The notes under the pieces are model-generated. The model did no database searches and was not told where the DNA came from. It saw only the letters and a program-made list of their open reading frames with translations. From Planctomycetota bacterium (GTDB taxonomy: Bacteria > Planctomycetota > UBA8108 > JACQVS01): a stretch of DNA of 64,000 bases. This document shows positions 1-64,000 of this stretch, in pieces. The DNA lies in assembly GCA_028280485.1 (NCBI GenBank), contig JANQLS010000002.1:1-64000 (forward strand). The letters are read 5' to 3'. The number at the start of each line of letters is the position of its first letter. Position 1 is the stretch's first letter. A program made the position numbers and the translations under genes.

Positions 1-7
1 CGAAGAC

Positions 8-98
8 CCTATGTTTAGCGGAGTGAAAGCAAATCGGAGATTTGCTGGAACGGTTGAATCTTCCTCCGAAGGAGCAAGATTCAACAAAAACTAATTAG
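8..98. repeat. Structured dispersed repeat, copy 1
   Basis: The element starts with CCTATGTTTAG and ends with AACTAATTAG, the same end blocks as the copy at 26560-26677. Between them are two hairpins: GCAAATC/GATTTGC (29-45) and a longer one with outer arms GTTGAATC/GATTCAAC (53-85). The arm ends of the second hairpin are shared with copy 2, while the inner stem differs in sequence but stays paired. No coding function is evident. It could be a MITE-like element, a structured RNA or a terminator; its nature is inferred only from the two copies. Confidence 0.7.
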
Positions 99-314
99 AA
101 TCAACGGGGAAAGGGCCTGAATCAGATAAGCCGGTACGGTGAAATAAACCGTGAAGGGATTGAATATCGAAATTAATATCACAATATACATCGGAGCGTG
201 GGTAGTAGAAGAATCCAAAGCCATACCATCTAAGAAATGCGCCACGATGAAATGGATCCAGCAAGCGATGAAGGCGAATCGAATGAAGGTAGATTTTGAT
301 GTTCCGTTGATCAT
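81..314 (-). CDS. Small hydrophobic membrane protein (hypothetical)
   Basis: A 77-residue protein made almost entirely of two or three hydrophobic segments (about residues 9-28, 41-58 and 60-75), separated by a short polar stretch containing THAP. I do not recognise a family. The hydrophobic pattern and the HAP motif before a long hydrophobic run resemble the small proteins at 26693 and 28339, so it may be a distant relative. Its stop codon lies inside the distal arm of structured repeat copy 1, whose hairpin could act as its terminator. There is no clear ribosome binding site. It could also be a chance ORF. Confidence 0.4.
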   Translation of the reverse strand: MINGTSKSTFIRFAFIACWIHFIVAHFLDGMALDSSTTHAPMYIVILISIFNPFTVYFTVPAYLIQALSPLILISFC

Positions 315-352
315 TAGAATTTAAGCTCAATTATGCTGGAGTAGCTATATTG

Positions 353-904
353 ATGAAGAAAATCATATTTGTCCTATTTATTCTCTTATTATTAGGAGTG
401 GCGAATCGTTTCGGTTACATCAATATTGGATGTCACTCTGGCTTTTGGGGGGTTTTCAATCAACTTGAGGATGAAATACCCGAACTCGAAAAAGAAGGAT
501 TGAGAGATATAAAACTCTCGGCAATATCATCAATTAAATTAGAGTTTATTTATCTCGACGCAACCTGGAAAGGGCATTTTCCGGTTAGATTTGATTTTAG
601 TGAATACGATAAGTTAGCTGAATATAGAGATACTCGTGCTCTTGAAATTTCTCTGACTCCCGAAGGCTCCGACCAGCTTGAGCTCCTTTATTACGAATTT
701 AGCGATTCAGGAGAATTAGAAACCTCTTTAAATGTAAAAATAAAAAATGCTAAAGATGTGGTTATGAATTTGGGACCGATAGTTAAATTTTTATTCCAGA
801 ACCAACAAAAGTATTCCTCTAAAAAGTATAGCTATGCTTCCAACAAGCTTTTCCTGAGGATAGAGGAAAAAGACATACGTAAGTATTTAAACCAAATTAA
901 ATGA
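353..904 (+). CDS. Hypothetical exported or membrane-anchored protein
   Basis: About 183 residues with an N-terminal hydrophobic segment (residues 2-20) that is either an uncleaved anchor or a signal peptide; the rest is soluble, acidic and AT-rich in codon use. I chose ATG 353 over TTG 350 because GGAG at 338-341 is upstream. No family is recognised. It converges tail to tail with the sulfatase gene ending at 907, only two bases apart, with no obvious terminator between. Its base composition differs from the sulfatases and resembles the hypothetical genes at 2543 and 24192. Confidence 0.7.
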   Translation: MKKIIFVLFILLLLGVANRFGYINIGCHSGFWGVFNQLEDEIPELEKEGLRDIKLSAISSIKLEFIYLDATWKGHFPVRFDFSEYDKLAEYRDTRALEISLTPEGSDQLELLYYEFSDSGELETSLNVKIKNAKDVVMNLGPIVKFLFQNQQKYSSKKYSYASNKLFLRIEEKDIRKYLNQIK

Positions 905-906
905 AA

Positions 907-2364
907 CTATTTTTTCTTACGGCTGTTCTTTTTAACAAATCCCTTTTCCGTCTTCACCGGATCTTCATCGTCCCACTTTTTAAGCCAATTTTTCAATTCT
1001 CCTTTGAGCTTGCTCAGTACCGGTTTGAGTTTCGGATCATCAACGAGGTTAGTTAATTCTTCTGGATCTGAATTACGATCATAAAGAGCCCATTCAGGAC
1101 GATGGTGAAGTCGCTTGATGATTATAGCGTGGGTTTTAGATTTTGTTTCCCAGGACCTCAGGAGCCAAGATCCCGTGGTTGTCGGCGGGTTGGGAGTTCG
1201 TTCACCGGCATGGATCCAATTGAGAGCTTGGGTCAAGGTGGTGTTGGAGGTGATGTCTTCACCTGCGCGAGGAGACCAAATCAAAGTGTAGCGTTTGTCT
1301 CGAATGGAACGGATGGGAAAAATGCGGTCTCGATTAGCGATGATGTTGCAGTTGGTGAAGGCTCCGTAAGCGTAGTTGTGAACCACATTGTTGTCGCCAT
1401 TAAAGTTGCTCCATTGGCTTCGACCATCGAAATCTTTCTCGGATACCGTTCCACCGGCGGCTTCAATCAGAGTAGGAACAAAATCGGAAATCCAAACGAG
1501 TTGATCCAATTTCTTTCCGGCTGGGATCACTCCCGGTAAAGCAGCTACAATGCCCGAAGATAAGCCATCATCAAAGCAGGTCCACTTTGAAAAGGGGAAG
1601 GCATTCCCTTGCTCAGAGCAAAAGAGAACTAAAGTGTTTTGATCCACTTTTTCTTCTTTTAACATCTTGCGAAGGTCGCCTAAGAGAGCATCGAGGTTCG
1701 TGACTTCAGCGAAGTGTTTCGCTAAGTTCTCTCGATAATTGGGGGTGTCGATCGAATCTTTAGGGAGGACGAATTTTGCTGGATCGTATTGAGAGGGATC
1801 ACCTGTCGTATAGGGGCTGTGACCATCGTGGGCAGCGATGACGAGGCAAAATGATTGGTTAGCTTCGCGCGCTGATTGAACGTACTTGCGAGACAGGGCG
1901 AGGGCTTTAGGATTTGCGTTTTGTCGTTTAGGAATTTCACCCAGCCGATCAAACGGGTAAGCCTCCTTGGGTCCCACATGACTTTTTCCCACTAAACCCA
2001 CCTTGTAACCTAAAGGGCGTAAATAATGAGGGAGACTTTTGGTTTCAGGTTTTGATCTTGAATGGTTGGGCATTGCGCGGGTTCGCCAAACACTTCGACC
2101 GCTGTAGAGTTCTTGTCTAAAGGGAGCACACATCGCTACGTTCGCATAAACTTTATCAAGTCGGATGCCATCCATAGCCAATTGGTCGAGATGAGGTGTG
2201 ATGGCTTGCCCTCCCCAGGGACCTAGGGTGTCGCGATCGATGTCATCACCGATGAGGATCAATATGTTGGGTTTCTGGTCGTTTTCTTGAGCACTCAGTG
2301 TCGTTGATAGGACAAAACTGAGAATGAAGGAAAGGCTTATTTTAAGTTTCAACGTAGTCTTCAA
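907..2364 (-). CDS. Type I sulfatase with atypical CAPFR active-site motif
   Basis: A 485-residue exported sulfatase (alkaline-phosphatase superfamily). Residues 1-25 form a signal peptide ending near LSAQ. PNILILIGDD carries the N-terminal metal-binding Asp pair. The formylglycine site reads CAPFR (C79), which keeps the CxPxR core but has Phe where Ser, Ala or Thr is usual. The segment after it (QELYSGR) is also shorter in match to the classical consensus. A C-terminal basic tail (KKNSRKKK) closes the protein. It would hydrolyse sulfate esters from glycans after Cys-to-formylglycine conversion; the substrate is unknown. It stands alone on the minus strand, convergent with 353-904. Confidence 0.9.
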   Translation of the reverse strand: MKTTLKLKISLSFILSFVLSTTLSAQENDQKPNILILIGDDIDRDTLGPWGGQAITPHLDQLAMDGIRLDKVYANVAMCAPFRQELYSGRSVWRTRAMPNHSRSKPETKSLPHYLRPLGYKVGLVGKSHVGPKEAYPFDRLGEIPKRQNANPKALALSRKYVQSAREANQSFCLVIAAHDGHSPYTTGDPSQYDPAKFVLPKDSIDTPNYRENLAKHFAEVTNLDALLGDLRKMLKEEKVDQNTLVLFCSEQGNAFPFSKWTCFDDGLSSGIVAALPGVIPAGKKLDQLVWISDFVPTLIEAAGGTVSEKDFDGRSQWSNFNGDNNVVHNYAYGAFTNCNIIANRDRIFPIRSIRDKRYTLIWSPRAGEDITSNTTLTQALNWIHAGERTPNPPTTTGSWLLRSWETKSKTHAIIIKRLHHRPEWALYDRNSDPEELTNLVDDPKLKPVLSKLKGELKNWLKKWDDEDPVKTEKGFVKKNSRKKK

Positions 2365-2542
2365 GAGAATCTCGTTTCTGTAGGCAAAAGCTGGTAGTTA
2401 TTGATAAATGTTTATCGAGGTATAATGTTAATGCTGGAAATTTAGAATATTAATATACTCAATGAAAGCCTATGTATTCAATCTTTGATTAATTACGCGG
2501 AGTTGATCATAGACCTATTTGTTAGAATTGTGAGTTGTGAGC

Positions 2543-3181
2543 ATGAAAAAGAAGAATTTAAATTTAGTTCTTATGGTCATGGGGATTTTATGTCTTTTTA
2601 GCATTGTAAAGGTCTTAGAAAACCCTGTTCGAGAGTATCTGTTTGTTCGTGACTTGGATCAGTGTAAAAGTTGGGAATGTGATGAGCAATTTAGTGATGT
2701 TGTAAAGAATAATTATTTCAGCGCCATTCCTTTTATATTAAAGAAAATTGAACAAGAATCTGAGTACTATAATCATTGGAAAGTTGAATTATCTAAAACT
2801 CGATTCGAGATTCGGTTTAAAAAAACAGAAGAAGAGTTATTTAATTTAAATCATGATGAGTTAATTGAGTATCATTACGGTGGGGATCCACTCTGGACTT
2901 TAAATTTTTATAATGTGACTTCAGTCCTCCATCCCAGTACTAATAAAGTTCAAGAGGTTGAATGGATAGCAGGAGAGTCCCATAACATTAAATTTATTTT
3001 TGAACTTTTCGAAAACGATCCAGAGGCCGTTAGACATCAATTAGCTCCTTTTTTTAAAAGCGATTCGAAGATCTTGATCGCGGTTGCAGCTTGTTTTCTC
3101 TACAGGGCCGAAAGTGATATTCGAAGATTTGTTCCAAAGACGCATCTCAATCGTGGAGAAGAAGTTGATAAGCAAAATTAA
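2543..3181 (+). CDS. Hypothetical membrane-anchored protein, paralogue of 24192-24782
   Basis: About 212 residues with one N-terminal transmembrane segment (about 8-25). Just after it comes a block with LE-P, then Y, then LD-C and a second Cys, which is also seen in the protein at 24192-24782 (LETP, LDEC, VECGE). A second shared block near the C-terminus reads AVAACFLYRAES here and TIAACLLFKDKES there. The two therefore form a small paralogous family of unknown function. ATG 2543 is preferred over GTG 2537, though neither has a strong ribosome binding site. AT-rich codon use sets it apart from the flanking sulfatases. Confidence 0.7.
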   Translation: MKKKNLNLVLMVMGILCLFSIVKVLENPVREYLFVRDLDQCKSWECDEQFSDVVKNNYFSAIPFILKKIEQESEYYNHWKVELSKTRFEIRFKKTEEELFNLNHDELIEYHYGGDPLWTLNFYNVTSVLHPSTNKVQEVEWIAGESHNIKFIFELFENDPEAVRHQLAPFFKSDSKILIAVAACFLYRAESDIRRFVPKTHLNRGEEVDKQN

Positions 3182-3260
3182 AATCATTTAATGAACATAG
3201 CTACGGCAGAAAAGTTATATAGCTCTTTATTCCTTGATGCTTTTCGGTTGATATTCTAGT

Positions 3261-3312
3261 AAGAAAATTATTGTCTGTCGGATCTATTATCTTCTTGCTC
3301 CCATTTTCTTGC
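3261..3312. repeat. AAGAAAAT hairpin repeat, copy 1
   Basis: AAGAAAATTATTGTC at the left and ATCTTCTTGCTCCC plus ATTTTCTTGC at the right match the element at 54696-54763 along about 52 bases. The ends are complementary, so it can fold. It lies between two convergent genes (2543-3181 and 3350-4831), a position that would suit a terminator. Confidence 0.6.
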
Positions 3313-3349
3313 ACATTCTTATAAAAGTATTTTCTATTTGTGAATGGGG

Positions 3350-4831
3350 TTATTGTTTTGAGTTGAGTTTTTTCTTTCTCTGCTTTTTCTTAATATGGTT
3401 TTTAAATGATAAATATCCCGCTTCTAACCTCTTTGTTTCAAGCCGCTTTTTGAGTTTTTGAAGGATGGATGCATACTGGGCATCGCCCGCTAAATTATTA
3501 AATTCACCAGGATCCCGGGTCAAATCATAAAGCTCCATTCCACTCTTCCCAAAACCCCACTGGGTGTAACGCCACTTCTCAGTCTTGATCGACTCCCCGC
3601 CGTTTCGACTGACGGTAAACGCTAAATCTTTTTTCCACTCAGAGGAATTGGGATTTCTAAGCAAAGGTAACAGGCTCGATCCTTGAAGAGAGCTGGGCGC
3701 AGTCAGTTGGGCCAAATCCGCTAAGGTGGGGTAGAGATCGATCAATTCTGTGATCTTACTTGTCGATTGGCCATGCTGAGTTTTCATCCACGGAACACTG
3801 ATGATGAAGGGGACTCGAGTCGATTCTTCAAAGAGATGTTGTTTCTGAAATTTATGGTGGTGTCCGAGAAGGTAGCCGTGATCACTCGAAAAAACGACGA
3901 TCGTATTTTTGCTTAGACCTTCTTCTTCCAACGTTCTTAGGATCCTTCCTACTTGAGCGTCCATATAAGAAATGCTAGCGTAGTAAGCTTGAAGCAAGCC
4001 CTTGTGCAGTTCCGGAGTGACACCGTAGTGGGTGCTATTTCGCTTGTACTTACGAATCACCTTCGGCACATCGTCTAAATCATTTTCAGGAACCTCTGGG
4101 GCTTTCATTTTATTTCGATCGTAGATATCAAAATACTTTTTGGGAGCCACTAAGGGGACATGAGGGCGAACAAATCCTACCGCTAAGAAAAACGGTTTAT
4201 CCTTATTTTTTTTTAGAAAGCGAATAGCGTGGGCGGCGGCTTTGCCGTCGGCATGAACATCATCACCTCCCTGAGCTTCGATACCGGTGAAAGTTTGAGA
4301 TCCTTTGTCTTTGGGGGACCACTCCGTGCGTTTCCCGAGGGCGTGTTGCTCTGGTGCTTTGACATTCACCACTTCATCCCAAGAATGAGGATCGTCGAAA
4401 TCAGCCGTACCGGCGATGATTTCCATCGGGATTCTCATGTGGTATATCTTGCTGACTCTTCCTGCGTAGTAACCATTTTTGCGGAAGAGTTGAGACATCG
4501 TTACCACGTCGGGCATGCTTCCTCGAAGCGTTCCCTGGTTCCCCATGGTCTTATTGGTATAGGGATAGAGACCTGACATGAGGGAAGCCCGAGAAGCCCC
4601 ACACACTGGATACTGACAGTGCATGTTGAGGAATTTGACTCCACGATCGGCTAACTTATCGAGTTCCGGAGTTTTACACTGGGGATGTCCGAAGCCGCTG
4701 AGAGAAGTGTTGAGATCATCGGAGATCATGAAGAGGATGTTAGGCTTGTCGGGTTTTTCCGCACTTAAAGTAAGAGTTGCCAAGAGTGAAAACATGACAA
4801 CTAAAAAGCAGTATCTGTTGCAGTAACTCAT
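3350..4831 (-). CDS. Sulfatase, iduronate-2-sulfatase-like
   Basis: An exported type I sulfatase of about 493 residues. I prefer ATG 4831 because a signal peptide (CFLVVMFSLLATLTLSA) follows; upstream in-frame starts reach 4888. PNILFMISDDL holds the metal-binding Asp pair. The active-site motif is CGASR, the type with Ala in place of Pro, followed by ASLMSG. VRPHVPLVAPKKY and SSDHGYLLG/HHHKFQKQ are typical of iduronate-2-sulfatase-like enzymes. It probably removes sulfate from a uronic acid or other sugar ring, but the substrate cannot be read from sequence. It is downstream of the sialate O-acetylesterase-like gene on the same strand and may be co-transcribed with it. Confidence 0.92.
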   Translation of the reverse strand: MSYCNRYCFLVVMFSLLATLTLSAEKPDKPNILFMISDDLNTSLSGFGHPQCKTPELDKLADRGVKFLNMHCQYPVCGASRASLMSGLYPYTNKTMGNQGTLRGSMPDVVTMSQLFRKNGYYAGRVSKIYHMRIPMEIIAGTADFDDPHSWDEVVNVKAPEQHALGKRTEWSPKDKGSQTFTGIEAQGGDDVHADGKAAAHAIRFLKKNKDKPFFLAVGFVRPHVPLVAPKKYFDIYDRNKMKAPEVPENDLDDVPKVIRKYKRNSTHYGVTPELHKGLLQAYYASISYMDAQVGRILRTLEEEGLSKNTIVVFSSDHGYLLGHHHKFQKQHLFEESTRVPFIISVPWMKTQHGQSTSKITELIDLYPTLADLAQLTAPSSLQGSSLLPLLRNPNSSEWKKDLAFTVSRNGGESIKTEKWRYTQWGFGKSGMELYDLTRDPGEFNNLAGDAQYASILQKLKKRLETKRLEAGYLSFKNHIKKKQRKKKLNSKQ

Positions 4832-4925
4832 TGGGTCTGTTTTCTGAGAGCTTAATTTCATGCCAAAGAGGAATGAATGTTTTTTCAATTGAGGCCAACG
4901 ACTTCACGAAATCACTTGGTTCTTT

Positions 4926-6161
4926 TCAGTCACTCTCCATTTTAAGAATCGCTTCTGCGAACGCCTTCCCGATTTGACTCATCGTTTTCGCACTGCCGTA
5001 GTAGTGATAGCCGCCGTTGGATCTGGCTGCCTTGGCGTAAGCAAGATCTTCATCACTGAGCAGCGTCTTGCGGAATTTTTCAACGTGAGCTTTCTGGGCT
5101 TTAGAATCCATAGAGCCATCTTTATTGGGGTAATCCTTGTGCTTGCTCTTAAGGAATCGAGCGAGTTGTTTTACCTTGCCTTGGTTTTCTTCGATCGCCT
5201 TGAGGCGCATATCCCAAAATGGGGCGGTTTCAACGGCAGTGACGTTTCCTTTAAATTCTGGAAGTGAGGCGGGTTGAGCCATCGCTCGACGAAAGCCTCC
5301 GTGAATGGGAACGTAACGTTGGCTTGTATATTTATCGAGAGGTCCACCTACACCCATCACTCCGATGACAAATTTCATTTTCGGGGCCGAGAGATCTTTT
5401 CTAACATCGCGAATGAAATGGGCCATACACTCGCTATATTGAGCGTAACCTCCCGGTTGACCTCGGTTAGGGTAAGTACCGCTGGCAACCATATCGTTCC
5501 ATCCTTGGAACCAAGCAAAGCCTGCCAATTCGTATCCTTGTTGAGAATCATACTTGGGGTAAACCCGTTTGATATCCGAGAGCACATGTTTGACGTGCTT
5601 GATCATCAAGCGGTAGAAATGACCCGTTTTCTTGGCTTTTTCGGCTTTGATTTCAGCTAAATTTTTTCCCCGCTTTTTAATGTTTTCGAGTTCCTTTTCG
5701 TTGAAACGATAAGGACCAGCCGAGGGAGGTCTAAAGTCGGTGTGAAGAGACTTGCCGCCCCATGCTGTCTTGATGATGAGTATGGGTTCCTTGAGAGATT
5801 TCTGCATATAGATCCCGAAGGTAAACTCGGGACCAATTTTATTGTTGGATTGCTTAGGATCTCTTCGCGAGCCCCAACCGGCGGTCAGTTTCCCGAATCC
5901 TTCTCCCAAACGGTCCCCACCTCCGGTGAAATAAGAGATGTAAGCTTCATCTAAAATACGGGGTTGTCCGTCAGGCCCGAGCATTTCCTTGAGAATCGGG
6001 GCAGTCACGGGATCTTTGGCCATGACTCCGAAGGTTCGAATATCAGCGTGGCCTTCCATATTGGATTGGCCGCTGAGGATGTAAACTTTTAGGGGTTTGG
6101 CTTGGAGGGTTAATGTAAATAGGAATGAGAAGATAAAAGCATAAATCTTGAGATGAATCAT
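4926..6161 (-). CDS. Sialate O-acetylesterase-like (SASA domain) carbohydrate esterase
   Basis: About 411 residues from ATG 6161, chosen because an AAGG box precedes it and a signal peptide (IYAFIFSFLFTLTLQA) follows; a longer frame starts at 6212. VYILSGQSNMEGHADI is the catalytic Ser block of the SASA (DUF303) family of SGNH-like esterases. WFQGWND is the second conserved block. These enzymes remove O-acetyl groups from sialic acid or other sugars, in the periplasm or outside. It leads a likely two-gene unit with the iduronate-2-sulfatase-like gene (about 95 bases downstream), suggesting combined de-acetylation and desulfation. The exact substrate is not determined; a sialidase at 63346 is consistent with sialic acid but distant. 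Confidence 0.85.
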   Translation of the reverse strand: MIHLKIYAFIFSFLFTLTLQAKPLKVYILSGQSNMEGHADIRTFGVMAKDPVTAPILKEMLGPDGQPRILDEAYISYFTGGGDRLGEGFGKLTAGWGSRRDPKQSNNKIGPEFTFGIYMQKSLKEPILIIKTAWGGKSLHTDFRPPSAGPYRFNEKELENIKKRGKNLAEIKAEKAKKTGHFYRLMIKHVKHVLSDIKRVYPKYDSQQGYELAGFAWFQGWNDMVASGTYPNRGQPGGYAQYSECMAHFIRDVRKDLSAPKMKFVIGVMGVGGPLDKYTSQRYVPIHGGFRRAMAQPASLPEFKGNVTAVETAPFWDMRLKAIEENQGKVKQLARFLKSKHKDYPNKDGSMDSKAQKAHVEKFRKTLLSDEDLAYAKAARSNGGYHYYGSAKTMSQIGKAFAEAILKMESD

Positions 6162-6433
6162 ATTTTTAGACCTTACATAGTTTATGTTGAATCCCAAGAG
6201 GAATCGATTCAACCGTCATAACGTTCGATGTGAGACTGCTTGAGTTGATAATTCCAAACTCTCGTGGTGAAACTGAGCAACTTACATAATAGAATATTTT
6301 TACATTTTATGGCCTGAATAATTTAAAAGTTAACTCGATAAGATAGAAATCTTTGTTTTGGGTTGGCTGATGGGATTGCCTTTTGTAGAAGTGATATCCT
6401 GAGAATCTTAGAGCATCATTTATTGGAGCGGGA

Positions 6434-7351
6434 ATGACCCGATCGAAGAAAATATTCATCTTTATTGGCGGTTTTGCGATCGTGACTTGTTTCATTTTGA
6501 TCGCCATCAGTTGGGATCTCATCCTTCGAGAGTATGAATTCAAACAAAAATTTGAATTTATCGAAGTCAATGAGCAAGGGTTTAAAGAGTTCCGCCATCT
6601 TAAAAGTGGGATAGTTATGGTTCTTCTTCCGGGAGGAGAATATACGATGGGCTTACCCGAAGAAAAAGAATGGTGGAGAGGAGCAGAGGAAGTTAAAAAG
6701 GTAAAAATTTCCTCCTTTTTAATCGCCAAATATGAGTTGTCTCAAGGCGATTGGGACAAGGTAATGGAGTCCAATCCATCAAAAGAAAAAGATCCTGATT
6801 TACCGGTTACAAACGTTTCTTATATGGATTGTTACGGTAACGACGATTCATTCTGTAAAAAACTTGGGCTTCAACTTCCGACTGAAGCCCAATGGGAATA
6901 TGCTTGCCGAGCGGGAACTCCTTCAGAATATTCATTTGGAGATTGGTTGAAACCCACTCAAGCCAATTGTTCGTTTGCTTACCCCAATCCCGCTGAATAC
7001 AAAAGTCAAAATGAGTATTTAGTTGCCGTCAATGACTTTTCAAAAGTGGCTTCGTTCAATCTCCATCTCCAAAGTTTATATATGATCGGTTTGTTGACGG
7101 CAAATGACTGGGGGCTTCATGATATGCATGGGAATGTCTGGGAGATATGTTCAGATAAAATTCAGTTTAATGAATTGAACGATAAATACAAATCCATCAT
7201 TATTATGGATAGTACAGTCTTAAGAGTGCGGCGTGGCGGATCCTACATCGACCCCGTATTTTTGTGTTCGAGTAGTTACCGAAGCGCGATTGCTGAAGAT
7301 GTTCGAGATGATCGAACGGGATTTAGGCCGGTATATGTCTTCGATTCTTAA
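6434..7351 (+). CDS. Membrane-anchored SUMF1/FGE-fold protein lacking one active-site Cys
   Basis: A 305-residue protein with a transmembrane anchor (7-28) and a formylglycine-generating-enzyme-type domain (about 60-303): MVLLPGGEYTMG, LPTEAQWEYACRAG, GLHDMHGNVWEIC and RRGGSY. In true FGE two active-site cysteines follow RGGSY. Aligned by eye, the first is Asp here (D273), while a Cys remains at the second position (C278). The usual long set of Ca-binding and substrate-groove residues also looks incomplete. Catalytic activation of sulfatases is therefore doubtful even though it leads a sulfatase operon; many SUMF1-fold proteins are non-FGE enzymes or binding proteins. The next gene's start overlaps its end by 17 bases. 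Confidence 0.85.
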   Translation: MTRSKKIFIFIGGFAIVTCFILIAISWDLILREYEFKQKFEFIEVNEQGFKEFRHLKSGIVMVLLPGGEYTMGLPEEKEWWRGAEEVKKVKISSFLIAKYELSQGDWDKVMESNPSKEKDPDLPVTNVSYMDCYGNDDSFCKKLGLQLPTEAQWEYACRAGTPSEYSFGDWLKPTQANCSFAYPNPAEYKSQNEYLVAVNDFSKVASFNLHLQSLYMIGLLTANDWGLHDMHGNVWEICSDKIQFNELNDKYKSIIIMDSTVLRVRRGGSYIDPVFLCSSSYRSAIAEDVRDDRTGFRPVYVFDS

Positions 7352-8897
7352 TGATAGTTTTAGATCAAAAAAAATAATCTCTGTTTGTCGCATCGTTTTA
7401 ATTCTTGTTTGCCCTTTCGTATGCTTCCAAGATCTCTCGGGACAAACCTCTCCTTCTCCGAACTCTACGATAAACCATTTAAATGTCTTATTCATCGCCA
7501 TTGATGATTTACGCCCCGCCTTAGGCTGTTACGGTGATCCGAATGCGAAAACTCCAAATATAGATCGGATAGCGAAACAGGGAATGATTTTTAATCGTGC
7601 CTACTGCCAGCAGTCTGTTTGTAGCCCTTCTCGCCTTTCTTTACTCACTGGGCGACGTCCCGACACCACTCAAGTTTGGGATCTTAATACGCACTTCAGG
7701 GAAGCTCTTCCTGAGGTTGTCACTCTTCCTCAACATTTCAAGAATAATGGTTACCATACTCAAAGCATCGGCAAGATTTTTCATGGAGGAGGAAAACCAT
7801 CCAAAGACCCGCCTTCTTGGTCGAAACAGCCTAAATACGATAAGGTTCGAGATCCTAAGTTGCGTTACGCCTTACCCAAAAATTTAAATGGAAACGGTTT
7901 AAAACGAGCTGCCTCTGAATCAGCACCGGTTTCGGATGGTGTTTATATCGATGGCATCGTAACTAACGCTGCAATTTCTACTCTCCGCGAACTCTCTCGG
8001 GAAAAAACTCAGGGAAAGAGAGTTCCGTTCTTTTTAGCCGTCGGCTTTAGGAAACCTCACTTGCCTTTTAATGCCCCTAAAAAGTATTGGGATTTACATG
8101 AACGTGAAAAAATTCCATTACCAAAAAATCTTCAATACCCTCAAGGGGCTCCGGAACTTGCAACTCGAAGCTGGAGAGAACTAGAGGGCTACACCGACAT
8201 TCCTAAAGATGGAAAAATTACGAATGAGAAAATGCGGGAACTCCGGCATGGATATTACGCCTGCATCAGTTATATCGATAGTTTGATCGGGCGCTTATAT
8301 CAAGAGTTGGTTAGATCGAAAATCCATGGGCAAACGGTCATTGTCCTATGGGGAGATCACGGCTTTCATCTGGGCGAACAAGGGCTTTGGACGAAAGCCA
8401 ATAACTATGAACTTTCAACTCGAGTACCGCTCATCGTGAGCGTACCGGGAATTGAAGAGCCCACTGATAATATTAATAAGAAGGAATTCCAGCGAACGGA
8501 TGCTCTGGTTGAACTCGTAGATCTTTATCCAACTTTAACGGATATCTGTGGGCTGAGTGCCCCAGAGGGAGTGGAAGGGATCAGCTTTAAGCCTTTGCTG
8601 ACTCAACCTGAGCTTCCTTGGAAAAAAGCCGTTTTCAGTCAGTATCCCAGAATGCGAAAGGGACATCGACATCGTGAGCATGGAGAGATCATGGGATACG
8701 CGATTCGAACTCAAAAATTTAGATATATCGAATGGCAAAAGTGGAAATCGAAAGAGGTTATCGCCCGAGAATTGTATGTCCATGATTCTGATCCTCATGA
8801 AATGTTGAATGTATCGAATCAGGCTAAATACCAAAAATTGATTATGGATCTCAGCACTACACTTCAATCCGGTTGGAAATCCGTCTTACCTCCCTAA
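7335..8897 (+). CDS. Sulfatase, iduronate-2-sulfatase-like (CSPSR)
   Basis: About 520 residues. I chose ATG 7335 because it puts a signal peptide (residues 12-36, IISVCRIVLILVCPFVC) at the N-terminus and leaves a 17-base overlap with the SUMF1-like gene; the open frame extends to 7233. The metal site is LFIAIDDLRP, and the canonical motif CSPSR (C96) is followed by LSLLTGRRPDTT. FRKPHLPFNAPKKYW and WGDHGFHLGEQGLWTK are the hallmark blocks of iduronate-2-sulfatase-like enzymes. Periplasmic or secreted desulfation of a uronate-containing glycan is the likely role. It is the second gene of the 6434-15742 run. Confidence 0.93.
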   Translation: MSSILNDSFRSKKIISVCRIVLILVCPFVCFQDLSGQTSPSPNSTINHLNVLFIAIDDLRPALGCYGDPNAKTPNIDRIAKQGMIFNRAYCQQSVCSPSRLSLLTGRRPDTTQVWDLNTHFREALPEVVTLPQHFKNNGYHTQSIGKIFHGGGKPSKDPPSWSKQPKYDKVRDPKLRYALPKNLNGNGLKRAASESAPVSDGVYIDGIVTNAAISTLRELSREKTQGKRVPFFLAVGFRKPHLPFNAPKKYWDLHEREKIPLPKNLQYPQGAPELATRSWRELEGYTDIPKDGKITNEKMRELRHGYYACISYIDSLIGRLYQELVRSKIHGQTVIVLWGDHGFHLGEQGLWTKANNYELSTRVPLIVSVPGIEEPTDNINKKEFQRTDALVELVDLYPTLTDICGLSAPEGVEGISFKPLLTQPELPWKKAVFSQYPRMRKGHRHREHGEIMGYAIRTQKFRYIEWQKWKSKEVIARELYVHDSDPHEMLNVSNQAKYQKLIMDLSTTLQSGWKSVLPP

Positions 8898-9003
8898 AAA
8901 ATAAAATCTGTACCTACTGTTCTCTCGCAATCAGGAGGGAAGATTGACGATAATGATATGAAGTCAAAGCTTCAATCTTTTCCTTTTTTAACCTGAAGTA
9001 AAG

Positions 9004-10530
9004 ATGCGTCTCTATTTAATCATCTTATCTGTATTTACATTTTCACCTTGGGGATGGAGCCAGGAGTCTCCTCGATCCAATATCTTGTTCCTCGCTGTCG
9101 ATGACATGAAGGATTGGATCGAATGTTTGGGGGGATACGAGGGAAAAGTTTATACGCCGAATATCGATCGATTAGCCAAGCGGGGGATGCTCTTTACCAA
9201 TGCCCATTGTGTTTCTCCGAAATGTGCCCCTTCGAGGGCTTCCTTGTTGACTGGGCTTCGACCTTCTACAACGGGTTTATACGACAATGGTCACTGGTGG
9301 ATGCCTAACTTACCCGGCGTTGTCACTCTGCCCCAACATTTCAGAAATCAAAATTATCGTGTGGTGGGAGCAGGGAAAATATTTCATCACACGGCTGGGA
9401 ACCATCCTCCCAACCAATGGGATGCGTTTTTCCGATTGAAGTTTCTTGAAGATCCTTGGTTTCGTGGGGTCAAGCTCAATTATCCGTGGTCGAAGCCGAC
9501 TCCAAAGCCTAAAGGTTTCCCCTTTAGTGGAGTGAAGGGGCTCGGTCATGAGAATGATTGGGGCGTCTTAAATATATCTGATGAGAAGTATGATGATGCT
9601 CTCACCGTTGATTACGTTATCCGGTTTTTGGAAACTTATAAGCCCAAAAATGTGAAACCCTTCTTCTTGGCTTGTGGCTTGTTTCGACCTCATTTGCCTT
9701 GGTACGTTCCCCAAAAATATTTCGATCAATACCCCCTCGAAGAAATAGTATTGCCGAAAGTCCTGAAGAGTGATCTCGATGATATTCCTAAAGCAGGTTT
9801 AAGATTTGCAAAAGACCGTAGGTATGAATTTGAGATCATCAAAAAAGCGGATAAATGGAAGGAAGCCATCCGAGCTTACCTCGCGAGCATCACTTGCGCG
9901 GATGATCGATTGGGCCAAGTTTTAACAGCATTAGATAAAAGCGGGTATGCTGAAAACACGATCATCGTTCTGTGGTCCGATCACGGTTGGCACTTGGGAG
10001 AGAAGGAGCATTGGCATAAATCTACATTGTGGGAAGAAGCTACTCGCGTCCCTTTGATTATTAGCGTTCCGGGTTTCAAGCCTGGGGTTTGCCAGCGTCC
10101 GGTTAGTTTACTCGACTTGTATCCCACTCTTTTAGAGCTAACTAAAACCCTTGAGAGGAGTGATGCGGAGAAGCCAACTTTCGATGGCGAGTCTTTAGTT
10201 CCCCTCCTAAAGAATCCCCAAGCCGAGTGGAATCGACCGGTGGTGATTGAATTTAGAAGAGGTAATGCCGCAGTAAGGTCGGAACAGTACCGATATATTC
10301 GTTATGAGGATGGCGGGGAAGAGCTCTACGACCATCAGCAGGATCCCCATGAGTGGCATAATTTAGCTTCGAGTGAGCGACATCAGGAAATTAAGAAAAA
10401 GTTAAAATTAAAGCTTCCAAAGAAATGGGCGAAATCAGCCCTCACGAAGCGAGCCTTCGAATTCGATCCTCATACCTTTACCTGGAAAAACAAGAAAACG
10501 GGTGAAGTTACCGTGGGGAAAGAAAATTAA
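9004..10530 (+). CDS. Sulfatase, iduronate-2-sulfatase-like (CAPSR)
   Basis: A 508-residue exported sulfatase: signal peptide 1-19 ending at WSQ, metal block LFLAVDDMKD, canonical CAPSR (C74) plus ASLLTGLRPSTTG, FRPHLPWYVPQKYF, and WSDHGWHLGEKEHWHKS. It is the same broad iduronate-2-sulfatase-like class as the previous gene, but the two differ substantially along their length, so they are not recent duplicates. The C-terminal tail (about 485-508) extends beyond the fold with a lysine-rich stretch. It follows the previous gene after 106 bases and precedes the next by 24, consistent with one transcript. Confidence 0.93.
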   Translation: MRLYLIILSVFTFSPWGWSQESPRSNILFLAVDDMKDWIECLGGYEGKVYTPNIDRLAKRGMLFTNAHCVSPKCAPSRASLLTGLRPSTTGLYDNGHWWMPNLPGVVTLPQHFRNQNYRVVGAGKIFHHTAGNHPPNQWDAFFRLKFLEDPWFRGVKLNYPWSKPTPKPKGFPFSGVKGLGHENDWGVLNISDEKYDDALTVDYVIRFLETYKPKNVKPFFLACGLFRPHLPWYVPQKYFDQYPLEEIVLPKVLKSDLDDIPKAGLRFAKDRRYEFEIIKKADKWKEAIRAYLASITCADDRLGQVLTALDKSGYAENTIIVLWSDHGWHLGEKEHWHKSTLWEEATRVPLIISVPGFKPGVCQRPVSLLDLYPTLLELTKTLERSDAEKPTFDGESLVPLLKNPQAEWNRPVVIEFRRGNAAVRSEQYRYIRYEDGGEELYDHQQDPHEWHNLASSERHQEIKKKLKLKLPKKWAKSALTKRAFEFDPHTFTWKNKKTGEVTVGKEN

Positions 10531-10554
10531 CTCTTGTTCTTAAATTGAAACAAA

Positions 10555-12003
10555 ATGATTCCATCGATTTATAAAAATCAGCTTTTTACGAGAAGGTATC
10601 TTCTCTTCAGTTTGGGAATATTTTTTCTCAGTGCGATGCGATTAGAGGCAACTGAAGATCAAAAGACAAACGTCGTCCTTATTCTCATCGACGACTTAGG
10701 TTGGAAGGATCTCGGTTGCTATGGAAGTACTTATTATAAAACTCCCAATATTGATCGTTTGGCTCGCGAGGGTATGAGGTTTACGGATGGTTATGCTGCT
10801 TGCAATGTCTGTTCGCCGACTCGTGCTGCCATCATGACGGGAAAGTATCCGGCTCGATTACTGTTAACTCAATGGCTACCATCGGGTAGATGGAATTCAA
10901 AGAAAAACAAAATGCGGGAGGGACGCTATATCTCCAACCTACCGCTGGAAGAAATCACCATCGCCGAAGCTCTACGAGAGACGGGATACCAAACGGCTTT
11001 CATGGGCAAATGGCATCTGGGAACCGAGACCTATTACTATCCTGAACACCAAGGATTTGATGTCAATGTTGCCGGACGAGATTACGGTGCACCCGGAAAT
11101 TACTTCTATCCGTTTAAAGGAAGTTGGAAAATTCCAACCACAGGAAAAATCCTTCATAAGGCGACCCCATTAAAGGGGAAGAAGGGGGATTATTTGGTGG
11201 ATCGACTCGCAGATGAAGCCTCAAGCTATATTCGAAAACATGCGAAAGAACCATTCTTCTTAATGCTTTCCCACTACGCCGTTCACACTCCTCTTCAGGG
11301 GAAGCCGGAAAAGATGAAAGCCTACCAAAAGGTAACTAAAAGCAAGAGGCAGGGGAAACCGGCTTACGCTGCGATGGTCGAGAGTGTCGATGATAGCGTG
11401 GGGAAGGTCATGAAAACTCTCAGTGAGCTTAAAATTGATGATCGTACCTTGATCATTTTCACCAGTGATAATGGAGGATTCGCTCGGGCAACGGATCATT
11501 CGCCTCTCAGGGCGAACAAGGGGTCGAATTACGAGGGAGGAATTCGCGTTCCCTTCATCATTAAATGGCCTGGAAGAACTCGACCGGGTAGTCTTTCGAA
11601 AGAACCGGTGATCAGTACGGATTTTTATCCAACGATATTAGAGGTTGCTGGGCAAAAACTTCGCCCCTACCAGCATCTCGACGGTAAAAGCCTCGTTCCC
11701 ATCCTTACGGGTCAACCCACCTTCAGTCGTGAAGCCCTGTACTGGCATTACCCTCATTATAATCAACACCCTCAAAGTTTTCCCTCGGGAGTGATTCGAG
11801 CGGGGAAATGGAAGATGATCGAAGCCTATGAAACGGGGGAACTTTCACTTTATAATTTATCCGAAGATATTGGGGAGAAGAATAATCTCGCCACTCAATA
11901 CCCCGAGAAACTCGCAGAACTCTACGCTAATTTAACCGCGTGGAGAAATGAAGTGGGGGCTGACCCGATGAGATCCAATCCTGAATATGAAGGCCAGAAG
12001 TGA
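10555..12003 (+). CDS. Arylsulfatase A-like sulfatase (CSPTR)
   Basis: A 482-residue arylsulfatase-type enzyme. The N-terminal hydrophobic segment (about 14-28) is preceded by Arg-Arg and acts as signal. LILIDDLGWKDLGCYG is the metal site; CSPTR (C86) has Thr at the fourth position, a common accepted variant, followed by AAIMTGKYPARL. GKWHLG and SDNGG are typical of arylsulfatase A/choline-sulfatase-like members, distinct from the two iduronate-type sulfatases upstream. The stop codon overlaps the next start as TGATG, implying translational coupling. Confidence 0.93.
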   Translation: MIPSIYKNQLFTRRYLLFSLGIFFLSAMRLEATEDQKTNVVLILIDDLGWKDLGCYGSTYYKTPNIDRLAREGMRFTDGYAACNVCSPTRAAIMTGKYPARLLLTQWLPSGRWNSKKNKMREGRYISNLPLEEITIAEALRETGYQTAFMGKWHLGTETYYYPEHQGFDVNVAGRDYGAPGNYFYPFKGSWKIPTTGKILHKATPLKGKKGDYLVDRLADEASSYIRKHAKEPFFLMLSHYAVHTPLQGKPEKMKAYQKVTKSKRQGKPAYAAMVESVDDSVGKVMKTLSELKIDDRTLIIFTSDNGGFARATDHSPLRANKGSNYEGGIRVPFIIKWPGRTRPGSLSKEPVISTDFYPTILEVAGQKLRPYQHLDGKSLVPILTGQPTFSREALYWHYPHYNQHPQSFPSGVIRAGKWKMIEAYETGELSLYNLSEDIGEKNNLATQYPEKLAELYANLTAWRNEVGADPMRSNPEYEGQK

Positions 12004-13475
12004 TGAATAAATGGTTTATCGCAATTGTCCTGATTGCGTTGTTTCAAGGGGAGGGTCGAATACAGGCAAGCCGTCCTAATATCCTATTGATCGTGTCTGA
12101 AGACAACGGTCCTGAGTTGAGTTGTTATGGTGAACCGTATGTAAAAACCCCAGTTCTCGATCATCTCGCTCAGGAGGGCGTTCGGTTTAATAGAGCTTAT
12201 GTTGCTCAAGCAGGGTGCAGCCAATCTCGCGCTGCGTTGATGACGGGGCTCTTCCCGCATCAAAATGGTCAAATCGGGTTAGCGACATGGAAGTTCAGTT
12301 TATATCGAGAAGATACACCGAATCTCGTTCGAAGCCTAAAAAGTGCGGGGTATAGAACGGGGATCATCGGGAAGCTTCATATTCGGCCCAAATCCGCATT
12401 CCCGTTCGATTTTAAAAAGGTAACGAGTTCGAATTTCGCTAGAAAGAATTTGAAGGAGTACGCGAAGGAAGCAAAACGCTTCATCGGTAAGAGTGAATCA
12501 GACTTGCCCTTTTTCTTGAGTGTAAATTATCCGGATGCTCACCGCCCCTTCATCAAACAAATTCAGGGCTTACCTAAAAAAGTGCTGACTGCTCAAGAGG
12601 TAAAATCCCTACGATACTTCGGTCTCGACACTCCTCAATTACGGGCTGAAACTGCTGATTATTACAATTGTATGCAGCGTTTGGATGCCTTGATAGGTGA
12701 CTTGTTAGAAGTTCTGGAGAGATCTGGCAAAGCAAAAAATACTCTAGTGATTTATATCGGTGATCACGGGGCTGATCTCCTTCGAGGAAAAAGAACTTCC
12801 TATGAAGGAGGGATTCGCATTCCATTCATCGTTCGCTGGCCGGGGAGAATTAAAGGAAATTGGGTTTCCCACGACTTGGTTTCGACTCTCGATATCTTAC
12901 CTACTCTGTTAACAGTCGCTCAGGCTAAGCCCATTGAGAACCTACCCGGGAGATCCTTACTTCCCTTGTTGCGAGGTGAGAAGGTCGAGTGGCGAAAGTA
13001 TCTCTTCACAGAGTTTCATTTGCATTCAGCTCATAACTTCTACCCTCAGCGTACGGTTCGGAATGACCGATACAAGTTCATCCAAAATCTGATGCCGGAT
13101 GAACTGAATCCAGGGTACGACTTTACCATGAATCGTTTTTTCGCAGAGCTTCAATCTGCTGTTGACCAAGCACCAGAGTCCATTCGGCGTGCCTACGCTA
13201 GGATGAGAAAGCCACCCCAATATGAGCTGTATGATTTGAAAATCGATCCTTACGAGTTTAATAATTTAGCTGGCGAAGAATCCCACAAACAAAAATTTTT
13301 GGAATTAAAAAACCAACTTCAAGAATGGCGAATTCGAACTGAGGATCCATTGCTCGATCCAAAGAATTTGAAGCACCTAAAGGCTGAAATCGATGCCTGT
13401 ATGGAAGCTGGAAAGCCAAGTAAAGAAAAGCTAAAATTGAGTTACTCCGATTACTTCTTTAAAAAACAGCCGTAG
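12003..13475 (+). CDS. Sulfatase, heparan N-sulfatase (SGSH)-like, with CSQSR motif
   Basis: About 490 residues starting at ATG 12003 (GTG 12000 is an in-frame alternative), with a signal peptide ending near IQAS. The sequence SEDNGPELSCYG carries the metal site; it has Glu-Asp where most members have Asp-Asp. The active-site motif is CSQSR (C72) with Gln at the usual Pro position, followed by AALMTGLFPHQNGQIGL. The HQNG block and GKLHIRP resemble N-sulfoglucosamine sulfohydrolase-like members. Whether the Gln variant is still converted to formylglycine cannot be decided from sequence. It is tightly coupled to the preceding sulfatase. Confidence 0.9.
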   Translation: MNKWFIAIVLIALFQGEGRIQASRPNILLIVSEDNGPELSCYGEPYVKTPVLDHLAQEGVRFNRAYVAQAGCSQSRAALMTGLFPHQNGQIGLATWKFSLYREDTPNLVRSLKSAGYRTGIIGKLHIRPKSAFPFDFKKVTSSNFARKNLKEYAKEAKRFIGKSESDLPFFLSVNYPDAHRPFIKQIQGLPKKVLTAQEVKSLRYFGLDTPQLRAETADYYNCMQRLDALIGDLLEVLERSGKAKNTLVIYIGDHGADLLRGKRTSYEGGIRIPFIVRWPGRIKGNWVSHDLVSTLDILPTLLTVAQAKPIENLPGRSLLPLLRGEKVEWRKYLFTEFHLHSAHNFYPQRTVRNDRYKFIQNLMPDELNPGYDFTMNRFFAELQSAVDQAPESIRRAYARMRKPPQYELYDLKIDPYEFNNLAGEESHKQKFLELKNQLQEWRIRTEDPLLDPKNLKHLKAEIDACMEAGKPSKEKLKLSYSDYFFKKQP

Positions 13476-13546
13476 CTGATTGCGTTAAAAATTATCTGAG
13501 TAGTACCTAAAAGAAAATAGCTCTTAAAACTCTCAACTGATCAACT

Positions 13547-15742
13547 ATGAAATCTATTACTGGAATGAACTCCATGTTGCGAATTGGCACACCCGTCCTT
13601 AAGAACCTGGTTCTTATTTTCACTCTCTGTTTCAGCTCACAACTGATAGCAATCACCAAAGAGATTTTAGTTAACAACAGTTCACCAGCCAAAACGATAG
13701 AAGCAGACCTCATCATTTACGGAGGGACTTCCTCTGGAGTCATCGCAGCTGTTCAGGCTAGGAAGATGGGAAAGACCGTTATCATTGTGGGGCCTGACCG
13801 CCACCTCGGAGGACTTTCGAGCGGGGGACTCGGATTTACTGATACTGGTAATAAAGCGGTTATCGGAGGTTTATCTCGTGACTTCTACCATCGCATTTGG
13901 AAGAAGTACCAAGATCCTAAATCTTGGCGATGGCAGAAGAGAACTGAATACGGCAACAAAGGTCAGGGGACTCCAGCTATCGATGGAGAGAACCGAACGA
14001 TGTGGATTTTTGAGCCCCACGTCGCTGAAGAAGTGTTCGAAGACTATATCAAAGAATTCAAAATTCCTACTTATCGAGATGAATGGCTTAACCGTAAGTC
14101 GGGAGTGAAGAGGAAGGGAGCTAGGATCACGAGTATCACCATGCTCTCGGGGAAAACGTTTTCGGGAAAGATGTTCATCGATGCTACCTATGAAGGGGAT
14201 TTGATGGCGGCGGTAGGCGTTGATTATCACGTGGGGCGCGAAGCCAATTCAGTCTACAGTGAAAACTGGAATGGAGTTCAGACCGGAGTTCTTCACCACA
14301 GACATCACTTCGGGGTGTTGAAGAAAAAAATTAGTCCTTACGTTATTCCCGATGATCCCAATTCGGGAGTCTTGCCTCGAATCAGTACTAAGCACCCTGG
14401 TAAATACGGCTCGGGAGATAAGCGAGTTCAAGCTTATTGTTATCGTTATTGTGCGACGACGCATCCGGAGAATCGGGTACCTTTTCCGAAGCCTGAGGGA
14501 TACGATCCCAAACAGTATGAGTTACTGGTTCGGATCTACGAAGCCGGTTGGAAAGAAACGTTTTATAAGTTCGATCCCATCCCAAATCGAAAAACGGATA
14601 CCAACAATCACGGTCCTTTCAGTACCGACAACATCGGGATGAATTACGATTATCCTGAGGCGAGTTATGAGCGTCGGAAAGAAATCTTGGAAGAGCATCG
14701 TCGATATCAGCAAGGATGGCTTTATTTTGTTTCAAATGATCCTCGAGTTCCACTCAAGGTTCGCGAAAGAATGAGTCAATGGGGATTGGCTAAAGATGAG
14801 TTTGTAGATAACGGAAATTGGCCTCACCAAATTTACGTTCGAGAAGCACGCCGAATGGTTGGTAAATTTGTTATGACCGAAAACGAATTAACGAAGCGAA
14901 AACCGACTCCCGATCCCATTGGAATGGGAAGCTATACAATAGATTCCCACAACGTACAACGGTATATCACTCCTCAGGGATATGTTCAAAATGAGGGTGA
15001 CATCGGAGTTCGGATCTCTCCCTATCAAATTGCCTACGGGTCATTAGTCCCCAAGAAGGCTCAGTGTGAAAATCTCATGGTGAGTATTTGTGTGAGCAGT
15101 TCGCATATCGCATTTGGAAGTATTCGCATGGAGCCGGTTTTTATGATCTTAGGTCAAAGTGCGGCGACGGGTGCGGTGATGGCGATCGAAGGAAAGCTTG
15201 CAGTGCAAGATGTTTCTTATTCTCAACTCAGTAAAAGATTGCTTCAGGATGGTCAGATCCTTGAGCATGCCTCTTCGAAAGCCAAGCCAACGAAAAAGGG
15301 ATCCGGGAAGTTTATCCATCCTCAATCACTGCCCGGAATCGTGGTGGATGACGATGAAGCAAAATTGACGGGGGAGTGGGTGACTTCAAGTTCCACCCCG
15401 GGTTATATCGGTTCCGGTTATCGCCACGACGGGGCCGCCAAAGATGGGAGAGCTAAGGCACAATTTGAAGTCAAGATTCCAAAGTCTGGGAGATATGAAG
15501 TTTTAATTTCGTGGACACCTCACTCCAATCGATCATCGAAAGTGAAGGTTGAGGTCAGCAGTCTTGACGGAAAAAAAGAAATTGTCATCGACCAACGCCA
15601 AGCCCCCAGTGAAAAGGGATCGTTGAGATCGCTTGGAGTCTTCAACTTTAAAGATCAACAATCGGCGACTGTAGTTATTACAAACAACGATTCGGATGGG
15701 TATGTGATTATCGATGCTGTTCAGTGGTTAGAAAAGAAATAA
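13547..15742 (+). CDS. FAD-dependent oxidoreductase with golvesin-like C-terminal domain
   Basis: A 731-residue exported protein. After an N-terminal hydrophobic segment (about 18-35), DLIIYGGTSSGVIAAVQARK (53-72) is a Rossmann FAD-binding motif, and HLGGLSSGGLG follows, as in the FAD_oxidored family common in PVC glycan loci. The C-terminus from about 595 (VVDDDEAKLTGEW) to the end is a separate beta domain with SGRYEVLISWTPHSNRS and YVIIDAVQWL, matching golvesin/xanthan-lyase-type domains that may bind glycan. The oxidised substrate is unknown; a sugar or sugar derivative is an inference. It is last in the sulfatase run, 71 bases after the SGSH-like gene. Confidence 0.88.
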   Translation: MKSITGMNSMLRIGTPVLKNLVLIFTLCFSSQLIAITKEILVNNSSPAKTIEADLIIYGGTSSGVIAAVQARKMGKTVIIVGPDRHLGGLSSGGLGFTDTGNKAVIGGLSRDFYHRIWKKYQDPKSWRWQKRTEYGNKGQGTPAIDGENRTMWIFEPHVAEEVFEDYIKEFKIPTYRDEWLNRKSGVKRKGARITSITMLSGKTFSGKMFIDATYEGDLMAAVGVDYHVGREANSVYSENWNGVQTGVLHHRHHFGVLKKKISPYVIPDDPNSGVLPRISTKHPGKYGSGDKRVQAYCYRYCATTHPENRVPFPKPEGYDPKQYELLVRIYEAGWKETFYKFDPIPNRKTDTNNHGPFSTDNIGMNYDYPEASYERRKEILEEHRRYQQGWLYFVSNDPRVPLKVRERMSQWGLAKDEFVDNGNWPHQIYVREARRMVGKFVMTENELTKRKPTPDPIGMGSYTIDSHNVQRYITPQGYVQNEGDIGVRISPYQIAYGSLVPKKAQCENLMVSICVSSSHIAFGSIRMEPVFMILGQSAATGAVMAIEGKLAVQDVSYSQLSKRLLQDGQILEHASSKAKPTKKGSGKFIHPQSLPGIVVDDDEAKLTGEWVTSSSTPGYIGSGYRHDGAAKDGRAKAQFEVKIPKSGRYEVLISWTPHSNRSSKVKVEVSSLDGKKEIVIDQRQAPSEKGSLRSLGVFNFKDQQSATVVITNNDSDGYVIIDAVQWLEKK

Positions 15743-15856
15743 TATTTTAGCTAAATTCTTCGGATCTCAGATGACTACCTGATGTTGTTTCATCCAAATT
15801 GGGGTGAATTCGGTGTTCTAATTAAAAATTGAAATTTTTGCAGTTATGGTTATCGA

Positions 15857-16312
15857 ATGAAAATTTGCTCATTTTTTTCGATGCGTTTATTTCCACTCGT
15901 TATTTTTCTTCTCTTGCCCGGTTGTGCGGGTGTTTACTATAGGATAGAGGCGTTACTTCTTTATGATGTTTCTGAAGAGACAAAATTGATTGCTGGGGCG
16001 GTGCTTTCATTGCTCAATGTCGTTTATTTAGTTTCGAATAAGACACCCAAGTTTTTACATACAGTTCATATCGTGCCTTTGTTGCTGGGGTTGCAGTACG
16101 TTTTAGTTCAAGATCCCGGGGGGCATGGAGCAGTGGGAGCGGCTTTCTATATTTTGATTGGGATCTTTGGATTCTCCGCTTTGGCCCTTTTACTTGGATT
16201 TTTACTCTTTAAAAATCGAGGAAAGAAACACCAAGGAATTCTGGTTCTAAACATCATTTTTTCCTTGTGGATGGCCGTACCACTCCTGATGCAGTTTGGT
16301 GGGAATTTATAA
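15857..16312 (+). CDS. Hypothetical integral membrane protein
   Basis: 151 residues with about four or five hydrophobic helices (roughly 8-24, 37-57, 67-84, 92-113 and 126-147). The first ends with LLPGC, which resembles a lipobox, but the many later helices make an integral protein more likely than a lipoprotein. No family is recognised. It converges with the small gene at 16318-16737 with five bases between them. Confidence 0.7.
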   Translation: MKICSFFSMRLFPLVIFLLLPGCAGVYYRIEALLLYDVSEETKLIAGAVLSLLNVVYLVSNKTPKFLHTVHIVPLLLGLQYVLVQDPGGHGAVGAAFYILIGIFGFSALALLLGFLLFKNRGKKHQGILVLNIIFSLWMAVPLLMQFGGNL

Positions 16313-16317
16313 AGAGT

Positions 16318-16737
16318 TTATTCTCTGTGTTCAACAGCCCAAACCTTGAGGGGTTTAGATTCGGTAGGAAGAGAGTCCATTTTATTGTCTTCGAAATTGG
16401 TTTCTTCGAGTTCTTCCCATGGAATATAAGTTTCCGCGTTGAGCCAAGTTTGAAGAATGATACTTAGGGATTCGACTAATTCTATCGAACAACCAAAAGG
16501 GAGTGAGTTTTTAGTATAGGGTGTAGTGGCTAACTTCAAGTTCAGAGCTTGTTCATCGAACCAGATATAAGAAGAATACACGGTGTTCACTGGAACTTTT
16601 TGAGCCCTTATAGAAACGGCTTTTTCAAAGAATTGAATCCAAGATTCGAGGGAAATGTTTTCCAGGCTATCCGAGGAAAAAGACCAAATCTCAAATTCAT
16701 TTTCTGCGGAAAGCTCAGTTAACCAATTCTCAAACAT
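16318..16737 (-). CDS. Hypothetical cytoplasmic protein
   Basis: 139 residues, acidic, with no signal peptide or transmembrane helix; rich in Trp, Glu and Ser. No motif or family is recognised. Its upstream region on the minus strand is the first tandem block of the GTTACC repeat (16755-16820), so those repeats lie in its promoter area. Length and composition look like a real gene, but there is no functional clue. Confidence 0.6.
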   Translation of the reverse strand: MFENWLTELSAENEFEIWSFSSDSLENISLESWIQFFEKAVSIRAQKVPVNTVYSSYIWFDEQALNLKLATTPYTKNSLPFGCSIELVESLSIILQTWLNAETYIPWEELEETNFEDNKMDSLPTESKPLKVWAVEHRE

Positions 16738-16754
16738 AAGATTTTAAACGGGGA

Positions 16755-17125
16755 TCAGAAAGCCGTTGAAAGCCGCTACCTCAGAAAGCCGTTACCTAGA
16801 AAACCGTTACCTGGTAAAGCATCAAGAGGATTGAGTGAACGATAATGAGCAATCCTCAGAAACAAAGTTTTACATTAATCAATATTTGTAAGCCGGTTCT
16901 TTGTTAAACCTGTTTTCAATTCACTGAGTTCATTCTGGTCAAAAATGAGCTCAGGGGCAAAGTTTTCTTTCCGATTTCATATTCTTGTAAACCCATCTTT
17001 CCCAATTCCCTTACCAGGTAACGTTAAAGGATCGATTTCCCGTTACTAGGTAACGGAATTGGCGGGAATTGGGTTACCAGGTAACGGCAAAATCCATTAC
17101 CAGGCGACGGATTTAGCTCACTTTA
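16755..17125. repeat. GTTACC palindrome cluster 1
   Basis: This 571-base gene-free interval (16738-17308) holds a tandem of about 16 bases (AAAGCCGTTACCTAG type, 16755-16820) and then, at about 17008-17125, several copies of TTACCWGGTAA with flanking CG, some perfect (GGTTACCAGGTAACGG) and some decayed. Between these subclusters are two TTGTAA motifs, at 16887 and 16985. The same layout recurs at 17711-17930 on the other side of the cold-shock gene. No ORF in it is convincing. Confidence 0.75.
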
Positions 17126-17237
17126 CCCGGCAAGGTTAAGGGGTTCTTTGACTCTAATGAGATATTTCTTTGAAAGATCAATATTTATGGCCCATTTTCA
17201 TCTAAAGGTCGTTAGAATCTCTCTTTTTCGCGGCTTC

Positions 17238-17285
17238 ACGGCCATTTTGTTTAGCCGTAATATTTTTTTTAACTGCGTTGCAGTT
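17238..17285 (+). promoter_or_regulatory. Two hairpins in the cold-shock gene leader
   Basis: ACGGC...GCCGT (17238-17258) is followed by eight T residues, a short terminator-like hairpin. Immediately after comes AACTGC-GTT-GCAGTT (17271-17285). Together they lie 24-70 bases upstream of the GTG start, ahead of the ribosome binding site. Cold-shock genes are often controlled through their leaders; control here is an inference. Confidence 0.45.
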
Positions 17286-17308
17286 CATTTATTGAGAGGA
17301 ATAGTCAA

Positions 17309-17506
17309 GTGCCAGAAGGCAATATTAAAAGACTCACCGATAAGGGCTTTGGATTCATCGATAACGGTACCGAAAACGATTTGTTTTTCCATTCATCAAA
17401 TCTTGATGGGGTTAGTTTTGATGAACTTGAAGAAGGACAACGCGTTTCCTATACCGATGGGCATGGACCCAAAGGGCCACGAGCTGAAAATGTCAAACCC
17501 ATTTGA
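17309..17506 (+). CDS. Cold-shock domain protein (CspA family)
   Basis: A 65-residue single cold-shock domain, the usual family length. KGFGFID is the RNP1 motif and DLFFHSS the RNP2 motif. The start is GTG 17309, supported by GAGAGGA about 8 bases upstream. Such proteins bind single-stranded RNA or DNA and melt RNA structure in the cytoplasm. It stands alone, with a strong terminator at 17586-17628, and is flanked on both sides by the GTTACC palindrome clusters. Two hairpins in the leader suggest post-transcriptional or attenuation control. Confidence 0.93.
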   Translation: MPEGNIKRLTDKGFGFIDNGTENDLFFHSSNLDGVSFDELEEGQRVSYTDGHGPKGPRAENVKPI

Positions 17507-17585
17507 CAGTTATCGGTGAAACAAAGATATCTATCACGGAGAATCGAGCGCTGATTTAAGTAGATTTATTGGCATTCGAATGAGT

Positions 17586-17628
17586 AGAGATTCAGATCGC
17601 TCTAAGGTCTGGATCTCTATTTTTTTTA
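17586..17628 (+). terminator. Rho-independent terminator of the cold-shock gene
   Basis: AGAGATTCAGA pairs with TCTGGATCTCT (11 bp with one mismatch) around a short loop, followed by a run of eight T residues. It begins 80 bases after the cold-shock stop codon and reads in the same direction. Confidence 0.85.
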
Positions 17629-17710
17629 TAGACAATTAAGAACAAAGCAAAAGAACCAGATGAACGAAATTGGGCGACCTATAGAAACAAACATTTACAA
17701 AACTCCTGGT

Positions 17711-17930
17711 TTGTAAAATCAATCCTCCAAGAACTGATCTCGATCCAATGATTTTCAATTTGGACGAAAACGCACATCGCATGAAAGTGATCTTTCCACT
17801 ATCAAAATTTTGTAAACCCGCTTTTCCCGATCCCGTTACCTGGTAAGGGGGAGGGAATGGGAAAACCGTTACCTTGGGAAAACCGTTACCTGGTAACGGA
17901 ATTGGGTTACCTGGTAAGGTGGAGGGGGTC
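17711..17930. repeat. GTTACC palindrome cluster 2
   Basis: This lies in the gene-free stretch 17507-18056. TTGTAA motifs occur at 17711 and 17810, 99 bases apart (98 in cluster 1). The second is followed by CCCGCTTTTCCC and then four GTTACC units at 17821-17925, two of them within AAAACCGTTACC direct repeats and one a perfect CCGTTACCTGGTAACGG. A minus-strand 98-residue frame here (17636-17932) is Pro/Gly-rich only because it translates the repeat, and is not considered a gene. Confidence 0.75.
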
Positions 17931-18056
17931 AATTTCGGTCACAGGTATTTTGGGGGATTTACAAGGCTTTGATTATGTAAAATGAGATTTGTTCAATTCT
18001 TTTCACATGCCGTTAAGTACTTGGAGGTTTCAAAGAGTCAGGTTTAATTATTAAAA

Positions 18057-18962
18057 TTGGGATTATTCATGACTCTCATGCTCAGTTCATGTGGTCGGAA
18101 ACAAGTCGGTGTTGATGGCGTCAATGGAAATTCAAAAGTGGCAGATAGAATGAGCCAGAAACGAATTCAGAAAAATATTAAATACGCTCACCGGGGTGAC
18201 CTTTCTCTTTATTTAGATCTCTATTTACCTGAGAAAAAATCTAATAATCCTAAGCTTCTGGTTTGGTTCCATGGAGGAGGTTGGCGCAGTGGAAGTAAAG
18301 ATGAATGCCACATTTCGTGGATGACCGAACATGGCTTTGCCGTTGCCAGCATTCAGTATCGACTTTCAGGGCAGGCTAAATTTCCAGCTCAGATTCATGA
18401 TTGTAAGGAAGCGATCCGCTACCTTCGAGCAAACTCTGAAACATATAGCTACGACTCTTCTCAAATAGGTGTTGCCGGAATTTCCTCAGGGGGGCAACTT
18501 GCTACATTACTGGGAACGACTGGCGATCGTGTTGAGTTGGGGGGAGCAGAGTTCAGTTCACTGAAAGATCACTCCACTCAAGTTCATGCCGTCCTCAACC
18601 TCTGTGGGACTTCCGATTTCATTCGAGCGATGAATCAGTTCCCCCAAGCCGTCGACGATCCTAATTCAACATTTGGCTTACTCTTTGGTGGGCCATTTTC
18701 TCAAAAGCACGAATTGGCAAAGCTTGCCAGTCCGGCGACTCATGTTTCCAAAGGAGATCCGCCACTTCTTTTAGTACATGGGACCAAGGATCCCATAGTG
18801 CCCTTCGATCAAAGTGAATACATGAGAGATCTCTATCAGCAAAATGGCCTTGAAGTTAAATTGATTACCATTCAAGACGGATCACATGTACCAGCCGAAT
18901 TTTGGGACAAGGAACGTCGTGTCCAATATCTCCAGTTTTTCGAACATCATTTAAAAAATTGA
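18057..18962 (+). CDS. Alpha/beta hydrolase, acetyl-esterase/BD-FAE-like lipoprotein
   Basis: A 301-residue serine hydrolase. LLVWFHGGGWRSG holds the HGGGW oxyanion block, GVAGISSGGQLA the GxSxG nucleophile, LLLVHGTKDPIVP the catalytic Asp region and DGSHV the His. These place it among esterases that remove acetyl or feruloyl groups from polysaccharides. The N-terminus is very short, with LMLSSC resembling a lipobox after only 8-12 residues; starts TTG 18057 and ATG 18069 are both possible, and an in-frame stop (18045) prevents any longer start. It is followed by the NIPSNAP-domain gene about 50 bases away. Confidence 0.88.
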   Translation: MGLFMTLMLSSCGRKQVGVDGVNGNSKVADRMSQKRIQKNIKYAHRGDLSLYLDLYLPEKKSNNPKLLVWFHGGGWRSGSKDECHISWMTEHGFAVASIQYRLSGQAKFPAQIHDCKEAIRYLRANSETYSYDSSQIGVAGISSGGQLATLLGTTGDRVELGGAEFSSLKDHSTQVHAVLNLCGTSDFIRAMNQFPQAVDDPNSTFGLLFGGPFSQKHELAKLASPATHVSKGDPPLLLVHGTKDPIVPFDQSEYMRDLYQQNGLEVKLITIQDGSHVPAEFWDKERRVQYLQFFEHHLKN

Positions 18963-19012
18963 ATCAAATCGCAATATACCTTCATTCCCGCTCAGAATAT
19001 TTCAGAGTCCTC

Positions 19013-21142
19013 ATGCCTCTTCTTTGGGTCATTCTGATTGGAACCAGTTACGCTGATCCACCGAGTCAATGGATCCAAAGTTACGATGCCGGTTATTTCG
19101 ATTCCAGTGGAAACTACGCTGGCGGATCCGAGATCATGCACCTCGCAACTCATCGAGGGAAGCTGTACGCAGCCAATGGCTATTGGATGGATGGTCGTTG
19201 GGCGATACCACCTGAAGGACAAAAGCAATCCGCTCAAGTTTTAAGACTCGATAGGCCTTTAGGCCGGTGGCAGGTCGACCTAGATACCGGGAAATCGAAT
19301 GAGTACGACCTCGAGTATATGAAGGGCAATATTCTAAAATCGATAACGTTTACCCAAGATACTTCTGGTCGATCATTCGACAGACCCGTATCTCTTCTCG
19401 TGATGGCAGCCGGTGCTCGTTTTGATCGAGGGGGAGCGGTTTCTGTTTGGGTGCGAAACGATGAACTGAACACCTGGCATCACACCTTAGTTCGTCATGG
19501 TTCGTCAGTCGGAGGAGTTCGGTGGGTTCCACGTGATATGCAAGTTTACCGAGATAAAATCACGGGAATCGAGAAGATCTTTTTACTCTTAGGAAATCCT
19601 GGAGTCATCACTGGGATCTACGATCCAAAAAATCCATCCAAGATTCGATGGGCTCGAAATACTGAATTTCCCTTCCTCACTCGAGGTGCCTTTCGCTCTC
19701 GTCCCTTAGGTATGGTACAAGCCAATGGATCTTTATTTTTCTCTGTCGACGATGCAATCTACCGTCGGGTTGATGGGCAGCGTCCCACTTGGGTTGAGGT
19801 TATAAACTTTGGGGATGATATCGACACCGATGTCGGAGGAATACGAGGACTCACCGCTGTATCCAATCCCAACGGAAAGGGGGAGTCTCTCCTCTTTGCC
19901 TGGGCTCCCGGAGGACGGTCTACTTCGCAAATTATGCGTCTTGATCCCGACGGAAAAGGTGGGTACTCAAGACACGAAGAAGTCAATATTCTCGAATTGA
20001 TGAGTCAACGTTTAGGAGTGAGAGTCAGTTACACCTTGGCTGCTCATAATATGATGTACCCCGTTCGTCACCCGAAATCGGGGAAGACTGTTCATATCAT
20101 CGGTTTCCAGGGCAACATTCACGGTAAAGATCATCTCCGATGGAAAGGCAGTCGGTTGTACGGTGGTGCGATGTATGCCATTCGTCACGACGAAAACAAG
20201 TACACTCTCCATGAAGTCAATCAGCCCTACCGGAAAGGAAAAGTTCCCTTAGTTTCACCTCGCACATTTTGTCAATCTCCATTCGGGGATAACTATTTTT
20301 ACATCGCCGGCCACGATGCGAGTCTTCGTATTTCAGATGACATGGCATGGGTTTACAAAGCAACATTGGATGTCGTTCTCGGAGAACAAGAGGGAAAAGA
20401 ATGGAACCGGCCTGAAAGAATTTCACCTATTCCTTCCCGTTTAAAACAAGGTCCTGTCTACGAGCTTAGAACTTATATTTCAACGGAGAATCGATTTAAA
20501 CATCTGATTCAGCGCTTTCGAGAGCACACTGATCGTCTTTTCAAAAAACACAACATGATTCCCGTCGGTTATTGGGTGCCTACCGAAGGGCCTCCGCTCA
20601 GTCGACGTACCCTGGTTTATATTTTGAAACACCCTTCTCGATATGAAGCTTGGAAGAACTGGGTTGCCTTCAGTAACGACAAGGAATGGGAACGAGTTCT
20701 CGATCAACCAGTATTTCAGGGACTCCTCCTTCAAAAACCTGATAGTGTTTTCTTAACTCTCAATTCCTATTCGGATCAGGTGAAGAACAAAATTGAAAGG
20801 ACCGGAGGAGTATTCGAGTTGCGAACTTACACAAGCATGGATGGGAAATTAGATGCCCTGAATGATCGATTCAAAAATCATACTGCTAAACTCTTTACTA
20901 CAAGCGGAATGAAGAACGTAGCTTATTGGACTCCCTTCGATAACCCGGTGTCCTCAAATCAGCTGATTTATTTGCTACAGCATACCAGTCGCAAGCAAGC
21001 CGATATCAATTGGAATGCTTTCCGTAAAAGTCCTACTTGGAAAAAGGTAGTTGCGGAATCGAAGAAGAATAATGGAAGATTATTGATAAAACCTCCGGAG
21101 AGGCTGTATTTGCGGGCTTTAGAATTTTCGCCTATCCGTTGA
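19013..21142 (+). CDS. Exported beta-propeller-like protein with two C-terminal NIPSNAP domains
   Basis: About 709 residues. I chose ATG 19013 because it gives a short signal peptide (ending TSYADP) and avoids overlap with the esterase; the open frame runs from 18902. Residues about 15-480 contain repeated beta-type segments with many Gly/Trp and Asp-rich turns, resembling a propeller. Two tandem NIPSNAP-like ferredoxin-fold units follow, starting VYELRTYIS and VFELRTYTS, each with a YW-P and a later W-AF block. NIPSNAP units alone are common in PVC bacteria, but their role is unknown. It likely shares a transcript with the upstream esterase. Confidence 0.82.
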   Translation: MPLLWVILIGTSYADPPSQWIQSYDAGYFDSSGNYAGGSEIMHLATHRGKLYAANGYWMDGRWAIPPEGQKQSAQVLRLDRPLGRWQVDLDTGKSNEYDLEYMKGNILKSITFTQDTSGRSFDRPVSLLVMAAGARFDRGGAVSVWVRNDELNTWHHTLVRHGSSVGGVRWVPRDMQVYRDKITGIEKIFLLLGNPGVITGIYDPKNPSKIRWARNTEFPFLTRGAFRSRPLGMVQANGSLFFSVDDAIYRRVDGQRPTWVEVINFGDDIDTDVGGIRGLTAVSNPNGKGESLLFAWAPGGRSTSQIMRLDPDGKGGYSRHEEVNILELMSQRLGVRVSYTLAAHNMMYPVRHPKSGKTVHIIGFQGNIHGKDHLRWKGSRLYGGAMYAIRHDENKYTLHEVNQPYRKGKVPLVSPRTFCQSPFGDNYFYIAGHDASLRISDDMAWVYKATLDVVLGEQEGKEWNRPERISPIPSRLKQGPVYELRTYISTENRFKHLIQRFREHTDRLFKKHNMIPVGYWVPTEGPPLSRRTLVYILKHPSRYEAWKNWVAFSNDKEWERVLDQPVFQGLLLQKPDSVFLTLNSYSDQVKNKIERTGGVFELRTYTSMDGKLDALNDRFKNHTAKLFTTSGMKNVAYWTPFDNPVSSNQLIYLLQHTSRKQADINWNAFRKSPTWKKVVAESKKNNGRLLIKPPERLYLRALEFSPIR

Positions 21143-21169
21143 ACTGTAACCAAGCTTTTACGTGTTCGA

Positions 21170-22312
21170 CTATTGATTCTTTTCTTTCCCCACCAAAGAC
21201 AAATCCGAAATTTCTGCTTCAGCCTCCCAATGCCCCATCCCTTCAAAACCGATGCTGAAATTGTAGATGGCGTAATCCTCTAGTTCAGCTGAAAGTTGTG
21301 GTTGCTTCTCTCTTCCTTGACGTAGCGCTTCTTCAACTAATCGTTTTATATCGACATTCACCGAATGCTTCTCCGAGAGTTTAGGGATAGCCTTCCCCTC
21401 TCGGGTGATGCTGTCCCGGTAGAAGATATTTCCATGCTGTTCGATGCCTAAATGAGGGGCGTAGTGTTTCTTATTGCTGGTAAAGAGCATCATCCCGGCG
21501 AAGAGTTTTTGGTTAAGATCTTTTTTGTTTCTTAAGAAAAACATAAATTTAAGGTTCATGCCCGATCGTGCCGCACCTCGAATATGGTTCGGCCAATTGG
21601 AAAGCTTGTTCATTTGATCCACTTTGAAGGAGACTTGAAATTGCAGCTCTTTAAACTTTTTGAGTGAAATCGGTTCGAGCATTCTTTGGTTCACCAAAAA
21701 GTGAGGCCAAGTATCGCGGGCCCATCGTTTGGAATGGGCGATGGCTGCATTGCGAATTTCATTTTTAGAGTTGTAGTAAAATTTTAGAGTACCTCTACGG
21801 TCGGTGGTGACGCGTTTCACGAGTTTTTTATTTCGCTCAGGGTGTCCCTTCGGCAATCCATAATTATTGTATTGAACGAACTGCAATTTTTCGGGGGTAT
21901 TGACTTCAACTTTATGATTCACCACTAAGCGATGGGCGTGAAGTTCTCTAATATGATTCCCATTTTTATCTTTGAAGTTGTGATGTAAACCTTCTTGAAA
22001 ATCCCAGGGATGGGTTTTCACCCCAACCTTTTTAACGGGTCCATCCGGAATCAGAAAGATCTGCCACGGAGAAATATCACGATACTTCTTCAATTGTCCC
22101 AGTGGAGGACGCCTTCCTCCGGTGTACTCACTGCCGTAGATAAAGGCTGCTCCAAATCCCTCCTTAAACTGGGTGTCCTTAATTAATGAAACTTCTTTTA
22201 TGGCCTTTTTTGAAGGCTGATTATGTTCGTAGAGAGGAGAAGGAAGAGATCCACCGCAGCTGAAGAGAAGTACCGCAAGAAATAGGGATAGGCTAAGAAT
22301 AAATCGATTCAT
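21170..22312 (-). CDS. Hypothetical lipoprotein paired with alginate-lyase-family protein
   Basis: A 380-residue lipoprotein: signal 1-18 with lipobox LLFSC. The remainder is basic and rich in aromatic residues, with a predicted beta-rich C-terminal half (SVNVDIKRLVEEAL, NFSIGFEGMGHWEAEAEISDLSL) that could be a concanavalin-like fold; this is a guess. Its start overlaps the stop of the upstream gene by four bases (ATGA), so the two are translationally coupled. The pairing with a lyase-family protein suggests glycan binding or cleavage at the cell surface. The family is not recognised with confidence. Confidence 0.72.
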   Translation of the reverse strand: MNRFILSLSLFLAVLLFSCGGSLPSPLYEHNQPSKKAIKEVSLIKDTQFKEGFGAAFIYGSEYTGGRRPPLGQLKKYRDISPWQIFLIPDGPVKKVGVKTHPWDFQEGLHHNFKDKNGNHIRELHAHRLVVNHKVEVNTPEKLQFVQYNNYGLPKGHPERNKKLVKRVTTDRRGTLKFYYNSKNEIRNAAIAHSKRWARDTWPHFLVNQRMLEPISLKKFKELQFQVSFKVDQMNKLSNWPNHIRGAARSGMNLKFMFFLRNKKDLNQKLFAGMMLFTSNKKHYAPHLGIEQHGNIFYRDSITREGKAIPKLSEKHSVNVDIKRLVEEALRQGREKQPQLSAELEDYAIYNFSIGFEGMGHWEAEAEISDLSLVGKEKNQ

Positions 22313-23514
22313 GGTTTTTGAACTCCGTGAGTCAGAAGAGGGAGTCCATAATAACAGAGCCAGGATCGTTGTGTCTTAGCACGATTCATCGACCGAACGA
22401 TGGCTTTAAGGTTGGGAACTTCAGGCCAGTGATGTAAGGCCACTTCGAACAATCCGAGGAAGGGTAGATTGTTTTGAATCGTGCGTTGATCGCGAAAGTA
22501 GTAATCACCGTGGAGACGAGCGTTTCGCAAACGAAAGAAATCACTGTAAAAGGTCGCTGATAACTTCAAGCACTCTCCGGTTGGGGCCTTCCAATTCACC
22601 CAATCTTTTCCCGTCACTCGATTTAAAACGTCGGCGGTGTAGAGCAAAAGGGTGAGAGTGAGATGGCAATAAGTCAGACCACTTCCTTCGTTGGTTCGAT
22701 AACGGTCTTGAAGTTCGCCGGCGTGGAGAGGTTTTCCTCGTAGTCCTCCGTGAGGTTTATCTCCAGGCATCAGGATTAGGCCAGCGATCAACTCTTTAAA
22801 ATCTTTTGGGTTGTCTTTTGAATCAACGGCAAATTGAATGAGCTTTTCATCACGAAGAGCAGCGCCAAATAAGACGAGACCTAAAACATGGGAAGCGTGG
22901 TGATTTTGAAATTCTTGGTTTCCGAAGTCATTATGTTTTTCCCAACGCTGGATCCCTTCTTTTACCACCTTCACGAGTTGACGGAACCAACTCTCAATTT
23001 TGATCTTCTTTTCCTGAGTTAATTCCGGATGACTTCCTAATAAATCATAGGCAACGATGAAGGGTAGCATTCCACGAGCCACATCCATGCCTGCATTAGG
23101 AAAGCGAATTTTGGGATTGAACTCAGTGCCGGGTTGGGGAGAAACACTCGCCCAGCGGTTGAGTAGGTTGATGGCATGAGAGCCAGACTTGAGATCCCCA
23201 TCGATGAGCCAGTGATAGGCTAATAATCTCGCAGCCGTACCTTGGTCTTGTGCCGCACCATGAAAACTGAGGCAATGATCTCCTTGGTAGGGCTTTGCTT
23301 GAGTTTTAAGGGCGGTCTCAATATCTTTTTGACAGCCTTTCCAGTAAGACCAGAAAGGTTCTTCCTTGCTCATGATCCTTTTCTTCATCAGGTCGATCAT
23401 CTTCGCGTTGCATTCAATGCGAGGTCCGAAGGAAGATTTAGAAAAGTTCTCTAAAGCTGGAGCAGGGAGCTGAAAGAGGATAAGAAAAGGGAAAAGGAGA
23501 AGAGGCAGCTTCAT
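22309..23514 (-). CDS. Alginate lyase-family polysaccharide lyase (toroid fold)
   Basis: 401 residues with a signal peptide (1-20, ending PAPA). GTAARLLAYHWLIDGD, NAGMDVARGMLPFIVAYDLL and QEFQNHHASHVLGL are blocks of the alginate_lyase alpha/alpha-toroid family; the last contains the N-H-H catalytic-type cluster. A later RTNEGSGLTYCHLTLTLLL block is also typical. These enzymes cleave uronate-containing polysaccharides such as alginate by beta-elimination in the periplasm. The preferred polymer (poly-mannuronate, guluronate or another uronan) cannot be inferred. It leads a two-gene unit with the lipoprotein at 21170-22312. Confidence 0.85.
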   Translation of the reverse strand: MKLPLLLFPFLILFQLPAPALENFSKSSFGPRIECNAKMIDLMKKRIMSKEEPFWSYWKGCQKDIETALKTQAKPYQGDHCLSFHGAAQDQGTAARLLAYHWLIDGDLKSGSHAINLLNRWASVSPQPGTEFNPKIRFPNAGMDVARGMLPFIVAYDLLGSHPELTQEKKIKIESWFRQLVKVVKEGIQRWEKHNDFGNQEFQNHHASHVLGLVLFGAALRDEKLIQFAVDSKDNPKDFKELIAGLILMPGDKPHGGLRGKPLHAGELQDRYRTNEGSGLTYCHLTLTLLLYTADVLNRVTGKDWVNWKAPTGECLKLSATFYSDFFRLRNARLHGDYYFRDQRTIQNNLPFLGLFEVALHHWPEVPNLKAIVRSMNRAKTQRSWLCYYGLPLLTHGVQKP

Positions 23515-23601
23515 GGACTTATTTGGGGAGATTGCAGAATTCGGAATTCAAGAGAGACGAATGAACCTCCACAATTATAACAAACCCTAAAAAGATCAGA
23601 T

Positions 23602-24039
23602 TCAACTTTTGTGATTTAGCTGAACTTCCACCTGTTCCATGGGGACAAAAGAGGAAGGAGCAGGTGGGTCTGTGATCACTTTTCTGGCTTCTTTTAAGGT
23701 CAATGCAATATCTTGATTCTCACCTAACCCTCCTTTTCGGGCATCTTTTCCGTAACAGATACCGACGGGTTTACCTTCGGAGACTTGGTACACATAAGGG
23801 TTTCCCCAGGGGTCTAAAACAGGTTCAGCGAAACCCATCAATAAATTACCATTGCCATCGACAATCTTTAATTCATTACACGATTGGGGGAGCTGTCCTT
23901 TTACGTTATGAAGGAAATCCGCTTGGAATACGATTTGAGAGAGATCTCCTTGGATGCGCTCTTGAGGGGTGGAGCAGCCCATTGAGATTAAACAGGATAA
24001 GAGTGTCACGAAGAGTGCAAAAGATTTTAACTTGAACAT
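23602..24039 (-). CDS. Lipoprotein with type II secretion pseudopilin (GspG)-like core
   Basis: 145 residues: signal with lipobox SMGC (Cys near residue 22), then a compact domain with LDPWGNPYVYQ and YGKDARKGGLGENQDI. These match the C-terminal core and Ca-loop of the major pseudopilin GspG. Unlike a real pseudopilin, there is no GFTLIE-type prepilin N-terminus and no long hydrophobic assembly helix; instead it would be lipid-anchored. It is therefore not an ordinary pilin subunit; it may be a stand-alone descendant of the fold. There is no T2SS gene next to it. Confidence 0.78.
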   Translation of the reverse strand: MFKLKSFALFVTLLSCLISMGCSTPQERIQGDLSQIVFQADFLHNVKGQLPQSCNELKIVDGNGNLLMGFAEPVLDPWGNPYVYQVSEGKPVGICYGKDARKGGLGENQDIALTLKEARKVITDPPAPSSFVPMEQVEVQLNHKS

Positions 24040-24191
24040 ACGAGCCTCCTTTTTCTGAATGAATTCTCAAACATTGGGGATAGTAAATTTATTCGGTTAG
24101 TATGGATTGAAATTGTCATCACAACGTCATTTATCGTGTAGAATGCCTCAAGTTAAGAATTTTATGGAGAGTATTTAGATTAAAGTTTTCA

Positions 24192-24782
24192 ATGATCAAT
24201 TCCGCTTTAAGTCGATATAGAGTAAAAATACTAAAATCAGCGTTCATATTGCTGGTTCTGTTTTCGTTTTATTTGACTTGGAAGTTTCTTGAAACACCCA
24301 TCCTGGAGAGATATTGGAAATGGAAATTAGATGAATGTAGTCCAGTAGAATGTGGGGAGATCCTTAACTACCTTGTTGATTCAAAGGAAGCTCAAAATTT
24401 CCCGTTGTTAATTCATGACTTAGAAAATCAACTCAAAAGAATTTTTTGGTGGGAGGTTCTTAAGATAAATGGCGAATATATCATTTTCAAGGTAGACGAA
24501 GAGAAATTGAAAAAGCTCAGCACTAAGAAAAATTTTGAGTCGAAGTGGGAAGATGTGACAGTAAATATTAATCAGTTTGTAAGATGTAAGAAAATTTATG
24601 AACAAAACCCAGAAATCGAAATTATTTTAAGAAAATATTTAACAAGTAAATCAAGATATAAAAGGACAATCGCTGCCTGTCTTCTATTTAAAGATAAAGA
24701 AAGTATGAACAGTTCGAGAGCGCTGAGGTCGAACTTGAGAGCTCTTGATTGTTTTAATGTTGTGGAAGAATTTCCCAAATAA
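24192..24782 (+). CDS. Hypothetical membrane-anchored protein, paralogue of 2543-3181
   Basis: 196 residues with one N-terminal transmembrane segment (about 14-30) and an AT-rich gene. It shares with the protein at 2543-3181 a post-membrane block (LETP, LDEC, VECGE) and a C-terminal block (TIAACLLFKDKES), with similar length and layout. The conserved pair of Cys after the membrane may form a disulfide if the domain is exported. Function is unknown. It lies between the GspG-like lipoprotein and the DUF6807 gene without tight coupling to either. Confidence 0.7.
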   Translation: MINSALSRYRVKILKSAFILLVLFSFYLTWKFLETPILERYWKWKLDECSPVECGEILNYLVDSKEAQNFPLLIHDLENQLKRIFWWEVLKINGEYIIFKVDEEKLKKLSTKKNFESKWEDVTVNINQFVRCKKIYEQNPEIEIILRKYLTSKSRYKRTIAACLLFKDKESMNSSRALRSNLRALDCFNVVEEFPK

Positions 24783-24825
24783 ATTTATTTTATGAGGAAA
24801 TGAGCCATTTCAAATTGGAGAGGGC

Positions 24826-26307
24826 ATGAGAGTCTGTTCACTTTTTATCGTTCTTACATTCATTCTGAGTTTACAAGCCTGTGCTTTAGACAGAGCAAAT
24901 AAGAATTCTCAGCCTAAAGTAAACAACCATCCCTACATCAAAAGCATCACTACTCCCAGCGGTCGACCGTACGAAATGGATGATTACGGGTTGGATCAGA
25001 GAAAGCTTGTTTATACCGATCGAACCTATGTTTTTACCGAAATCCCAGATGAGATCCATCGAGCACCCTACATCCGAGTCGCTAACGGCGATGATCGTTC
25101 CCTGGGAGATCACTGGCTTTCCTTCGAAAGTGATATCGATCTTAAGGTTTTAGTGGGAGTGGATACTCGAAATAAAACTCCTTTAAACTGGATGCAGGTT
25201 GGAGACCCGAATGGATTTTCTGATACAGGTTGGGTCATTAAAACGAATGACGCTCAGTTTCGTTTGTATCGGAAAAAATTTCCTAAGGGGAAGATCGTCC
25301 TCGGAGGGAATACGAATCAACCCAGTGACTCGGGACGCGGGAACTATATCGTCGTTTTTCAGAAGAAACCCATCCCGCGAAAAATCCACGGGAATCCTAA
25401 AGGGTTTTCATTTCGAGAAGAAAACGATACTTTGGAGATCTACTTCAAAAAACAGCACCTAGCCACCTACCTTAAACGACATCCCAAGCTCACTCGGCGT
25501 GCATTCGTGAATGTAAAATCTTTAAATGGGACTCAAGTCACTCGTAATTTTCCTCCTATTCAACCTGAAGATGACGATGTAGGTTTCCGAGCCCCTGGAA
25601 ACATCATCCATCCCTTCCTGCATCCCGGTTTGTGGTTGGGTTTCGCTGATATCAGTGGGAATGACTATTGGAGGCTTAAGGCGAAAGTTCAGTTTGAGGG
25701 ATTTGTGGGGAAGATCAGCGGTAACGAGAAAAATGGTAGCTTTAAAAATTTAAATCGATATCTAAGTGAAGATGGCAAACGAACTGTCTGTGATGAGTTA
25801 ACGACATATCAATTTGAAATCACTTCTCAGGGACTCCTTTTACGTATAAACGCCGAATACCATTCTAAGGATCGCGATTTTTATTTTGGGGACCAAGAGG
25901 AAGCAGGGCTGGCCTTAAGAGTCGCTTCTCCCATTCGAGTTCGTAATGGAAACGGAACGATTCTCAACGATCAAGGAAGCCTGAATGAAAAGGAGGTCCG
26001 GGGACAATTCGCTAAGTGGTTTGATTATTTTGGAAATATCGAAGATCGCCAGGTCGGAGTGATGATCGCCGGTTCACCCGAAAATCCTAAGACGACCTGG
26101 CTTCATGCTCGAGACTATGGCTTAGTAGCTACCAACCCGTTTCCGATGCAACCGGTGGGGCGGAGGGAGCCCTTTGTGAAGACTTGGGTGAAGAAGGGGG
26201 AGGTATATAAACTTTCTTATATCGTTTTGATTCACGACCAATCTAAAGAATTAGAGTTTGATCGAGATGTCGCTTATCAGCTTATTCTTAAAAGGTTCAG
26301 CCCATAA
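24826..26307 (+). CDS. DUF6807 (PmoA-like) lipoprotein
   Basis: 493 residues. Residues 1-19 form a lipoprotein signal (LSLQAC). IIHPFLHPGLWLGFADISGN (about 263-282) is the diagnostic block of the DUF6807/PmoA-like family; the N-terminal half is a separate beta-rich domain. The name methane-oxygenase PmoA is misleading: these exported proteins occur with sugar oxidoreductases and glycoside hydrolases in PVC glycan loci. The reaction is unknown. A GGAGAGGG box precedes the ATG. It stands alone and is followed by a gene-free 385-base repeat region. Confidence 0.8.
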   Translation: MRVCSLFIVLTFILSLQACALDRANKNSQPKVNNHPYIKSITTPSGRPYEMDDYGLDQRKLVYTDRTYVFTEIPDEIHRAPYIRVANGDDRSLGDHWLSFESDIDLKVLVGVDTRNKTPLNWMQVGDPNGFSDTGWVIKTNDAQFRLYRKKFPKGKIVLGGNTNQPSDSGRGNYIVVFQKKPIPRKIHGNPKGFSFREENDTLEIYFKKQHLATYLKRHPKLTRRAFVNVKSLNGTQVTRNFPPIQPEDDDVGFRAPGNIIHPFLHPGLWLGFADISGNDYWRLKAKVQFEGFVGKISGNEKNGSFKNLNRYLSEDGKRTVCDELTTYQFEITSQGLLLRINAEYHSKDRDFYFGDQEEAGLALRVASPIRVRNGNGTILNDQGSLNEKEVRGQFAKWFDYFGNIEDRQVGVMIAGSPENPKTTWLHARDYGLVATNPFPMQPVGRREPFVKTWVKKGEVYKLSYIVLIHDQSKELEFDRDVAYQLILKRFSP

Positions 26308-26332
26308 ATTTTGAAGCTGATAGGTTTTTAAA

Positions 26333-26360
26333 ATGATCCCTCGCTAAAGCTTCGAGCTTG
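26333..26360 (-). repeat. CGAAGCTTTAGCGAGGGA repeat, copy A
   Basis: On the minus strand this reads CAAGCTCGAAGCTTTAGC followed by GAGGGA. Two further copies are at 26452 and 30903. It lies in the gene-free stretch 26308-26692 together with copy B in the opposite orientation and the structured repeat copy 2. There is also a hairpin TTTGCGTG/CACGCAAA at about 26519-26540. Confidence 0.55.
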
Positions 26361-26451
26361 AAAGGGTGTTGTTTTAATCTTGAATGGCTGGTTGTAAGAG
26401 TGGAAGTCTTAGCAAAATAATTATTTTAAATGCCGTTGCCTCCTTCCAAGC

Positions 26452-26480
26452 CCGAAGCTATAGCGAGGGATAGAGGGATA
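26452..26480 (+). repeat. CGAAGCTTTAGCGAGGGA repeat, copy B
   Basis: CAAGCCCGAAGCTATAGC plus GAGGGA, differing by one or two bases from copies A and C. Copy A lies about 100 bases upstream in inverted orientation. Confidence 0.55.
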
Positions 26481-26559
26481 ATAGATTGGCTAAATATTCT
26501 AATTTGATCTTTAATTATATTTGCGTGGGATCACGCAAATCACAAACATAGGCTTAAAG

Positions 26560-26677
26560 CCTATGTTTAGTGGAGCGACGCCGCAGCCCTTTTGGGCTAT
26601 GCCAGAGGCATAGGAAGAACTGCTTGGAGCGTTTGAATAAAGGTCGAAACGACCTTTATTCAACAGGAACTAATTAG
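26560..26677. repeat. Structured dispersed repeat, copy 2
   Basis: It starts with CCTATGTTTAG and ends with AACTAATTAG, as in copy 1. The last hairpin (26633-26663) is a perfect 14-bp stem with outer arm TTGAAT/ATTCAA shared with copy 1 and an inner arm (AAAGGTCG/CGACCTTT) that differs completely but still pairs. A middle hairpin CTATGCC/GGCATAG (26597-26613) replaces the copy 1 middle stem. A further inverted repeat, CATAGGC/GCCTATG, overlaps its left end. It ends 15 bases before the gene at 26693. Confidence 0.7.
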
Positions 26678-26692
26678 GGGCGAAACGATTAA

Positions 26693-27025
26693 ATGAATCA
26701 TAATGGAAAAAGAATTATTAAGGGCCCACCTAGTGCATTTGAGATTTTATTTAAGTTCTTTTTCTGGTATTTAATGGCTTCACTGCCCATAACTCTTATA
26801 TGGGCTGTACTGATTGAACCCCATCCGCATATCGGAAGGGGAGGAGTTATTCTTTATTTATTGATCTTGACACCGCTCATGCCCATTGCCTCAATTCTTG
26901 GCGTTTTTAATGGGATGGTAGATCACATCCTCTATTTAATACTATTTTTCTCTATACTCCTTTTTGGGTTGAGGAGGAGTTTAGGTTGGCCCGGTTGGGG
27001 CCTTAAAAGAAAAACAAGGTCGTGA
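26693..27025 (+). CDS. Small integral membrane protein (hypothetical)
   Basis: 110 residues with about three transmembrane helices (20-43, 53-75 and 78-96) and a basic C-terminus. Around residues 28-70 the pattern YLMAS...HPHI...LTPLMPIASILGVFNG is echoed in the protein at 28339 (YLVAA...HPHA...IAPILPIFITQGILEG), suggesting paralogues. The gene starts just after structured repeat copy 2. No function can be assigned. Confidence 0.62.
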   Translation: MNHNGKRIIKGPPSAFEILFKFFFWYLMASLPITLIWAVLIEPHPHIGRGGVILYLLILTPLMPIASILGVFNGMVDHILYLILFFSILLFGLRRSLGWPGWGLKRKTRS

Positions 27026-27073
27026 ATTAGAACCTAATTTTATAATCAGGATTTTTAAGCTCAGAGTTCTTAC

Positions 27074-27364
27074 TCAATAGTGATTCACGGTCAACGTGCC
27101 ACCCACAAACAAGCGAGTCGATTCTATCAAATCTTCCAGATCTTTATTTCTACAACCGGCGATCAGTCTTACCCAGCGCGGGCCATCCTCCCCGTTGCTG
27201 TACCAACATCCTTCATCGACATGAGTCCATAAAATCAGGGGATTACCACTTAGGTGTTTCTCTACGTTTTCAATATCAGAATCAGAATCTGCTCCTCCGT
27301 GAACGACGAAGCGGGCTTCTTCTTCGGCTTTGACTTCTGGTTGTTCGTTACTTTCTGTGCTCAT
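27074..27364 (-). CDS. Hypothetical small acidic protein
   Basis: 96 residues, no signal or membrane segment. The N-terminal 20 residues are polar and glutamate-rich; a globular part follows with ILWTHVDEGCWYSNGEDG and GPRWVRLIAG. No family is recognised. The gene starts beside an AT-rich stretch (27365-27695) in which I see no other feature apart from promoter-like AT tracts. Confidence 0.55.
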   Translation of the reverse strand: MSTESNEQPEVKAEEEARFVVHGGADSDSDIENVEKHLSGNPLILWTHVDEGCWYSNGEDGPRWVRLIAGCRNKDLEDLIESTRLFVGGTLTVNHY

Positions 27365-27695
27365 GGTTTCTCCATTCTAAAAACTTCAATATCAATTCTT
27401 GGTGAGCTCGATTAATGGTGTTAGGTTACAGATAAACGACATTATAATGAATTCAGTTTCCATCTTAATAGCTGAAGATCTCTAAATTATTTGAATTTAT
27501 GAACTGAGTTTTAATATTAAAATGACATTCTCACTTACGGTTAAATTATAAATGGAATTATACTCTGTTCTCATGGTTGAGTGAGTGTACTCAAAAGCTT
27601 GAAATGTTTTGGGATTGTCTATGATTAAAAAAAATTTTGAGGTCGCACGGAGTTGCTCGGCGAATAACAGTTTATTTTTTTAGGTTTATAAGCAA
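27365..27695. other. Gene-free stretch
   Basis: 331 bases between divergent genes. Mostly AT-rich, including a small palindrome GAGTGTACTC; no ORF, structured repeat or terminator is convincing. It presumably holds the promoters of the two flanking genes. Confidence 0.4.
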
Positions 27696-28337
27696 TTGCG
27701 ATTCACTCATATCTTCTTCGATCTCGATGGCACATTGACAAATCCCCGTGAAGGGATCATCAATTGTATTCAGGAGGCTCTAAAAGAATTTCAAATCTTG
27801 TGTCCGCCTCGATCTGAATTGGAATGGTGTATCGGTCCACCCTTAAAGCACAGCTTTATAGAGCTTGGAGCGAAGCCCAACCAAGTGGATCCACTTATCG
27901 CCTCTTATCGATCGAGGTATAGTGAAGTGGGTCTGTTTGAGAATGTGGTGTATCCCGAAATTCCAGGCTTGCTCGAGGAAATAAAGAGTAGAGGAATCCA
28001 ACTGTTCGTTGCTACTTCAAAACCGAAGGACTATGCTGAAAGGATTCTTGAACATTTTGGCCTTTCACATTTTTTTGAAGAAATCTACGGGGCTTATCTC
28101 GACGGTCGATTTACAGAAAAAGTTGAACTCGTTCAACAAATCCAATCTGATTTGAAGCTGAATCCAGATCAAACAACCCTAATCGGTGACCGGAAATTTG
28201 ATATTCAGGCTGCTCTTCAAGAAAAATGGTACGCTGTCGGTAACTTGTGGGGCTTTGGATCTCGCGATGAACTGATACAGGCCAAGGCTAATGTCATCGT
28301 TGAAACGCCATCTGACTTACTGAATTTCTTTTCTTAA
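27696..28337 (+). CDS. HAD-superfamily phosphatase, phosphoglycolate phosphatase-like
   Basis: 213 residues. FFDLDGTLTNP (D9, D11) is HAD motif I, ATSKP motif II, and LIGDRKFDIQAA motif IV, with a cap domain of the helical (C1) type between. It matches Gph-like or 5'-nucleotidase-like cytoplasmic phosphatases that dephosphorylate small metabolites such as 2-phosphoglycolate or nucleotides. The start is TTG 27696, the only start that retains motif I. The next gene begins one base after its stop, implying co-expression. Confidence 0.9.
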   Translation: MRFTHIFFDLDGTLTNPREGIINCIQEALKEFQILCPPRSELEWCIGPPLKHSFIELGAKPNQVDPLIASYRSRYSEVGLFENVVYPEIPGLLEEIKSRGIQLFVATSKPKDYAERILEHFGLSHFFEEIYGAYLDGRFTEKVELVQQIQSDLKLNPDQTTLIGDRKFDIQAALQEKWYAVGNLWGFGSRDELIQAKANVIVETPSDLLNFFS

Positions 28338-28338
28338 A

Positions 28339-28632
28339 ATGAAAGTTGACCTGTTTTCGCCAAAGTTTTTTATAAAAATCATCGCTTGCTATTTAGTGGC
28401 AGCGATTATCACGATGGGAATGATGTCCGGAGTAGAACGTCAACACCCTCATGCTCCCTTCTCAAATTTCTTTGGATCCTTAATCATAGCTCCCATACTT
28501 CCAATTTTCATCACTCAAGGAATTTTGGAAGGAGATATTGAGGCTCATTCTGTCGCAAGAATCTTTTCAGTGCTTTTTATTATTGGTCTTTACATGACCT
28601 TCGTCTGGCCTAAGCAGCTCACCGGTAATTAG
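28339..28632 (+). CDS. Small integral membrane protein (hypothetical), paralogue-like to 26693
   Basis: 97 residues with about three hydrophobic helices (10-30, 45-64 and 73-90). It shares the YL-A, HPH and L-P-LP-G-EG spacing seen in the protein at 26693-27025, so the two are probably distant paralogues. It starts one base after the HAD phosphatase stop codon and probably shares its transcript. Function is unknown. Confidence 0.62.
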   Translation: MKVDLFSPKFFIKIIACYLVAAIITMGMMSGVERQHPHAPFSNFFGSLIIAPILPIFITQGILEGDIEAHSVARIFSVLFIIGLYMTFVWPKQLTGN

Positions 28633-28694
28633 ATTTGAGGACTCCCGTTAATTTCCAGTATCAAGGATGACATCTTCAATTGAAGAAATACGAC

Positions 28695-29018
28695 TCAAAC
28701 AAAGCTAGTAAACAAAAAAAATATTGCACAACAAATCAACCCAATGGCAAAGCTACATAAGACGATCTGAAGAATGGGATGGTTATTTTCTCCCTTTAAA
28801 CCGATGATCAATGTGATACTGGTAGAAAATAAAACTAAGAAAAAAAGGAAAGAAAGATTGGAGAGTGTTAACCATTTCGATTCAAGAAGGTAATTGAGAG
28901 TCGACTTATTAAACTGGAGTTTTTCTGGTTGTTTTAAAAATTGAGTAGAAATCACTGAGAGTGGAACGAAAATCGCATTAGAGATTAGTGCGCTTAACGC
29001 TAATGTGGGTTTGTTCAT
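28695..29018 (-). CDS. Small membrane protein (hypothetical)
   Basis: 107 residues with about three hydrophobic helices (6-26, 50-72 and 81-104). No family is recognised. It is downstream of the ThuA-like gene on the same strand, but a strong hairpin at 29047-29090 separates the two, so it probably has its own promoter. Confidence 0.55.
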   Translation of the reverse strand: MNKPTLALSALISNAIFVPLSVISTQFLKQPEKLQFNKSTLNYLLESKWLTLSNLSFLFFLVLFSTSITLIIGLKGENNHPILQIVLCSFAIGLICCAIFFLFTSFV

Positions 29019-29046
29019 CGGCTGCTTTATTATTTATTTCTGTAAA

Positions 29047-29090
29047 GATAAGAAGGGCAAGGGAAATTCATTTCTCCTGCCCTTCTTATC
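29047..29090. terminator. Strong hairpin terminator after the ThuA-like gene
   Basis: GATAAGAAGGGCAAGG pairs with CCTGCCCTTCTTATC on the other arm, about 15-16 bp, with an A/T-rich loop. It lies 14 bases beyond the ThuA-like stop codon on the minus strand, and T residues follow in that direction. Confidence 0.75.
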
Positions 29091-29103
29091 GATCTAAATG
29101 TGA

Positions 29104-30168
29104 TTACTTCTTCTTTTTCTTATTATCGGATTTCTTTATTTCACCCTTCGGTTTAAGAATCGGTGTATCCCATCCTTTGATATCGCCGGGCTTCGCATCT
29201 TTGACGCTGGGACGGAAGCTGAAGGTTGAAGGATTGTAGGGACCGACGAATGAGACATCCATATCGGGCTTGATGACTTTTTCCATGTCTAAACACCAGA
29301 ATGTACCGTTGATGATACAGCGGCGATAGCCTTCACTGATGATGTCTTCAGAAGCACCTTGAGTGGAGCAGAACACGCGGCCTTCCTTACCCGATTTTGA
29401 CTTGTAAGTTCTGACCCAAACGGCGGGTTGGGGAGGTTTGTTAGGGATCGGCTTGCCGTCGGGCTTCATGCTGTCTAAGACTTCATTCGTAGCGAGAACA
29501 ATTGAATTCGGCATCGGTCGGGCGGAGTAGGCTCCCGCCATCGTGTGCATATCTTTAACGCCTTGCATAATGGGGTGCTTGGCTTGAGCTTTTACGGTGT
29601 GAAGTCTGGTGCTGAACTTATGGTTTCTTCCGTAGTGGCCGGCACCTTTTCGGGGGTTCCAAGTTTCACCTAAGATTTGACGACCGAAGCCCCCTTCGTA
29701 CTCAGGATCTCTATTGTTGAAGTTGTACTTGGCGTATTTACCTTTCAAGCCATTGAATCCGTGAGTCGTGGTGCGAAGACCTAAAATAGGACCACCTTTA
29801 TTGAGGTACTCTTCGAAGTGCGCCATAGATTGATCATCGGGATGAACAAAGCGTAAGAAAAGGAAAAGCATATCGGCTTCTTTGATGACTTCCATGCCGG
29901 GAATGTGGGATGAGCCTTGTTTGATTAGGCCTTCCTTGGTTTGCCCAAACAGAACGGTGCATTTAAATCCATAGCGTTTGGCAAGGATTCTGGCGATAGC
30001 GGGGCAGGTCTCTTCACCACGGTACTCGTGATCCGAGGCGATAAATACGATATGTTTACCTTTACCGGGGCCTTTGTCCCCTTCGTAGACCACACGGTCT
30101 GCCGCCATCGCGGGAAGGCTAAAAGTGAAAGTAAATGCGATCAATAAGACGTTACGAACTAAGTTCAT
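29104..30168 (-). CDS. Exported ThuA-like protein
   Basis: About 354 residues from ATG 30168, placed directly after GGAGAAGAAC; the TTG at 30180 overlaps this box and is unlikely. Signal peptide ends PAMAA. KHIVFIASDHEYRGEE, then GGPILGLRTTTHGF, are typical of the ThuA-like (trehalose utilisation, DUF1080-associated) family with a glutamine-amidotransferase-like fold. It has many PVC homologues of unknown reaction, often found with sugar oxidoreductases. A lysine-rich tail closes the protein. It likely acts in the periplasm; a role in glycan or sugar metabolism is inferred only from family context. Confidence 0.87.
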   Translation of the reverse strand: MNLVRNVLLIAFTFTFSLPAMAADRVVYEGDKGPGKGKHIVFIASDHEYRGEETCPAIARILAKRYGFKCTVLFGQTKEGLIKQGSSHIPGMEVIKEADMLFLFLRFVHPDDQSMAHFEEYLNKGGPILGLRTTTHGFNGLKGKYAKYNFNNRDPEYEGGFGRQILGETWNPRKGAGHYGRNHKFSTRLHTVKAQAKHPIMQGVKDMHTMAGAYSARPMPNSIVLATNEVLDSMKPDGKPIPNKPPQPAVWVRTYKSKSGKEGRVFCSTQGASEDIISEGYRRCIINGTFWCLDMEKVIKPDMDVSFVGPYNPSTFSFRPSVKDAKPGDIKGWDTPILKPKGEIKKSDNKKKKK

Positions 30169-30393
30169 GTTCTTCTCCAAGAAAGGGAATTTAATGTGAA
30201 GCTGGAAGCAGAATACATCCTACTATCTTAAATATTTTGGAAACGAGATTCTACGACTCTTTTGAACTCTGGAATTCAATTGAGGAGAATTATTGGATTC
30301 GTGTTAGATTATAGAGCGTTTAGTATACTCTTTGGGGGAATGTTGAAGTCTGCATCGGTCCAATTCGATCCGTCTTGAGAAGTAAAAATCAAC

Positions 30394-30519
30394 ATGCTCA
30401 TCGGACCCGTCATCGATACCTTTAGATTCATTTTTGGGGCTATTTTCTTTATCTTGGGCTTAATAATGAAATTAATTGAAGCCCTTACCGGGATATTCAA
30501 GGGCGACCGTGAAGGTTAG
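30394..30519 (+). CDS. Possible 41-residue single-helix membrane protein
   Basis: ATG 30394 to TAG 30517 encodes a short protein with one strong hydrophobic helix (residues 12-27, FIFGAIFFILGLIMKL) and a charged end (KGDREG). A GAGAAG box lies about 12 bases upstream. It is the best explanation for the coding-like stretch here, but a chance ORF is possible; an alternative minus-strand frame (30309-30500) has a weaker start. It sits inside the 386-base interval 30181-30566, which has no other gene. Confidence 0.35.
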   Translation: MLIGPVIDTFRFIFGAIFFILGLIMKLIEALTGIFKGDREG

Positions 30520-30566
30520 TTGTGTTAAATGTTTATGTTCATGTTTATTAATCGGAGAACTCTGGG

Positions 30567-30788
30567 ATGGGATTCTTGATTAGAGCCTTGCCCTTTATCG
30601 TTGTCTTGGGCCTCCTATTATGGATGTTCAGAGTGTGGCTTCTCACTCGAGAAACCAAATTGAAATGCCGTAATTGCGTCCATTGTAAAAAACTCTTTCA
30701 CGACGGCAGTATTTGTCGCTTCGGTACCAAAGAAACTTTTAAAACGATCGTTCATATCGAAAATTGCATGGATCACGAAAAAAGGTAG
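30567..30788 (+). CDS. Small Cys-rich membrane protein
   Basis: 73 residues: a transmembrane segment (7-26), then a cysteine cluster C34-x2-C37-x2-C40 with further Cys at 50 and 67, suggesting a metal- or zinc-binding domain next to the membrane. The start follows GGAGAACT. No family is recognised; the spacing is not that of a haem site. Confidence 0.6.
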   Translation: MGFLIRALPFIVVLGLLLWMFRVWLLTRETKLKCRNCVHCKKLFHDGSICRFGTKETFKTIVHIENCMDHEKR

Positions 30789-30902
30789 TTGCCCACGCCT
30801 TGTGCCGTTCAAAACCATATAACTATCCCTGGTAATTTCTAAGCATCGAATAATTTACTTCAAGGGTATTAAGTAGTCGACATTAAAAAACGCCTCCACC
30901 TC

Positions 30903-30931
30903 TCAAGCCCGAAGCTTTAGCGAGGGAATCT
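30903..30931 (+). repeat. CGAAGCTTTAGCGAGGGA repeat, copy C
   Basis: CAAGCCCGAAGCTTTAGC plus GAGGGA, matching copies A and B at 26333 and 26452. It is 30 bases upstream of the DUF6940 gene start. Confidence 0.55.
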
Positions 30932-30959
30932 CAATAGGTCTTAAAAATAAACTGCAATC

Positions 30960-31553
30960 ATGTTCACAGCTCAAATCGAAAATCTCAACAACCCTAAAAA
31001 ACAAAAAATCATCCTTAAACAGGAGGGTCGTTCTCTGAGCTTTGAGGAGGTGATTTATTTATGGAGAGAGGATAAATCTTTTTGCTCGTTCTTTATCTCC
31101 GTACTCGATAAAACGCCCTATGAAGCCTACTTTTGGGAAACTCCACCCGTAAACCAAGATACATTAGATCGAGATTTTGAATTTGTGTGGATTGAGAGTT
31201 CGGCCCTGGCTTCGGTCCAACCAGAAGCTCACACATTTCGAGAGCATTTTGATTCTGAGTCTGAAATTCGGGGAGTGACTTCATTTTGGAATTTGGGACG
31301 AGACTCCAGGCTCGTTGCACCGTATCCCAAAACTCCGGTTTCGGATTATTCCCATCTAGCGGCATTTATGAGAAATGCTTCAAATGAGCAAAAACAGGCC
31401 TTTTGGAGAATTGTAGGGGAAGAAATGAAAGATCAGATCAGCAATAAACCTCTTTGGCTGAGTACATCAGGTTTAGGAGTTTACTGGTTACATGTACGAT
31501 TAGACTCAAGACCGAAGTATTACCAACATACGCCTTACAAAATGAAGCCCTAA
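30960..31553 (+). CDS. DUF6940 family protein
   Basis: 197 residues, cytoplasmic. PYEAYFWETPPV, DRDFEFVWIESSALA, VTSFWNLGRDSRLVAPYP and the ending WLSTSGLGVYWLHVRLDSRP (then KYY) match the DUF6940 family along its whole length. The family is widespread but uncharacterised. It converges with the SDR gene at 31560-32654, six bases away, and has no signal peptide. Confidence 0.78.
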   Translation: MFTAQIENLNNPKKQKIILKQEGRSLSFEEVIYLWREDKSFCSFFISVLDKTPYEAYFWETPPVNQDTLDRDFEFVWIESSALASVQPEAHTFREHFDSESEIRGVTSFWNLGRDSRLVAPYPKTPVSDYSHLAAFMRNASNEQKQAFWRIVGEEMKDQISNKPLWLSTSGLGVYWLHVRLDSRPKYYQHTPYKMKP

Positions 31554-31559
31554 AAGTTT

Positions 31560-32654
31560 TCATGATTTAGGAGGAATGATTCGTTCCTCTCTCAATCTTT
31601 CAAACAAATCAAGAAATGAGTTCTTGCTCTCCTGATACTCAAGAAAACCTAACCGTCGACTTTTCGACATGTCGGTAAAAGTTTCAATGGTTCTTCCGAG
31701 GTCCGCATCGGAATGCCACCAGGAAGCTAAAGTTTTTAGTGGGTAGGGTTGAAGGTCATATTTTTTAACGATGTGATCCCAGATGGGGGCAGCTTCAATC
31801 ATCTGCTCCTCTAAAGGAGTTGGCTGGCCGGGATATTTAGCGGCTTCGACACCAAGATCTTCGGCGATAATGTTCCACATGCGTCGCCAACGGAAAATAT
31901 CGCCGTTAACGATATTGAGAGCTTGGTTAGCGGCTTCTGAATGAGTAGCGGCCCACTCTAAATGCTTTGCCAAAATACGAGCATCCGTCACATCGACTGC
32001 GGCATCGTACTGTTCGGGAGATCCGGGAAAAACAAAGGGATGGTTCGTCTCTTTACAAATGGCCGCGTAAATAGAAAGCGTAACTCCCATGTTCATGGCA
32101 TTCCCTAGAGCGTAACCGATGACGGTGTGAGGTCGGTGGACACTCCAGGTAAATTGATGCTTAGTGGCAGAATCAAAGAGGATATCCTCTTGGGTGTAGT
32201 AAAAATTCTCGTAGGGGAGTCGTTCTTGTTCTTCACGAAAGGGAGTGTCGGGTTTGTTTTGAGCGTAAGCTTCGAAGGGGCCCATATAATGTTTGAGACC
32301 CGTAACTAATGCGACATGCTGAAGCTGAGGGCCTTGCTCCACGGCTCGAAGTAAATTGGCGATCATTCGCCCGTTGACTTCACAGTTTTCTTTCTCCGTT
32401 GCTTGCATCGACCAACAAGTGAAAAAGACATGGGTGGGATGCACGTTTTCTAAGGCGACCTTAACGGCCTCTCCATCGTTGAGATCCACCCGCACCTCTT
32501 GCACACCAGAACTATTTAGAGTTGACCTGCGAGACAAACCGATCACCTCCCAGCCGTGTTGTATTAACTCATTGGCGAGTGTGTTCCCCTGGATTCCGGT
32601 GACGCCAACGATAAGGGCGGTCTTGTTTTTCTCAGAAGGATCGTTGTTTATCAT
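31560..32654 (-). CDS. SDR-family oxidoreductase, PRISE/progesterone 5-beta-reductase-like
   Basis: 364 residues. GVTGIQG (17-23) is the NAD(P)-binding glycine motif; GLSRRS follows strand 2 and favours NADP. GLKHYMGP and NFYYTQEDIL match PRISE (progesterone 5-beta-reductase/iridoid synthase-like) atypical SDRs, where the second Tyr of NFYY is catalytic. The C-terminal half (AVDVTDARILAKHLEWAA, ASWWHSDADL) is also typical. These enzymes reduce activated C=C bonds of enones in plants and bacteria; the bacterial substrate is unknown. It is a single cytoplasmic gene. Confidence 0.87.
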   Translation of the reverse strand: MINNDPSEKNKTALIVGVTGIQGNTLANELIQHGWEVIGLSRRSTLNSSGVQEVRVDLNDGEAVKVALENVHPTHVFFTCWSMQATEKENCEVNGRMIANLLRAVEQGPQLQHVALVTGLKHYMGPFEAYAQNKPDTPFREEQERLPYENFYYTQEDILFDSATKHQFTWSVHRPHTVIGYALGNAMNMGVTLSIYAAICKETNHPFVFPGSPEQYDAAVDVTDARILAKHLEWAATHSEAANQALNIVNGDIFRWRRMWNIIAEDLGVEAAKYPGQPTPLEEQMIEAAPIWDHIVKKYDLQPYPLKTLASWWHSDADLGRTIETFTDMSKSRRLGFLEYQESKNSFLDLFERLREERIIPPKS

Positions 32655-32684
32655 TCTATGTTCATCAAATTAAAAAAGGGAATT

Positions 32685-32711
32685 CTGTAGCGCCTGGGCT
32701 TGTCCCAGGCC
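32685..32711 (+). repeat. REP-like palindrome with GTAG head, forward
   Basis: CTGTAGCGCC, then stem TGGG-CTTGT-CCCA, then GGCC. The GTAG tetranucleotide precedes the hairpin, as in REP elements of other bacteria. It pairs with the inverted unit at 32766-32792 to form a BIME-like double element in the 381-base gene-free stretch 32655-33035. Confidence 0.65.
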
Positions 32712-32765
32712 TTCTTCCTATCGTGATTATAAACCTTGAAGGAGGGGTTTGGATTGTTAAGGATG

Positions 32766-32792
32766 GGCCACCCACAAGGGGTGGTGCTACAG
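32766..32792 (-). repeat. REP-like palindrome with GTAG head, inverted
   Basis: On the minus strand: CTGTAGCACC, stem ACCC-CTTGT-GGGT, then GGCC. It has the same head, loop and foot as the unit at 32685, but the four stem base pairs are exchanged on both sides, so pairing is kept. The rest of 32793-33035 shows nothing else I can support. Confidence 0.65.
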
Positions 32793-33035
32793 GTGAAATT
32801 GGATTTTTGGAGAAATCTATACCGTAGCCAAATGAGTTAGAATTCAGGGGAGAACTTGGTTAAGTGTCTCCACCCAATATCTGGTCAGATTGGCTACAAA
32901 TGTTTTCGAGCCAGAATGCTTGAGAATTTCAACTACTTAAGCTCTACAATTGCCAATGGTAAACAAATTTAGGTAAAATAACTCACCTTTATTTATCCAA
33001 ACCTGTTCCATAGTTCCGAACCATCGAGCTGGGAA

Positions 33036-35993
33036 TTGAAACCTTCTTTAGTGATGCCATTTAGCAAGTTCAACTCTCATACATTCAAAAAAATCAGTCA
33101 TCATAAAGACTTCCCTTCATTGAAGGTCTTTATCGTGATTTGGCTGATGGGGTTTGGAGCAGCGCTAAAGTCAGCTCCTTCTTTCGCGCTTGAGAAGGAA
33201 GGAGATACTTCTTCATTTGATCACACCGTCGCTCCCATCTTCAGTGCTCATTGCCTCACTTGCCACAGTGGTCCGGAGCCTAAGGCAAAACTGGATCTCA
33301 GTCGAAAAGATTCTATTTTCGGTAAAAAGGGAGTTCTCGTACCCGGGAAGCTCGATAAAAGTAAGCTTTGGCAGGTGATCGAATCGGATGAAATGCCGCC
33401 AAAAAATCCCTTATCTAAGACAGAAAAAGAAATTTTACGCCAATGGATGATCGAAGGAGCTCCATGGGGGACGGATCCAATAGACCCTTTCGCTTTCTCA
33501 TCCAAAAAGCGTGCAGGTTACGATTGGTGGTCGCTTCAGCCCCTTAAAGAAATTACCCCTCCTCAAACGGAATCTCCATCTCATTCCGCTCATCCGATCG
33601 ATCAGTTTGTAGCTTCGAAACTTCAACAAAAAGACCTTCAACCTTCTCCTCGAGCCGATGCTCGAACTCTCGTTCGCCGATTGTATATCAATTTGATTGG
33701 GCTTCCCGCCCCGATTGAAGTCATCGAAAAATTTGCAACCGATCCTTCTCAGGAGGCCTGGGAGCTACTTGTCGATCAATTGCTTGCTTCGAAGCACTAC
33801 GGTGAACGCTGGGCTCGGCACTGGATGGATGTGGTGAGATTCGGAGAAAGTGATGGCTTCGAATACAACAAGCCTCGTGACAACGCTTGGCATTATCGCG
33901 ATTGGCTCATTCGCTCTTTTAATAATGACTTGGCCTACGATGAGTTTGTACGCATGCAGTTGGCCGGTGATATCCTTAAACCAAACTCCTTAGAAGGTGC
34001 AGCTGCCGTGGGCTTTTTGGTGGCGGGCACGCATAATACAATCCTCGGGGTGAGTCCAGAAATGAAACTTTCGGGGCGACACGATGAACTGGAAGAGATC
34101 GCCGGCACCGTCGGGCAGGCCCTTCTTGGAATGACGATCAATTGTGCTCGTTGCCACGACCATAAATTTGATCCGATCTCAGCTCGCGAGTACTACAGCT
34201 TTATTGCGGCCTTAGATGGGATTCGTCATGGAGTGCGGAAGTTACCCGCAAGACCTGATTTTTCCATTCAACAAAACGAGATTGTTAAGCAACAGAATGA
34301 AGTGGAAAAGGAATGGGTCGCGCTCATCCTCTCTCGAGGGGGAGTGGCTTCGAAGACCGCCAATATGGTGATGACCCAAGATCGCGTTTTAAAGAATGAG
34401 AAGGGCAAGAAATATCGTGTCTCGTTCAAGCTTGCCCCTTCCGTTTGGGCGGGAGCTTCACAAGCCACCAGCGCTCGTGATGGAGTTACTCTCAGTGTTA
34501 TTAAATCGGATGGCTCTCTATTGGCATCGGCATCCTTTCTTGCGGATTCTTGGGCTCAAGGAAAGAATGTAAAGAATTATAATCTGAAGGAATTCGATTA
34601 TGTCGGAGATGGTGCGGGATCCTTACGCCTTCATCTACGACCCTTTCCCCTCAATTCCGGACGATTTGGAGGAGCCGTCGATGATTTGAAGATCGTTGAA
34701 TCCGATTCTGGTCATTTGGTTTTCAAAGATGATTTTGATGAATTAAAACGACCTCATCCTCCGGGAAGACAAGCTCACACCTCTAAGCCAGTTTATTACG
34801 GGGCGACATCTAAAACCTGGAATCACTCTGGCACGAATACTCTTCATTTAGTTGAACACGCTCAAGGTAATTTTGCCCTTCAACTGTTCAGTGGGAATGG
34901 AGGGAGTCAAGCGATACAAGCTTCTACCCCGAAAGAAAAAAAACTCCGAGCGCAACTCGTTTCGCTTGAAAGCCAGTTAGGAAGTGCGTCCAAGTCGATG
35001 GTGTATACCGTCAAATCGGCCTCTCCCGGTGTCATGCGAATGTACCGTCGAGGAGATGTGAATCTACCAGGAGATTCCGTCGCGCCCAGTGGATTGATCG
35101 CTCTCAAGAATATTCCCTCTTCATTTGGGCTGAATCAGGATGCAGCAGACGCCGAACGTCGATCGCAATTAGCCAAATGGATCACTCATTCAGAGAATGC
35201 TTTGTTCCATCGCGTGATGGTCAATCGAGTCTGGCATTATCATTTTGGGCAAGGAATTGTAAAATCGACGAGTGATTTTGGGTTTAACGGGGGACTACCG
35301 AGTCACCCTGAATTATTAGACTGGCTCAGTGGGTGGTTCCGTGAAAATGGATACTCGCTCAAAAAACTCCACCGATTGATTGTGACTTCAGCTACATATC
35401 AGCAGAGCTCGAAACCTCACGAGAAAGCTATGAAGGTAGATAAATCGAATCGATTGCTCTGGAGACAAAATCCCCGTAGAGTCGAAGCTGAAGTCTTACG
35501 AGATTCTATTCTTGAAGTTGCTGGGAAACTCAATAAAGAGCAATTCGGGCCCGGCTATCGAGATGTGAAGATCGTTCAAGTCCCTCCGGCTTTTTATTAT
35601 TCTCCGCTGGATCCTATTGGGAAAGAGTTCAATCGGCGAACCCTTTATCGTTGGCATGTTCGCGGGCAACGAAGTGCCTTACTCGATACCTTCGACTGCC
35701 CGGATCCATCTACGAGTACACCTACAAGAGTGGTCACGACCACTCCCTCTCAGGCCTTGAGTCAATGGAACGATAGCTTTGTGACTCGCATGTCGAAGTT
35801 TTTAGCGGATCGAGTTCTATTGGAAGCTAAGGGTGATATTAAGCAACAAGTTGACCGGGTTTGGCGTTTAGTTTTGGCTCGATCTCCTCAACCTGTAGAA
35901 AGTACAAAAGCAGAATCTCTCGTCCGTGAGCATGGCTTAGCTTTGCTGTGCCGTGTTTTATTCAATAGTAATGAGTTTATACTCATCGATTAA
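33036..35993 (+). CDS. PSD1 (cytochrome c) / DUF1549 / DUF1553 protein
   Basis: 985 residues, exported: signal segment about 27-51. The PSD1 planctomycete cytochrome-c domain has a single CLTCH haem motif (C73, C76, H77). DUF1549 follows (ARTLVRRLYINLIGLPAP, HYGERWARHWMDVVRFGES, and [14 protein letters not shown], a second CxxCH). A beta-rich insert of about 200 residues (about 445-610) with a FDELKRPHPPG boundary splits it from DUF1553 ([30 protein letters not shown]). The start is TTG 33036 or ATG 33054. The protein forms a pair with the DUF1501 gene 24 bases downstream; this conserved pair is of unknown but presumably shared function. Confidence 0.92.
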   Translation: MKPSLVMPFSKFNSHTFKKISHHKDFPSLKVFIVIWLMGFGAALKSAPSFALEKEGDTSSFDHTVAPIFSAHCLTCHSGPEPKAKLDLSRKDSIFGKKGVLVPGKLDKSKLWQVIESDEMPPKNPLSKTEKEILRQWMIEGAPWGTDPIDPFAFSSKKRAGYDWWSLQPLKEITPPQTESPSHSAHPIDQFVASKLQQKDLQPSPRADARTLVRRLYINLIGLPAPIEVIEKFATDPSQEAWELLVDQLLASKHYGERWARHWMDVVRFGESDGFEYNKPRDNAWHYRDWLIRSFNNDLAYDEFVRMQLAGDILKPNSLEGAAAVGFLVAGTHNTILGVSPEMKLSGRHDELEEIAGTVGQALLGMTINCARCHDHKFDPISAREYYSFIAALDGIRHGVRKLPARPDFSIQQNEIVKQQNEVEKEWVALILSRGGVASKTANMVMTQDRVLKNEKGKKYRVSFKLAPSVWAGASQATSARDGVTLSVIKSDGSLLASASFLADSWAQGKNVKNYNLKEFDYVGDGAGSLRLHLRPFPLNSGRFGGAVDDLKIVESDSGHLVFKDDFDELKRPHPPGRQAHTSKPVYYGATSKTWNHSGTNTLHLVEHAQGNFALQLFSGNGGSQAIQASTPKEKKLRAQLVSLESQLGSASKSMVYTVKSASPGVMRMYRRGDVNLPGDSVAPSGLIALKNIPSSFGLNQDAADAERRSQLAKWITHSENALFHRVMVNRVWHYHFGQGIVKSTSDFGFNGGLPSHPELLDWLSGWFRENGYSLKKLHRLIVTSATYQQSSKPHEKAMKVDKSNRLLWRQNPRRVEAEVLRDSILEVAGKLNKEQFGPGYRDVKIVQVPPAFYYSPLDPIGKEFNRRTLYRWHVRGQRSALLDTFDCPDPSTSTPTRVVTTTPSQALSQWNDSFVTRMSKFLADRVLLEAKGDIKQQVDRVWRLVLARSPQPVESTKAESLVREHGLALLCRVLFNSNEFILID

Positions 35994-36017
35994 TTCTAAT
36001 CCCATTTTCCGTAACAA

Positions 36018-37433
36018 ATGATCAACCGAAGATCCTTCTTAGAATTCAGTTCAAGCGGACTGGCAACCGCCGTACTCGCCAATCTCATGCGGCGTGATCT
36101 GTCTGCGCGTCCTGAAGGAAAAGGTGCATCTCTTCATCCTTTCGCTAAAGCCAAGCGAGCAATTCATATTTGCTTAGTGGGAGGATTCAGCCAAGTTGAC
36201 TCGTTTGACTACAAACCGGAACTCGATAAACTCCACGGTAAGGCTTTGCCCCGGGGAGCCCAACCAAAAACTTTCTTCGGTCAAACGGGGCTTTTAAGAA
36301 AAAGTGAATGGGAATTTAAGCAAAGAGGAAAAAGCGGTCTTTGGGTGTCGGAGTTATTTCCTCACCTGGAAAAAGTCGCTGATGAACTCACCATCATTCA
36401 TTCGATGGTCGCTGATACTCCGAATCACATGCCCGCGATGTTCCAGGAGAATAGCGGATTTCAATCGAATGGATTCCCATCGCTTGGAAGTTGGCTTTCG
36501 TACGGCTTAGGGAATGAATCCGATGCGCTTCCTACTTTTGTGGTCATCCCCGATGCCCGCAGTTTGCCCAATGGAGGAGCTTCCAACTGGTCGAGTGGTT
36601 TCCTTCCCGCTCGTCACCAAGGAACTTTATTCAGAAGCGGATCTCAGCCCATTCGAAATTTATTCGCAGGGCAAAGAATTCCTGTCGAAGCTGAAAAGGA
36701 AGCCCTCGCTTTACTTAAAGGCCTCAACCAAGGGCATCTCTCTTCGCGAAGCGACAATGATCTTCTCAAAGCGAGGATCGCCTCCTATGAGTTAGCCGCT
36801 AAGATGCAACTTTCCATTCCCGAAGCCATTCATTTCGAGGATGAACCTCAGTCGATCCAGGAGTTGTACGGGATTCACGATAAGCAAACCGCGGATTGTG
36901 GTCGCCGGTGCTTATTGAGCCGACGGTTGCTCGAACGAGGAGTTCGTTTTGTTCAGCTTTATTCGGGTGGAGCTTTCGGAGGCACTCCACGTCACGGATG
37001 GGACGGTCATGAAAACAATAAAACGAACCACCAACGTGAAGCGGGTCTCATCGACCAACCCGTAGCGGCATTGATTGCCGATCTTAAGCAACGAGGGATG
37101 CTGGAAGACACTCTCATTATCTGTACTTCTGAATTCGGTCGTACTCCATTTACCCAAGCGGCAAAGGGGACTTTGGGTCTGGGGCGGGATCACAACGCCG
37201 AAGGATTTACCGTTTGGATGGCCGGCGCCGGATTGAAGAAGGGTATAACCTACGGGGAAACCGATGACATCTCTTGGCGAGCCATCCATAACAAGGTCAC
37301 TTGGCCCGATTTTCACGCTACGGTCTTACACTTACTCGGCCTCAACCATGAAGCTCTGACGTGGTACCACAACGGCATCGAACGTCGCCTCACCAATGTG
37401 CATGGGCATGTGTTGAAGGATATTTTGAGTTAA
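36018..37433 (+). CDS. DUF1501 protein, Tat-exported, partner of PSD1 protein
   Basis: 471 residues with a twin-arginine signal (INRRSFLEFSSSGLA). DUF1501 is an alkaline-phosphatase-like fold family: LVGGFSQVDSFDYKP, NHMPAMFQENSGF, GWDGHENN and TSEFGRTPF are its conserved blocks. The Tat route implies folding with a metal or cofactor in the cytoplasm before export. It follows the PSD1 protein by 24 bases and is surely co-transcribed. The enzymatic activity of the family is not established. Confidence 0.93.
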   Translation: MINRRSFLEFSSSGLATAVLANLMRRDLSARPEGKGASLHPFAKAKRAIHICLVGGFSQVDSFDYKPELDKLHGKALPRGAQPKTFFGQTGLLRKSEWEFKQRGKSGLWVSELFPHLEKVADELTIIHSMVADTPNHMPAMFQENSGFQSNGFPSLGSWLSYGLGNESDALPTFVVIPDARSLPNGGASNWSSGFLPARHQGTLFRSGSQPIRNLFAGQRIPVEAEKEALALLKGLNQGHLSSRSDNDLLKARIASYELAAKMQLSIPEAIHFEDEPQSIQELYGIHDKQTADCGRRCLLSRRLLERGVRFVQLYSGGAFGGTPRHGWDGHENNKTNHQREAGLIDQPVAALIADLKQRGMLEDTLIICTSEFGRTPFTQAAKGTLGLGRDHNAEGFTVWMAGAGLKKGITYGETDDISWRAIHNKVTWPDFHATVLHLLGLNHEALTWYHNGIERRLTNVHGHVLKDILS

Positions 37434-37563
37434 TACAACTCTATTGAAAATTAAAACGAATTCAATCTACCCTCGATAGCGCTTCTGGTTCGTTCATTTC
37501 TTAATGGTGCAATCAGATGGAGTTTGCCAACTACTCCAAGGGTTGAAAGCCCGCAATACCCTA

Positions 37564-37598
37564 GCCAGGGCAGAGCGGCGAAGCTGCGTCGCCCTGGG
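37564..37598. repeat. CCAGGGC hairpin near gene ends
   Basis: GCCAGGGC and GCCCTGGG form an 8-bp GC-rich stem around an inner GCAG/CTGC pairing. It lies between convergent genes (36018-37433 and 37600-38124) and may end either transcript; it lacks a T run. Confidence 0.45.
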
Positions 37599-37599
37599 T

Positions 37600-38124
37600 T
37601 TATCTCTTGCCCGATCCCGATGAAGTCCATTTGATGGAGGATTCAAAGCTTGGGTCTTTTTCTAAGAATAACTTCAGAAGTTCCTTTGCTTTCGCTGCGT
37701 CCTTAAAGGATTCAGATTGTTGAATCACAATATTCACGAGTTTATTGGGTTCTTTCGGAGGGTGTTTCCACTGAGCGAAATATTTAACCGTTTCTTCAGA
37801 GGCTTTGCTGGTTCCTCGGATGGATAGAGAATGGTCTTCGTCTTGCTCAATTTGGATCATCGATTGATTTGAATTCTTCCAATCAATTTTGTTGAACCAG
37901 GTATCGATAAGAGTTGTCACCATGGGGCTTCCCGATTCTTGGGTGATCCCATCTTGAGGGTGGTTGTAGATGATCGTAACTTTAGGATAGTTTACAGATT
38001 GGCTGGTATTGGGTTCGGTTACGTTCGGGTCACCGATAGGGCCAGGAGACTGACTGATATCAGAGCAACCGGTTAAAACGCTGAATCCAATGATGAAGAG
38101 GAATGATGCAGATTTGTTAAGCAT
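37600..38124 (-). CDS. Hypothetical lipoprotein
   Basis: 174 residues with a lipobox (VLTGC, Cys near residue 20) followed by a Pro/Ser/Asn-rich linker and a small alpha/beta domain (about 45-165). No family is recognised. It is exported and lipid-anchored. It is divergent from the large modular gene at 38266, with a short shared promoter region. Confidence 0.7.
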   Translation of the reverse strand: MLNKSASFLFIIGFSVLTGCSDISQSPGPIGDPNVTEPNTSQSVNYPKVTIIYNHPQDGITQESGSPMVTTLIDTWFNKIDWKNSNQSMIQIEQDEDHSLSIRGTSKASEETVKYFAQWKHPPKEPNKLVNIVIQQSESFKDAAKAKELLKLFLEKDPSFESSIKWTSSGSGKR

Positions 38125-38265
38125 AACTGATTTGTTTTGGGTTAAGTTATAGGCAATCTTTTTATCGATGCTTTGGCCCTTGACGCCAGTCGTTAAATGT
38201 CTTTAAAAAGCCTCAACAATTCAAAGCATTTCTTTAATGTTAATAAGTATAAAAATTACCAACAC

Positions 38266-41200
38266 ATGATTAAGACATACAGGAAATTTAGCCGACATTC
38301 GTTATTTTTCTTAGCTATTCATCTTATATTGAATTTTGGATTGACCTTTAGCTCTATTCAAGCCGATCCCCACTCCCTTAGCGATGCCGAGCGAATGGCG
38401 GCGGTTACAAAATTTGCGGAGACGATCCTCAAGCATGGTCGAGATACCTACGGAAAAAAGCATTCCCCTTTATTTATCGATTATCTCGATGTGAGCACGC
38501 TCAAAGCCCCAGAAAAGATGTATATCACGCGTTTGGGAGGGCCCGGTCCGCGCTCGAAACAACCCTATCAACCGGTGGTCATGTCAAATCTTGCTCATCA
38601 GGGAAACTTGAGTCGGTTTCTCGTCGGATTAAGTCATCTCACTGGAGATCCTAAATATAAAGAAGCCTATAAGGATTCTCTCCGCTATTACTTCAAGCAT
38701 TACGCCACTCCGAATGGGCTTCTTCACATGGGGCACCATCGCTGGGTCAATGTTAAGACCGATCACTACGATGGGGATGATCAGCCTCCGGGTCATAGCG
38801 GGCATGAGATGAAGCGAGACTATCCCCACTACGCGATCTACTGGGAAGCTGACCCTGACGCAACGCGTAGAATGCTCAGCGCTCATTGGTCTTCCCACAT
38901 TCAAGATTGGGGATTCATGAACTTCACCCGTCATGGATCTTACGTGAAGGAACTCAATGAGGAAAAGGTTTGGAGTCAACCTAAGACTCCACGCGTCATC
39001 GGAATCGTACCGGGTAATCTCACCTTCTTTGATTCAGGTTCCGACATCATCTGGGCGGGAGCTCAATTAGGATACTTAAACAAAGATGAACGACCTCTTT
39101 ATTGGGCACAACGACTTTATGCTCGTTACGCCGATAGCGCCCATCCAGATACCGGTTTGCCTCCATGGCATCATACTTCGATGCGCGATTTTGGGTCCAA
39201 AGATTACCCCGTTCCCGAATATGCGATGATTCCCCGAGGGGGGAGTGGTCTTTTAGGTGCCGGAGGTGTCGCTATGCTTCGTATCGGCGAGGACCTCGGA
39301 GAAAATGGGAGATACTATCGCGAAACGATGCGAAATCAGCTTATTGCTTTTGCAAAGCATATGTACGACCTAGAGAAAAATCTTTTTAAGGATGTTCTCA
39401 TCGATGGAACTGACTTAGCCGAACGGGAAAAGAAAAAGAATCCCAATATCGGGGTGACGGAAAAGAATCCTTGGCAGCCCTGGTCTCCCGATCCAACGAC
39501 CATCTGTGCTTACGCTATTTGTTTCAAGCAAAGCAAAGATCCTGAAATTTGGAAAACGCTGCGAGCGATGTGCCGAGGGAACGATTTAGGAGATATCGGC
39601 GAAGTTGGTGGAAAGTCTCCCAATCTGAATCTATCGACTTCACAGACAAATACCTTGTTGATCTTCACTTTGGTTGAAATTTTCAAAATCACAAACGATC
39701 CATCCTATTTAGATCTTTCTCGTACGATTGCCAACAACGCCATCAGAAAATACTTTAGGAAAGAACAAGGTCTTTTCTCTGAGAGTGCCTTGCATCGCAC
39801 CTCGAATCTCTGTAGTGCCTTACCCCTCGCTATTCTTACTCTAGAAGCAGCCCTACGGGGTAAGCTGGATCAAGTTCCCACTTACGCTGCGAGTAATGAA
39901 GCAGAATATAAACCTCATTTGAGGCCTCTAAAGTGGCGACCTTACAAACCAACAGTCTCTCATCTATATTATCCCGGTTCAGCCAATGCGCTTTGTGATG
40001 ACTTGCATCCCGAGTCTACAGAGGATGGTCGGATTCCATTTATGGCTTGGGCTCAAGTACGCAAGCCTACTGATGATGCTGTTGTTACTTTTCCAGATAT
40101 TCTTAAAGGACCCGCTACCATCAGCGGTTTGGCGGATCATCCGGAATCCCGAAACTCAGTGAGTGTGATGAACATCGATTCGCCACACAGTTATACTTTC
40201 GATGGTACTTTGAAGGGGACTGGGGATTTAACGATCAATGTCGCACAAGGTGATCATTTTTGGACTGAAAATTCAACCTGGCATACAGTGGATTGGTCTC
40301 CCTATGAAACTTACGATTTAATTTTTAACATCGCTAAAGATGCAAAGTTTACCTTTCAGGGTCGCCTTCAAGAAATCGATCATGCTCGGCGTTGGGGGAA
40401 AGGCGCTGGAGTTATCAAAAATGGAGAAGGTACGTTAGAACTTACTGCGGATCATAATCTTCTCTACAGAGCCGACCCCCATCAAAATCGAGCCTACCGA
40501 TCACCGACTGAGATCAACGCAGGTGTTCTTTTAGTAAATAATAAAAAAGGGTCTGGAGTCAGCCCGAAATCGATGGTGAAGGTCTATCACGGGGGAACTC
40601 TCAGTGGGAATGGAACTATCGGAAAAGGGGGGAGTTCAGCTGTGGTGGTCGTTGACGCGGGGGGAAAGATTCATCCAGGTGACGGGATCGGGACTTTGAC
40701 CCTAAAGGATGGTTTGATCCTTCGAGATGGAGCCCGATTAGAATTTGAAATAGGGAAAAATCAACACGATCAATTAAGAATTACGGGGGGGACTCTTCAA
40801 GGCTGTGAAGAGGGTGTCGTTGTTACCATCAAAAATCGGGGCGGGCTCGCCCGTGGTAAAAGCTTTAAGATTATCGATTGGACGGGAGCCAGTTCCTTCA
40901 ATCTTGATAAAAGGGACTTCAAACTTGATAAAAGTCAGGATTGGCAAGGGACTTTTCACATTGTCGGAACGACGCTAAGGTTTAGCACTTTTGCTCCGAG
41001 GATATTTCCAGAAACTCCTCCGGCTATACCTCCGGCTCCAAAAAGAAAACGACCTAAGAAATTACCTTCTGAATTGAAGCCGCCGATTTATAAATTCACC
41101 TGGAATAATCCTAAAGGGGGTTCTTGGATGGAATCTCAAAATTGGCAGGACGCTAAAATCCCTAACACCAAAGATTTTGAATGGGTTCAGTACAACTTTA

Positions 41201-41454
41201 AGAAAACTAAGAACCCATCAAAGGTTCAAGTGTACTGGTATACCGGTCACGGCAGCCAAGTCCCTGAAAGTTGGCGAATCCTCTATCAGCAAGGTGGAAA
41301 GTGGAAGCCCGTTGAAGCCCAGGGTGCCTATACAGTTGAAACTAATAAATTTAACGAAGTTCAATTTAAGCCCATTAAAACGAAGAGGCTAAAATTAGAA
41401 GCCATGCTTCAACCGGGAGTCTCGGCGGGCATATTAGAGTGGCGGGTAGAGTAG
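38266..41454 (+). CDS. Large modular toroid / autotransporter-strand / carbohydrate-binding-like protein
   Basis: About 1062 residues from ATG 38266 (frame open from 38197); signal segment up to SSIQA. Residues about 30-540 are an alpha/alpha-toroid resembling glycosidase and polysaccharide-lyase folds (RFLVGLSHLTGDPKY, GSGLLGAGGVAMLRIGEDLG). Residues about 600-920 resemble autotransporter-associated beta-strand repeats (GEGTLELTADHNL, INAGVLLVNN, GTLSGNGTIG, GGKIHPGDGIGTLTLKDGL). The end (WVQYNFKKTKNPSKVQVYWY, PESWRILYQQGGKWKPV) is a discoidin-like carbohydrate-binding type domain. Probable role: surface or periplasmic polysaccharide degradation. The catalytic residues cannot be assigned by eye. 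Confidence 0.78.
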   Translation: MIKTYRKFSRHSLFFLAIHLILNFGLTFSSIQADPHSLSDAERMAAVTKFAETILKHGRDTYGKKHSPLFIDYLDVSTLKAPEKMYITRLGGPGPRSKQPYQPVVMSNLAHQGNLSRFLVGLSHLTGDPKYKEAYKDSLRYYFKHYATPNGLLHMGHHRWVNVKTDHYDGDDQPPGHSGHEMKRDYPHYAIYWEADPDATRRMLSAHWSSHIQDWGFMNFTRHGSYVKELNEEKVWSQPKTPRVIGIVPGNLTFFDSGSDIIWAGAQLGYLNKDERPLYWAQRLYARYADSAHPDTGLPPWHHTSMRDFGSKDYPVPEYAMIPRGGSGLLGAGGVAMLRIGEDLGENGRYYRETMRNQLIAFAKHMYDLEKNLFKDVLIDGTDLAEREKKKNPNIGVTEKNPWQPWSPDPTTICAYAICFKQSKDPEIWKTLRAMCRGNDLGDIGEVGGKSPNLNLSTSQTNTLLIFTLVEIFKITNDPSYLDLSRTIANNAIRKYFRKEQGLFSESALHRTSNLCSALPLAILTLEAALRGKLDQVPTYAASNEAEYKPHLRPLKWRPYKPTVSHLYYPGSANALCDDLHPESTEDGRIPFMAWAQVRKPTDDAVVTFPDILKGPATISGLADHPESRNSVSVMNIDSPHSYTFDGTLKGTGDLTINVAQGDHFWTENSTWHTVDWSPYETYDLIFNIAKDAKFTFQGRLQEIDHARRWGKGAGVIKNGEGTLELTADHNLLYRADPHQNRAYRSPTEINAGVLLVNNKKGSGVSPKSMVKVYHGGTLSGNGTIGKGGSSAVVVVDAGGKIHPGDGIGTLTLKDGLILRDGARLEFEIGKNQHDQLRITGGTLQGCEEGVVVTIKNRGGLARGKSFKIIDWTGASSFNLDKRDFKLDKSQDWQGTFHIVGTTLRFSTFAPRIFPETPPAIPPAPKRKRPKKLPSELKPPIYKFTWNNPKGGSWMESQNWQDAKIPNTKDFEWVQYNFKKTKNPSKVQVYWYTGHGSQVPESWRILYQQGGKWKPVEAQGAYTVETNKFNEVQFKPIKTKRLKLEAMLQPGVSAGILEWRVE

Positions 41455-41519
41455 TTAAAGTCGTCGGCTCACCCCGAGGCTGTGAATTTTTCCCGCCCCG
41501 GCTCGGATTAGTCAAAAAT

Positions 41520-41562
41520 AAAACGGTCGTGGTTCTTTGAGTAAAAATTTACGACCGTTTTT
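41520..41562 (-). terminator. Hairpin terminator within the IS
   Basis: AAAACGGTCGT pairs with ACGACCGTTTT (11 bp). On the minus strand it is about 100 bases beyond the transposase stop and ends in a run of T (complement of AAAA), so it may stop transposase transcripts or block external read-through. Confidence 0.6.
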
Positions 41563-41662
41563 ACACTTCCCGGCCTGAATGTTCATCCCGGGACCAATAT
41601 ATCTGTTAGTTTGCTGAGGTGCTTGTTCGACTTTTTCAGAGGCCTTTTTGCCTCATTTGATC

Positions 41663-42979
41663 TTAGCTTGCTTCTGTGGCAGCTTTTTTTACGCTAATTA
41701 CTCTCATTATGTTGTGAGTTAACGCAAACAAAGTCGCCACTGCTTTTGCTTTGACTAATCCCCTTGTAGGGAAAAACCAAAAGTTTCGATTTCGACATTG
41801 CGCGTTCACTAACTCCGCCACTCCTGCTCGCTCCTTGTATATTTCTTTTGCTTCTTCAGTCCCCATCCGCTTCTTCCATTTCGCTGTAATCTTTGTGTCG
41901 TACTTTAAAGGAAGATAAGGATCTTCACCTCGTTCTAATTTTTCTTTCTCTTGTCTTACCGGGCAATAAACCTCAGTACCTCGTTTCTCTAAATACTCAA
42001 TATCTTTTTGTACTGTGAAGCCACCGTCCGCTAAATACTTTCCCGGAAGCCTTCCAAAGTCAGCTTCTATTTGCCTTGCCATTGGAAGCAGCAAGCCCCG
42101 GTCGCTACCAGAGTTTGTCACCTCTACACCAAGAATAATTCCGCTGTCATTGTCAGTGCTGTATTGGACGTTATATCCGGGGTTATAACCGCCATTTGCA
42201 AACTTCATAATGCGGGCCTCGGGATCGGTCTTACTCGCACGAGCATCCTTGCCACTACCTTTAGCGCGCTTTTCTCGTTTACCCTCTAACTCTTCTTGAG
42301 CCTGTAATGCTCTTGTCAAACGCTTCTTCTTATCTTTTAGCGCGCGTTCTTTAGCACTATGCCGACGGCGCTCAATTTCGTCGGGGGTCTCCTCTAATTC
42401 TCTTTCCAAAGCTCTAAGCTGACGCTCTAATTCTTTCGCACACTTCTTTAAGCTTTTGGGTCTGTTAAACGATGACTTACCCGCATTGGCGCGCACTCGC
42501 ATTCCATCCTGAGACACTCGGTCCAAGGTTACGACCCCTTCGTGTACTAATGAAGCTGAAACATTTTTTAGCAGGTTTCTAAGCTCCTCGCCTTTTTGCG
42601 AACGAAAGTCAGACAAGGTCTTGTGATTGACTGAAACCTCTCCACAGATCCATTTGTAAGCGATGTGATCCTCACACAGCTTAGCTAACTGGCGAGCACT
42701 GCCGACTCCTTTAACTGTTGCGTAGATCCATAAAGCTAAAAGAATCTTCGGGTCTGTAGCATCGCGCCCCGCACCACCCTCTACTGCTTTAATCGGTTTG
42801 AGTAAGCTGCTGAGGTCAAGCTCACAGACGTAATCCCAGACCCAGCGAGCTTCGTGGCCTTCCTCTAATAATTCATCTAAAGCTGTGGGGAGAATTTGCA
42901 CCTGATTTCGAATCGCGACTCGAAGTCTCGGTTTTTGGGAAGGCATATTTGGGTCATTGGAATTTTGGTCTGAAATCAT
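41663..42979 (-). CDS. IS1182-family transposase (DDE)
   Basis: 438 residues with the DUF772 N-terminal helical domain (DATDPKILLALWIYATVKG, VNHKTLSDFR) and an RNase-H-like DDE domain: DRVSQDGMRVRANAG for the first Asp, YLADGGF for the second, YKERAGVAELVNAQCR for the Glu. A charged coiled-coil-like insert (about 180-245) lies between, as usual for the IS1182 group. The reading frame is intact, and terminal repeats are complete, so it may be mobile. It catalyses cut-and-paste or copying of the element; no accessory gene is present. Confidence 0.93.
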   Translation of the reverse strand: MISDQNSNDPNMPSQKPRLRVAIRNQVQILPTALDELLEEGHEARWVWDYVCELDLSSLLKPIKAVEGGAGRDATDPKILLALWIYATVKGVGSARQLAKLCEDHIAYKWICGEVSVNHKTLSDFRSQKGEELRNLLKNVSASLVHEGVVTLDRVSQDGMRVRANAGKSSFNRPKSLKKCAKELERQLRALERELEETPDEIERRRHSAKERALKDKKKRLTRALQAQEELEGKREKRAKGSGKDARASKTDPEARIMKFANGGYNPGYNVQYSTDNDSGIILGVEVTNSGSDRGLLLPMARQIEADFGRLPGKYLADGGFTVQKDIEYLEKRGTEVYCPVRQEKEKLERGEDPYLPLKYDTKITAKWKKRMGTEEAKEIYKERAGVAELVNAQCRNRNFWFFPTRGLVKAKAVATLFALTHNIMRVISVKKAATEAS

Positions 42980-43265
42980 TTTGATCTCCTCTAATTAGAA
43001 AGGTCAGACCAAAAACTAGCGTATTCAAGTGCCTATTTCCACCAGATAATCTAAAGCTATCGCAAGTCATCACAGGGCATCAGTTTAGGGCAAAAATAAA
43101 GATAGAAGCTTTTGACTATTTTTGGAAAATGGGTCGCTATGGCGAAAAATTCACAGCCTCCCCGTGAGCCGGAATTGAAGTGTAGTCACCCCTTAAGTAT
43201 TCGATAAGATCTCCTCTTTGTTTATGATAAATTTTGAACATAAACTATTATTTAAATTCCAAAAA

Positions 43266-43290
43266 CCGGCTCACGGGGTGAGCCGACTAC
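43266..43290 (-). repeat. Intact REP-like palindrome with GTAG head
   Basis: On the minus strand: GTAGTCGGCTCACCCCGTGA then GCCGG. It is the same palindrome as the one split by the IS, in the opposite orientation; the head CTAC on the plus strand overlaps the metallopeptidase stop codon. The two would form an outward-headed pair before IS insertion. Confidence 0.75.
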
Positions 43291-44498
43291 TTTGATTTCT
43301 TCCCCCGATTACGCGCGGCTTTATGGATTTTCCGTTTTGCTTCCTTCAAACGTTGCGGCCATTTGAACCGAGGGGCTTTTGAAGGATCATAACCTTCTAA
43401 ATGATCTTTGAGTCGAGTTACGGGTTTGGTGTAACGCAATTCTGTATCACCGAAGACTTCTTTACAGATCTTGGCGAGACGAGGGTCGTACTCGATCAAT
43501 TCTTCTCGAGTATCCACATGGTTGTGATCGTGGTCGTTGATCCGATTGTTATCAAACCAAGATTGCACCCCTTCAGCGAAGTATTCAAACCGATTCACGC
43601 TGGCGTACTTGGTTTTCCACAAACCTTCTTTCATAGCTTTATCATAGGCAGCTTCGAGTCGTTCATCGAAGGTGGGATCGATATTCACCATACCTCGTAA
43701 ATGAATATTGTGAGCTAACTCATGGATGAGAATATTTTCAGCGGCGTAAGGGTCGCCAGGGTAACCGAGTAAATTCTCTTCGGCGCAGGAACAGTACGGA
43801 TCTCTTTTACTTCCTCCCATGCCTCGAGCCCGAGCATCGCGATAATCCCGCGGATTAATATCTGGAAACCCTTTCACTTTTCGTTGAGCCAGGCGAGCCC
43901 ATTCGGGTTGATCGCAGGTGAATTCGTTCCAAGCTAAGATACACAGTCGAGCACCGCTTTTAATCATCGCTTTTCTCACATCGGGACGTTTAGCCAGCAT
44001 CAAATTCACCAGATACTTAGCTTCCTTGAGAGCGTAGGGATTGACATTTTTAGAAGCGACGATGGGAAAGCCACCAGCGCTCACGCGTTGCGTGTAAAAC
44101 TTTGGGACTCCGTCCTTATCCGGAGGATCGAAACGAAAACCTTGATGCGGAACTTGGCTGGTGACCCTAAACTCAGTCTTATCTTCTTCTCCGACGATGG
44201 CAAATTCATGACCGATGGTCGTTGTGATAAAAGTGTCTTTACCCGGTTTCACTTTTCCATTTGAGATCCTTTTGCCATCGGATCGGATCCAGTAAATTTG
44301 CAACGTTTGTTGACTGCCATTGATAATCTGAAGTTGAGGACGTGAGTCGTCTTTTTCAGTTTCTTTCTTTGATTTTGTTTTTTGAGTCGCGGATGTTTTC
44401 TGGGAAACCTCAATCCGAACCTGACCTTTCCTGCAACTTGAAAGCAGGGATAGGTGAGTTAGTACAAGAGTTAAAATTATAAGGTGGGTCAATTTCAT
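43287..44498 (-). CDS. Lipoprotein metallopeptidase with N-terminal VHL-beta-like domain
   Basis: 403 residues. Lipobox LLSSC (about 18-22), low-complexity Lys/Thr linker (31-52), then a small beta domain at 54-112 (LQIINGSQQTLQIYWI, DGKRISNGKVKPGKDTFITT, HEFAIV) whose pattern resembles the von Hippel-Lindau beta domain. The catalytic half has HELAH (259-263) and a later FEYFAEGVQSWFDNN, consistent with an HExxH zinc site with Glu as third ligand. A probable exported protease or hydrolase. The VHL-like call is by eye and the substrate is unknown. A strongly basic tail ends the protein. Confidence 0.8.
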   Translation of the reverse strand: MKLTHLIILTLVLTHLSLLSSCRKGQVRIEVSQKTSATQKTKSKKETEKDDSRPQLQIINGSQQTLQIYWIRSDGKRISNGKVKPGKDTFITTTIGHEFAIVGEEDKTEFRVTSQVPHQGFRFDPPDKDGVPKFYTQRVSAGGFPIVASKNVNPYALKEAKYLVNLMLAKRPDVRKAMIKSGARLCILAWNEFTCDQPEWARLAQRKVKGFPDINPRDYRDARARGMGGSKRDPYCSCAEENLLGYPGDPYAAENILIHELAHNIHLRGMVNIDPTFDERLEAAYDKAMKEGLWKTKYASVNRFEYFAEGVQSWFDNNRINDHDHNHVDTREELIEYDPRLAKICKEVFGDTELRYTKPVTRLKDHLEGYDPSKAPRFKWPQRLKEAKRKIHKAARNRGKKSK

Positions 44499-45114
44499 GG
44501 GGGAAACTACGATTTTGTAAAGCTACGAAGGGTGTTTAAAGAGTAAATGCCTATTTTTTAAGATTCTTAATTTACCAAGTCTCGAAGCCTAAGAATACAT
44601 GAATTGCTTCCTTCACTTTGAAACTACCGACAATGGCTGCAAAATCCCCGAATATAGTCCGTTTTCTCATTCTTATTGAGCTTTTTTATCTAAAAGAACG
44701 AAACTTCAATGTGAAATATTTCCACTTAGAAGCAGCTCACTTCAGTGCTTTCACTCCTTTCGTTTACGGCATAGGGTTTGCAGCGCATTCGTGTCATTTT
44801 TCTGAGTTAAAGGATTTAGTTTTAGCCTTAAGCTCAAGCAAAACTTAAACAAAGGTATTTAAGTTCATGACGACAAGGAGATTTTAAAAATCGACTTCTT
44901 TATTTAGAGTCGAGATATTTACCTCACCTTAGGTGTTATTTCACATCTATAACCACTTTCTGGATCTACTACCTTTGGAAGGCTTTTAAGTGTGAAATAT
45001 TTCATTTGAGCTTTTGTGACTCTGGTTACGGATTCAATAAATCCTAGTGGTAGCTTGAAAGAGTTCATTCAGGTGAGTTTTTAAATTAAAGCCTTTTCGT
45101 GAGAATCTTAGTTC
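44499..45114. other. Gene-free stretch with repeated GTGAAATATTTC
   Basis: 616 bases. TGTGAAATATTTC occurs at 44710-44722 and again at 44991-45003. An 76-residue frame at 44618-44848 runs through the first copy; it lacks any recognisable domain or good ribosome binding site and I do not annotate it as a gene. Nothing else is supported here. Confidence 0.35.
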
Positions 45115-46482
45115 ATGAATTTCTTTAGAATTGCATCTGCCGGTGAATTTAAAGCTTTGTTGTATCTTTGTTTTAGCCTTCTCTTCACTCCTTCGTTAAT
45201 TGGGCAGATTTCAATCAAAGGTCAACCTATTGATTACTTCAATAAATCAGTAAAAGATCCCATATCAAAGCTTCAAAAAAAATTAGATCAAGGTGAGTTG
45301 ACTCTCGAATACGATAAAAACTTTGGTTACTTAAATTCCTTACTGAAGCATTTAAACATCGACGCCTCCTCTCAAGTTCTCGTATTTTCAAAAACAAGTT
45401 TTCAACTTAAGAAGATTTCCCCTCGAACTCCACGGGCTCTTTACTTTGGTGATGATTCCTATATCGGTTGGGTGCGTGGGGGTGAAGTCCTGGAGATTTC
45501 TTCGGTCGATCCAAAACAAGGAGCCATTTTCTATACCCTTGAACAGAAAAGGGTCGATCGTCCGAAATTTATTCGACATAACCATGAATGTTTACAATGT
45601 CATTCCTCCACTCTGACCAAAGGAGTTCCCGGGCATTTAGTTCGCTCTGTCTATACTTTTCAAGATGGTCAACTGGATCTACGGGCCGGGACTTCGCTCA
45701 CCGATCATAGTAGCCCTTTAAGGGAACGTTGGGGAGGATGGTACGTAACGGGGAGTCATGGGTCTCAACGGCATATGGGGAACAGTTTTGTTCAGGCATC
45801 GGAAATCCCTGGAACTATCGATCGAGAGACTGGGGCGAATCTCAAAAATCTTAAAAGCCTTTTTGATTCTGATCCGTATTTGACTCCCCACAGCGATATC
45901 GTTTCGCTGATGGTACTCGAACACCAGACTCAGGTTCATAATCTGATTACGAGGGCTAATTATTTGACGCGATTGGCTTCAAATGATGACAAGGTGATCA
46001 ATGAGATGTTGGGACGCCCACTCGAAGAACGGAGTGAATCATCTAAGCGAAGAATAGAAAGGGCCGGAGAAGCCTTGCTCGAACAACTACTTTGTTATAA
46101 GGGCATTACCTTGACTGCACCCATTTCAGGAACTTCAGGGTATTCAAAATATTTCTCTTCGAGCCCCATTCGAGATTCTAAAGGAAGGTCTCTCTATCAA
46201 CTCGATCTCAAATCGCGACTCTTTAAATATCGTTTGAGTTACCTCATATATTCGGAGGCCTTCGATACTTTACCTAAGGAGCTCAAAAATTTTGTGTATA
46301 AGAGATTATGGGGAATATTAAATCATCGAGATTCCAGTGGGAAGTTTTCATACCTCCAAAAAAATGAGGCGCAAGCCATTCTTGAAATCTTGCGTGAAAC
46401 AAAATCAACTTTGCCGTCGTATTACTCAGAGAACAAAGAGCAAGCACAAGGAAAAGCCGCTCTTCGCAAAGACTCGTTTTAG
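45115..46482 (+). CDS. Exported cytochrome-c-like protein upstream of a PSD1/DUF1501 pair
   Basis: 455 residues with an N-terminal hydrophobic signal (about 12-30). A single CLQCH haem motif (C159, C162, H163) lies in NHECLQCHSSTLTKG, surrounded by a globular domain with WGGWYVTGSHG and a helical C-terminal half. It is not a small classical cytochrome c; I know this architecture only as a neighbour of PSD1 genes. It begins a three-gene unit (53 bases to the PSD1 gene) and may supply or accept electrons for it. That role is inferred from the haem motif and context. Confidence 0.78.
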   Translation: MNFFRIASAGEFKALLYLCFSLLFTPSLIGQISIKGQPIDYFNKSVKDPISKLQKKLDQGELTLEYDKNFGYLNSLLKHLNIDASSQVLVFSKTSFQLKKISPRTPRALYFGDDSYIGWVRGGEVLEISSVDPKQGAIFYTLEQKRVDRPKFIRHNHECLQCHSSTLTKGVPGHLVRSVYTFQDGQLDLRAGTSLTDHSSPLRERWGGWYVTGSHGSQRHMGNSFVQASEIPGTIDRETGANLKNLKSLFDSDPYLTPHSDIVSLMVLEHQTQVHNLITRANYLTRLASNDDKVINEMLGRPLEERSESSKRRIERAGEALLEQLLCYKGITLTAPISGTSGYSKYFSSSPIRDSKGRSLYQLDLKSRLFKYRLSYLIYSEAFDTLPKELKNFVYKRLWGILNHRDSSGKFSYLQKNEAQAILEILRETKSTLPSYYSENKEQAQGKAALRKDSF

Positions 46483-46535
46483 TCATTTATAGTTTTTGTT
46501 ACAAGAACATTGAAGTTCTTCTTAAAAGGTGGCGT

Positions 46536-49500
46536 ATGTATCCAAAAATGAAGTCAAAATTTAAGCTCGTCTTTTTAGTTTTGCTAACGACATCGATCAT
46601 CTGGCATTCAGAAGGGAGAGCCGATTCTTCAAATAAAGTTAAAACGGTGGATTTTGGTCGCGATATCCGACCGATTCTCGCTGAGAAGTGCTTTCCCTGC
46701 CACGGTGCCGATGAGCATTCGCGGGAGGGAGATCTTCGCCTCGATACGGAAGAAGCTCTCTTTGGATTGCTTGAAGATGAGGAACACTACGCAGTCGTGA
46801 AAGGAGATGTTGAGAAAAGTGTAGTCTATCAAAGATTGATCACGACGAGGAAAAGAAAGCTCATGCCTCCACCCAAGGTTAAAAAACCGATGACGAAGGA
46901 AGAAATTGAGCTGATCCGTACATGGATTGAAGAGGGCGCTGATTGGGTTCAGCATTGGTCTTTGGTCAATCCTAAGGTCGTCAGTGTTCCAAAGGTAAAT
47001 AATAAACGTTGGCCGAGAAATGAAATTGATCACTTCATTTTAAAGAAGTTAGAAAATGAAGGATTAAAACCGTCACCCGAGGCTGATCGAATAACATTGC
47101 TTCGTAGGGTGACCTTTGATTTGACAGGTTTGCCCCCAACTCCAAAAGAGATCGATGATTTTTTAGCGGATAACACGCCTGAGGCCTATGAGCGAGTTGT
47201 CGATCGTTTGCTTCAATCGGATCAGTACGGCGAACACAGGGCTCGCTACTGGTTGGACGCTGCGCGTTATGCTGATACTCACGGTTTACACTTAGATAAT
47301 TTACGTCAAATTTGGCCCTATCGAGATTGGGTCATCGATGCGTTCAATGAGAATAAGCCCTACGATGAATTTACCGTTGAGCAGATTGCTGGAGACCTCT
47401 TGCCAGAGGCCACTTTAGAGCAGAAGATCGCTACGGGTTTCTCTCGTTGTAATGTGACGACGAGTGAGGGAGGGGTGATTCCCCAAGAATACCAAGTTCA
47501 CTATACCGTGGATCGGGTAGCGACTATGTCGACCGTATTTATGGGGATCTCGATGGGCTGTGTCCGTTGTCATGATCATAAATTCGATCCCTATACCATG
47601 AAGGATTTTTATCAACTTTATGCCTTTTTCAATAACTTGGACGGCCCCGTTATGGATGGCAACAAACCATTACCCGCTCCGATTCTAAAAGCTCCGAATA
47701 AGCGGAACCGAGGTTTGTTGTTGTCCTTGGAGCCTAAGATTGAAGCCTTATCAGAAAAGCTTAAGAAATGTGAAAAGAATGCCAAGCCGGAATTTGAAAA
47801 ATGGTTAGCTTCTGAAGAGAAAAAAGAAAAACATCATGCTTCACCTCAGCCTGATGGCCTGGTGGGACATTGGGCTTTTGATCGCAGTGAAGGAAATACG
47901 GTCTTCAGCCAAATTAAGGATGGTGCTTCAGGAGAATTAAAGGGAGCCGTACTCGCTGAAGGAAAATACGGTAAAGCTTGTAGTGTTCAGAATGATAAGT
48001 ATGTGAATTTAGGAGATACAGCAAACTTTGAACGTGATCAAGCTTTTTCCTATGGTGCGTGGATCAAAGTTGAACCCGGAAATAATGGGGGAGCGGTCAT
48101 AGCTAGAATGGATGATCGGGCTTCCCATCGTGGTTATGATCTCTACATCGCGGGTGACCGAGTCATCGCTCACTTTATCCATAGTTGGCCTAATAACGCC
48201 CTCAAAGTAGAAACCCAAAACAAGATTAAGCTCAAAAAATGGCAACACGTTTGGGTGACCTACGACGGAACAGCAAAGGCTGCGGGAGTTCAAATCTATA
48301 TCGATGGACAACCCAGTAAGCTAACCGTAAGAAATAATAATCTTACCGGTTCGATCCAATCGAAAACTTCCCTTCATATCGGGAGGCGTACTCCGGGGGC
48401 CCCCTTGAGAGGGTTGGTTGATGATGTGCGCATTTATAATCGAAAGTTGAATCCAAAAGAAGTTTCGCTTTTGGCTACTGGAAATGAGATTGAACGTCTC
48501 TTATCGATCGCACGTAAGGATCTCAGCCAAGAGCAACTCAGCCTTCTCAGGCATCATTATCTGACGAATTTTAATGATTCATATAAAACCTTGGATTTGG
48601 AGTATTCGAACTCTTTAAAAGAAAAAAAGAAGCTTGAGACCGACGGAGCCATTGCAACTTTAATTTGGAGAGATCGATCAAAGCCTAAGCCCGCGACCAT
48701 CCTTATTCGTGGTGAGTACGACAAGCCGGGGGATCCCGTTGAACGCAATACTCCTTCTGCTCTTCCCCCGTTGAATCTAAAAGAGAAATCTGTATTACCC
48801 ACGAGACTCGATCTCGCCCGTTGGTTGGTCTCTGAAGAGCATCCCTTAACGGCTCGGGTCGCCGTGAATCGTTTTTGGCAACAGTATTTCGGTACCGGAA
48901 TCGTAAAGACTACTGAAGATTTTGGTTCACAGGGTGAACAGCCGAGTCACCCTGAATTGCTCGACTGGTTAGCTGTCGATTTTCGTTCTGAAGGGTGGAA
49001 CGTTAAGCGCTTACACAAGCAGATTGTTTTATCAGCCACTTACCGGCAGTCAGCCAAAATGACTCCCCAATTGATTGAGAAGGATCCTAACAATCGCCTT
49101 TTGGCTCGGGGAGCTCGTTTTAGGTTCGATGCTGAAACGATTCGAGATAATGCTCTGTCCCTCAGTGGATTATTAGTCCGTAAAATTGGCGGGCCCAGTG
49201 TTAAACCTTACCAACCCCCCGGTATCTGGAAAGCGGTGGGTTATACCGACAGTAACACTGCGAATTTTAAACGAGATTCGGGACAAGCTCTTTACCGTCG
49301 GAGTCTTTACACCTTCTGGAAACGTACGGCTCCACCGCCAGCGATGGTCGCCTTCGATGCGCCATCTCGAGAGAATTGTACAGTGCGTCGTTCTCGAACG
49401 AACACTCCGTTAGCCGCGTTGGCTCTCATGAACGATGAACAGTTTGTGGAAGCCTCCAGAGCCCTTGCTCAACGAGGATTAACTGAAGGAGGAACTACAG

Positions 49501-49751
49501 ATCGAGCGATCGCTAGCTACATCTTCAGATTGGCAACGGCGCGGATTCCTCAAGGCGATGAACTCAAGGTTCTTATCGATATCTACAATCACAATTATGA
49601 AAAGTTTAAGGCAAATGAAGAGGCTGCTAAAAAATTGATATCGGTAGGTGAATTGAAATTACCACCGGGTCATGACGCCGTAAAGCTTGCTGCTTGGACG
49701 ATGCTTTCAAATTTGATTTTAAACTTAGATGAATCCATTACGAAGGGGTGA
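46536..49751 (+). CDS. PSD1 / DUF1549 / LamG / DUF1553 protein
   Basis: 1071 residues, exported (signal about 7-30, then ADSSN). PSD1 cytochrome domain with CFPCH (C52, C55, H56); DUF1549 ([50 protein letters not shown]); then a LamG/concanavalin-like insert (about 440-650: [45 protein letters not shown]); then DUF1553 ([26 protein letters not shown]). The LamG domain is absent from the PSD1 protein at 33036, where a different beta insert occupies the site. Its end overlaps the next frame, and a GGTGG box precedes ATG 46536. Confidence 0.93.
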
Positions 49752-49756
49752 TCACC

Positions 49757-51244
49757 ATGGACCTACGAACTGAAGCTCTACTCCAATTGACACGAAGGCA
49801 GTTGTTAGGTTCGGGAGTGAAGGCTGCGGGAGCCGTCGCGGCACTCAGCACTCTGATGAGTAAAGGTTACGCTGAATCAGAAACACAGGCAAAAGCTCCT
49901 GATAAGAAACCGGTGAGAAGTGGGGGATTGCCCGGATTACCTCACCACGCCCCGAAGGCCAAACGGTTGATTTATCTTTTTATGGGGGGAGCGCCTTCCC
50001 AATTAGATCTTTTTGACTATAAGCCCAAGCTCAAGGAACTCTTCAATAAAGACTTACCTGATTCGGTTCGAAGAGGGCAGCGCATCACCACGATGACATC
50101 CGGTCAAAAAAGGTTCCCTTTAGCTCCCTCGATGTTCAATTTCTCTCAACAAGGGAAATCAGGAGCGTGGATCAGTGAGCTACTACCCTATACTTCTAAA
50201 ATCGTCGATGATCTTTCCATCGTTCGATCCGTATACACAAATGCCATCAATCACGATCCAGCTATTACTTTTATTCAAACCGGACGTGAACTACCGGGTT
50301 GGCCTAGCTTAGGATCTTGGTTAGCTTACGGATTGGGAGTCAGCAGCGAAAACCTGCCAAATTATGTGGTGATGACTCCAACCTGGACTGGGAGAAGAAG
50401 TGCGCAGGCCCTTTTTTCAAGGCTTTGGGGAAGTGGATTTTTGCCATCACGGCTACAGGGTGTCGCCTTGAGATCGGTTGGAGATCCCGTTCTTTACCTG
50501 AAAGATCCTCCAGGAGTCGACAAAGCCATGAGGCGTAAAATGATCGATGGCTTGTCATTACTAAATAAGAAACGTTTTGAAGTGACGGGAGACCCCGAGA
50601 TCAATGCCCGTATGGCTCAGTATGAAATGGCATTCAAAATGCAAACGACGGTTCCTGAGCTCACCGATCTCAAGAGTGAACCGAAGCGCATACTTGAAAT
50701 GTATGGTCCCGATGTCCATAAACCGGGAACTTTTGCAGCCAGTTGTTTGTTAGCTCGTCGACTCGCAGAACGCGATGTTCAATGCATCCAACTCTTTCAT
50801 CGAGGTTGGGACCAACACGGTAGCCTACCTAAAGACATTCGAAATCAGTGTCGAGATATCGATCAACCCATATGGGCTTTGATTGAAGATTTAAAACAAA
50901 GAGGGATGTTAGATGAAACATTAGTCGTTTGGGGAGGAGAGTTCGGACGTACCGTCTACTGTCAGGGTAAATTGACACGCACTGATTACGGACGTGATCA
51001 TCACCCTCGGTGTTTCACCATGTGGATGGCGGGCGGAGGGATCAAGGGGGGAGTTCAGTTGGGTAGAACCGATGACTTTAGCTACAACATCGTTGAAGAT
51101 CCTGTGAAAATTGCAGATATCAATGCCACGATCATGCATCTTTTAGGTATCGATAACCAAAAACTGTCGGTTAAATTTCAAGGATTGGATGCTCGAATGA
51201 CTGGCGTTGAAGAGTATCGGTTGTTAAATGAGTTATTGGCCTAA
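49757..51244 (+). CDS. DUF1501 protein, Tat-exported, partner of PSD1/LamG protein
   Basis: About 495 residues. ATG 49757 is preferred over GTG 49748 because AAGGGG lies 9 bases upstream, though GTG overlaps the PSD1 stop. A Tat signal ([19 protein letters not shown]) is followed by [40 protein letters not shown] and [11 protein letters not shown], the DUF1501 blocks. It follows its PSD1 partner by five bases and ends before a strong terminator (51284-51337), so the three genes from 45115 form one operon. Confidence 0.93.
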
Positions 51245-51283
51245 GAGTAGGTTCAATTAAGTCTCTCCAGCTAACAAGCTCGC

Positions 51284-51337
51284 TTAAACAAAAAGAGTTG
51301 ATCAAATGGATAAATTTGATCAACTCTTTTTGTTTAA
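51284..51337 (+). terminator. Strong hairpin terminator after the second DUF1501 gene
   Basis: TTAAACAAAAAGAGTTGATC and its complement form about 23 bp of near-perfect stem around a GGATA loop; T-rich bases follow on the plus strand. The symmetric A/T flanks may let it serve the convergent gene at 51433-52179 as well. Confidence 0.85.
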
Positions 51338-51432
51338 TGGCATCACTTCAGCAGTGGTACTACTGAGGTGATGTCCGGGAGGATTTCTGATCTAAGAGAT
51401 TCGAAAAACTCTGATGGGTTTACGTTTTTCTG

Positions 51433-52179
51433 TTAAACCTGTTCGATCAAAATTTCTTCGTCAGGAATCTTCTTCCAAATCGTGGAGTGAGTTCGCTTTC
51501 GTTCTTTAGCTGGCCGGCCGTTTGTATAATAAAAGGCTGACAGAGATTTTCTGGTCTCTCCCTCGGGGCAAGTGAGGGGGCGGGGATGCCCATGCCAGGT
51601 GGTGGAGGTCGGGCTAAAGATGGTACAGCGATTGAAGATGGGTAAGACTTTTTTTACTCTCTTCATCTTCTTGTCCCAAAGCTCCAAATGGCCGCCGTAT
51701 TCATGTTTCCAATCTTTATTGAGTTGGATAAGAAGATTGACTCTTCGATCTAAATTTAATTTTGCATTTTTATTAAAATCGGCATGGATGTCTAGAACCC
51801 CTCCAGGAAGAGTTTGGAATAAGCCTCCCCCTCTAAAGTAAGGATCTGGGATCAAACCTTCGATTCCAGTGAGTTTCTCTAACATTAATACGACTGGAGC
51901 GGAATTCAATTGTGACATCAGGTGCCTTAAGAAAGGTCCAAATTGCTCGATATTTCCGCAGGCTAGTTTCAGTGATTCAGTATCCGCAGAATAACGTTGC
52001 CATTCGATATCGTCGGGGCCCGGAAATTCATCTAAAGCTCGTTGTGCTATATCTTCTGGAAGAAAATCATCGATGGCGATGTGAGGATAAGGATCAGCGT
52101 TGATGTACTCTTCGTGGAGTTCTTCACCAAGTTTGATAAGTTTTTCAGATTCGAAATAAAAGTAAGGGCTGTTCGACAT
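51433..52179 (-). CDS. 2-oxoglutarate/Fe(II)-dependent oxygenase
   Basis: 248 residues, cytoplasmic. The HxD iron ligands are in VLDIHADFN, the distal His is in TWHGHP, and TRKSLSAFYY holds the 2-oxoglutarate-binding Arg. The PYPHIAIDDFLP N-terminus matches prolyl-hydroxylase-like members that modify proteins or sugar moieties. The substrate is unknown. It is a single gene facing the operon terminator at 51284. Confidence 0.85.
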   Translation of the reverse strand: MSNSPYFYFESEKLIKLGEELHEEYINADPYPHIAIDDFLPEDIAQRALDEFPGPDDIEWQRYSADTESLKLACGNIEQFGPFLRHLMSQLNSAPVVLMLEKLTGIEGLIPDPYFRGGGLFQTLPGGVLDIHADFNKNAKLNLDRRVNLLIQLNKDWKHEYGGHLELWDKKMKRVKKVLPIFNRCTIFSPTSTTWHGHPRPLTCPEGETRKSLSAFYYTNGRPAKERKRTHSTIWKKIPDEEILIEQV

Positions 52180-52693
52180 GATTCATCCTTATAGCTTTTA
52201 GGGTCACGCCTTCCAATTGGAACACTGTAGATATCGCTGAGATAAGAATTGGATTACTGTTTGTTGTCCTTTTTAACAGTACGATGATTCTTAAGAGTCG
52301 GCAGTACTTAAGAGAACGGTTAATTTTCTATCTACTTTTCAGCGATGATATCCTTTTTAATCCTTACCTTTTAAATGCTGTATCGTGGATTTTCAGGTTG
52401 AGACGAAATGCCTCGTTGGCGTGGGGAATATTCCTTGATAACTTAAGAGCTCAAGCTCTTGGTGCGAAATATTCAGCGCTGGTTGTTGGGTTCAGCTCTA
52501 CTAGCGATTTCATAAGTTTGATTATGGCTACTTAATAATTTCTTTGAACTGGGGAAAGATTCACGTCACCAATAAGTGATCCGTTAATTCAAGATCCAGG
52601 ATTATCAAAATGCTTTTGAACCATTCCATCCTTAATCTCTAAAAAATTCGAAAATAGATTTTATCACTCCATTTTTATATCCAATCTCAATAC
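52180..52693. other. Gene-free stretch
   Basis: 514 bases. An 83-residue open frame at 52284-52535 is present but has no recognisable domain, weak start context and no conserved pattern, so I leave it out as a gene. There is an AAGAGCTCAAGCTCTT palindrome at about 52445-52460. No repeat family member is seen here. Confidence 0.35.
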
Positions 52694-53338
52694 TTAAGAA
52701 GACATGATTTGTTGACCCCAAATAAAATATGTAAATACAGCAACCCCGAACACGAATGAGATGATGACGCCCATTCGGTGCGGGGATTGCCAGCCCATGT
52801 AAAGTGAAGTGAGAACGAGGATGATGATTCCTACGGACAAAGCATCCATACTGAAGCTCCAAATTTTCGTTGGAAGCCAGTCTCTCTGGCGTTCTCCTAA
52901 ATTTCCAGTAAAGACATGCATTTGATTGATGATAGCCGCGTAGGAATTGTTTTTGGGCGTGACGTGCATGATGTTCGTCTTGCCAGTTTCGATCTCCACG
53001 GTCACAAAATCACGTACGTTAGGGCGCATGCACAAGAAGCCAAATTTACCGGGGCCTGGGTCTCGAAGAAAATAGACCTCCCCTCGAAGGTTCAATTGTT
53101 CCATGATGTTCCAGGCCTTTTCGAGACGTGCTCCCGATTCTGGCATCGTGACCTGAGCCGTCTGTTTTTCCCGATTTGGTTGACCGCCCGCGAACCAGCG
53201 AGGGTTGTTCATGAAGAGGCCCGATAGGGAGAAGATCCAAATGAACACCAACATAAATAAGCCGATGTAAATGTGGATTTTACGATTCCACTTTGTAAAG
53301 GAATTGGATTTGGGAAGCGTTTCAAGCGTTGAGTTCAT
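52694..53338 (-). CDS. PepSY-associated transmembrane protein
   Basis: 214 residues with an N-terminal amphipathic lead, a transmembrane helix (about 24-44, IHIYIGLFMLVFIWIFSLSG), a periplasmic PepSY-like domain (about 75-150, LRGEVYFLRDPG) and two C-terminal helices (about 165-210). It resembles the protein upstream at 53397-54140, so the two are probably paralogues. PepSY-TM proteins often act in iron or siderophore reduction; that role is not shown here. The pair are on the same strand 58 bases apart. Confidence 0.82.
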   Translation of the reverse strand: MNSTLETLPKSNSFTKWNRKIHIYIGLFMLVFIWIFSLSGLFMNNPRWFAGGQPNREKQTAQVTMPESGARLEKAWNIMEQLNLRGEVYFLRDPGPGKFGFLCMRPNVRDFVTVEIETGKTNIMHVTPKNNSYAAIINQMHVFTGNLGERQRDWLPTKIWSFSMDALSVGIIILVLTSLYMGWQSPHRMGVIISFVFGVAVFTYFIWGQQIMSS

Positions 53339-53396
53339 TTAAGAGATTCCTTGCTAAGAGTGATAAAGAGAAAGAGTCAGTATTTCGATCTCGCTA

Positions 53397-54140
53397 TCAC
53401 GGTGAAGCGAGCAAGGCGTAGGTAATTAAAGCAAAGGATAAAAAGCCTGTTCCCATGAAGATGAATCCTACTTTTCGTTCAGCTTTGAGTACCCACCAAA
53501 GATAGAGCCCAGAGAGGGTTAAAAAGAGTGTGAGGTAGACGGTTATATCAGCGGTCCATCCCCATAATTTCGACCCTTCCCAGTTGGGACCTTTCGTCTT
53601 ATGAGGTCCGGGGTTGCGGTGTAGATAAGACATGGTGTCGATGAAATTAAACTTTCGGTACTGGATGGAAGCTTCCTTCTTCTCTACATCGAGAGTGGCG
53701 ATCGTCGTTCTCCCTGGGACCATCACCGTTATTCTCTTTTTGTTATTCCGAATGGGACCGAAGGCGAAGAGTTCACCTTCTAATTCAAGCTCCTTCAAGG
53801 CATGTTCAGTGAGTGCCGAAGCGGCTTTGTTGTTGGCTTGTCGACCGGCTTGATTCGCCGCTTTTTTGGCTTCAGGATTGTTCGTGATGGATCTGGCCTC
53901 AGCCAATTTATCGCGGGCCAGCTTGATATTATCTGTAACTAGAGTGGGGATGCTGAGGGGAACAACTTTGGTAGTTTCAGTAAATTTAGGATTGTCAGGA
54001 TCACGAGGACTCGGGTGATTCATCACGATCGTAGAGATCGCAAAAAGTATCAGAAAGGGACTCAAGAAGATTCCCACGTAAAGATGTAACTGCCGATTGA
54101 TTTGGTAGGGGACTTTGCTGAAGAGGAAGTTCTTAACCAT
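53397..54140 (-). CDS. PepSY-associated transmembrane protein
   Basis: 247 residues: helix (about 18-39), a Lys/Ala-rich alpha segment (about 70-110, SITNNPEAKKAANQAGRQ), a PepSY-type domain (ELEGELFAFGPIRNNKK) and two helices at the end (about 198-245). INRQLHLYVGIFLSPFLILF parallels the paralogue at 52694. The alpha segment is absent from the paralogue. It leads the two-gene unit and is preceded by the small interrupted gene at 54195-54590. Possible iron-reductase-like function, inferred only. Confidence 0.82.
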   Translation of the reverse strand: MVKNFLFSKVPYQINRQLHLYVGIFLSPFLILFAISTIVMNHPSPRDPDNPKFTETTKVVPLSIPTLVTDNIKLARDKLAEARSITNNPEAKKAANQAGRQANNKAASALTEHALKELELEGELFAFGPIRNNKKRITVMVPGRTTIATLDVEKKEASIQYRKFNFIDTMSYLHRNPGPHKTKGPNWEGSKLWGWTADITVYLTLFLTLSGLYLWWVLKAERKVGFIFMGTGFLSFALITYALLASP

Positions 54141-54194
54141 GGGAGTTTCCGAGTTCCAGTTCTGGTGAAAAATTTTTAGGGATTTACTGGTGCC

Positions 54195-54590
54195 TTAATC
54201 TACATCATTCTCTTTTGATCCATGATTATCTAAATAATTATGAACCGTTTTGTCTTTGCTTTTTTTAAAGATCGGGAAATCAATTTTTGTGATTTCTTGT
54301 TCTCTTAAGAAGAAACTGGTTATTAGAAGTAGAGATGAAATACCCAGGGAAACACATCCCACCCAAAAGAGATATTTTGTGTAAGGAAGCCAAGTATCGT
54401 AAGTATTCAACCAGTGGCCACTAGATATACCTAGGCTAGTCATAGCAATTCCAAATATTAATATCGCGATGCTTCTGAATTTGTATTTTAGGGATTCATT
54501 TCAGAAAGTTACCCAGAACCTGGTCGTCAAGACGGTTAGAAAGAATAGGAAGAAACAGATGTAAATTACTTTTATTAGGGAGTCGTCCAT
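54195..54590 (-). pseudogene. Small membrane-protein gene interrupted by an in-frame TGA
   Basis: A single minus-strand frame runs from ATG 54590 to the stop at 54195 except for a TGA at 54501-54503. The first part encodes 29 residues ending RFWVTF with one hydrophobic helix; after the TGA the frame continues with SIAILIFGIAMTSLG, a helix that the internal ATG at 54443 would cut in half. The second part continues with another helix (FWVGCVSLGISSLLLI). A nonsense mutation or sequence error is likely; an independent start after the TGA has no ATG in the hydrophobic lead. The whole would be about 131 residues. Confidence 0.55.
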
Positions 54591-54695
54591 TTTAATAAAT
54601 GAGCCGTATTTCAAAATAAAGTACGAACTTTAATAGCAAGACATAGGGAGCATCTTTGCCATTTGTAATATCATGTATTATTAAGGCTAAGAATT

Positions 54696-54763
54696 AGGCA
54701 AGAAAATAGGGGCAAGAAAATAATTGTTTATCAAGTTCTTATCTTCTTGCCCCCATTTTCTTG
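54696..54763. repeat. AAGAAAAT hairpin repeat, copy 2
   Basis: AGGCAAGAAAATAGGGGC and AAGAAAATAATTG at the left match ATCTTCTTGCCCCC and ATTTTCTTG at the right, giving a long imperfect stem. It lies in the 299-base interval 54591-54889 upstream of the hydrolase gene. Other copies: 3261-3312 and 62420-62479. Confidence 0.7.
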
Positions 54764-54889
54764 TGTATACATTAATCACAAAGAATTTGAAAATAGATTG
54801 GTGTCATAACTTTTAATAATAAGTAAAGTGGTTGATTCACGATAAGCACGGTATTTTGTGTGGATGAGTCAGAACTATAGGAAGCCTAA

Positions 54890-56233
54890 ATGTATATCCC
54901 TAAAATTTTTCAATTGAACTTAGTTATCTTACTGCATCTGATTTTGACGGGGTTCACCTTCGCTCAAAAAGCTCCTTATGATGTATTTCCCGAAGTTAAA
55001 CCCCCTTACTACAGAGTACGATATGAGCCTTCAAAAGAGCCCGGGGAGTTAGTCTTTGGAGTTAGTTATACGCTTTGGATCCCTGATGAAATTAAAACTC
55101 TCCGCGGAGTCGTTGTTCATCAACACGGGTGTGGTGAAGGTTCATGCCGATCAGGTTTGTCGGGTGCCTACGATCTTCACTGGCAAGCGTTAGCTCGAAA
55201 ACACAACTGTGCTCTTCTCTCACCGGTTTACGAACAACGCGATGGTGAAAACTGCCAATTGTGGTGTGACCCTAGGAATGGTTCAGCCAAAGCTTTTATA
55301 CGAGGTTTGGTTGATCTGGGAAAAATATCAGGGCATCCAGAACTGCCTAAGATTCCTTGGGCTCTTTGGGGTCATAGTGGAGGAGGTTATTGGGCAGGGG
55401 GAATGGTGTTCATGTACCCAGAACGAGTAGCCGCAGCCTGGTTGCGTTCTGGAGTACCATTGTTAAAAACAAATCCTAATCGTCCCGATATCAAATCTCA
55501 CTCTCTCAATGAGGCATCCCTTCAAGTTCCGATCATGTGCAATGTAGGCACGAAGGAAGGGGTCACCGTTAAGGATGGACGTTTTTCAAAAGTGTGGCCA
55601 GCGAATGAATACTTTTTTAAGAAACTAAGAGGTCAAGGCGGTCTCGTTGCGGTTGCCATCGATCCATTAAGTTCACATGACTGTGGAAATCAAAGATATT
55701 TAGCAATCCCTTGGTTAAGCACTTGTCTTGATCTTCGGCTACCTAAAAAAGAAGGGAATGCGCTTCAAAAAATATCCGGGAAAGATTCTTGGTTTGCTTC
55801 CTTGTTGGAAAAAGAAGCCTTTCCCGCAGAATCTTACAAGGGAGATGCGTTAAAAGCCAATTGGTTACCGAATGAGAAGATAGCTCAAGCTTGGATGCAG
55901 TATGTGAATGATACAAAAGTTCGTGATTTAACAGCCCCTCCATCACCGACTGATCTACAAGTCAAAGGAAGGGAACTCACTTGGAAAGCCGAGGCTGATT
56001 TGGAGAGTGGTTTAGCCTATTTCATCATCGAGCGAGATGGGAAATTCTTAGCTCGAGTACCTGATATTGGAAAGAACCGATTTGGTCGACCGATTTTTCA
56101 AAACCTTTTATACAGCGATACACCTACCCTTCCTCTCGTTCGAATGGAGTTTATTGATAAGAAGGTTCAAAAGAATAAGAAATACAGCTACAAAGTATTC
56201 GCAGTAAATACGGTTGGGCTCAAGTCAAAGTAG
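54890..56233 (+). CDS. Exported alpha/beta hydrolase with FN3-like C-terminus
   Basis: 447 residues: signal peptide 1-25 (ending GFTFA), an alpha/beta hydrolase core (HGCGEG near the oxyanion turn, [15 protein letters not shown] with the nucleophile Ser), and a C-terminal domain (about 345-447; [34 protein letters not shown]) that resembles fibronectin type III. Several Cys ([16 protein letters not shown]) may form disulfides. An esterase acting on an exported glycan or ester is probable but unproven. It converges with the sulfatase at 56255-58249 with 21 bases between. Confidence 0.8.
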
Positions 56234-56254
56234 AATTCAATAGATGCCTTGTTC

Positions 56255-58249
56255 TCAATTTTTCGGAGAACTCTTTTTCTCTCGACCAAAATCCCAGCGT
56301 TTACGACCTTTTGGGCTGTTATCCTTCGAACCCACTTCAATCCAATCGATAGAAATCTCGTTCCCATTACCCGGAGGATAAAAACGCAGGTGAATCAGCT
56401 TCCCTTTAGAATCAATTTGAATTTTTAATTCCTGCCAATCACCCTCTTTCACCTCAAAGGACTGTATTTGGCTCTGAGCGGGAAATGTTCTTTGTCCCTG
56501 AGTTCGCCACTGAACTCGACCTTGGCCCGCCGATTTTACTTTGAGGCGTACATTGACGATAACCGGTTTTTCGAGTTGAAAGCCGGCCTTTGCGATGAAC
56601 GTAGAATTCCCCTTGGTGACAATTTTAATGGCTTCAGGTTCAACTGTAGCTTTGGCTCCTCGAAGTGTCCAGCCCTTTAGTTCGGGGGGTCTACTCTGAG
56701 CCTCGTTACTGGGAGAAGCCCGACTTTTATTTAACCTGGGCATTTTCAAACCACCCTTTTGAACCCCGATGAGTTCAGGTTTGAATTTCGCCGGATCAAA
56801 ACCAGGGTTGGGTTGAGGAACAAGCACTTTAGCTTGATGGATGTATTGCTGAATCAGCTGATCGAGTTCCTTAACTTTATCTGGATGCGCTTTTGCGACA
56901 TTGTGATTTTCTCCCATATCTTCTTTGAGATTGAAGAGCTTGTAATCGTGTTTCCCATTCTCACCGTAATGGAAGACGCGAATCAGCTTCCAGTCACCCT
57001 GGTGAACTGCCATCGAAGGCGGAAGCCACTTCGGAGTGTTGTTGAAGCTCGGAAAGTAAGTGAACATCGGGCCTCGATCCATGCTCTCACCCCTTAGGGC
57101 CTTTTGAATATCGACACCATCGATGGCATGGTTATCCGGCCATTTGACTTTGAGGATATTGAGAAGAGTGGGGTAGAGGTCCGTCGATTGAATGCGCACT
57201 TCACTTCTTGAGCCTGGTTTCGTCACTCCCGGCCAAACGATGATGGCGGGCACTCGAATCCCACCCTCATTGATATTCCCTTTGCTTCCCCGCAGGGGGT
57301 GGTTACTGGTGATGGGGGCCACATACTTTTTGCCAGTTGTCGTGGTTTCGATGAGTCCGTTGTAATTATTTCCCCCGTTATCAGAGTAAAAGACGATGAT
57401 CGTATTTTTAGTTAAGCCTTCGGAATCGATGGTATCGAGAAGCCTTCCCACCGCATCATCCAAGGAATGAACCATAGCCGCATACGTGGGGGATTTTTGT
57501 TTCGACTTCAAATCAATTTTCTTACGGTATCTATCGATAAGAGATTGTTTAGCATCGAAGGGACCGTGTACAGAGAACTGCCAGTAGTTCAAAAAGAACG
57601 GTTTGTTCTTATCTCGATTTTTTAACCAATGGATCGCTTCCTCGGCCATGCGATCTTCGATGTGCTCTTTGGGTTTTTTCGCTTTGAAATTGGGATATTT
57701 CCAGGGAGCCACATAGCTTCCTGCGGGACCCGGTCCGGGCCAGTGGGGAATGTCGATATCAAAACCAAACTGTAAGGGTGAATAAGGAGCTGTTCCCAGA
57801 TGCCACTTCCCGAAATGAGCCGTCGAGTAACCCGCATTTTTAAGAAGTCGACTCAGGGCCGGTAGTTTGGGGTTCAAACGAGTAATGGATTGGACGTTCG
57901 TCGATTTATTATAAGGGGGACTTTTAGCTGGAATCGTTGGTTTGAGGCGAACTTGTTTCAGATGTCCTGCTGGTTGAGTAAAACCGAGTCGAGCTGGATT
58001 TTGCCCTGTAAGGATGCTCGCTCGAGTAGGAGAGCAGAGAGGACTGGCCGAGTAGGCACGATTAAAGGTCATGCCTCTCGCCGCCAGGCGTTCAATGTTG
58101 GGAGTTTCGTAAAGGGAGGTCTTCCCGTAGAGAGTTGTGTCGGCCCAACCGAGATCGTCGGCGAGTATGAAGAGTAGGTTGGGAGTCTCAACGGCATTGA
58201 CAGTTGAAGCAAAGACTAAAACGAAAAATAATGAGGTGAATTTGTACAT
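56255..58249 (-). CDS. Arylsulfatase A-like sulfatase with C-terminal accessory domain (CSPTR)
   Basis: 664 residues: signal 1-19 (STVNA), metal site LLFILADDLGWAD, CSPTR (C72) with ASILTGQNPARLGF, GKWHLG and YSDNGGNN. It is longer than usual: residues about 520-664 form a separate beta domain (LKGWTLRGAKATVEPEAIKI, VNVRLKVKSAGQGRVQWRTQ, IDWIEVG) typical of a carbohydrate-binding-like module. Such enzymes remove sulfate from exported polysaccharides; the module may anchor the enzyme to its substrate. It is not in the 6.4-15.7 kb operon. Confidence 0.92.
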   Translation of the reverse strand: MYKFTSLFFVLVFASTVNAVETPNLLFILADDLGWADTTLYGKTSLYETPNIERLAARGMTFNRAYSASPLCSPTRASILTGQNPARLGFTQPAGHLKQVRLKPTIPAKSPPYNKSTNVQSITRLNPKLPALSRLLKNAGYSTAHFGKWHLGTAPYSPLQFGFDIDIPHWPGPGPAGSYVAPWKYPNFKAKKPKEHIEDRMAEEAIHWLKNRDKNKPFFLNYWQFSVHGPFDAKQSLIDRYRKKIDLKSKQKSPTYAAMVHSLDDAVGRLLDTIDSEGLTKNTIIVFYSDNGGNNYNGLIETTTTGKKYVAPITSNHPLRGSKGNINEGGIRVPAIIVWPGVTKPGSRSEVRIQSTDLYPTLLNILKVKWPDNHAIDGVDIQKALRGESMDRGPMFTYFPSFNNTPKWLPPSMAVHQGDWKLIRVFHYGENGKHDYKLFNLKEDMGENHNVAKAHPDKVKELDQLIQQYIHQAKVLVPQPNPGFDPAKFKPELIGVQKGGLKMPRLNKSRASPSNEAQSRPPELKGWTLRGAKATVEPEAIKIVTKGNSTFIAKAGFQLEKPVIVNVRLKVKSAGQGRVQWRTQGQRTFPAQSQIQSFEVKEGDWQELKIQIDSKGKLIHLRFYPPGNGNEISIDWIEVGSKDNSPKGRKRWDFGREKKSSPKN

Positions 58250-58458
58250 GGTTGAAAGTTTAAGCGAATCGAATTTTTGTTGAATAGATTGAATGTAAAA
58301 AATTATACCAAAGAACGTGTAAATTTAGGTTTTTGCGAGAAAGATTTTAGCCTCCAAAGTTATTTGGTATGTAAGTGAGAAGGCTTGATTTACACTGTTC
58401 GATCATTTACTTAGATCAAATAAATTCGATCATAAAAAAATAATTGCCGGAGTTTAGG

Positions 58459-59088
58459 ATGTCAACGGAAGCTGCTCCACAACGTCAAATCAATCACAAG
58501 ATGATGCGAGTCATCGTGGGATTGATCGCTCTCCTTTTATCGCCTGTCGTTTATTTTTTATCGGGAAAGGGATCTGAGTTAAGTTCGATCAGCATTTCCT
58601 ACTGGACGGATGCTCGCGATGTGTTTGTCGGTTCTCTGATCGCAGTTGGTTTCTTTCTGTCGGCATACAATGGAGCCGGGAGGGGTAGAGACTGTGAATA
58701 CTATCTGAGTAAACTGGCTTGTATTTTCGCCATTGGAGTGGCGCTCATTCCGACGAAAGGCTTTAGTCAGGCCGATGTGCCCTCTGCTTGGGTTCAAACC
58801 ATCGCTGATTCTATAGGCTTTGAATCAAGAGCGATTCATATCACCTGTGCTGTTTTGCTTTTTGTCTGTCTGATTTTCATGATGTGGTTCTTCTCGGTCC
58901 GAGCCAAAGCAAAAAAGAAACCTACCCGTGCGATCATTTATAGAAGTATCGCAGTCTTGATGGTGCTGGGAATCGTCGGGTTTTTGCTTTTAGGTAACCA
59001 CTTTTACGCTGAAGTTTGGGGATTGAGTTTCTTCGGATTAGGTTGGTTTGTAGCTGGTTGTTATAAGAATGATCCTTCGGTTCAGTAA
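58459..59088 (+). CDS. Hypothetical polytopic membrane protein
   Basis: About 209 residues from ATG 58459, preceded by GGAG; a longer frame begins at TTG 58444. Five or six helices: about 17-37, 55-73, 85-100, 128-149, 163-182 and 188-204. No family is recognised, though the layout resembles small DUF998-type proteins. It ends just before the GTAG-headed repeat at 59096. Confidence 0.65.
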   Translation: MSTEAAPQRQINHKMMRVIVGLIALLLSPVVYFLSGKGSELSSISISYWTDARDVFVGSLIAVGFFLSAYNGAGRGRDCEYYLSKLACIFAIGVALIPTKGFSQADVPSAWVQTIADSIGFESRAIHITCAVLLFVCLIFMMWFFSVRAKAKKKPTRAIIYRSIAVLMVLGIVGFLLLGNHFYAEVWGLSFFGLGWFVAGCYKNDPSVQ

Positions 59089-59095
59089 TGCCCCA

Positions 59096-59137
59096 GTAGC
59101 CGAACTTGCCGTAGCCGAACTTGCCAAAGTTTGGTCC
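59096..59137 (+). repeat. GTAGCCGAACTTGCC tandem unit with hairpin
   Basis: GTAGCCGAACTTGCC occurs twice in direct tandem (59096-59110, 59111-59125), and the second copy with AAAGTTTGGTCC folds as CCGAACTT/AAAGTTTGG. The GTAG head and following hairpin recall the REP-like units at 32685 and 43266. It lies between convergent genes. Confidence 0.5.
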
Positions 59138-59154
59138 TTAGCCTTTGCGTATCT

Positions 59155-60684
59155 CTATTTATCTACAGAAACACTTTTAACTTTTATCGCCTTCGGCTGG
59201 GCGGGATGGATTCGGTAAGTCATCTCGAGTGCGGATCCTTCGCCTTCAAAAGCAAACTCCATATCTAATCGATAAGGCGTCTCTATCATCCAAGAGCGCA
59301 CCGTGAACTTTTGAGGCGTCGTCCAAGCTGCACTCGAAAAGGTGGGTTCTTTGCCTGTCGTGGAAACAGTAGAAATACCCAATTTGTGAAAAGGCACCAC
59401 GCTTTTTCCCCATTTACCATGACCTAATTTAAATGTTTGATCAACCTGCTCCGTTTGAAGGTTTAGCCAAGATTTATTCTCATCGAAATTAAAAGTGATA
59501 GTCTTTATTTTGGCTGAGTTCTCAGCCAAGGTGAATTTTTTACCCGAGATCTTACCAGCGAGGATTGAACTTGCCTTGCCCTTAACCGTAGGAAGGTTAA
59601 GTTTCTTTAGCTTGTCCTTAAGTGATTTTTGAAGGGTTGGATTCGGCGGTAGTTTTTTGGAGCTGAGGGCGGGGAGAACATGATCCCACACCAAATTCAT
59701 GGATTTCGCCATATTCCTTTGCCCGGCGGTGATAGCTACTACCAGTTCTTCTTCGGGCATGACGATACAAAACTGTCCAAATAAGCCATCGCCTCGATAC
59801 CCATTATGACGACAGCGCCAAAATTGAAATCCATAACCTTGATTCCAATCATTGTCGGGATTCGTCCCGTTTTTTGTTTGGGCTGAGGTGGCGAGTTGAA
59901 TCCAAGATTTTGAAATCAATCTTTGCTGATTCCAAACGCCTTTTTGTAAATAAAGTTGTCCGAAATTAGCGATGTCAGTGGTGCTCACCTTGAGGCCCCA
60001 TCCACCCACATTGATTCCTTGTGGATCGGATTCCCAAGAAGCGTTATTGATGCCTAAAGGTTTAAATAGTCGCGGGCTGAGATACTCTTTGACTGTCTTA
60101 CCTGTGAGCTTTTGAAGGATGGCGGACAGCATGTAGGTGGCAGAGGTGTTGTAACGAAATCGAGTTCCGGGCCGCTTTTCGATGGCTTGAGCTAAAAATA
60201 CTTTTGGCCAATTTTGTTCATCGCCAAGCGTCATAAAGCGAGTGGCGTCTTGTTGGTGACCCGTGGTCATGGTTAGGAGGTCTCTTACCCGAAGAAATTT
60301 GAGATGATCGCTCGGATCTTTGGGGATATCGTCTGGAAAGAATGAAACCACGGGGTCATCGATATCGATCTTGCCTTCATCTGAAAGCATACCGATAGCG
60401 GTAGAAGTAAAGCTTTTGCTAAGGGAATATAGTTTATGCGGAGCTTCCCGATGGTAGGGTGCCCACCAACCTTCGGCAACAACGTATCCCTTACGAAGGA
60501 TGACAAAACCGTGGGTGGCATCTTCCTGGTTTTCAAGTGCTTCGACAAACTTAAGAATCCCTGAAGAAGAAACTCCAAGTTCTTCAGGACTTTTTCCTCT
60601 TTGTATTTGACCCAGAGTGATCGAAGTCGAAAATAAGGCGAAGTAAAGCAGTAAATGAGTGATCCGTCGTCGGTAGCTCTTCAT
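59155..60684 (-). CDS. Serine hydrolase, class C beta-lactamase/penicillin-binding-like
   Basis: 509 residues with a signal peptide (1-25). YSLSKSFTSTAIG has the SxxK catalytic Ser-Lys pair, and RYNTSATYMLS supplies the Tyr block of class C-type hydrolases; a later GYRGDGLFGQFCIV matches the third conserved region. A C-terminal beta domain of about 150 residues (KTITFNFDENKSW, SVVPFHKLGIS) follows the hydrolase. Such beta-lactamase-fold proteins are mostly esterases or peptidases; no antibiotic resistance role is implied. Periplasmic or surface location. It converges with the 58459 gene. Confidence 0.87.
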   Translation of the reverse strand: MKSYRRRITHLLLYFALFSTSITLGQIQRGKSPEELGVSSSGILKFVEALENQEDATHGFVILRKGYVVAEGWWAPYHREAPHKLYSLSKSFTSTAIGMLSDEGKIDIDDPVVSFFPDDIPKDPSDHLKFLRVRDLLTMTTGHQQDATRFMTLGDEQNWPKVFLAQAIEKRPGTRFRYNTSATYMLSAILQKLTGKTVKEYLSPRLFKPLGINNASWESDPQGINVGGWGLKVSTTDIANFGQLYLQKGVWNQQRLISKSWIQLATSAQTKNGTNPDNDWNQGYGFQFWRCRHNGYRGDGLFGQFCIVMPEEELVVAITAGQRNMAKSMNLVWDHVLPALSSKKLPPNPTLQKSLKDKLKKLNLPTVKGKASSILAGKISGKKFTLAENSAKIKTITFNFDENKSWLNLQTEQVDQTFKLGHGKWGKSVVPFHKLGISTVSTTGKEPTFSSAAWTTPQKFTVRSWMIETPYRLDMEFAFEGEGSALEMTYRIHPAQPKAIKVKSVSVDK

Positions 60685-60811
60685 GATCTACTGGTATCCA
60701 AATTCTATTTTCTTAGATTTGTAAGGGATTTTGATTTTCATTAAGTTTAGAAGAATTGAAGGTCTTATTCCACCGTCCATCGATGAATCAACCCAAGAAG
60801 AATACGCTCAA

Positions 60812-61753
60812 ATGGTTATTAGTGGCTCAAAATCCCAACTCACCAACCATATCTTGATGGTCCGTCCAGCTGCTTTTTATTCTAATACCGAAACCCAAGC
60901 GACCAATGCCTTTCAATCAAAAGCCCATGATCTAACTCCGGAAGAGATCCATCAATTAGCTCTAGGTGAATTTGATGGGATGGTGAATCAATTGAGAGAT
61001 CGGGGCATCACAGTGCATGTTGTTGAAGACATTTTAAATCCTTCGACTCCTGATTCGATCTTTCCCAACAATTGGATCTCCTTCCATTCTGATGGCTCCG
61101 TTGTTCTTTATCCTATGCTCAATAAAAATCGGCGGTTGGAAGTTCGACCGGAAATCATTCAAATCTTAGAAACGGAATGTGGTGTTCAATGGAGTCATCG
61201 ACACGATTTAACTCCCTTTCAAGACCAAGCAGCCTACTTAGAAGGAACGGGAAGTCTGATTCTCGATCGAGTAAATCGCGTTACGTACGCTTGCTTGTCG
61301 CCAAGAACAACCATCAAAGGACTCAAGGAGTTTTCAACTCGTATGAACTACGAAGTGATTTCCTTTGAAGCCCAAGATGAGAACCAAATTCCGTTCTACC
61401 ACACGAATGTCATGTTGAGCATCGGAGAAGGGTTTGCCTTGGTCTGTTTGGATTCGATCGTCGATCCAGCCAAAAGAGAAAAGATTCAATTGAGGTTGGA
61501 AGAAACAAATCACACCGTTATCGCAATCTCTCAAAAACAAGTGGCTCAGTTTGCGGGGAATATTCTTTCGCTCAAGAACTCTGAAAATCAGCAATTGATT
61601 GTTCTCTCAAAGGCAGCTTTGAGTAGTTTAGAGATCATTCAGAAAGAGAAATTAGAAAAGTTTGGAGATTTAGTCTCAATCAAGATTCCAACTATAGAAA
61701 AGTATGGAGGGGGTGGGGTACGTTGTATGATGGCGGAAGTTCATATTCCTTAA
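60812..61753 (+). CDS. CtlX-like amidinohydrolase (arginine deiminase-related)
   Basis: About 313 residues from ATG 60812; the frame is open from TTG 60731 but the extra part has no family resemblance. ILMVRPAAFYSNTETQATNA, DSIFPNNWISFHSDGSVVLY, AYLEGTGSLILDR, FYHTNVMLSIG and the final GGGGVRCMMAEV match the citrulline-utilisation hydrolase CtlX group of the pentein fold; Cys in VRC and His in YHTN would be catalytic. It would hydrolyse a guanidino or ureido group (citrulline is the known group substrate). Followed 20 bases later by the exonuclease gene. Confidence 0.88.
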   Translation: MVISGSKSQLTNHILMVRPAAFYSNTETQATNAFQSKAHDLTPEEIHQLALGEFDGMVNQLRDRGITVHVVEDILNPSTPDSIFPNNWISFHSDGSVVLYPMLNKNRRLEVRPEIIQILETECGVQWSHRHDLTPFQDQAAYLEGTGSLILDRVNRVTYACLSPRTTIKGLKEFSTRMNYEVISFEAQDENQIPFYHTNVMLSIGEGFALVCLDSIVDPAKREKIQLRLEETNHTVIAISQKQVAQFAGNILSLKNSENQQLIVLSKAALSSLEIIQKEKLEKFGDLVSIKIPTIEKYGGGGVRCMMAEVHIP

Positions 61754-61772
61754 GGGATGAAGTTTAATTTAT

Positions 61773-62330
61773 ATGAATTACATTATTTTTGACCTCGAAG
61801 CTACCTGTTGGGAGAATTCGGTAAATCGAAACCTGATGGAAATCATCGAAATTGGGGCTGTTAAAATCAGTGGAGACTAAATTGAAGTTGACGATGAATT
61901 CCAGTCTTTTATTAAGCCTGTAAGAGAGCCCGTCGTGAGTTCCTTCTGTACTCAACTGACTTCTATTTACCAAACCGATGTTGAGACAGCAGAAGAATTC
62001 CCTGAAACTTTTAAAGCATTTATGGATTGGATCGGAGCAGAATCTTCAGTACTGGTTTCCTGGGGAGCTTATGATCTCAAACAAATAAAACAGGATTGTC
62101 AGTTTCACGGTATTGAGAATCCTGAGATCTTCCAGCAGCACTTTAATTTGAAAAAAGCTTTTTCTGAAGTTAGAAATATTCGTCCCTGCGGGATGAAAAG
62201 AGCACTAAATATTTTAGGGATTGAGCTTCTGGGTACTCATCATCGTGGTATTGATGATGCGCGAAATATTGCAAAGATATTTCAATCTATCGCATCTACG
62301 ATCATTCCTAAATATTCAATCCTATCTTGA
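61773..62330 (+). pseudogene. ERI-1-like 3'-5' exonuclease gene with in-frame TAA
   Basis: The frame from ATG 61773 gives the DEDDh exonuclease motif I (FDLEATCWE) and then EIIEIGAVKISGD, followed by TAA at 61878-61880. After the stop the same frame continues IEVDDEFQSFIKPVREP, then SWGAYDLKQIKQDC (motif II) and HHRGIDDARNIAKI (motif III) to the stop at 62328. All three motifs lie in one frame, so one base change (AAA or GAA to TAA, for instance) suffices to explain it. Starting at GTG 61935 would lose motif I. Probably a recent pseudogene or a sequence error. When intact it would trim RNA or DNA 3' ends. Confidence 0.75.
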
Positions 62331-62419
62331 TAATATTGACGAATCATAGCTAACGGCGATCCCAGATGAATTAGGTCGGATTATTCTGTGAAGAGTTTGA
62401 TTTTGATTCAAATAAAATA

Positions 62420-62479
62420 AGGCAAGAAAATATTTGATAGTTAGGTTTTTATCATTTTCTTGCCCCTATCTTCTTGCCT
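62420..62479. repeat. AAGAAAAT hairpin repeat, copy 3
   Basis: AGGCAAGAAAATA at the left pairs with TATCTTCTTGCCT at the right, with a second ATTTTCTTGCCCC arm inside. It lies between the convergent exonuclease remnant and the membrane-protein gene at 62519. Confidence 0.7.
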
Positions 62480-62518
62480 AAATAAAGAAGTCAGTTATTT
62501 CTTAGAAGGAATAAATCA

Positions 62519-63286
62519 TCACTCCTCAATAACAAACGATTTCTTCACATTAAAATAATTATCACACAAATTGATCTTTAAGGGAGTGGGGAAGGTCGAA
62601 TTCGTTAATGACTTACACATTCTCTTAAAGGCTTGAACCATTTTGGGATCTTCCCAGGCATTGTTAACCAGGACGAAAGAAATGGTGTACTTCTCATCCG
62701 AAGATTCCAGCCGGACTGAGACCCCATCTCCTTGAAAGAAGGTTAATCCTCGGAGAGTCGTACCCAATCTTCGAGCTTCATCCTCAGTTGCATCTCCTGA
62801 ATAATAAACTTCATCATTACCTACATTAATATGGGGTCCATAATCAGGGCCTAAAATGAGATTCATACTTAGGAAGGTGACTAAAAAGAATGCGAGGCAG
62901 CCAAGACCGATACCAAAGGAAGACCATAGTGATGAAAAATCACCTCCGTTCAGAGTATGGTTGGCAATGAGTTTTGATTGCAGTTTTTTTGCAATCAAGT
63001 GAATGATCAACAATTGGGGGATGATAAAAACGGCGCTGGGCACGCGGTCAAAGACTTGATCTGGGATGACGAAAATGAGAACCAACAATGCTACAGCCCC
63101 CAAAAAGCCACCGATGACTGCATTTCTTCCGGCCGATTTTTGTCCAGTGCGGAAATAATTTAGGGCCATGATAATGCCCCCTGCAAGGGGGGTGCCCCAG
63201 AATGTAGCCCAAACGATACTTCTTAATGAGTGAAGTTTATAGGTTGGCTGAGTTTCAGTTACTTCATCTGATTCTAAATTTGTCAT
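62519..63286 (-). CDS. Hypothetical membrane protein
   Basis: 255 residues. Four hydrophobic helices (about 28-46, 57-76, 84-102 and 122-143) follow a polar N-terminus with GTPLAGGIIMALNYFRTGQ; the final 105 residues are soluble (VYYSGDATEDEARRLG, DGVSVRLESSDEKYTISFVL). No family is recognised. It is divergent from the sialidase gene at 63346, with a 59-base shared upstream region. Confidence 0.65.
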   Translation of the reverse strand: MTNLESDEVTETQPTYKLHSLRSIVWATFWGTPLAGGIIMALNYFRTGQKSAGRNAVIGGFLGAVALLVLIFVIPDQVFDRVPSAVFIIPQLLIIHLIAKKLQSKLIANHTLNGGDFSSLWSSFGIGLGCLAFFLVTFLSMNLILGPDYGPHINVGNDEVYYSGDATEDEARRLGTTLRGLTFFQGDGVSVRLESSDEKYTISFVLVNNAWEDPKMVQAFKRMCKSLTNSTFPTPLKINLCDNYFNVKKSFVIEE

Positions 63287-63345
63287 ATTATAGATCTTAA
63301 ATACTTAGACTTTGGATTCATTAACTCTTTTTGAAGGATCTCTTC

Positions 63346-64000
63346 ATGCATTCGGTTTCTGTCGGATTTCTTATCCTTCTCTTTATTTTAAATTTGTCAA
63401 CCTTCTCGTTTACCGAAGACCCTTTGGCTTCGTTTTTGGGGAAAGCCAAATTTGATAAGCAACGTCTGTTCAAAGACCAGCGTTACCCCAATGTCGTGGT
63501 TACCCTAAAAGGGACGGTCTTAGCCGTTTGGGGAAATAACGGAGTGGTGGTACGCCGAAGTGAAGATGGGGGAAAAAAATGGAATAATCCTATCACCATT
63601 TCAAAGAAAGGTTACCACGGTGGAGGAACGATTGTGGACACGAATTCAGGAGACATTTTAGTCTTCGTAGAAGATCGCCAGCCTCCAGCGCCTTTAACTG
63701 TCTATCGAAGCCAAGATGATGGTCGAAGCTGGAAAGCCCAAAAAACGATCATTCATAAAGATATCCATGGAAACACTCCTTCGATGCACATGAATGAGCA
63801 TGGAGGGACATTGAAATTCGGTCCCCATAAAGGTCGCTTAATCCGTCCTACTCGATATTACGGTCCCAATGGTGGGGATGCAGAATGGCCCATTCAGTAT
63901 ACGAATGCAATCTACAGTGACGACGGAGGTAAGACTTGGAAAACCAGTAAGCCGTTCCCTGAAAAAGGAACCGGGGAAGCCACTTTGGTTGAACTACGCG
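63346..64000 (+). CDS. Exported sialidase/neuraminidase-like protein (5' part, leaves window)
   Basis: The frame is open from ATG 63346 to the window end (218 codons seen). GAAGGA lies 8 bases upstream, and a signal peptide occupies residues 1-22. Three Asp-box motifs are visible: SEDGGKKW, SQDDGRSW and SDDGGKTW, with a further NTPSMHMNEHGG block. These mark a six-bladed BNR sialidase-type propeller that removes terminal sialic acid or related sugars. The catalytic Tyr and Arg triad cannot be fully assessed because the gene is cut off. Together with the SASA esterase it hints at sialylated or acetylated sugars. Confidence 0.85.
   Translation, partial: MHSVSVGFLILLFILNLSTFSFTEDPLASFLGKAKFDKQRLFKDQRYPNVVVTLKGTVLAVWGNNGVVVRRSEDGGKKWNNPITISKKGYHGGGTIVDTNSGDILVFVEDRQPPAPLTVYRSQDDGRSWKAQKTIIHKDIHGNTPSMHMNEHGGTLKFGPHKGRLIRPTRYYGPNGGDAEWPIQYTNAIYSDDGGKTWKTSKPFPEKGTGEATLVELR

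Follow-up and report, generated by a model that had tools for sequence, protein, structure and literature searches.

A REP-like palindrome family associated with multi-copy RAYT transposase genes in a Planctomycetota genome

Described RAYT systems and the palindromes compared with them

The association between RAYT transposases and REPs was described by Nunvar 2010 (PMC2817692), and REPINs together with their RAYT by Bertels and Rainey 2011 (PMC3116915), as far as the available parts of these papers go. According to the accessible text of Corneloup 2021 (PMC8266576), recognition is single-stranded and strand-specific, and tnpA_REP is mostly present as a single copy. Di Nocera 2013 (PMC3733652) defines the GTAG and CGTC tags as well as the TIRtrons, and in its excerpted text REPs prefer convergent or tandem gene settings. 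The available part of PMC6006769 gives Y---NP as the signature of class 2 and describes TnpA_Y1 subclasses 2.1 and 2.3, which have long C-terminal domains, as being without REP-like structures nearby.

The palindromes analyzed here occur in a 64-kb window (the whole stretch of DNA that was analyzed) and elsewhere in the same genome. They resemble the REP/BIME and RAYT system (REPtron; E. coli TnpA_REP), as presented in the accessible parts of PMC2817692 and PMC8266576, in that they are clustered extragenic palindromes, flank an HUH/Y1 gene, and differ from one RAYT to another. They differ from it by 17-bp CCWGG-centered units, by the absence of GTAG outside the palindrome and of covariation in the outer arms, by mixed orientation, and by whole-turn spacing. 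The copy number is 54 exact 11-mers, below the more than 100 given as usual for REPs in the available text of PMC2817692; at least four divergent copies of the RAYT gene and one deleted copy are present, whereas tnpA_REP is mostly single copy in that of PMC8266576. Like the REPIN, as far as the excerpts of PMC3116915 describe it, the repeat is non-autonomous and extragenic and has a cognate RAYT; unlike the REPIN, it shows no preference for inverted doublets, and a variable, phased spacing takes the place of one conserved hairpin. None of the open-licence papers listed by the literature searches deals with phased REPs, as judged by titles and opening abstracts.

Tn7-type ends carry several transposase (TnsB) sites of about 22 bp, TnsB being a DDE enzyme. 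The arrays described here are similar in having several candidate transposase-binding sites per end at a spacing of about two turns, while they differ from Tn7 in that the gene is of the HUH type and the palindromes are also dispersed on their own.

Palindrome clusters in the window and in the genome

The repeated unit around the cold-shock gene is GTTACCTGGTAAC, and its copies are listed in Table 1. With at most one mismatch, TTACCWGGTAA occurs eight times in the window, compared with 0.68 (sd 0.87) in dinucleotide shuffles, of which 0/100 reached eight; seven of the eight lie within 16807-17917, on both sides of the cold-shock gene. The earlier note on this DNA counted at least seven units in 16755-17125, which is correct if decayed and half units are included and incorrect otherwise: three exact copies and one with a single mismatch are found in 16755-17145, together with decayed and half units. 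Its description of the unit as a variable, non-coding palindrome that is too abundant to serve a single promoter was borne out, and the matching cluster that it placed beyond the cold-shock gene was recovered, with three exact copies, a half-unit, and the shared 63-bp flank. The half-units form short tandems of 15-17 bp that enter a full palindrome (16776-16823 and 17858-17896), and these tandems are possibly slippage products. The 187-bp cluster matched only itself by blastn, which removes one long conserved repeat from consideration.

Table 1. Positions of the palindromic units, flanks, and gene around the cold-shock locus in the window
Feature	Position	Strand	Details
Exact TTACCWGGTAA, upstream cluster	starts 16807, 17011, 17074		direct sequence reading
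Upstream cluster, part 1	16776..16820		two half-units (CCGYTACCT; 16776, 16792), 15-16 bp tandem
Palindrome CCGTTACCTGGTAA	within 16776..16820		center 16812; half-unit tandem leads into it
Flank of 63 bp, upstream-cluster copy	16959..17021	+	contains TTGTAAACCC; 76% identical to 17784-17846
Palindrome unit CCCTTACCAGGTAACG	17008..17024		center 17016
Palindrome unit CCGTTACTAGGTAACGG	17040..17056		one core mismatch (17043); center 17048, 32 bp after the 17016 unit
Palindrome unit	17071..17087		center 17079, 31 bp after the 17048 unit
Two decayed units (17097, 17123)	17094..17142		centers 17102 and 17128
Cold-shock domain protein gene, between the clusters	17309..17506	+	65 aa; Pfam CSD E=1.1e-16
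Flank of 63 bp, second copy, downstream cluster	17784..17846	+	
Exact TTACCWGGTAA, downstream cluster	starts 17836, 17886, 17907		
Palindrome unit	17833..17849		center 17841
Tandem of 17 bp	17858..17891		half-unit 17869; leads into the unit centered at 17891
Palindrome units	17883..17920		centers 17891 and 17912, 21 bp apart

An operator or iteron of the cold-shock region, as considered in the earlier note, is unsupported, because the same palindrome is found in at least 30 places beside varied and unrelated genes (neighbors judged by eye and from ORF lists) and flanks all seven loci of the RAYT clade described below. No Rfam family reached its gathering score anywhere in the window, and the motif is present in many other places, which also rejects a cold-shock operator or RNA element. 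In this reading, the cold-shock gene would be a bystander of the palindrome clusters.

The genome consists of 9.37 Mb in 205 contigs, and the window is contig C165. The genome-wide count proposed by the earlier note yielded 54 exact copies of TTACCWGGTAA versus three of the reversed pattern; the 51 copies with listed places form 30 groups separated by more than 500 bp, so that the distribution is clustered and an even one is ruled out. Most copies are intergenic, a few lying in long open frames (e.g., on C77 and C92), and 89 of the 111 TACCWGGTA sites are in the intergenic 15% of the DNA read, according to a crude ORF caller. The DNA read amounts to 1.09 of 9.37 Mb of a single draft genome with crude gene calls, in stretches partly picked for presence of the motif, spacing being no criterion. 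An arbitrary sample of 20 stretches (312,651 bp) contained no TTACCWGGTAA, which is unsurprising at the genome density. The clusters are patchy, with several each on C94 (120 kb) and C60 (78 kb). A chimeric bin as the source of the patchiness was rejected; motif stretches and sample stretches have overlapping tetranucleotide profiles, some of the former being AT-richer.

Among 58 relatives, 16 have any copy of TTACCWGGTAA, the highest number being 13 against seven for the control, and one genome of the same order has three against none. As few relatives carry copies and the numbers are low, the expansion seems to belong to the present genome or to close unsampled kin. Gene orientation around 34 classed clusters was divergent in 14, tandem in 8 and 5, and convergent in 7, and the background (n=341) comprised 105 divergent, 87 and 79 tandem, and 70 convergent pairs, all by crude gene calls. 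The 34 clusters therefore show no convergent or tandem preference, unlike the REPs in the available text of Di Nocera 2013 (PMC3733652).

RAYT loci and the palindromes of the paralogues

The genome contains 16 Y1-transposase loci (11 by Pfam model, 10 by protein search, five common to both). Seven of these are at least 68% identical to the protein on C10 and constitute the RAYT-A clade. In the stretches fetched, TACCWGGTA lies beside the gene at 7/7 RAYT-A loci versus 0/9 other Y1_Tnp loci. The repeat flanks the RAYT-A gene on at least one side at all seven loci and on both sides at C10; the nearest 5' site is 274-289 bp away in three loci (C10, C176, C33), and the nearest 3' site 204-277 bp away in four (C10, C179, C58, C21). 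Complete genes are found on C10 and C179, the 5' side of the latter having only a decayed unit, while contig ends truncate the loci on C33, C176, C58, and C21. A RAYT-A fragment on C6 (12126-12404), covering residues 207-299, is preceded at a distance of 6 bp by a palindrome and followed by a decayed one; it looks like an internally deleted element and is a possible step towards solo arrays.

Pairs of RAYT-A copies share 69-91% DNA identity, except for 72 bp with which C58 begins and with which both C33 and C176 end in identical form; because of this shared segment the copies were probably collapsed in assembly. Contigs also break inside or directly behind RAYT-A copies (ends of C33 and C176; starts of C58, C21, and C94). 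The start of C94 resembles the sequence behind the RAYT-A fragment of C21, suggesting a further RAYT-A copy.

RAYT-A is an HUH/Y1 transposase of 301 aa, composed of an N-terminal TnpA_REP-like domain and a C-terminal part of ~160 aa. The alignment (A1) has H59-x-H61 and Y-x3-NP (YT..NP), i.e., the HUH motif and the single catalytic Tyr of class 2. The protein passes Pfam Y1_Tnp (27.1 vs. a cut-off of 23) and remains below the cut-off of NCBIfam NF047646, REP-associated transposase (43.3 bits vs. 80, E=3.3e-11). The family profile found 4er8 'TnpArep' as its best solved match (E=8e-4), and a PDB search by the RAYT-A sequence alone returned nothing below E=0.4. The motif NHFH is present, and the C-terminal half is conserved in homologues; this part gave no significant Pfam family and no DNA-binding family match, and neither HTH nor Bac_DnaA_C was matched at E<=1 in the six proteins scanned.

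Likened by features (a long Y1 protein, a C-terminal domain, and Y---NP), RAYT-A is similar to TnpA_Y1 2.1/2.3 as given in the available part of PMC6006769 (Table 1 of that paper), where NH[YF]H occurs in subclass 2.1, and subclass 2.3 is multi-copy with divergent copies, as RAYT-A is. By its features it would thus be of the kind reported there to lack REPs; unlike subclasses 2.1/2.3 in that source, it has short phased palindromes beside it. TIRYTs, as far as PMC3733652 and PMC6006769 are accessible, bear long terminal inverted repeats (many GGGGWSAS), with HTH domains in the members of subclass 2.1; the short phased palindromes and the missing HTH match differ from this.

Searched against 198 genomes (its own included), RAYT-A matched in 78, and the best match outside its own genome by E-value was 35% identical. 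The nine same-family or same-order genomes (G001-G009) gave no match, and a plasmid search gave one weak match. Homologues of 24-39% identity in 10 other genomes (20 stretches) were without TTACC- or AACCC-like palindromes. Some GC-rich homologue stretches contain other recurrent words, and one of them (L212) has CGACC-n1-GGTCG three times (p=1e-4).

Three further RAYTs, on C191, C147, and C117, are 35%, 36%, and 31% identical to RAYT-A, respectively. The palindrome AACCC-W-GGGTT occurs 45 times in the genome (control 3), with 14 copies on C191:15-14224 around the RAYT of that contig, and TACCC-W-GGGTA occurs 11 times (control 4), with eight copies on C147:60190-70554 around the RAYT there. 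A motif-free scan of 13-kb stretches (5-bp arms, gaps 0-5, at least three copies) returned these as the sole palindromes at C191 and C147, respectively. At C10, the locus of RAYT-A, the 5-bp-arm scan found no palindrome with three copies, and the 4-bp arm TACC-n1 alone stands out, with six copies; the fourth paralogue, on C117, has no stand-out palindrome, the motif-free scan included. The palindromes are a REP-like family, given the association at 7/7 versus 0/9 loci and the cognate variant around each of two paralogues. That the RAYTs own these repeats is very probable, judging from sequence, and the co-distribution of paralogues and variants is the strongest evidence for it.

In the 1.09 Mb read, nnnCCWGGnnn palindromes were counted 51 times with TTA, 45 with AAC, 6 with CTA, 5 with TAC, and at most 4 with any other triplet, against an expectation of 0.39 each; the TTA and AAC counts are selected, as stretches were partly chosen for them, and those of the other triplets are unselected. 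A shared frame, CC-S-nnn-CCWGG-nnn-S-GG, emerges most clearly in the TTA family. Three paralogues here each have their own palindrome; since these palindromes differ by three base pairs per arm, recognition is testable by triplet swaps. Other Y1 transposases (L163 on C97, L164 on C182, L165 on C155, L166 on C193) were seen by eye to lie amid different palindromic repeats of their own, and the one around C97, GTAGTCCGCAGGC...GCCTGCGG, looks by eye like a classical GTAG REP.

Unit structure, spacing, and competing readings

The unit profile comprises 107 family-A sites (TACCWGGTA type; family B is the AACCC type) from 32 stretches, sites less than 60 bp from a stretch end being omitted from the total of 111. 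At arm positions 5-8, pairing deviates from the column expectation by no more than 0.05, family A shows no covariation at position 5 (Fisher p=1.0) or position 6 (p=0.65), and position 6 has C.C or G.G in 45 of 88 C/G cases. A single-strand stem would predict covariation of the outer bases, so that its absence counts against arms kept by a hairpin. The 'half-site pair' of the earlier note is in part upheld, the outer arm positions of the two halves varying independently. Folded alone as DNA, four single units gave z-scores of +1.1, -1.7, -0.9, and -0.9, and the values were -4.1 for a two-unit stretch of the window and -1.1 for 126 nt taken from another cluster; a stem-loop of 20-40 bp kept by pairing, as in REPs, was not found. 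Within the arm, GTAG is found as one variant (G at position 5 on the right in 36/107), and the 107-site profile has no conserved position further out, where the REP tag would lie. Neighbor orientation in 68 pairs less than 250 bp apart is ++ in 18, -- in 20, +- in 17, and -+ in 13, which is not the inverted or alternating arrangement of REPINs and BIMEs. Units have a polarity, which speaks against a simple dyad and would equally be expected of a strand-specific mechanism acting on single strands: with a central A, 35 of 107 family-A sites carry C at base 6 on either side, and in the AACCC family a central A goes with a preference for C on the right at position 6, so strand-specific recognition may still take place.

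Center-to-center spacings of successive TACCWGGTA sites lie near 22, 33, 44, 56, 66, 77, and 99 bp (n=62, R(11)=0.515), and those from A to B are 22, 22, 23, 32, 33, 67, 76, 77, 87, 90, 101, 108, 121, and 132 bp (n=14, R=0.82). For all successive A and B spacings, R(11) is 0.552 (n=85, p~5.8e-12), with a best period of 11.05. Because some of the spacings inside one cluster depend on each other, the Rayleigh p-values err on the optimistic side and the cluster-level test is safer: 36/44 were positive and 0/50,000 jittered sets were as phased (p~2e-5, with the looser ACCCWGGGT as B), while for TACC sites alone 21/26 were positive and 1/20,000 jittered sets was as phased. The cluster bootstrap places the period at 11.10 (10.95-11.15), the phase is near 0 at 20-60 bp, and coherence fades past 300 bp. 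Taken alone, the AACCC family shows weak phasing (R=0.50 with n=10; p=0.0065 with n=25 in the loose form), and isolated half-sites in the same regions are unphased (n=96, R=0.07). The best of 151 other words reached n*R^2 = 6.5, versus ~26 for the palindromes (85 x 0.552 squared). Five other repeat words (n=12, 7, 8, 9, and 6; R(11)=0.27, 0.59, 0.50, 0.80, and 0.51) have no comparable multi-valued quantisation, their spacings being few and partly from like-sized copies; the word with R=0.80 (n=9, p=0.003) has eight spacings of 107-121 bp and a non-zero phase. Tandem duplication of an 11-mer was rejected as the source of the phasing, with no ghost palindromes between sites and short spacers unrelated by eye. 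A helical repeat of about 11 bp would be in keeping with negative supercoiling of the DNA.

The palindrome-RAYT family follows the known REP pattern, and its unusual features are the phasing and the absent outer-arm covariation. From the latter, together with spacings near multiples of 11.1 bp, we infer duplex recognition on the same face. The units would be copies of a REP-like, non-autonomous repeat belonging to the multi-copy RAYT of the same genome; RAYT elements would bear the palindrome at their ends, and solo arrays would have spread to intergenic DNA, both sides of the cold-shock gene included. A RAYT dimer, perhaps through its C-terminal part, may bind duplex CC-S-nnn-CCWGG-nnn-S-GG with neighbors on one face, the nnn triplet (TTA, AAC, or TAC) beside CCWGG setting specificity, and this phased complex could spread or keep the arrays, end and solo arrays being substrates or by-products of spread. 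We consider this explanation as a whole, RAYT-owned REP-like repeats read as same-face duplex sites, to be somewhat favored. For its component of duplex, same-face recognition by the RAYT the balance is even, and the broader notion of an HUH transposase family with duplex palindromes, a 3-bp code, one-face phased arrays, and mutually phased sites of paralogues is put forward tentatively, with rather more doubt than confidence. If it is true, long-C-terminal and supposedly REP-less Y1 proteins would gain cognate DNA and a duplex-binding step, which is not known for RAYTs. The 11.1-bp phasing is a sign, from sequence only, of the importance of duplex geometry in a group whose presumed substrate is single-stranded DNA, and spacing phase can be sought in any genome.

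The arrays could also be ordinary REPs or REPINs whose RAYT reads single-stranded hairpins as in E. coli, the 11-bp spacing having some other cause. An association with RAYTs, each paralogue having its own repeat, is the classical pattern in the available text of PMC2817692, the polarity and frequent C.C mismatch at position 6 recall the bulged group-2 REPs in that of PMC8266576, and the two-unit stretch of the window folds well single-stranded (z=-4.1). On the other hand, the outer arm bases do not covary, four single units fold with z between +1.1 and -1.7, no GTAG tag lies outside, orientation is mixed with inverted pairs in no majority, and the phasing between the two families is left unexplained; this account is therefore rated unlikely. 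We give a similarly low weight to an insertion bias, whereby copies land at fixed rotational positions on a wrapped or occupied target and phasing reflects target choice and not function. Integrases insert at such fixed positions on nucleosomes. The mutual phasing of A and B (n=14, R=0.82), though their RAYTs are only 35% identical, and the fading of coherence past 300 bp would fit such a bias, but the near-zero center-to-center phase at 20-60 bp fits same-face binding at least equally.

Still less probable is that the sites are operators for a cooperative regulator or a nucleoid protein whose gene lies elsewhere, and that the RAYTs only carry or adjoin them. Cooperative dimers that bind duplex DNA would generally give both helical phasing and independent half-sites, and the clusters lean to divergent gene pairs (14/34 vs. 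105/341 in the background); against this, each of the three variants goes with a RAYT paralogue of its own, in two cases through local crowding over 10-14 kb, and the palindromes lie at RAYT-A loci and not at the other Y1 loci (7/7 vs. 0/9). Chance or low-complexity sequence, to which the richness of the clustered intergenic DNA in C-runs and G-runs might point, has a negligible probability and is refuted by the controls (54 copies vs. 3 reversed, unphased half-sites, and n*R^2 of at most 6.5 for other words vs. ~26).

Beyond the present genome, named genomes scanned for pairs of TTACCWGGTAA lying close together yielded 29 stretches from mixed taxa, in which tblastn with RAYT-A gave a best E of 0.002 (L091, 24% over 62 aa). 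In the unrelated bacillus Litchfieldia alkalitelluris, the palindrome forms a clean inverted doublet, GTTACCAGGTAATGTTG-n8-CAACATTACCTGGTAAC (L071:4486-4525 and 5132-5171), with several such pairs in the genome, and no RAYT-A homologue was found within the stretches examined. Finally, two words are enriched within 150 bp of TACCWGGTA sites in the present genome, GTCCGAAT (5 near palindromes vs. 0.15 expected) and TTTGTAAA (8 vs. 0.83 expected), with examples in L054, L033, and L156; they are possible further shared parts of the element.
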